A DNA stretch of 22,002 nucleotides from positions 1-22,002 of the IMG/VR virus record IMGVR_UViG_3300043773_002234; one strand, written 5' to 3'. Of this stretch, positions 1 to 22,002 are shown piece after piece. This stretch comes from a virus. The translations under genes and the position numbers were made by a program. Position 1 is the stretch's first letter; each line of letters opens with the position of its first letter. The notes beneath the pieces are model-generated. The model saw only the letters and a program-made list of their open reading frames with translations. It was not told the DNA's origin and ran no database searches.

Positions 1-568
1 CCTTCCCAACCATATCCACAGGGATCCTAGAGTCTAGTCGAAACTTTGGGTTCCCTTCTTTCGGGTAGTCGATGATGACCCTAGGGGCTCCTTGTCCCTT
101 CATCGCTAATACTCTTCCAAGCTCTTGAAACGCTCGGATGGAATTTTCAATTTTCTGGAAGTCCACATTGATCCCTATCGGGACTGGACGGTCCCGCACT
201 GGAACCCACTTCTTTTCGACTTGTTCAGAAACCTCGACCACTTCCACGCTATCAAGATCGACGGTGTCGACCATTGGCCTCCAATAGGCGTCAATCCAAT
301 TGCGAACTACCTCATCGGCCCAAATCTCCCATGTACTTTCAGTCCATTGTGAACTCTTCTGCGTATTGACGACCACATAGTCCATCCTATTGCCCTTGAA
401 CACCCAGTAGATGGTCCATCCCAATTCGTGGGGAGTGCTTTGGAATTCGACAGTCTCTTCTTTGAAAAATTCTGAAAGTTTGTCGGACGTGTAAGCGTCT
501 TTCAGCCTTGCCGATAGATAGCGACAAATGATAACATCCCCTGGTTCTTTGAGATCATCTTCCGTCAT
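1..568 (-). CDS. Hypothetical protein, 3' end outside the window
   Basis: An open frame runs leftwards from ATG 566-568 with no stop before the window edge, giving at least 189 residues (starts MTEDDLKEPGDVII). Its start lies inside the last codons of the sigma-like gene upstream (14-nt overlap), so it belongs to the same minus-strand operon and is probably translationally coupled. The visible protein is rich in aromatic and acidic residues (several Trp in the middle, for example WEIWADEV and WIDAYW). It shows no signal peptide, membrane segment or catalytic motif that I recognise. The frame has continuous, ordinary codon use, which supports a real gene. No function is proposed; it could be an early phage protein acting with the AAA+/VWA-like/sigma-like genes beside it. 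Confidence 0.75.
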   Translation of the reverse strand, partial: MTEDDLKEPGDVIICRYLSARLKDAYTSDKLSEFFKEETVEFQSTPHELGWTIYWVFKGNRMDYVVVNTQKSSQWTESTWEIWADEVVRNWIDAYWRPMVDTVDLDSVEVVEVSEQVEKKWVPVRDRPVPIGINVDFQKIENSIRAFQELGRVLAMKGQGAPRVIIDYPKEGNPKFRLDSRIPVDMVGK

Positions 569-1040
569 AGTGCATGGCTCCTCTAACCTCCAAGAAACAG
601 TCGTTGATCTGTTTATCCGTCCATCCAAGGCGAACTAGTTCGCATCGAACGGTCCTACGGTTAGGTCGGTCTGACCGCAGGATGAGATTGATGACGTCCC
701 GCGCTTCCTCACTAAGCTCCTCCACCCAATCATGCGTCACGAATTGGTCCGAATAGTCCAACGCATGGTAGACGATCATCCCTGTCCTATCCTGACGCTT
801 TTGTTCTGTCCTTTTCTTGTCCACCAATCCATACAGGACTTTCAAATAGATCCAAAGAGGGAAAGCGTAGGGTTTCTTGAGCTTGGAATGCTTGTCAAAG
901 TTGATAAGGTAGAGGAAGTAGGCGTCACTGACGTATTCATTCAGGTCCCCTCCATAGGACTGGTGGATCTTGGTCGCCGCTTTGACCAAGAGTCCTTGGA
1001 CATCCTTAAAGGTCTCCTCAATCGCATTCTTATGAGCCAT
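555..1040 (-). CDS. Divergent sigma-70-family (ECF-like) protein
   Basis: A 161-residue protein whose layout resembles a minimal sigma factor. Residues 15-80 look like region 2: a helical stretch with DLNEYVSDAYFLYLINFD, an aromatic-rich helix (FPLWIYLKVLYGLVD) and then a basic tail KKRTEQKRQ, comparable to the core-binding and -10-recognition helices of ECF sigma factors. Residues 108-155 (LSEEARDVINLIL ... LVRLGWTDKQINDCFLEVRGAM) look like region 4, with a helix-turn-helix ending in the usual 'LxxxRxxL'-like helix. If this is right it would redirect host RNA polymerase to phage promoters. The gene overlaps the upstream VWA-like gene by 11 nt and the downstream gene by 14 nt. The match is by pattern only and is weak in the -10 contact residues; a non-sigma HTH protein is the main alternative. 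Confidence 0.5.
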   Translation of the reverse strand: MAHKNAIEETFKDVQGLLVKAATKIHQSYGGDLNEYVSDAYFLYLINFDKHSKLKKPYAFPLWIYLKVLYGLVDKKRTEQKRQDRTGMIVYHALDYSDQFVTHDWVEELSEEARDVINLILRSDRPNRRTVRCELVRLGWTDKQINDCFLEVRGAMHYDGR

Positions 1041-1902
1041 AGCCGGCGTCTCCTTCCTTGCTAATCATCGAGGAGATGTCCATAAATGTTTTTATGGCCC
1101 CGTCAAGATTGAAAGAACGGACGATTTCCTGAGTGTCCGCCGAAAACAGATTCTTGATCCGAGAGAACTCATACGACGGCCATCCCATGCCAGAGTCAAC
1201 TGGAAATTCCAAAGTGTCGGCAATCTGATTTGTCAGTCCCACAAGACGAAAGTACCAAGGACTTACAGCGGAGGCCAGGCTTTCGACATTCACTGGCTCG
1301 CCTGATCTCTTCAGGATTGTGGTCACGATCCGACTCCTCGGTCCTTTTTTGTAGACCCCATCGCCAATTGAGTACATGCTAAGTTCCACCTGGACTCCCT
1401 GCTCTTCCAATTTGTCCACAGCTGCTACGATGGACGCTGCTTGAATGAAAGCTGAGGCACCGGTGATATTACACGACATCCCATTAGCGAACGCGAGACT
1501 CACGAACCTGCTCCCTTCTTGAACTTTGATGCTCACCGGAAGATCAAAAAAGTCGCTACGTCCGGCCATCCATCGGTCGAAATCCACCTCTCCATCAATC
1601 TCAGACGTGCTCCTGCGACGACGGCGGCTGCTGAAATCGGAAGACTGGTCGGGGATCTTTCGTCTTAGTTCTTCAATGATAGAAATACCCTGCGACCAAG
1701 GAGTAGTAAGAGCCTTTTCTAGGTCACTCCAGCACGTCAGATCTGTCCGCATCAAGGAAGATCCGCAGCGGAAAAACCCTTCGTTCTTCAAGTCCCCTCC
1801 GCCCTTCTTGACCTTCTTGACTGTATCCAGGGCATGTCTGATCTGCTCATCCACTGAATCGAACTGATAAATTTTCTTAAACTGGTCTACGATCATCTTC
1901 AT
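1030..1902 (-). CDS. VWA-like/DUF7192-type partner of the MoxR ATPase
   Basis: A 290-residue protein encoded directly after the AAA+ ATPase; the two genes share a TAATG stop/start. Residues 1-100 are helical and end in an Arg run (RRRRR at 93-97). Residues 130-220 alternate hydrophobic strands with helices: a strand VSLAF, an N-G-M-S loop, an Ala-rich helix (FIQAASIVAAVDKLEEQG), then a strand VQVELSMYS. This is the order expected for the start of a von Willebrand A fold and resembles the phage DUF7192 family. The metal-binding DxSxS motif is not present (FANGMS instead), so any MIDAS site is degenerate. MoxR ATPases usually act with VWA proteins as a chaperone-like pair, and the gene order fits that. 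The family assignment is from memory of sequence style, not a search. Confidence 0.55.
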   Translation of the reverse strand: MKMIVDQFKKIYQFDSVDEQIRHALDTVKKVKKGGGDLKNEGFFRCGSSLMRTDLTCWSDLEKALTTPWSQGISIIEELRRKIPDQSSDFSSRRRRRSTSEIDGEVDFDRWMAGRSDFFDLPVSIKVQEGSRFVSLAFANGMSCNITGASAFIQAASIVAAVDKLEEQGVQVELSMYSIGDGVYKKGPRSRIVTTILKRSGEPVNVESLASAVSPWYFRLVGLTNQIADTLEFPVDSGMGWPSYEFSRIKNLFSADTQEIVRSFNLDGAIKTFMDISSMISKEGDAGYGS

Positions 1903-3110
1903 TAGGACACCTTTACTCTTTCATCAGAGGACCAACCGGCAAAATAAACGTTCGCTATCTTGGAATAATCCCAACCATGCGACGACATCAGGTAAGCGTC
2001 TTTGATAAAGCGGGTGGACATCACTCGCCTTAGTCCAGCCGCTTCAATCTTTTTTCGAATCCCCTGAAGACGGCCACGCAGCTCACTGTCTGGACAAACG
2101 GCTGCTTCAATCCGTTCATCGTAGTCGCACTCAATCGTCCCGATGCGGAACCTATCCAACGTCGCATCATCAAGGGTATTCCGTCCAGCGTAGACCCGGG
2201 TGGCTCCTTTTCCGAAGGTGTTGGCGGCGGCCACCATCACGAAGTCTTTGTGTTGATAGACAGGCCGTCCTTCGTTGTAGTTGGGGATGGAAAAATAACC
2301 ATTGGCCAGCGCCGAGTTCAGAACCAACATGACGTTCGGGTCGGCAGCGTCCAACTCATCACAAAGGAACACCCCTCCTTCGCTGAAGCATCGAACGAAA
2401 CCAGAACGCGTGTAGGTGGATTCTCCAGTCTGCATGTTTGGAATCGTCCTCCCCATCAGGTGGCTCTCATTGGTGCCCCCACTGAGCGCGAGCATGTCGA
2501 AGTCCAGCCCTAGGGCTTTCGCAAGGAGACTGGCGGTCGTCGTCTTACCGCATCCAGACGGGCCGACCATCAAGATGTTTCTCCGACAAGCAGCCAGGTC
2601 CACGATGTCCTGGAAATTGGCCGGTAGGGTCTCCTCAAGCTCAATATCTGGACGGTTGGCCTTCTTGATGGTGATGACGCTTGGACTGGAGCCTTTTTGT
2701 TCGAGCTCTTTGACCTTGGCCTTCAGCTCGACGACTTGTCCTAGCAGCTCGGTCACCGCCTTTTCTAAGCGCCCTGAGTCGCCGGAGGAAGCGCCGGAGG
2801 ACGAACCCCTGCTCCCAGTCATCGGGTTGGCCCAAAACTGAGCCTGGGCCTGTTCTCGCCCATCCTCGCGTTCTTGATATTCGGGGGAGATGCTCCAGCG
2901 GATGTTCCCTGTCCCCTGACTTCCAAGGATTCCAAGCCCCTTGAGGTGGTGCAGGACCTTCAGGAGCATCGACCGCTTGTTTTCTGGCAGTCCAATGTTC
3001 GCAATGATTCGGGAAGTCGCCAACGGGACTCCAAAGTTTCTTTTCGTCCACAGATATTCGATCGCCGCTTGGCCGATTCCATTGGACGAGTTTAGGTTCG
3101 AGTCTGTCAT
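1902..3110 (-). CDS. MoxR/CbbQ-like AAA+ ATPase
   Basis: A 402-residue AAA+ ATPase of the AAA_5 (MoxR/CbbQ/dynein-related) type. Visible motifs are Walker A GPSGCGKT (183-190), Walker B VFLCDELD (247-254), sensor 1 Asn in AAANT (294-298), and a candidate arginine finger in LDRF (318-321). The N-terminal 1-75 looks like a small winged-helix domain (LATSRIIANIGLPENKRSMLLKVLHHLKGLGIL). A Ser/Gly-rich linker (99-113) and a short coiled coil (114-140, LEKAVTELLGQVVELKAKVKELE) follow. Such ATPases remodel or load cofactors onto protein partners, usually with a VWA-domain protein, and the next gene fits that role. The start ATG 3108-3110 is preceded by a T-run and GGAG at a 9-nt spacing. The ATPase call is secure; the target is unknown. 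Confidence 0.9.
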   Translation of the reverse strand: MTDSNLNSSNGIGQAAIEYLWTKRNFGVPLATSRIIANIGLPENKRSMLLKVLHHLKGLGILGSQGTGNIRWSISPEYQEREDGREQAQAQFWANPMTGSRGSSSGASSGDSGRLEKAVTELLGQVVELKAKVKELEQKGSSPSVITIKKANRPDIELEETLPANFQDIVDLAACRRNILMVGPSGCGKTTTASLLAKALGLDFDMLALSGGTNESHLMGRTIPNMQTGESTYTRSGFVRCFSEGGVFLCDELDAADPNVMLVLNSALANGYFSIPNYNEGRPVYQHKDFVMVAAANTFGKGATRVYAGRNTLDDATLDRFRIGTIECDYDERIEAAVCPDSELRGRLQGIRKKIEAAGLRRVMSTRFIKDAYLMSSHGWDYSKIANVYFAGWSSDERVKVS

Positions 3111-3134
3111 ATTCTTGTCTCCAAAAAAAGAAAA

Positions 3135-3482
3135 TTACTTGGTGGATTCGACGGAGCGCACGCCGGCAATGAAAGCATCTCGCAGAGCCTTTTTGATCTG
3201 CAAGACATGGACTTCGTGGAAGTCCAACGAGTCCCTGTTCTGGACATCCAAGGACTCGATCCCAAGATTGACACGCGCGATGATTGAAAAAACCGCGTTG
3301 TCTAGGGCTCGATCATCGATCCAGCTTTGGACCTCGCTGAGGCGTTTGAACATCAAGTGGGAACCATCCACGAACTTGACCGTTAGATAATGCTGGCCGC
3401 GGCCAACGGAATTGGACTCGAAAGAATCTACCCCATGCGGGGTGAGAAGCTTCATAGCGGTCGATAGGTCTTTTGCAAACAT
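3135..3482 (-). CDS. Hypothetical protein, 115 aa
   Basis: A 115-residue soluble protein (starts MFAKDLSTAMKLL) with a mixed alpha/beta look and no motif I recognise. The middle segment QHYLTVKFVDGSHLMFKRLSEVQSW suggests a beta-hairpin followed by a helix. The start is well supported: a 23-bp leader that is repeated upstream of the neighbouring minus-strand gene lies 4 nt before the ATG and supplies the GGAG ribosome binding site. It is the second gene of the minus-strand block and lies 24 nt upstream of the AAA+ ATPase gene. No function is proposed. Confidence 0.75.
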   Translation of the reverse strand: MFAKDLSTAMKLLTPHGVDSFESNSVGRGQHYLTVKFVDGSHLMFKRLSEVQSWIDDRALDNAVFSIIARVNLGIESLDVQNRDSLDFHEVHVLQIKKALRDAFIAGVRSVESTK

Positions 3483-3486
3483 TGCC

Positions 3487-3509
3487 GATGCTCCAGGAAA
3501 AAGGTTGGT
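3487..3509 (-). repeat. Repeated 23-bp leader with ribosome binding site, copy 1
   Basis: This 23-bp segment is identical to 3742-3764. Read on the minus strand it ends in TTTTTCCTGGAGCATC and lies 4 nt before the ATG of the 115-aa gene. It places GGAG 8 nt from the start codon behind a pyrimidine-rich stretch, so it looks like a translation-enhancing leader. Confidence 0.85.
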
Positions 3510-3515
3510 TGATGA

Positions 3516-3737
3516 TTAGGACAAGACTTCGTAGACATTATCACGATGTCCACCACCGGTCGACCCATCGGTGTAGGCGATGACTTGAAAGTTGGCCTTG
3601 CGGGCTGCTTGGACGGAAGCGATTGTCTTTTTGACCCCCATCGGGGACACGACGATCTGTCCAGGCTTCAGAGTCCGGCCGGAAACCTTTTGAACTCGGT
3701 TCCATTCGGCGGCGGTCATTTTGGCTGCGCTTGTCAT
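3516..3737 (-). CDS. Hypothetical small protein, 73 aa (internal start preferred)
   Basis: The open frame extends back to an ATG at 3795-3797 (93 aa), but the start at 3735-3737 (MTSAAKMTAAEW, 73 aa) is preferred. The 23-bp leader that precedes the next gene's ATG by 4 nt also occurs here exactly 4 nt before this ATG, carrying the same GGAG site. A candidate promoter at 3798-3826 would start transcription at about 3791, downstream of the longer start. The protein has a Lys/Gly-rich centre (GRTLKPGQIVVSPMGVKKTIASV) that could form a small beta-barrel like KOW or SH3 folds, and an AYTDGSTGGGHRDNVYEV tail. Function unknown. As the first gene of the leftward block it is likely expressed early. 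Confidence 0.7.
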   Translation of the reverse strand: MTSAAKMTAAEWNRVQKVSGRTLKPGQIVVSPMGVKKTIASVQAARKANFQVIAYTDGSTGGGHRDNVYEVLS

Positions 3738-3741
3738 CTCA

Positions 3742-3764
3742 GATGCTCCAGGAAAAAGGTTGGT
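3742..3764 (-). repeat. Repeated 23-bp leader with ribosome binding site, copy 2
   Basis: Identical to 3487-3509 and likewise 4 nt before an in-frame ATG (3735-3737). The shared position relative to both start codons is the main reason to start the 73-aa gene here rather than 60 nt upstream. Confidence 0.85.
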
Positions 3765-3797
3765 ACTCGCGATGGGTTGGTTCCCATCGGTCCCCAT

Positions 3798-3826
3798 ATC
3801 CTAGGGGATGGTATCGGCTGACTCAA
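3798..3826 (-). promoter_or_regulatory. Candidate sigma-70-type promoter for the leftward operon
   Basis: On the minus strand TTGAGT (3821-3826) and TAGGAT (3798-3803) are separated by exactly 17 nt. Each hexamer matches four of six consensus bases. Transcription would begin near 3791, about 54 nt before the preferred start of the first leftward gene. The same TTGAGT -35 hexamer with a 17-nt spacer occurs again on the plus strand at 15841. Predicted from sequence only. Confidence 0.45.
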
Positions 3827-3847
3827 GGGGGATGGCTTCAAAAAAAG

Positions 3848-3948
3848 GCAGAAAATCCCCTGGAATAGCGAAAAACCCAATGATTTTGCAGGGATAAATT
3901 TTTCGCCTTTTCCGATGGTAGATATCTACCATCGCAGAAAACCCCCTG
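3848..3948. repeat. 15-bp imperfect direct repeat around the divergent region
   Basis: GCAGAAAATCCCCTG at 3848-3862 recurs at 3934-3948 as GCAGAAAACCCCCTG (14 of 15 bases). The second copy abuts the 22-bp palindrome at 3913-3934. Repeated motifs in a divergent intergenic region suggest binding sites for a regulator or replication protein. The identity of the binder is unknown. Confidence 0.45.
3913..3934. promoter_or_regulatory. 22-bp perfect palindrome, candidate operator
   Basis: A perfect inverted repeat with no spacer; each half is CGATGGTAGAT and the centre is GATATC. It lies between the leftward early block and the rightward packaging genes, 48 nt before the small terminase start. A spacerless palindrome with no T-tract is more like a dimeric protein-binding site than a terminator. 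An alternative is a recognition site used for packaging or replication initiation. Confidence 0.55.
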
Positions 3949-3981
3949 CCCTCCCAAGATGGAGCCATGGAGGACCTATCG

Positions 3982-4701
3982 ATGATGTGGAAAGAAATCA
4001 TGCTGGTGACCATCTATCGCCTAGCAAAACAGGGGTTGAGTGATTCGAAAATTGCCGAGGCTATCGGAGTGAGCAGGGACATCTTCAAGCGATGGAAGTC
4101 CAAGCGACCGTCCATCGTGGAAGCCCTGGACATGGCGCGCTCCGCTTCCGACGAAGAGGCTGCCGAGGACTTCAAAAGCTACGTGTTCAATCATCTGCCA
4201 CCAGAGCTTCGGTCGCTTTGGGAAGACATCGAGCGCTTCGATGACGAGAACTCGGTGGAGCGGGTGGAAGCCCTTATGAAACGTCAAGGTCTACGGGCTC
4301 GCCAGCATCTTTTTATCTATGCTCTGACGAGCAGCCACTTCGACATGAACTTGGCCTGCAAGAAGTTGGCCATGAACCAAAGCACCATAAAACTTTGGAT
4401 CAAAAAAGACCCTACCTTTGGTGAACTGTTGGACGACATCCACTGGCACAAGAAGAACTTTTTTGAACATGCTCTTATCAAGCTAGTCCGAAGGGGAGAC
4501 CCATCTGCGGTCATCTTTGCCAACAAGACAGCGAACCGAGATCGCTACAACGACAAGCAAGAGGTCGTGGTGTCTGGAACCATCGAACACGAACACGTCG
4601 TCAAGATCAGGGATCTGAACCTCCCACTGGAAACCCGCAGACTTCTCCTTGAAAGACTTCGGGAAAACAAACAAAAGACCATCGAAGGAAAGGTTCTGTA
4701 A
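3982..4701 (+). CDS. Terminase small subunit (TerS-like)
   Basis: A protein of about 239 residues directly upstream of the large terminase, with two helix-turn-helix-like units. The first is LSDSKIAEAIGVSRDIFKRWKSKRP near the N-terminus; the second is HFDMNLACKKLAMNQSTIKLWIKKDP in the middle. A segment EHALIKLVRRGDPSAVIFANKTANRDRYNDK, typical of TerS proteins, follows the second. TerS binds the phage packaging site and recruits the TerL motor. An ATG at 3967 opens the same frame, but GGAGGA (3969-3974) sits 7 nt before ATG 3982, so the later start is preferred; the product would begin MMWKEIMLV. The stop is immediately followed by the TerL ATG (TAAATG). The palindrome and repeats just upstream could be its own binding sites. 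Confidence 0.8.
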   Translation: MMWKEIMLVTIYRLAKQGLSDSKIAEAIGVSRDIFKRWKSKRPSIVEALDMARSASDEEAAEDFKSYVFNHLPPELRSLWEDIERFDDENSVERVEALMKRQGLRARQHLFIYALTSSHFDMNLACKKLAMNQSTIKLWIKKDPTFGELLDDIHWHKKNFFEHALIKLVRRGDPSAVIFANKTANRDRYNDKQEVVVSGTIEHEHVVKIRDLNLPLETRRLLLERLRENKQKTIEGKVL

Positions 4702-6177
4702 ATGGACATGCTTCGCAATCTAAGGGCTGACGACGACCTAGAGTTTGGACTAGACGAGATAGACATCGCTGCCGATTGCTGTCGTGATGACTTCTACTTT
4801 TTCGTCCAAGAATTCTGGTCTACCATCATCGAAGACAAGCCAGTTTGGAACTGGCACATGGAATTCATTTGTGATGAACTTCAGCTAATCGCCGAACGGA
4901 TAATCGCCAATAAACCAAAGGAATACGACCTAGTCATCAACGTCCCACCAGGGACCTCCAAGTCGACCATAGTGTCGGTAATGTTCCCGATCTGGATATG
5001 GCTGCGAAAGCAATCTGCAAGAAGCATCTGCGCTTCGTATACCCAGACCTTGAGCCTGAACCTCTCCCGACTAAGCCGACTTGTTTTGAACTCCGATCGC
5101 TTCAAAACATACTTTCCTGAAATAGCCTTAGCCGATGACCAAAACGCAAAAGGCTACTTCATCAATTCGAAGGGAGGTTTTCGAGTCGCCACCTCCACTG
5201 GGTCCACTATCATTGGATTCCACGGACACCTCTTGATAGCCGACGACTTAATCGATCCCATGGCTGCTGTATCCGCCGCAGATATCAAGACGGTGGGGGA
5301 CTGGATGGTCGGCGGATTGATGCAGCGGAAAGTGGACAAGGAAGTGTCTACCTTCGTGATGGTCATGCAAAGACTATCCCAAGACGATCCCACAGGCCAC
5401 ATGCTGAAGATGGCCAAAGAGAAGGGTTTGAGGATCAGACACATATGCTTGCCGGCGGAAGACTCAGATCTTGTCAGCCCTGCAGAAGCAAAGAAATTCT
5501 ACAAACAGAATGGAGGTCTTTTGGACCCAGTAAGACTTCCTAGAACCGTTCTGAAGGAACAGGAAGCCGTCCTAGGAGCCGGTGGATATGCTGGTCAGTA
5601 TAGACAATCCCCTATCCCTCCCGGTGGTAGGATGTTCGATGTCTCCAAGTTCAAGGTAGTCGCTCCCCCATTGACAGGCTTTACTAAGATTGTTCGCTAT
5701 TGGGACAAGGCTGGAAGTGATGATGAGGGATGTTATACCGTAGGTCTCAAGATGGGGGTGATCGGGACTGGACCTGAGCGCCGGTTTTGGGTACTTGGAA
5801 TGGAACGGTTTCGCAAGTCATCGAATGAACGGGAAGCCATCATAAAGCAGACAGCGCAGAATGACGGGGTTCATGTGTATGTGGTAGTCGAACAAGAACC
5901 GGGTTCTTCCGGCAAGGATATGGCTAGTTACACGATCACCAATCTCGCCGGCTTTAAGATCAGGGCCGAACGTCCCACTGGTGATAAGGTCCACAGGGCC
6001 GACGTCTTTTCTGTCCAAGTCAACGAAGGGAATGTCTACCTAGCGCCAGGAGACTACATTGCTGAATTGGTGGAAGAGCTGAAGTACTTCCCTGCTTCAA
6101 AATACAAAGACATCACCGACGCCGCCTCTGGAGCCTTTAGAGAATGCTTGCGCCGGCTGATGATAGGAGCCCTTTGA
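4702..6177 (+). CDS. Terminase large subunit (TerL)
   Basis: A 491-residue DNA-packaging motor with an N-terminal ATPase and a C-terminal nuclease. Walker A is VPPGTSKS (81-88) and Walker B is HLLIADD (176-182), with a coupling segment following. GGYAGQYRQSPIPPGGRMF (294-312) is the linker signature seen in many TerL proteins. RNase H-like nuclease acidic residues are visible at D335 (YWDKAGSD), E397 (VVEQEPGSSG) and D472 (KDITDAASGA). It translocates DNA into the prohead and makes the packaging cuts. Length and motif order are normal for the family. It follows TerS without a gap, and AAGGAAAGG just before the stop of that gene serves as ribosome binding site. Which cutting strategy (headful, cos or other) cannot be decided here. 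Confidence 0.95.
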   Translation: MDMLRNLRADDDLEFGLDEIDIAADCCRDDFYFFVQEFWSTIIEDKPVWNWHMEFICDELQLIAERIIANKPKEYDLVINVPPGTSKSTIVSVMFPIWIWLRKQSARSICASYTQTLSLNLSRLSRLVLNSDRFKTYFPEIALADDQNAKGYFINSKGGFRVATSTGSTIIGFHGHLLIADDLIDPMAAVSAADIKTVGDWMVGGLMQRKVDKEVSTFVMVMQRLSQDDPTGHMLKMAKEKGLRIRHICLPAEDSDLVSPAEAKKFYKQNGGLLDPVRLPRTVLKEQEAVLGAGGYAGQYRQSPIPPGGRMFDVSKFKVVAPPLTGFTKIVRYWDKAGSDDEGCYTVGLKMGVIGTGPERRFWVLGMERFRKSSNEREAIIKQTAQNDGVHVYVVVEQEPGSSGKDMASYTITNLAGFKIRAERPTGDKVHRADVFSVQVNEGNVYLAPGDYIAELVEELKYFPASKYKDITDAASGAFRECLRRLMIGAL

Positions 6178-6241
6178 CGTATTCCCTCCCATCCATTAAA
6201 CTACGGTCGATCGAACCCAACCTTTTAGAAAGTCCATTCAA

Positions 6242-7792
6242 ATGTCAAAGCCTTACGTTCCACCACCGCCGACAGTCAATCAAGTAGCCCACGAGAACAA
6301 AGCACTGATGACTCTGGTGTTCAATTCGTATCTGTCAGGAAGAGCGGCTCTAGCCAAAGAACTAGACCCTTCACGCTCGCGAGCAATCACGATTGATGCC
6401 GAATGCAAATACCCTGAGACTCTGAACATCAACGACTTCCGCTACATGTGGCTTCGAAACGGAGTCGCTCAACGGGTGGTCTCTTCCTACTCGGAGGAGT
6501 GCTGGACGACAGACCCTGAAGTCTATGAGAAGGAAGGACCAGACGAAACGCCTTGGGACGAAGCCCTTGACGAGCTTGACGACGAGTTTCAGCTGTGGTC
6601 TACATTGGAGGAACTAGACGTCTACTCTGGAATCGGCTGTTTCGGTATCATGCTGATCGGCATCGACGATGGTAAGGAATTGAGTGATCCCATCGAAGGA
6701 CTGGAAAGCGAAGGAAAGACCCTGAAACCAGTGGGCAGTCATAACCTGCTCTACCTCAAAGTCTTTTCGGAGATGCATGTCCAGGTCTCCACTTGGGAAC
6801 AGGACAAGACCAACCCGCGCTATGGCCGACCCATTCTCTACTCGGTGACCTTGAATCCGTTTCCTCAGACTTCGCAGAACAGTCAAGACAATCAGCAGAC
6901 TGGTCAACAGGTCCAAGTCCATTGGACCCGAGTGATTCACTTGGCGGCTGAACATAACCAATCCCGAATGCACTCTGTCTACAACCACCTGCTCGATCTC
7001 AAAAAGGTAGGGGGCGGATCGGCTGAGATGTTTTGGCGCGGAGCGTTTCCAGGGATGAGCTTTGAAGTTGACCCAGACTTCATTGCGGCTGGTGCCACGA
7101 TAGACCCTGAGAAGATGAGGGAAGAGTTCACCAAGTACTCCGAAGGGCTGCAACGCTATCTGGCTTTGACTGGAGTGACCGCCAAGACCCTGTCCCCTCA
7201 AGTCGTCGACCCAGCCCCGCACGTAGACTCAATTCTGCGCTTGATCTCGATCGCAAAGAAGATCCCAAAACAGATCCTTGAAGGAAGCGAGTCGGCGGTC
7301 TTGGCATCGGCGCAGTACGCCAAGGCTTTCAACAAGCGGCTGAACCGAAGGAGGAAGCAGTATTGCACTCCACACCTAATTCGGGCCACCATCGACCGCT
7401 TTATCGTTCTTGGCATCCTACCCTTTGTCGAAAGTTACCATGTCGAGTGGGACGACCTGAACTCCTCGACTGAAAAGGAAAAGGCCGACCTGTCTGAGAT
7501 CATCACCAACACCCTGGCTAAGTATATTCAGGGTGGAGTCGAAGGGCTTGTAGACCCTCGCATGTATCTTGTCGAAGTGATGGGATGGGAGGAAGAGGTG
7601 GTAGACAAAATCCTTCAATCCATGCAGAACGATATCAACAACCTCATCGGGGACGATCCAGAGGACCAGTTACTGGATGCCAACGGAAACCCCATAGCTT
7701 CCACCACGACCCCTGCTCCAAACATCCAGCCTGGAACCACTTCGCCTCCAATGATTCGATCCACTAGCACTCCATCTCCATCAAACGAGTAA
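6242..7792 (+). CDS. Portal protein (DUF1073-like)
   Basis: A 516-residue protein in the expected portal position after TerL. The N-terminal half carries LNINDFRYMWLRNGVAQRVVSSYSEECW (61-88), the segment typical of DUF1073-type portal proteins. An acidic stretch and a stem/wing-like helix (SVYNHLLDLKKVGGGSAEMFWRGAFPGMSFEVDPDF) follow. The portal is the dodecameric ring at one capsid vertex through which DNA enters and leaves. The C-terminal 30 residues are Thr/Pro/Ser-rich (PIASTTTPAPNIQPGTTSPP), resembling the linkers in the MuF protein downstream. The Shine-Dalgarno site is weak (AGAAAG), unlike most genes here. A 64-nt gap separates it from TerL and contains nothing recognisable. Confidence 0.85.
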   Translation: MSKPYVPPPPTVNQVAHENKALMTLVFNSYLSGRAALAKELDPSRSRAITIDAECKYPETLNINDFRYMWLRNGVAQRVVSSYSEECWTTDPEVYEKEGPDETPWDEALDELDDEFQLWSTLEELDVYSGIGCFGIMLIGIDDGKELSDPIEGLESEGKTLKPVGSHNLLYLKVFSEMHVQVSTWEQDKTNPRYGRPILYSVTLNPFPQTSQNSQDNQQTGQQVQVHWTRVIHLAAEHNQSRMHSVYNHLLDLKKVGGGSAEMFWRGAFPGMSFEVDPDFIAAGATIDPEKMREEFTKYSEGLQRYLALTGVTAKTLSPQVVDPAPHVDSILRLISIAKKIPKQILEGSESAVLASAQYAKAFNKRLNRRRKQYCTPHLIRATIDRFIVLGILPFVESYHVEWDDLNSSTEKEKADLSEIITNTLAKYIQGGVEGLVDPRMYLVEVMGWEEEVVDKILQSMQNDINNLIGDDPEDQLLDANGNPIASTTTPAPNIQPGTTSPPMIRSTSTPSPSNE

Positions 7793-7796
7793 ACCA

Positions 7797-8030
7797 ATGA
7801 CCAAACGACGATACGAGAAACAGGCTGATTCGACCAACGACCAACCGGGGATAGTAGTCCTTTGGGACTCTGACTTATGCGTTCATTGTGGTGCCTGTCA
7901 CCAAGGGCTTCCACAAGTGTTCAAGCCAGACGCTCGGCCTTGGGTCCAACTCGACGGAGCGCCGGCAACCGATATTATCCAGCAGGTAAAACAGTGCCCG
8001 AGTCAAGCCCTATCCCTTGAGGAAAAATAG
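7797..8030 (+). CDS. Mono-cluster ferredoxin (Fer4_19-like)
   Basis: A 77-residue protein with a divergent 4Fe-4S mono-cluster domain. The cluster ligands are C28, C31, C34 (DLCVHCGACHQGLPQVF) and C67 (QVKQCPSQAL). The surrounding pattern, 'C..CG.C..GLP.VF....RPW' followed by 'I...V..CPS.AL', matches the Fer4_19 family closely. These small proteins carry electrons to oxygenases and other redox enzymes. The first 20 residues are a basic, probably disordered extension. It begins 4 nt after the portal stop and is co-transcribed with the membrane hydroxylase-like gene at 8573, which would need an electron donor. A ferredoxin between portal and MuF genes is not part of a normal head module. Partnership with the hydroxylase is inference. 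Confidence 0.85.
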   Translation: MTKRRYEKQADSTNDQPGIVVLWDSDLCVHCGACHQGLPQVFKPDARPWVQLDGAPATDIIQQVKQCPSQALSLEEK

Positions 8031-8031
8031 A

Positions 8032-8292
8032 ATGCATGTCCCAGACCCAAACACGATCAAAGTGAATGTTTTTGAACACCCTTCACTCGCTCTAGTCCAC
8101 AGTCGAGACGATGTTGATGCAAGAAGGCTCGTTTTCAACCGCATCGATATCGTAAAAAGAGCGACAGAAGGTGGCAAATGTGCTGTGGTTCTAGTTATGA
8201 ACGCAGAGGATGGTTCTAAGTATGTTGCCGTGATGGCCGGCAGCACTTTGAACGAAGTCAATGAAATTGTTCAAAGCATCGACGGTCCATAA
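8032..8292 (+). CDS. Hypothetical protein, 86 aa
   Basis: An 86-residue protein (MHVPDPNTIKVNVF...). A TTG at 8017 opens the frame earlier, but ATG 8032 is preferred because GAGGA at 8019-8023 lies 8 nt before it. Two predicted strands (IKVNVFEH; CAVVLVMNAEDGSKYVAVMAG) surround a helical section with RRLVFNRIDIVKRA. There is no Cys-based metal site and no membrane segment. It lies 1 nt after the ferredoxin stop and is likely coupled to it. I do not recognise the family. It could be a head-associated protein or part of the redox cassette. Confidence 0.7.
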   Translation: MHVPDPNTIKVNVFEHPSLALVHSRDDVDARRLVFNRIDIVKRATEGGKCAVVLVMNAEDGSKYVAVMAGSTLNEVNEIVQSIDGP

Positions 8293-8330
8293 CGCGATCA
8301 CCGCCACCCCTAATTCTTGGAGAACAGTCA

Positions 8331-8576
8331 ATGACCTACCAATCATCCTGGAACAGAGACCAAGACGGAAACATCCGCATCCAAAACGTCCAGCTTTTGT
8401 CTGGACAAATCCTCGCACCAGACCCCACCGTCGAAACATGGGAATGGAACCCGACTTGGAGGTTTATCAAGCGGCTAAATCTAAATGGAGACACTGTTGG
8501 AGTAGTATCCTGCGGAGTCATCGCTAGTTATTATTTCCACGAACCTATCCCATCCTCCCAATACATGGACTGGTGA
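8331..8576 (+). CDS. Hypothetical protein, 81 aa
   Basis: An 81-residue protein (MTYQSSWNRDQDGN...) rich in Trp and polar residues. GGAG at 8319-8322 lies 8 nt before the ATG, supporting this frame over an overlapping 88-codon frame on the same strand that lacks such a site. Its stop overlaps the GTG start of the membrane hydroxylase-like gene (GTGA), so the two may be translationally coupled. No motif, signal peptide or membrane segment is recognised (the VGVVSCGVIASYYF stretch is short for a membrane span). Function unknown. Confidence 0.65.
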   Translation: MTYQSSWNRDQDGNIRIQNVQLLSGQILAPDPTVETWEWNPTWRFIKRLNLNGDTVGVVSCGVIASYYFHEPIPSSQYMDW

Positions 8577-9118
8577 CTGTCATGAGCACAAAGACATTGA
8601 TCCTGAGTTTTTTGAAAAGCCGCGGAGGCTTGATAGTATTGTCGGCCTTAGTGGCCATTCTGACCAGGACTCAACTGTGGGTCTTTGGGTCCAGGGACTT
8701 GATAATCGCCGCGAGCATCATCGCAGCTTGGCCGCTGCTGGAATACTCCGCCCACAGATGGTTCTTGCACGAATGGACTTGGACTCCTTTTCGTAAGTCG
8801 CATGACCGTCATCATGAACATCCAAGCACCGATACTGGGTTGCCGGAACCATGGGTGATAGCGGTCTACTTCCTGAACTCGGTGATCTTCGCGTTCACTC
8901 TGCCTGGACTCTACACAGCTCATTGCTCCGTGCTCGCGATGCTTTCGATATACGAGTTCATCCACTTTTCATGCCATTGCAACTACACCCCTAAGACTTG
9001 GTGGGGATGGTCTGTCAGGATCAATCACCTGACACATCACAATCTGGATCGGCCAAGCAGATATGCTATGTCGCTTCCAATCGTTCGAGTTCGAGACAAC
9101 AAGCCGCAAGGACAATAG
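8573..9118 (+). CDS. Membrane fatty acid hydroxylase/sterol desaturase-like di-iron protein
   Basis: A 181-residue integral membrane protein with the complete histidine set of the fatty acid hydroxylase/sterol desaturase superfamily. The boxes are HRWFLH (61-66, HX4H), HDRHH (77-81, HX2HH), HFSCH (131-135, HX3H) and HLTHH (152-156, HX2HH). Hydrophobic spans at about 17-37, 43-58, 95-113 and 117-133 alternate with the boxes as expected for a cytoplasmic di-iron site between membrane helices. Members hydroxylate or desaturate lipids, sterols or carotenoids using O2 and an electron donor. The substrate is not readable here. The start is GTG 8573, or ATG 8582 three codons later; neither has a strong Shine-Dalgarno site. 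The ferredoxin encoded three genes upstream is a plausible electron donor. Confidence 0.85.
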   Translation: MTVMSTKTLILSFLKSRGGLIVLSALVAILTRTQLWVFGSRDLIIAASIIAAWPLLEYSAHRWFLHEWTWTPFRKSHDRHHEHPSTDTGLPEPWVIAVYFLNSVIFAFTLPGLYTAHCSVLAMLSIYEFIHFSCHCNYTPKTWWGWSVRINHLTHHNLDRPSRYAMSLPIVRVRDNKPQGQ

Positions 9119-9127
9119 GCACTTTCT

Positions 9128-11941
9128 ATGGCTAAACTCTCCCCAGCGAGAATAGACCCCACTCGCTTGTTCAGCCTAAGGCGCCGATTCGTAGGGGAGA
9201 TGAGTAGGCGCTTCGATGCCCTCGCTTCGGCCATTCGGGTACTCATCATTGGGGAGAACGTATTCGGGCTCACGGACGAGCCTGCTTTTAATCCGCTTTC
9301 GCTCAATACTAGATGGTCTTTCGATACGAACCCAGAAAAGGTCAAGAAGTTCCAGGCTTGGTTGAAAGAACAGGTGGATGCTGGTATTTTGATCTCTTCC
9401 AATCCTGACAAACCTTGGACCGGGGAGTTCGTCGAGTCAGCCTACAAGACAGCTGTCAATAGGACCTACTCTGAGACCCACAAAGACATGGGTTCTAAAC
9501 TCGGAATGACCGCCGACGAATTCGCTCAAGAAGCCTTCAGCAGCAACGCAGCAGTCGCTCAGATCAAACACCTATACGAGCGCTCCTACTCAGGACTGGT
9601 CAGTGTCACCAAGTCCATGGAACGAAGAGTTTCGGAAACACTGGCGCAAGGCTTCGCTGATGGGCTAGGAGCCAGGGAGATAGCTCGAACCCTCACTCGT
9701 GACGTAGGGATGGAGAAGCGCTCAGCTCTTCGGGTCGCTAGGACAGAGTTGACGTACGCCTACGCAGAAGGCCAACTAGATGGTTTTGAAGCTATCGGAG
9801 TGCAGGAGTTGGGAGTCTTGACCGAATGGCTCACCACAGGGGACGATAGGGTCTGTCCCACCTGCGCCGCATTGAACAAGTCGGTCTATACCATCGACGA
9901 AGCTAGGGGACTCATCCCTCGGCACCCCAATTGCCGATGCGCCTGGGTGCCCAATCTCGATCCGTCCGACAAGCAACTGAAGATGCTGGCCAAGACTAAA
10001 AAGCAACTAAGCAAATCGGTCGGCCTGGAACGCCCTAGGCTTTCGTTAGAAGAGGCTAGGGCGCGGTCCACATGGAAAGGCGCCGACCTGTCTCCAAGCG
10101 CTTCCAAAGGGCCGCAGACCCTATTCGCGCCGGCCCCTAGCCTGTTCAATGAGCAGCCCACCTCCATCATTCGGTGGATGCAGCAAGACGGATGGACCTT
10201 TGAAGAAATCCGCAGGGTCTTGGAGCAGCGTGGAGTCGAAGTGGCAGAGGGGACTATACGAACTCAGATAAGCAGAGCCAAGAAGGGACAGGAAGGCTCA
10301 AAGCTGACTATCGAACAGCAGAACATCCTTAGGGGGGAGAGGCTCAAGCCGATTGTCGTGGTCACGACTACGACCACCACGACAACCACTACCTCCCGAC
10401 CGACAACCACGATGGCTCCTTGGACGACTCCTATTCCGACGACCACTCCATCTTTGACCACGGTCGCTCCCACTACGACAATGATTCCTTGGACAACCCC
10501 AAGACCAACCACCACTTCTGCTCCAGTCATCGTCCTCAAGGTCACGACCACTCCCAACCCTGACCTGTCCATCATCCCAAAGTTTGACAACGTTTCCAAG
10601 ACAGGGTTAATTCGTCAATTAGCAAAAGAGGGATACAGTTTCAAAGAGGCGAAAGACTTTTTGATCAGTCAAGGGATTGAAGTGGCCGACGGGACTATCA
10701 AGAAACAGTTGGGGGATGGTAAGCGCGGAGTGGGAAATCCCGTACAGCTCACAGACCAGCAACTAGCGTACCTTCGTGTAAGGAAAGGACTTCCACCCAC
10801 CAACACTCTTCCGCCTTCTTTGACCACTAAGCCCCTAGCGACCACCACCGCTCCCCCTAAAGAGAAGGGTTCTAAAAAGACAAAGCCCCCTAAGCACATC
10901 ACCTTCACTGGAAAAGTTACCGGCCTCCACAAAAGCGTATGGGAAGTCTTGGATGGGAAGCCAATCAAAGATATAGAACAGGCTAGACAGATCGGAAGAT
11001 TAGTGGAGGGTGAGCTTAACAAGAGACTTCCACACCTTTCCAAACTCGCAGATCTTCGAAAACAAGTTCAAGACATAGAGGAGCAGCAGGTAAAGTGGAG
11101 TCATAAAGACGCCGACTTACGGGCTGAAGAGTTCAGACTAGGTAACATAGCTAGGCGACTAAGTGCTACTCAAGCTCAAAAAGATGCCCACAAAGAAGCT
11201 ATTGACGCCGTGGCTGCCCACGCAAAAACATTCCCAAAATCGCACCATCTTACAAAGCAGATAGAGGACATAAAGGCTGCCAAACCAAGTGATGGTCGAA
11301 AGGAGCGGTTGGAGATTATTAAAAGTTTGCGAGACTTTGGGGACTCTGGAGTTGGGTACGAAAATCGATTGCTCAAAGGGAAAGGCAAGGATGATGAAAA
11401 AGCTCATCTTGCTGTAGTAAAACAGCTAGAAAATCTACCAAAGGATTGGTTGGCGGACACCAAAGACTCGGGTCACACATCCATTATAAAAACAGTGGAG
11501 CGTGGGTACTTCAACAGCACCACCATTGGTCTTTCAGGAAGATTCAGTTCTAAGGACGCTAAAGACGTAGACCGTATTAACGCGGTTGCTTTGCATGAAC
11601 TAACTCATTCGATGGAGTTGGGTTCTCGTGCGACGAATTCGGGAGATCGCAGGACGCGTATCTCTTTAGGACTGCTTCAAAGTGATTTCAAGAGAGAGCG
11701 GGCTAAGAGTTCCAAGGACCCAAAGGATGGTATGCTAACGGCTATCTACTATGGTAGGGACGAGATGGGCTACAAGGATAACTTTGTTGAGCATTACTCA
11801 GGAAAAGATTATGGTGACAGCACCCATCACGAGATCCTCACTATGGGAGTAGAGTCGGTGTTCCATGAAAGGCATAAGAACGTCACTGAGGATGACGAAG
11901 ACTATCGGCATTTTATTGTTGGACTACTGGTGGGTTACTAG
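9128..11941 (+). CDS. MuF minor head protein fused to HTH-like repeats and a C-terminal HExxH domain
   Basis: A 937-residue multidomain protein. Residues 165-275 are a MuF/SPP1 gp7-type head morphogenesis domain (ALRVARTELTYAYAEGQLDGF, EWLTTGDDRVCPTC, PRHPNCRC; C243, C246, H266, C269, C271 may bind zinc). Two related modules at about 344-403 and 493-552 share the pattern 'GWTFEEIRRVLEQRGVEVAEGTI' and look like helix-turn-helix units. They are joined by Thr/Pro-rich linkers (412-465, 556-578). Residues 590-760 are helical and partly coiled coil. The C-terminal domain has HELTH (823-827), a zinc metallopeptidase motif, and a later Glu in HHEILTMGVESVF (E902 or E909) as possible third ligand. 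MuF proteins carrying C-terminal effector domains are known phage polymorphic toxins. The effector substrate is unknown; a capsid-associated peptidase is the alternative. Confidence 0.85.
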   Translation: MAKLSPARIDPTRLFSLRRRFVGEMSRRFDALASAIRVLIIGENVFGLTDEPAFNPLSLNTRWSFDTNPEKVKKFQAWLKEQVDAGILISSNPDKPWTGEFVESAYKTAVNRTYSETHKDMGSKLGMTADEFAQEAFSSNAAVAQIKHLYERSYSGLVSVTKSMERRVSETLAQGFADGLGAREIARTLTRDVGMEKRSALRVARTELTYAYAEGQLDGFEAIGVQELGVLTEWLTTGDDRVCPTCAALNKSVYTIDEARGLIPRHPNCRCAWVPNLDPSDKQLKMLAKTKKQLSKSVGLERPRLSLEEARARSTWKGADLSPSASKGPQTLFAPAPSLFNEQPTSIIRWMQQDGWTFEEIRRVLEQRGVEVAEGTIRTQISRAKKGQEGSKLTIEQQNILRGERLKPIVVVTTTTTTTTTTSRPTTTMAPWTTPIPTTTPSLTTVAPTTTMIPWTTPRPTTTSAPVIVLKVTTTPNPDLSIIPKFDNVSKTGLIRQLAKEGYSFKEAKDFLISQGIEVADGTIKKQLGDGKRGVGNPVQLTDQQLAYLRVRKGLPPTNTLPPSLTTKPLATTTAPPKEKGSKKTKPPKHITFTGKVTGLHKSVWEVLDGKPIKDIEQARQIGRLVEGELNKRLPHLSKLADLRKQVQDIEEQQVKWSHKDADLRAEEFRLGNIARRLSATQAQKDAHKEAIDAVAAHAKTFPKSHHLTKQIEDIKAAKPSDGRKERLEIIKSLRDFGDSGVGYENRLLKGKGKDDEKAHLAVVKQLENLPKDWLADTKDSGHTSIIKTVERGYFNSTTIGLSGRFSSKDAKDVDRINAVALHELTHSMELGSRATNSGDRRTRISLGLLQSDFKRERAKSSKDPKDGMLTAIYYGRDEMGYKDNFVEHYSGKDYGDSTHHEILTMGVESVFHERHKNVTEDDEDYRHFIVGLLVGY

Positions 11942-11956
11942 CTCAAGGAGATTAGA

Positions 11957-12439
11957 ATGCGAGCGCGATTGATGTGGGTAGTTGGGGTGCTTTTAGCAGT
12001 CCTACTGTTTTTGTTCCTTTTCATTCGAACAGGACCACAGGCCGAATCCATCAAACCCGACATGGAAGTCGCTGAAGAAGTGCACGACATCCCATTCGGA
12101 GCCGACCGGAGTTCTAAGTGGCCGGCAGTCCGCAATCACTTCGTCAAGCTTCATCCAGTATGCGAGGCTTGTGGGTCGACCGAGTCCTTGAACGTCCACC
12201 ATGTCATCCCCTTTCATGAACGGCCGGATCTCGAACTCGCTATGGGAAACCTCATCACCCTATGCCGCGACCATCACTTCACCCTAGGGCATTTCAGGAA
12301 CTGGTCCAAGTCGAATCCCAATGTCCGCAGGGACGCTGCTAAGCTCAGGAAGACCCTACCAAAGAAGGACCAAGAAAAAGAAGGCTCGTGGTGGTTCTCT
12401 GGAGCCCTGCAATGGTCGGGTTTCGCATCAGCTATTTGA
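11957..12439 (+). CDS. Membrane-anchored HNH endonuclease
   Basis: A 160-residue protein. Residues 6-24 form one hydrophobic segment (WVVGVLLAVLLFLFLFI), a signal anchor or uncleaved signal peptide. The HNH domain spans about 54-115: CEAC (C69, C72) and CRDHH (C103, H106, H107) would hold the structural zinc, while H81/H82, N98 and H107 provide the HNH catalytic set (VHHVIPFHERPDLELAMGNLITLC). AGGAG precedes the ATG at a suitable spacing. HNH nucleases next to terminases help phage packaging, but they are normally soluble. The membrane segment and the position after the MuF fusion protein suggest a different role, such as attacking DNA at the envelope. Family call secure, role uncertain. Confidence 0.85.
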   Translation: MRARLMWVVGVLLAVLLFLFLFIRTGPQAESIKPDMEVAEEVHDIPFGADRSSKWPAVRNHFVKLHPVCEACGSTESLNVHHVIPFHERPDLELAMGNLITLCRDHHFTLGHFRNWSKSNPNVRRDAAKLRKTLPKKDQEKEGSWWFSGALQWSGFASAI

Positions 12440-12441
12440 TC

Positions 12442-12813
12442 ATGCCGATACTATGGGGGAGCGGTTTGTCATCGCTCAATCAACGAAGCATGGTTCGTTC
12501 TAAGTTTAGGGGGCACTTCCCGATGATAGCCAAGATTAGCGTTTTCAACGAATCGGTCACTTTGAGGCTGGACACCACTTCCGGCTCATTATTCAGCAGC
12601 GATGTCGACGGGGTCCTAGCATCCAGCATTGTCGATAAGCTGAAGACCGAGCAACGATACTTCGGCATCTTCGGGACTGTTGAGTCTACAGGCACCGATA
12701 TTCTTTCAGACCCTTGGTCGTTTTTCCTATGGCTGAAGCGCCTTCAATTCGATCCGATATGGGTCAGCGCTCCGCCGAAAGTTCCTAAAGTTCCGAAAGG
12801 CGCAGTGATATGA
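12442..12813 (+). CDS. Hypothetical protein, start uncertain
   Basis: The frame is open from within the HNH gene, but the first start outside it is ATG 12442 (123 aa). A later ATG at 12523 (96 aa, MIAKISVFNESVTLRL) has an AGGGGG stretch 9 nt upstream and may be the true start. The core, SVFNESVTLRLDTTSGSLFSSDVDGVLASSIVDKL, looks like a beta-rich unit followed by a helix. The C-terminus ends in a short VPKVPK motif. The stop overlaps the next start (ATGA). I do not recognise the family and propose no function. Confidence 0.6.
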   Translation: MPILWGSGLSSLNQRSMVRSKFRGHFPMIAKISVFNESVTLRLDTTSGSLFSSDVDGVLASSIVDKLKTEQRYFGIFGTVESTGTDILSDPWSFFLWLKRLQFDPIWVSAPPKVPKVPKGAVI

Positions 12814-12968
12814 CTTGGTGGATGTGGTTTGGTTTGGGATTCGTGGCGGGTCCACTGATTGTCTTCCTGACTCTTCGTATTTTGGGATGGGTTGGAGATT
12901 GGTTTGTCAATGCTTTGGACTTAGACTCGGTGGATCAACGGGATGACGCCTTTTGGGACCACCCTTGA
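12810..12968 (+). CDS. Small membrane protein, 52 aa
   Basis: A short frame beginning at an ATGA overlap with the preceding stop. It encodes 52 residues: a Trp-rich N-terminus (MTWWMWFGLGFVAG), a single long hydrophobic span (about 5-30), then an acidic tail (ALDLDSVDQRDDAFWDHP). The overlap, the strong hydrophobicity and the acidic cytoplasm-like tail argue for a real gene rather than a chance frame. Possible roles are a holin-like or accessory membrane protein for the envelope-targeted neighbours; the sequence alone does not decide. Confidence 0.55.
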   Translation: MTWWMWFGLGFVAGPLIVFLTLRILGWVGDWFVNALDLDSVDQRDDAFWDHP

Positions 12969-13010
12969 AGGGTCTGAAGAATAGTCGACGGTGTTAAATA
13001 ACGTATTCCT

Positions 13011-13029
13011 GGATAGGATGGTCCTATCC
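13011..13029. other. Inverted repeat in the leader of the 124-aa gene
   Basis: An 8-bp stem GGATAGGA / TCCTATCC with a 3-nt loop lies 40 nt before ATG 13069. The T-rich GTTTGTTTG run starts 7 nt after the stem, so it is a poor terminator. It may be a leader hairpin or operator. The rest of 12969-13068 holds only that T-rich run and the AAGGAG ribosome binding site. Confidence 0.4.
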
Positions 13030-13068
13030 TAGATGGTTTGTTTGTTTGTTTTTTAAGGAGAAGCAAGT

Positions 13069-13443
13069 ATGTCTTGCGAAGTTAAGTTCGAAAAGGTTTT
13101 GCAGACTGGGTGTATCGTCTCGGTGACGAGTGACATCATCGCTGGTCGCATGTCGATGGAAGTGGCTCAAAAAGTGCTGTGGGTAGCGGGATGCGCTATC
13201 GCTTTGTTTGGTGATGACCCACCGGAACTTCTCCCAAGCTCGATCCTCGTTGCTTTGGACGGTCAAGAGCCTACTCTTGAACTGGTCGCTCAGAAATTGA
13301 ACGACTACTTCACGATGGAACAGACTCTTACCTTCGCCGCTCAGCAGGACCCGACGAAAGCCATCGACCCCGCGACCCTAATGATGCTGCTTCAATTTGG
13401 GAAGATGGCGTTGGAGTGGATTCAATCCCGCCGCAAGAAGTAG
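13069..13443 (+). CDS. Hypothetical protein, 124 aa
   Basis: A 124-residue protein with AAGGAG before its ATG, preceded by GTTTGTTTGTTTGTT. A mildly hydrophobic segment (VAQKVLWVAGCAIALFG, about 32-48) may be a membrane-associated or buried helix. The C-terminus is helical and basic (MMLLQFGKMALEWIQSRRKK). The layout, a possible single membrane segment with a basic tail, is compatible with a small holin or a scaffold-type protein, but nothing specific is recognisable. The leader resembles that of the lipoprotein gene downstream, so the two may be expressed together. Confidence 0.7.
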   Translation: MSCEVKFEKVLQTGCIVSVTSDIIAGRMSMEVAQKVLWVAGCAIALFGDDPPELLPSSILVALDGQEPTLELVAQKLNDYFTMEQTLTFAAQQDPTKAIDPATLMMLLQFGKMALEWIQSRRKK

Positions 13444-13504
13444 TCAACCCACAACCGGGTAGTTTCGTTTGTTTGTTCTAAGTCTATTTGACGGAGTATA
13501 AGTC

Positions 13505-13840
13505 ATGAAAAGATTTGCGTTCACTTTGGCGAGCATGCTTGTGATTGTCTTGGTGATGAGCCTCACCGGCTGCTGCCAACAGTGCAATCCTTTGACAGGT
13601 CTGTGTTTTCGGTCGAACAACGAGGTTCAAAGTCTCGTATCTTTCGAATCGCCGGCCGTTCCGATGGAACCCGCTCCTTTGGAATCGAACCTCTTATCGC
13701 ATGGTGATCCGATGCTGATAGAGGAGGTCCCCGCTGAAGCGACAGTCCGTCGGCGTTTTTACTCAGGACGGTCGTGCACTCCGGTGCGCTCCTTGCTAGT
13801 AGGATCTTCACAGCGAATCAAGCGACTTAGATGTCGATGA
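13505..13840 (+). CDS. Lipoprotein, 111 aa
   Basis: Begins MKRFAFTLASMLVIVLVMSLTGCC: a basic N-terminus, a hydrophobic core and a lipobox LTGC with the acylated Cys at 23. The mature part is Cys-containing (CCQQCNPLTGLC), Pro/Glu-rich in the middle and Arg-rich at the end (RRRFYSGRSC ... KRLRCR). ACGGAG lies 8 nt before the ATG. The mature chain would be tethered to a membrane; phage lipoproteins of this size serve in lysis (spanins), superinfection exclusion or receptor masking. Nothing here decides between these. A strong terminator follows 39 nt after the stop, so it ends its transcription unit. Confidence 0.75.
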   Translation: MKRFAFTLASMLVIVLVMSLTGCCQQCNPLTGLCFRSNNEVQSLVSFESPAVPMEPAPLESNLLSHGDPMLIEEVPAEATVRRRFYSGRSCTPVRSLLVGSSQRIKRLRCR

Positions 13841-13878
13841 TCTGATGAACTGAAAAGCAAGTTTGACTAGAATCAAGA

Positions 13879-13910
13879 CAGACCAGGGCATTCCTTGGTC
13901 TGTTTTTTTT
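13879..13910 (+). terminator. Rho-independent terminator after the lipoprotein gene
   Basis: Stem CAGACCA / TGGTCTG (7 bp plus inner GG/CC pairs) with a short loop, followed directly by eight T residues. It closes the unit ending with the lipoprotein; a promoter follows immediately. Confidence 0.85.
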
Positions 13911-13911
13911 A

Positions 13912-13941
13912 TTGGATTTCTTTTTCAAAAGACCCTATACT
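13912..13941 (+). promoter_or_regulatory. Candidate promoter for the secreted-protein gene
   Basis: TTGGAT (13912-13917), an 18-nt spacer and TATACT (13936-13941). The spacer contains TTTTCAAAAG 4 nt before the -10 hexamer, closely matching TTTTCGAAAG at the same relative place in the promoter at 15841. It lies right after a terminator and 44 nt before the next gene. Confidence 0.6.
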
Positions 13942-13984
13942 TGGTGGACAGTCTGTCAGTTCTTTCCACTCAACGGGGGTTATT

Positions 13985-14737
13985 ATGAAAAACGTTTGTT
14001 TGGTCTTGGGCTTGTTAGCTCAAGCGTTCTTGTCAAGTTCCTGTCTAGCCCAGCTAGATGTCGTCGACAGTAAAATTCAAGTGGTCACTGGGCTCAAAGG
14101 AGTCCAAGCAGTCGGTGACATTCTCATTATCGACGAAGCTTCCCAACCAAAGTTCCGAGCGGCGGTCGTGTTGGAAATAGCGACCGATTCCAAGTTCGTC
14201 GATGTGGAAGCCTATGACCCCGTTACGAACATCGATGCTGATGTTATTCAGGTCGGGGATTCTCCGAAACTAAAACGCTTCATTATCGCCGGCGATGGAA
14301 AGATCAGGGTGGTCATAACTGCTTTCGACCCGGGTATCAAAAAAAAGCGCCTCAACCTAGACTTCGGACCCCCAGCCCCTCCTCCAAACCCAGAACCAAG
14401 TCCTGGACCTTCTCCCGAGCCTGCAAACCCTCTTCCTCAAGGGTTTGACGGGCTAGCAAGTAAGGTCAAAGAGTGGTCCAAAGGCCTCCCCAAGAAAAAA
14501 GAAGTAGCAGCTGTTTATCGAAGCTGCGCTGTTCGCCTTTTGACTCCTCAGGGCACTATATCGAGCATCTCGGCGGAGCTAGTAGCGGCTAGAACGTCCA
14601 CTCTAGGGGATACCGCTCCCTACTCTAAACTGCTCGAAAACATACACGCTGATCTTGTTCCTAGATGGCTGGGAATCAACAAAGCGATTTTGTCAGATTA
14701 CTGGAACTGCATCGCTGCTGGTCTTGAAGCTCCTTGA
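13985..14737 (+). CDS. Secreted Pro-rich hypothetical protein
   Basis: A protein of about 250 residues starting MKNVCLVLGLLAQAFLSSSCLAQL, a signal peptide (possible cleavage after SCLA, or a weak lipobox LSSSC). The frame opens 90 nt earlier, but that part lies in the terminator and promoter, so ATG 13985 with GGGGG before it is chosen. The mature N-terminal half is beta-rich (about 25-125, resembling an Ig-like or bacterial extracellular fold). A Pro-rich linker (PPAPPPNPEPSPGPSPEPANPLP, about 127-150) and a helical C-terminal domain follow. It is likely exported to the periplasm or surface and shares its unit with the peptidase-like gene. Function unknown. Confidence 0.75.
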   Translation: MKNVCLVLGLLAQAFLSSSCLAQLDVVDSKIQVVTGLKGVQAVGDILIIDEASQPKFRAAVVLEIATDSKFVDVEAYDPVTNIDADVIQVGDSPKLKRFIIAGDGKIRVVITAFDPGIKKKRLNLDFGPPAPPPNPEPSPGPSPEPANPLPQGFDGLASKVKEWSKGLPKKKEVAAVYRSCAVRLLTPQGTISSISAELVAARTSTLGDTAPYSKLLENIHADLVPRWLGINKAILSDYWNCIAAGLEAP

Positions 14738-14789
14738 CCATCCGTCGTCCTATTCACTTCTACAATCCTTTACTGATAGGAACATCCTT

Positions 14790-15839
14790 ATGTCCGATAT
14801 CGATCATGCTCTAGGTCCCATGGGTTGGGGAAACCCCAACATAACCATTCGCGAAAACCTGGATATCGAAAAAGCAGCGACAGAGAAATACTTCGCTGAT
14901 TATCCACGGGGGTACATGGCTCGCTCGCAGGCTCCAATTCCACAAACCCTGCTTGACAACTTCAATAAGTTCCAAGAAGCAAATAACCGGTCTTCAGGTT
15001 CTTTGGACTTGACCTTAATGACTCCTTGGGTGTTCGGTAAAAAGCTTTGGTGGAGGCCTCAAGAGACCGGGTCTTGTGTTTGGTCTAACACCTTTCGCAG
15101 AATCGTCGACAGAATGGCTTTTCAGATCGCTTTGCGGGGCGATGCTGGTGAGTATTTTGGGTCCACTGAGTTCTCCCCTACTTCCATCGCTCCGTCCCTG
15201 GCTTCGTATGGATTCGCTAGGGAGCGGGCGAGAATGAAGGGCTTGAGTGAACGCGACGATGGTCTTTACCGATCGCCTATGACAGACTCCATGCTCAAGG
15301 ATGGGTTTGTCACCTGCTCCACTCCCAAACTAGTGGAACTGCTCAAGACCTTAGGGATGACGAAAGACGAGCATCTCCCTGAAGTCTTCGGGAACCCCCA
15401 TCTTTACCGAAGGTTTGGTAACTGGGAGTTCAACAAGATCCTCTTGCCATACGCGGACCATCGTCTGCTTGAGGCTCCTCCCATAACTTCCATCGAGCAA
15501 CTGCTTCAGAACTGTAGGGAGTTCAAGCCAGGTCTGCAATGCTCTGGCATCGCTATCAAGAAGATCGGGACTCACAAGGACGGGTTTTCAATCCACACCC
15601 AAGACAGGTCGACTTCTTGGGGCCATAACATGGGGTACGGCGGTCTTCGGGTTGGAAGTGATGGCAAACAGTACATCATTATCACCAACGATTCTTGGAT
15701 CAGGCCAAACGAACCCGATCCTTGGAGATATGTCTACAACGTCCCAGTCGAAGAGGTTGAACGATGGTTCAAAGCAGGGATGCTGGATGCAGGAACCATC
15801 GGAGAAATCGACATGCCGAAACCAATGCCACCGATGTGA
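14790..15839 (+). CDS. Candidate papain-like cysteine peptidase
   Basis: A 349-residue protein from ATG 14790 (AGGA 9 nt upstream; earlier in-frame starts lie within the preceding gene). Three spaced motifs match the papain-fold triad order: C96 in ETGSCVWS, H279 in SWGHNMGYGG, and N300 in ITNDSW, which recalls the NSWG motif. The hydrophobic strand YIIITN before the Asn fits that fold. No signal peptide is visible. It could cut capsid or cell-wall proteins, act as an effector, or be a lysin; phage amidase/CHAP enzymes use a related fold. It follows the secreted protein in the same unit and ends just before a promoter and terminator. The triad is a pattern match, not proven. Confidence 0.55.
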   Translation: MSDIDHALGPMGWGNPNITIRENLDIEKAATEKYFADYPRGYMARSQAPIPQTLLDNFNKFQEANNRSSGSLDLTLMTPWVFGKKLWWRPQETGSCVWSNTFRRIVDRMAFQIALRGDAGEYFGSTEFSPTSIAPSLASYGFARERARMKGLSERDDGLYRSPMTDSMLKDGFVTCSTPKLVELLKTLGMTKDEHLPEVFGNPHLYRRFGNWEFNKILLPYADHRLLEAPPITSIEQLLQNCREFKPGLQCSGIAIKKIGTHKDGFSIHTQDRSTSWGHNMGYGGLRVGSDGKQYIIITNDSWIRPNEPDPWRYVYNVPVEEVERWFKAGMLDAGTIGEIDMPKPMPPM

Positions 15840-15840
15840 T

Positions 15841-15869
15841 TTGAGTTATTTTCGAAAGCTCACTATACT
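15841..15869 (+). promoter_or_regulatory. Candidate promoter just upstream of a terminator
   Basis: TTGAGT (15841-15846), a 17-nt spacer and TATACT (15864-15869), with TTTTCGAAAG at 15849-15858. Transcription would start near 15876 and meet the terminator at 15894-15927, so either most transcripts are short (about 50 nt) or the terminator acts as an attenuator for the prohead protease gene. Confidence 0.55.
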
Positions 15870-15893
15870 TCCCAAAAGTGGGTAGGTGGTCGA

Positions 15894-15927
15894 CCCGGCT
15901 GTGGCTAAAACACAGCCGGGTTTTTTT
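15894..15927 (+). terminator. Rho-independent terminator or attenuator
   Basis: A perfect 10-bp stem CCCGGCTGTG / CACAGCCGGG with a 7-nt loop (GCTAAAA) followed by seven T residues. It ends the unit containing the peptidase-like gene and lies 14 nt before the next ATG. Confidence 0.9.
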
Positions 15928-15941
15928 ACATCGAGGTGAAC

Positions 15942-17423
15942 ATGTCATCAAAAAACAGCAAAATCGTTTTGAATCATACCGCAAGCAGTTCAACTCTCCG
16001 CGCTTCCTTTGAAAACATCACTCGAAACCTTTCATCGAAGTACACTCGCAATGCTCAATTGGAAGGGCGCGAGTATATCGTCTGTCCGATGGTCATGGGT
16101 GTTGAAGGGGTCTTGGCTGGGAACAATGGACCCGGGCTTTATCTTGGGGAGGACTGGCAGAAGTTCTCCACTGCTTGGGACCACAAACCAATCGTGGTCT
16201 ATCACCCAGAGATAGCGGGCAAAGGAGTCACTGCCTGTTCCCCCACTGTCATGAACATGCAGAAAATCGGTCTTGTCCTGAACACTCGTTGGGACTCCAA
16301 GGCTTCGAAACTAAGGGCCGAAGCCTGGATCGACAGGACTCGGGTTGAAGAAGTGGACAAGAGGGTCCTCGAAGCGATCCAAACCAATTCTATGATGGAA
16401 GTCAGCACTGGTCTGTTCTGCGATCAAGAAATCAGTCAAGGCTTGCACAAAGGTAAAAAGTATGAGTGGATCGCTAGGAACCATCGGCCCGACCACCTAG
16501 CAGTGCTGCCCGATCAGATAGGAGCAGCCTCAATTGCTGACGGTGCCGGACTCCTTCAACTCAACTCTTCGTTGTCCGAGTCCGAAGTAAGGGTTTTGCT
16601 GGCCAAAGCCCATTCGTTGCTCATCAACAGAAGCTTTGGTCAGATCACCGCCGACCTCAATGACCTGATTAAAAAATCAGTTTCGGTTGATAGTTTTATC
16701 AGCGACGTGTATTCTTCGACTGTCGTTTATTATTTCGCTGGCAACTACTACGCTGTCGATTACGCAGTCGTCGATGATGTGGTGAGCCTTGTCGGGTCAC
16801 CGCAGCTAGTGAAAGAAGGTAGTCGGACGTTCGTCAAAACCGACGGAAGTGTCATCAGCAATTCCACACAAGGAAACAAGACCATGGCGAAAAAAGAGTT
16901 GATCGATTCGTTAATTGCTCAAGGGAAGTTCATCGAGACTGACCGGACTTTCTTGGACGGGTTGCCAGAGGATCGGATCGTGGCGTTTTCGTCCATGGGC
17001 ACCACCGCTGCTCCACAGAACCCAGCACCAGCACCGGCGCCGGCCCCCATTCAGGTCCCAGGACCGGTTCCAGTACCAGCGCCTGCGAAGGCTGCCACGA
17101 TTGACGAGTACTTGGCCATGGCTCCAGTGGAGTTTCGGGATGTCTTGTCAGCAGGTTTGCAAATGCAAAATGCCCAAAAACAGGAAATGGTCGCGATTGT
17201 TCTCGCTTGCAACTCGAACACCTTTCCAGCCGAGCGCTTGAACTCCATGGCTTTCGCTGATCTTCAAGCATTGGCAGCGTTGGCAAGTCAGGCCAGCAAG
17301 CCGACTCCCACCACGTTAAATTACTTGGGGCAGGGGTTCACCGCTCAGACCCCTGTCACCAACTCTTCCAAACCTCCAATCGAAGTCCTGACCGTTCCGA
17401 CCATCGATTGGTCGAAGAAGTAG
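15942..17423 (+). CDS. Prohead protease/scaffold fusion (DUF2213-like)
   Basis: A 493-residue protein starting at ATG 15942 with GAGGTGA before it (a GTG two codons earlier is less likely). Residues 40-205 match the DUF2213 phage maturation protease: REYIVCPMVMGVEGVL, the MMEVSTGLF strand with a Ser, and RNHRPDHLAVLPDQIGAASIADGAG near the end. The C-terminal third is Ala/Pro-rich (PAPAPAPAPIQVPGPVPVPAPAKA) then helical, typical of a scaffold. A second in-frame ATG at 16884 (MAKKELIDSL) with AAGGA 9 nt before it could yield a separate scaffold, as in other phages with nested protease/scaffold genes. The position directly before decoration and capsid genes supports the call. Confidence 0.8.
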   Translation: MSSKNSKIVLNHTASSSTLRASFENITRNLSSKYTRNAQLEGREYIVCPMVMGVEGVLAGNNGPGLYLGEDWQKFSTAWDHKPIVVYHPEIAGKGVTACSPTVMNMQKIGLVLNTRWDSKASKLRAEAWIDRTRVEEVDKRVLEAIQTNSMMEVSTGLFCDQEISQGLHKGKKYEWIARNHRPDHLAVLPDQIGAASIADGAGLLQLNSSLSESEVRVLLAKAHSLLINRSFGQITADLNDLIKKSVSVDSFISDVYSSTVVYYFAGNYYAVDYAVVDDVVSLVGSPQLVKEGSRTFVKTDGSVISNSTQGNKTMAKKELIDSLIAQGKFIETDRTFLDGLPEDRIVAFSSMGTTAAPQNPAPAPAPAPIQVPGPVPVPAPAKAATIDEYLAMAPVEFRDVLSAGLQMQNAQKQEMVAIVLACNSNTFPAERLNSMAFADLQALAALASQASKPTPTTLNYLGQGFTAQTPVTNSSKPPIEVLTVPTIDWSKK

Positions 17424-17482
17424 TCAAGCCTCGTCCACCCTTTAGCTAAGTTCACCATTTCATCAAGTAAGGAAAGCAGAAT

Positions 17483-17911
17483 ATGCCTCGTAGCACAATT
17501 CGACTGCAAGTAGACTCCTCGGCTCCTCAGGAAGCAGGAACCATCGTGACCACCGGAATGCGTCCAGGGGAGTTGATTATCAACGGAGCCTCTGGTCTCG
17601 CTCGTGGAGCGGTCGCAGCTGCTTCCGGCGAAGTCCTTGTTCTCCTTGAGGACAACTTACAGGGCAAGACTATCAGTGACACCTATACCGCTGGTGACCT
17701 CGCTCAATACTTGATCCCTCGTCGGGGTGACGTAGTTCTGATGCGCTTAGCAGCGTCACAGACTCTTGCGATTGGCTCCCCACTCGATGCCGCTGGGTCA
17801 TTGGGTGAACTCCAATTGGCCACGGTCGGCACCACCAAACAGATCATCGGATACGCCGTGGAGGCCAAGGTCTCTGGAGTGGCTTCGTTGATCCCCGTTC
17901 GCATCGCCTAG
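17483..17911 (+). CDS. Probable head decoration protein
   Basis: A 142-residue Ala/Gly/Val-rich beta protein between the prohead protease and the capsid gene, the usual place of a capsid decoration (gpD-like) protein. It contains a segment (GELIINGASGLARGAVAAASGEVLVLLEDNLQGK) like the strand-loop-strand start of decoration proteins, and no Cys or signal peptide. AAGGA precedes the ATG at a 9-nt spacing. Decoration proteins bind the capsid lattice after expansion and stabilise it. The identification rests on length, composition and position rather than a specific motif. Confidence 0.65.
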   Translation: MPRSTIRLQVDSSAPQEAGTIVTTGMRPGELIINGASGLARGAVAAASGEVLVLLEDNLQGKTISDTYTAGDLAQYLIPRRGDVVLMRLAASQTLAIGSPLDAAGSLGELQLATVGTTKQIIGYAVEAKVSGVASLIPVRIA

Positions 17912-17997
17912 TCACCCCACCCACTCCTTTTCTCGTTTGATTCCAAGTCCCGTTGAAGTAGCTCGCTACAATTCACTTTTGAAAGAGGTTTTTACTA

Positions 17998-19055
17998 TGG
18001 ATTTTATCTTAAATGGCAGCGCCCATGGTGACGTTGCTTCAAGATTGATGGCGAGTAACTTCGATGTCAATTCCCTCCGTCCCTACACCGTCGAAGATGG
18101 TCGCACGTTCATCACCCAAAACGTAGGTGGAACTCCCACCCCAGTCTTGGTCACGAACGGTCCCACTTCTTTGCGCTTTTACGACTGGAAGATGCTGGAC
18201 ACCGCTGTTCTTACGGCAGCTAGGCAACGTCTCGGAGCAGTCGCTAAGCTTCGAGAAGCGGGTCTTGTCTTCAACATCCCTAATGGGATGAGCAAGACCG
18301 TGTTCGAGTATGAAGCGATGTCGGATCCAGGCGAAGCGACGATCAGCATGGACGGTATCCGGTCTTCGAACAGCGACCAGCCTTTGTTCGATCTGCGCGC
18401 TCTTCCGTTGCCTATCATTCACTCCGACTTCTCTTTCAACGCTCGGCAGTTGATGGCTTCGCGAAACGGTTCGACTCCTTTGGACACCACGATGGCTGAA
18501 GCAGCGGCCCGTCGGGTGGCTGAACAAGTTGAACGACTCGCGCTTGGGATGCTCGCCTCCTACTCCTTTGGCGGCGGCACTGTTTACGGGATGACGAATT
18601 TTCCGAGCAGAATGACCAAGTCCATGACGACCCCTACGGGCTCCAATCAAGCGACCGTGGTCAGTGAGATTCTCGCAATGCGGCAGCAGTCCATTGCAGC
18701 GTCTCATTACGGCCCGTGGCTCTTGCTCAACAGTCCAAACTGGGATCAGTGGCTTGACACGGACTACTCGGCGTCTAAGGGGGACAATACCCTGCGCGAC
18801 CGTATCAAGAAGATCGCCGGTATCACGGACATCATCACGTGCGATTTCTTGGGAACTGCCAACTACCAGATGATCATGGTCCAACTTACAAGTGACGTGA
18901 TTCGAATGGTCAACGGTTTGGACTTTTCGACCGTTCAGTGGGAGAGCAAAGGTGGTCTGCAGGTTAACTTCAAAGTCATGACGATTCAAGTTCCGCAACT
19001 GCGAACAGACTACGCAGGGACTACTGGAATCGTTCACGGTTCGGCGGCTCTCTAG
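17998..19055 (+). CDS. Major capsid protein (HK97-like)
   Basis: About 352 residues from ATG 17998 (GAGG 10 nt upstream; an earlier TTG frame start is less likely). It sits after decoration protein and before a terminator, as expected for the major capsid protein. Visible features fit the HK97 fold family: an N-terminal arm, long helical regions (AEAAARRVAEQVERLALGML) and C-terminal strands (LQVNFKVMTIQVPQL). Codons look strongly selected, with many C-ending third positions, as expected for the most abundant protein; this also produces long frames on the opposite strand. Copies assemble into the icosahedral shell. Confidence 0.85.
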
Positions 19056-19078
19056 TTCGAGTATCTTCAATCAGATCA

Positions 19079-19113
19079 GACCCGCCCGTTGCTGTGATGG
19101 GCGGGTCTTTTTT
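19079..19113 (+). terminator. Rho-independent terminator after the capsid gene
   Basis: A perfect 9-bp stem GACCCGCCC / GGGCGGGTC with an 11-nt loop, followed by six T residues. It closes the major capsid transcription unit. Confidence 0.92.
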
Positions 19114-19142
19114 AGTTTCTGTTTACTACGGAGTGTTTTTCA

Positions 19143-19574
19143 ATGCCTTTGCCTATCTACAAATTTATGGTCTTGCCTGGTGGCGGACATGTTGACGAGA
19201 ACCGGATTCTACTTCCAGGCGCGAAGTTCGAGTCCTACAAGCGACTGGACCTCATGTTCTCCAATCGCTTCGAACCCTTGGACGGTGATGCGGAGATTCC
19301 TGAAGAGAACCGACTTCCACTTCTGTACGAAGAGGGCGAGCCTCGACCTGCTCAAAAGACGGAAACCTCCACCAACGACTCCAAAGCGAAGGAAGGGGCC
19401 GACGTCACCGAAGACTTTGAGGGGGCTAAGGAGCTTGGAGTCCGTGTGGTCAAGACTGGAAAGTTGTTTTCCGTCTTCGATCAGGAGGACCCTACCGCCC
19501 CTTTGGAAGGTGGCGAGTCTTTGAAGTCCAAAGTAGCGGTAACGGAGTTCATTCACTCCCTAGGGGCTGCTTAA
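19143..19574 (+). CDS. Hypothetical head-associated protein, 143 aa
   Basis: A 143-residue acidic protein located just after the capsid gene, where head-tail connector or head-completion genes usually lie. The N-terminal part is compact and beta-like (MPLPIYKFMVLPGGGHVDENRILLPGAKFESYKRL). The middle is low-complexity and charged (EEGEPRPAQKTETSTNDSKAKEGADVTEDFEG), probably a disordered linker. The last part looks like a short strand-helix unit. GGAG lies 10 nt before the ATG. No specific family recognised. It is flanked by a terminator upstream and a strong hairpin downstream, so it may be expressed on its own. Confidence 0.65.
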   Translation: MPLPIYKFMVLPGGGHVDENRILLPGAKFESYKRLDLMFSNRFEPLDGDAEIPEENRLPLLYEEGEPRPAQKTETSTNDSKAKEGADVTEDFEGAKELGVRVVKTGKLFSVFDQEDPTAPLEGGESLKSKVAVTEFIHSLGAA

Positions 19575-19595
19575 GCGATTGCTTTCGATGAAAAC

Positions 19596-19624
19596 GGGGC
19601 TGGGTTCATTGGCGACCCAGCCCC
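19596..19624. other. Strong hairpin without a T-tract
   Basis: A perfect 10-bp GC-rich stem GGGGCTGGGT / ACCCAGCCCC with a 9-nt loop, 21 nt after the preceding stop. The plus strand lacks the T-run of a terminator; only a short T4 follows on the minus strand. It may protect the RNA 3' end or be a processing site. Confidence 0.55.
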
Positions 19625-19665
19625 TACGGTAGAGTTCTAAAAAATCAAACAAGAGGATCTTTTTG

Positions 19666-20043
19666 ATGTCTTTCGAAGCCTTTACAGGAACCCTAGTGCT
19701 TGGGATCACTTTTACGGGGTGGATCCTAGGACAGACTGAGATTGCCGCGTCGGGTGGAACAATTGTGGGACTAATCACCCAGTTTGGTGGTCTGGGCCTG
19801 GCTGTGTGGTTGGTTTATCAGCACACGACTGTCACCATCCCATCCATGCAAAAGGAACACCGCCAAGAACGCCAAGCCGCTTGGGCTGATTTCAAAGCGG
19901 AAATTGACGCCAAGCGAAAAGAGTACTTGGAGTCTTTGGAAAGGTTGACGGTGCTTCACACCACTCAGAGCCGCGAGCTTCATGAGGAAGTTCTCCAAAG
20001 CATCAGAGAAAATGCCTGCAAAGCTAGACCAGGGATTGGCTAG
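19666..20043 (+). CDS. Holin-like membrane protein with a coiled-coil tail
   Basis: A 125-residue protein from ATG 19666 (GAGGA 8 nt upstream; a TTG just before it is ignored). Two hydrophobic spans lie near residues 9-25 (LVLGITFTGWILGQ) and 30-50 (GGTIVGLITQFGGLGLAVWLVYQ), followed by a charged helical tail (RQERQAAWADFKAEIDAKRKEYLESLERL) predicted to form a coiled coil. Small two-span proteins with a charged C-terminus are typical holins, though position after the capsid genes is also compatible with a head or injection protein. A holin is the more likely reading; no lysin lies next to it. Confidence 0.6.
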   Translation: MSFEAFTGTLVLGITFTGWILGQTEIAASGGTIVGLITQFGGLGLAVWLVYQHTTVTIPSMQKEHRQERQAAWADFKAEIDAKRKEYLESLERLTVLHTTQSRELHEEVLQSIRENACKARPGIG

Positions 20044-20077
20044 TAGACTTCCTTTTGGATTTAACAGGATCGAGTAA

Positions 20078-20242
20078 ATGATTAGTTTACTTTACGCTTT
20101 TGGGATTGCTTTTTTGATTCTGTTTGTCGCAGTATCGCTGTCACTGCTTTTGGATTGTTTTTTAACGGTGCTTTATTATATCCTACTTTACTTGTTCAAA
20201 ACTGTGATCGAAGCAATTCAAACTTTGACAAAAGGATGGTAG
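20078..20242 (+). CDS. Small membrane protein, 54 aa
   Basis: A short frame with AGGA 8 nt before ATG 20078. It encodes 54 residues, nearly all hydrophobic: one or two spans (AFGIAFLILFVAVSLSLLLDCFLTVLYYILLYLF) and a short tail KTVIEAIQTLTKGW. Its 3' end carries the AAAGGA ribosome binding site of the next gene, whose GTG starts 2 nt after this stop, so both are probably translationally coupled. It is more A+T-rich than the head genes. Function unknown; a second holin-like protein is possible. Confidence 0.6.
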   Translation: MISLLYAFGIAFLILFVAVSLSLLLDCFLTVLYYILLYLFKTVIEAIQTLTKGW

Positions 20243-20244
20243 TA

Positions 20245-20706
20245 GTGTCTCCACAAGACCTCAAAGCCTTAATCGAGTCAGACGCACAAGCATCAGCACT
20301 TGCAAAAGCAGGTAATGATTATGAGTGTGCGATTCGGTGTTCTGAGATAGCTCCAAAGCTTCCAAAGCAACTAAAGTTGTCCTTTGCTGGTTTGCTTTCG
20401 CTATACCAACATGATACAGCACTTGGTATGGCGATCATAGAGAAGTTACGTCAAGTATCGGCTCACAACAAACTTGTTGCAGAGTTGCTTCCGTTCATGG
20501 CAGCAACAGCCGATGCTACTGGGTGGCCTGATTTTAGTCTCCCGCCAATACGTCAAACTCTTGTCACCCCAGAAGAACAGGGTGGAATCGGACTTACTCC
20601 ACAGCAAGCATCGCCAATTCTATCTGCTGGTGAGCAAACACAAACCATCACTCCCCTAGAAGTAGAGTACGTTAGGACAAGACTACAATGGCAGCAATCC
20701 CTGTAA
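20245..20706 (+). CDS. Hypothetical protein, 153 aa (GTG start)
   Basis: The GTG at 20245 is preferred: AAAGGA lies 8 nt upstream, and the preceding 54-aa gene ends 2 nt before it. Earlier in-frame ATGs would overlap that gene. The product begins V/M-SPQDLKALIESDAQASALAKAGNDYECAIRCSEIAPKLPKQLKLSFAGLL, mostly helical. The C-terminal third is Pro/Gln-rich (LTPQQASPILSAGEQTQTITPLEVEYVRTRLQ). No catalytic motif. It overlaps the next gene by 19 nt. It resembles phage tail-accessory or connector proteins only in style; function unknown. Confidence 0.65.
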   Translation: MSPQDLKALIESDAQASALAKAGNDYECAIRCSEIAPKLPKQLKLSFAGLLSLYQHDTALGMAIIEKLRQVSAHNKLVAELLPFMAATADATGWPDFSLPPIRQTLVTPEEQGGIGLTPQQASPILSAGEQTQTITPLEVEYVRTRLQWQQSL

Positions 20707-21299
20707 CACCGACAGCACCAGTTGTAACAACAATCCAATCACCAATAGTCCTTGCTTCTGGATCACTTGGTACTTTAGTCACTCTGGATCTCAAAACTAG
20801 AGTCGGTGCATGGTTGTATGTCCGAATGGGTCGTCGTGTGAATACAGCACTTACTAGGGCTGCGTATGTATCTATTCGCAGAACAGACGATAACAGCATA
20901 GTTTTACCTGCACAAACATTCGATGTTGTTAGCCAAACAGCCGCAGCACAATCAACAACGGTTGGTACTGCGTCGGCTGTTGGTGACGGTACTGTTATTT
21001 TGGCTTCTGCTACTGGTTTTGCAATCGGTGATACGATTTGTTTACACTCCGACGACACCAATGCAAACCGAGTCGAATTTGCTCGCATCGTGAACATCGC
21101 AACTAACACAATCACAGTTGAACGAAATTTCCGATCTGCCCACAGCGTCGGTGATCGTGTAACCAGCCTTGCTGATGTTCGTCAGTTATACATTCCCGGT
21201 GGTGACGTTTACGAAATTCGAGCAATCAACAACAGTGGACAACCAATGGTGTTCGCTGTAGATGCCCTCGAAATGCCAGGGGACACCATCACAACATGA
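20688..21299 (+). CDS. Probable phage structural protein, 203 aa
   Basis: A 203-residue protein of almost pure beta character, rich in Thr, Ala and Val. Segments such as GTASAVGDGTVILASATGFAIGDTICLHSDDTNANRVEFARIVNIATNTITVERNF resemble the 'ATGFAVGDTI.I' strand-loop repeats found in phage tail and adaptor proteins. Its start overlaps the upstream gene (19 nt) and its stop overlaps the LamG-like gene (ATGA). It is likely a virion surface, tail or fibre-adaptor component. The call is by composition and pattern. Confidence 0.6.
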   Translation: MAAIPVTPTAPVVTTIQSPIVLASGSLGTLVTLDLKTRVGAWLYVRMGRRVNTALTRAAYVSIRRTDDNSIVLPAQTFDVVSQTAAAQSTTVGTASAVGDGTVILASATGFAIGDTICLHSDDTNANRVEFARIVNIATNTITVERNFRSAHSVGDRVTSLADVRQLYIPGGDVYEIRAINNSGQPMVFAVDALEMPGDTITT

Positions 21300-22002
21300 T
21301 AGGATACTGGGATCGAGGCTATGAATGGATGGCGGATAGGCTACAAGCTCTCTGGTGTCCTTCTTTTGCACACAGCCAATTACAATCACCAGACGTTTCT
21401 GGATTTGCAAATCACGGGACGTTAGTAAACTTTGCGAACAACGGCAACAATGCTTTGGTGACGAGTGGTGGCAAACCTGCGCTAGATTTTGATGGGTTGA
21501 ATGATCGCGTTACCACGCCGTTAGTTAGCACTACAATGTTTACTGGCTTTACAGTCAATTTTTGGCTAAAAGCAAGAAACACTGGCGGAATGATTCTTGG
21601 TCATAGCTCAAATAATGTTACTCATATACGTCTATTTGGTACTACCGCAGCTACATCGTTGCGGCTCGCAATAGGGACATTTACATTTGATTTAACAGCT
21701 TCTTCTCGCAACACCCAAGATTGGTCAGTTATTACAACTGTTGGACTTGGAACAACAGTTGCTTGGTATTATAACGGGTTGTTAGTTGAATCTGCAACAA
21801 TTGCAGCGGCATCCAGCGGTGGCATGGCTGTAAATACTATTGGTACTGGAGCTTCATCTCCTTTATTTTTTGACGGCCAACTCGACGATATTCGACTCTA
21901 CAGCCGAGCATTGACAGCGCAGGAAATACTTGCCACATACCAAGCTGGCCGTGGCGGTGGGTTGCTATACGAACCACCGAGACGAAAGACATACTTTGTT
22001 CC
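21296..22002 (+). CDS. LamG/concanavalin A-like lectin-domain protein, 3' end cut by the window
   Basis: Begins at an ATGA overlap and stays open to the window edge (235 codons visible). The pattern is that of LamG-like (Laminin_G_3) domains: 'ALDFDGLNDRVTTP', 'FTVNFWLKA', 'WYYNGLLVESATI' and the hallmark 'FDGQLDDIRLYSRALTAQEI' near residue 196. The N-terminus (GYWDRGYEWMADRLQALWCPSF) precedes the domain and the end of the visible part has a GGGLLYEPPRRK linker. In phages such domains bind host surface sugars in tail fibres or adhesins. A+T-rich, like its upstream neighbours. Confidence 0.8.
   Translation, partial: MIGYWDRGYEWMADRLQALWCPSFAHSQLQSPDVSGFANHGTLVNFANNGNNALVTSGGKPALDFDGLNDRVTTPLVSTTMFTGFTVNFWLKARNTGGMILGHSSNNVTHIRLFGTTAATSLRLAIGTFTFDLTASSRNTQDWSVITTVGLGTTVAWYYNGLLVESATIAAASSGGMAVNTIGTGASSPLFFDGQLDDIRLYSRALTAQEILATYQAGRGGGLLYEPPRRKTYFV

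Follow-up and report, generated by a model that had tools for sequence, protein, structure and literature searches.

Does a ferredoxin gene that lies close to a membrane hydroxylase gene, in the head module of a phage, form one metabolic unit with it, or are the two genes independent cargo? A preliminary description of this locus proposed the former, with the ferredoxin as electron donor to the enzyme. The window, by which we mean the whole stretch of DNA that was analyzed, comprises 22,002 bases and is an entire IMG/VR entry, linear and probably a fragment.

Gene order and the portal-MuF junction

The genes run in the order terminase small subunit, terminase large subunit, portal, ferredoxin, two small reading frames (orfA and orfB), hydroxylase, MuF, and then head and tail genes, and some of the proteins have what we take to be a planctomycete-like look. 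The features that matter for the argument are as follows.

6242..7792, plus strand: portal protein, which borders the insertion site upstream (PF06381, 6.7e-24; phrog_146, 1.5e-60)
7797..8030, plus strand: YjdI-type [4Fe-4S] mono-cluster ferredoxin, 77 amino acids, with C28, C31, C34, and C67 (PF06902 Fer4_19, 1.5e-19)
8032..8292, plus strand: orfA, about 86 amino acids, no assigned family
8331..8576, plus strand: orfB, 81 amino acids, no assigned family
8582..9118, plus strand: predicted membrane di-iron hydroxylase of the fatty acid hydroxylase superfamily, 178 amino acids (PF04116, 3.7e-10)
8753..9040, plus strand: segment of the hydroxylase gene that encodes the ten invariant histidines, H58 to H153 (alignments A2 and A3)
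9128..11941, plus strand: MuF head morphogenesis protein, downstream border (PF04233, 2.2e-14; phrog_758, 7.9e-34)

The reading frames first reported are all present at their positions, and the PF06381 and PF04233 matches flank the four genes, which confirms their placement between portal and MuF. The two small genes between ferredoxin and hydroxylase are indeed of no recognized family: orfA has no match in Pfam or NCBIfam and only PHROG matches at E 0.003 or weaker, and orfB has no family match in Pfam, NCBIfam, or PHROG searches and no relative in the viral_contigs search. Spacing is tight throughout, with gaps of 4 nt between portal and ferredoxin, 1 nt between ferredoxin and orfA, and 9 nt between hydroxylase and MuF, and with the orfB stop 5 nt upstream of the hydroxylase ATG. 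That ATG, at 8582, is probably the hydroxylase start, because the relatives begin there; a GTG at 8573 is a possible alternative. Gaps this short suggest late transcription of the cargo genes, probably together with the head genes.

Portal and MuF could both be located in 54 related contigs (a few of them near-duplicates), and across these we compared the interval between the two genes. It ranges from an overlap to 7.7 kb, its contents are unrelated from contig to contig, and the two genes are adjacent or overlapping (gap of at most 1 nt) in 21 of the 54. This marks the portal-MuF junction as a hot spot of insertion, and a chance assembly of two cargo genes is therefore the simpler explanation for what the window holds. 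With portal and MuF on either side, the cargo has the setting of an auxiliary metabolic gene, that is, a gene of host-metabolism type among phage hallmark genes.

Other parts of the window have features of their own. The MuF protein has a long C-terminal extension with Thr/Pro-rich linkers and a HELTH motif (residue 823, window 11594-11608), as in zinc metalloproteases. An HNH endonuclease with an N-terminal hydrophobic segment follows at 11957-12439 (PF01844, 6.1e-07) and has relatives in four of the contigs that carry the hydroxylase. On the minus strand, at 1030-3110, an AAA_5 ATPase lies beside a DUF7192 protein, an arrangement reminiscent of MoxR-type ATPase systems.

The hydroxylase and its phage-borne clade

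The 178-residue protein scores 40.8 bits against PF04116, for which the curated cut-off is 31, and the same profile matches all ten members of the phage alignment (best 4.6e-11). The four histidine boxes that had been claimed for it are present as HX4H (H58/H63), HX2HH (H74/H77/H78), HX3H (H128/H132), and HX2HH (H149/H152/H153), which agrees with the superfamily pattern of HX3-4H, HX2HH, HX3H, and HX2HH (alignments A2 and A3). All ten histidines are invariant in 14 viral sequences (eleven from the phage clade and three divergent ones) and in four plasmid homologues annotated as "sterol desaturase," which have 22-27% identity to the window protein. Family membership and an intact metal site are well supported, and the protein is predicted to lie in the membrane and to hydroxylate a lipid.

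The closest solved structure is yeast Scs7. A profile that includes the plasmid homologues matches it with all four motifs aligned (4ZR1, 9.4e-22; 4ZR0, 2.5e-21); a profile built from the phage sequences alone does not reach Scs7, and the match at about 1e-21 needs the plasmid homologues. An AlphaFold2 (AF2) model based on fourteen viral sequences has a mean pLDDT of 78 and a pTM of 0.76; an earlier model, built on ten near-identical sequences, had a poor pLDDT of 46, and the improvement came with the addition of one further clade member and three divergent viral hydroxylases. The later model aligns to Scs7 with a VIA-align Z of 9.1 (rmsd 4.0 over 162 residues), compared with a Z of 3.0 for the next, unrelated fold, and shows an Scs7-type helical fold. 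Foldseek also places Scs7 as the best solved match, with a probability of 1.00 and an E-value of only 0.11, and a BFVD search with the model gave no significant match. The Scs7p/FA2H ceramide fatty acid 2-hydroxylase has four histidine motifs and four transmembrane helices, and Scs7-like fatty acid 2-hydroxylases also occur among bacteria, in myxobacteria (PMC10002949). The phage protein shares with Scs7p/FA2H (PDB 4ZR0, 4ZR1) the ten-histidine, four-motif di-metal site and the helical fold. However, it lacks the cytochrome b5 domain, has only 178 residues, and is phage-borne, and its identity over the fold alignment is 15-16%, a level from which the substrate cannot be inferred.

Could the gene be an artifact of assembly? 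An assembly chimera was rejected, given that ten other viral contigs from IMG/VR encode a hydroxylase at 65-70% identity to that of the window and that some of these have other genes in common with the window. This recurrence bears out the claim that the gene is real phage cargo. Together with the window protein, the ten form one clade (support 99/97), and the contigs fall into several gene-sharing groups, that is, several phage backgrounds. In the other contigs, the gene lies outside the head module, near replication, recombination, and small orphan genes. The window and the hydroxylase contigs also have in common the HNH gene with the hydrophobic N-terminus and tail-region genes, at ~31-46% identity, and therefore draw on a common gene pool. 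Pairwise omega is mostly 0.07-0.18 (Nei-Gojobori, pairs without synonymous saturation), and by this measure the clade is under purifying selection; one pair (L006/L007) stands at 0.4 and looks recombinant.

Outside these contigs, we found no match among INPHARED phages or PHROGs. A short-peptide search of 84,980 bacterial and archaeal species with the hydroxylase alignment gave no confirmed relative, although such a search can miss distant ones. Among the closest known proteins are short bacterial members of the "sterol desaturase family" (such as WP_284948100.1 of Acidisoma and WP_240198241.1 of Novosphingobium), which have ~175-185 residues and the same ten histidines but differ in being plasmid-borne and, in these two cases, in lying inside envelope-polymer loci. 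Both of the latter (25-27% identity) have glycosyltransferase, capsule, and SDR genes around them, joined by an aminotransferase gene in one locus and an LTA-synthase-family gene in the other. This neighborhood hints at envelope lipids, and at 25-27% identity is only a lead.

Three unrelated viral contigs carry divergent PF04116 hydroxylases (L149, 3851-4369; L150, 3827-4390; L151, 3869-4390, the last of which may be the edge of a provirus), and phages thus seem to have gained the superfamily more than once. In eight of the ten hydroxylase contigs (L003, L004, L005, L006, L007, L009, L010, and L115), a secreted-looking protein with the signature SYGQECANGQC...GVGFS and no Pfam family is encoded ~0.3-2 kb upstream of the hydroxylase; in L009 the frame seems to be broken. 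Five further viral contigs encode this protein with no hydroxylase within 4 kb. A scan of bacterial genomes with a secreted marker protein gave no confirmed relative; the scan requires exact short peptides and can miss distant homologues.

The ferredoxin as a candidate partner

The preliminary description had proposed HMM searches for both families, and the ferredoxin, like the hydroxylase, lies above its curated cut-off, at 70.2 bits against 24 for Fer4_19. The four cysteines reported for it are present in the translation, as is the C...C...CP signature (alignment A4). It belongs to the YjdI type, and it shares C28, H30, C34, PW, and the CP signature with YjdI-type (4Fe-4S)-binding proteins (Fer4_19). 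It is unlike them in its extra Cys31, which completes CX2CX2C, and in having neither a GNAT neighbor nor a CDGSH domain. In the comparison with the plasmid homologues, C28, C34, and C67 are shared and C31 is found in the window protein only; the second cysteine of the motif is missing in five plasmid relatives. A GNAT acetyltransferase gene adjoins the ferredoxin relative on two bacterial plasmids, several other plasmid relatives are annotated as CDGSH proteins, and no hydroxylase lies next to a ferredoxin relative in the four annotated plasmid regions. To our knowledge, YjdI-type ferredoxins are not known as donors to membrane hydroxylases.

No relative of the ferredoxin was found in viral_contigs. 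None of the ten other hydroxylase contigs encodes a recognizable Fer4_19, Fer2, or rubredoxin protein; all are of metagenomic origin and mostly fragmentary, and the sequenced part may end short of a ferredoxin gene. (A weak Fer4 match in one of them, G009, was discarded as an out-of-frame stretch.) Neither ferredoxin nor hydroxylase occurs in any of 50 contigs with a portal or terminase gene in common with the window, and tblastn over ~100 loci selected in the same way found neither. Among the contigs compared, most of them fragments, the pair thus occurs in the window only, and the synteny search for it between portal and MuF came back empty for every contig in which this head module was found. 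What stands of the earlier reading is a hydroxylase superfamily member with an intact metal site that is real cargo; the two-gene cassette is not supported, and is probably an accident of one genome.

Competing readings and what the hydroxylase may do

We favor, with moderate confidence, a reading in which ferredoxin and hydroxylase came into the hot spot of a tailed phage as independent cargo, the hydroxylase being a recurrent stand-alone phage gene that is fed with electrons by the host and hydroxylates envelope lipids. A dedicated ferredoxin, with all four genes as one auxiliary metabolic cassette, seems quite unlikely to us. The genes are co-oriented and closely spaced within 1.3 kb, packed like one transcription unit and so compatible with a joint function; membrane hydroxylases require an electron source, and with its complete CX2CX2C...CP the window ferredoxin could be a conventional donor. 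Yet the ten other contigs carry the enzyme with no recognized donor, viral_contigs yielded no relative of the ferredoxin, the plasmid relatives stand beside GNAT genes or have CDGSH domains rather than hydroxylase neighbors, and two unrelated orphan genes separate the ferredoxin from the enzyme. In its fullest form, a self-contained module would pair a full four-cysteine ferredoxin with a phage-exclusive membrane di-iron hydroxylase, express both late with the head genes, and hydroxylate host envelope lipids, and this we regard as very doubtful. Still less probable is a passenger role, in which neither ferredoxin nor hydroxylase has been selected for any function in the window phage. The junction does accept diverse DNA, and no contig found to share the head module has the pair, but purifying selection across the phage clade and the invariance of the ten ligand histidines, window copy included, speak against it.

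The substrate is a separate matter. PF04116 also includes sterol-modifying enzymes, the annotated plasmid homologues are named "sterol desaturase family," and at such distances the substrate is unreadable from sequence; it could be a pigment or a hopanoid/sterol-like lipid (compare carotenoid hydroxylases and sterol desaturases) rather than an acyl chain. We consider this unlikely, since both the motif spacing and the nearest solved structure match Scs7, which is a ceramide fatty acid hydroxylase, and two plasmid homologues lie in envelope-polymer loci.

If the stand-alone reading is right, the hydroxylase would be a minimal four-helix membrane enzyme with a ten-histidine di-iron center, from a phage-borne lineage that has presumably been passed among several phage groups. 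Embedded in the cytoplasmic membrane of the host, the enzyme would be reduced by a host ferredoxin or some other reductase of the host, activate O2, and place a hydroxyl group on an acyl chain of one of the host's membrane or envelope lipids, which could change the host envelope during infection. The YjdI-type ferredoxin would have arrived separately and may have another redox or iron-sulfur role, and it could incidentally donate electrons. Both the lipid substrate and the benefit to the phage are guesses, and the effect on adsorption or superinfection suggested in the preliminary description is hypothetical.

Genes by which viruses may modify membranes have a precedent in the fatty acid desaturases (vFAD) of Arctic brine viruses (PMC7300359). 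Like vFAD, the window gene is a virus-borne, putatively lipid-modifying gene for which a change in the host membrane is proposed; they differ in that vFAD are desaturases and were reported for other hosts, whereas the window protein is of the hydroxylase family and belongs to a separate phage-borne clade. An Scs7-like phage hydroxylase has no PHROG and was not found in INPHARED or in the literature that we searched. Lipid desaturases are known from phages, and here an Scs7-like hydroxylase forms its own phage-borne clade, under purifying selection and in several phage backgrounds. Being one small gene, it lends itself to direct assay; an active enzyme would make lipid hydroxylation a further means by which phages remodel the host envelope.
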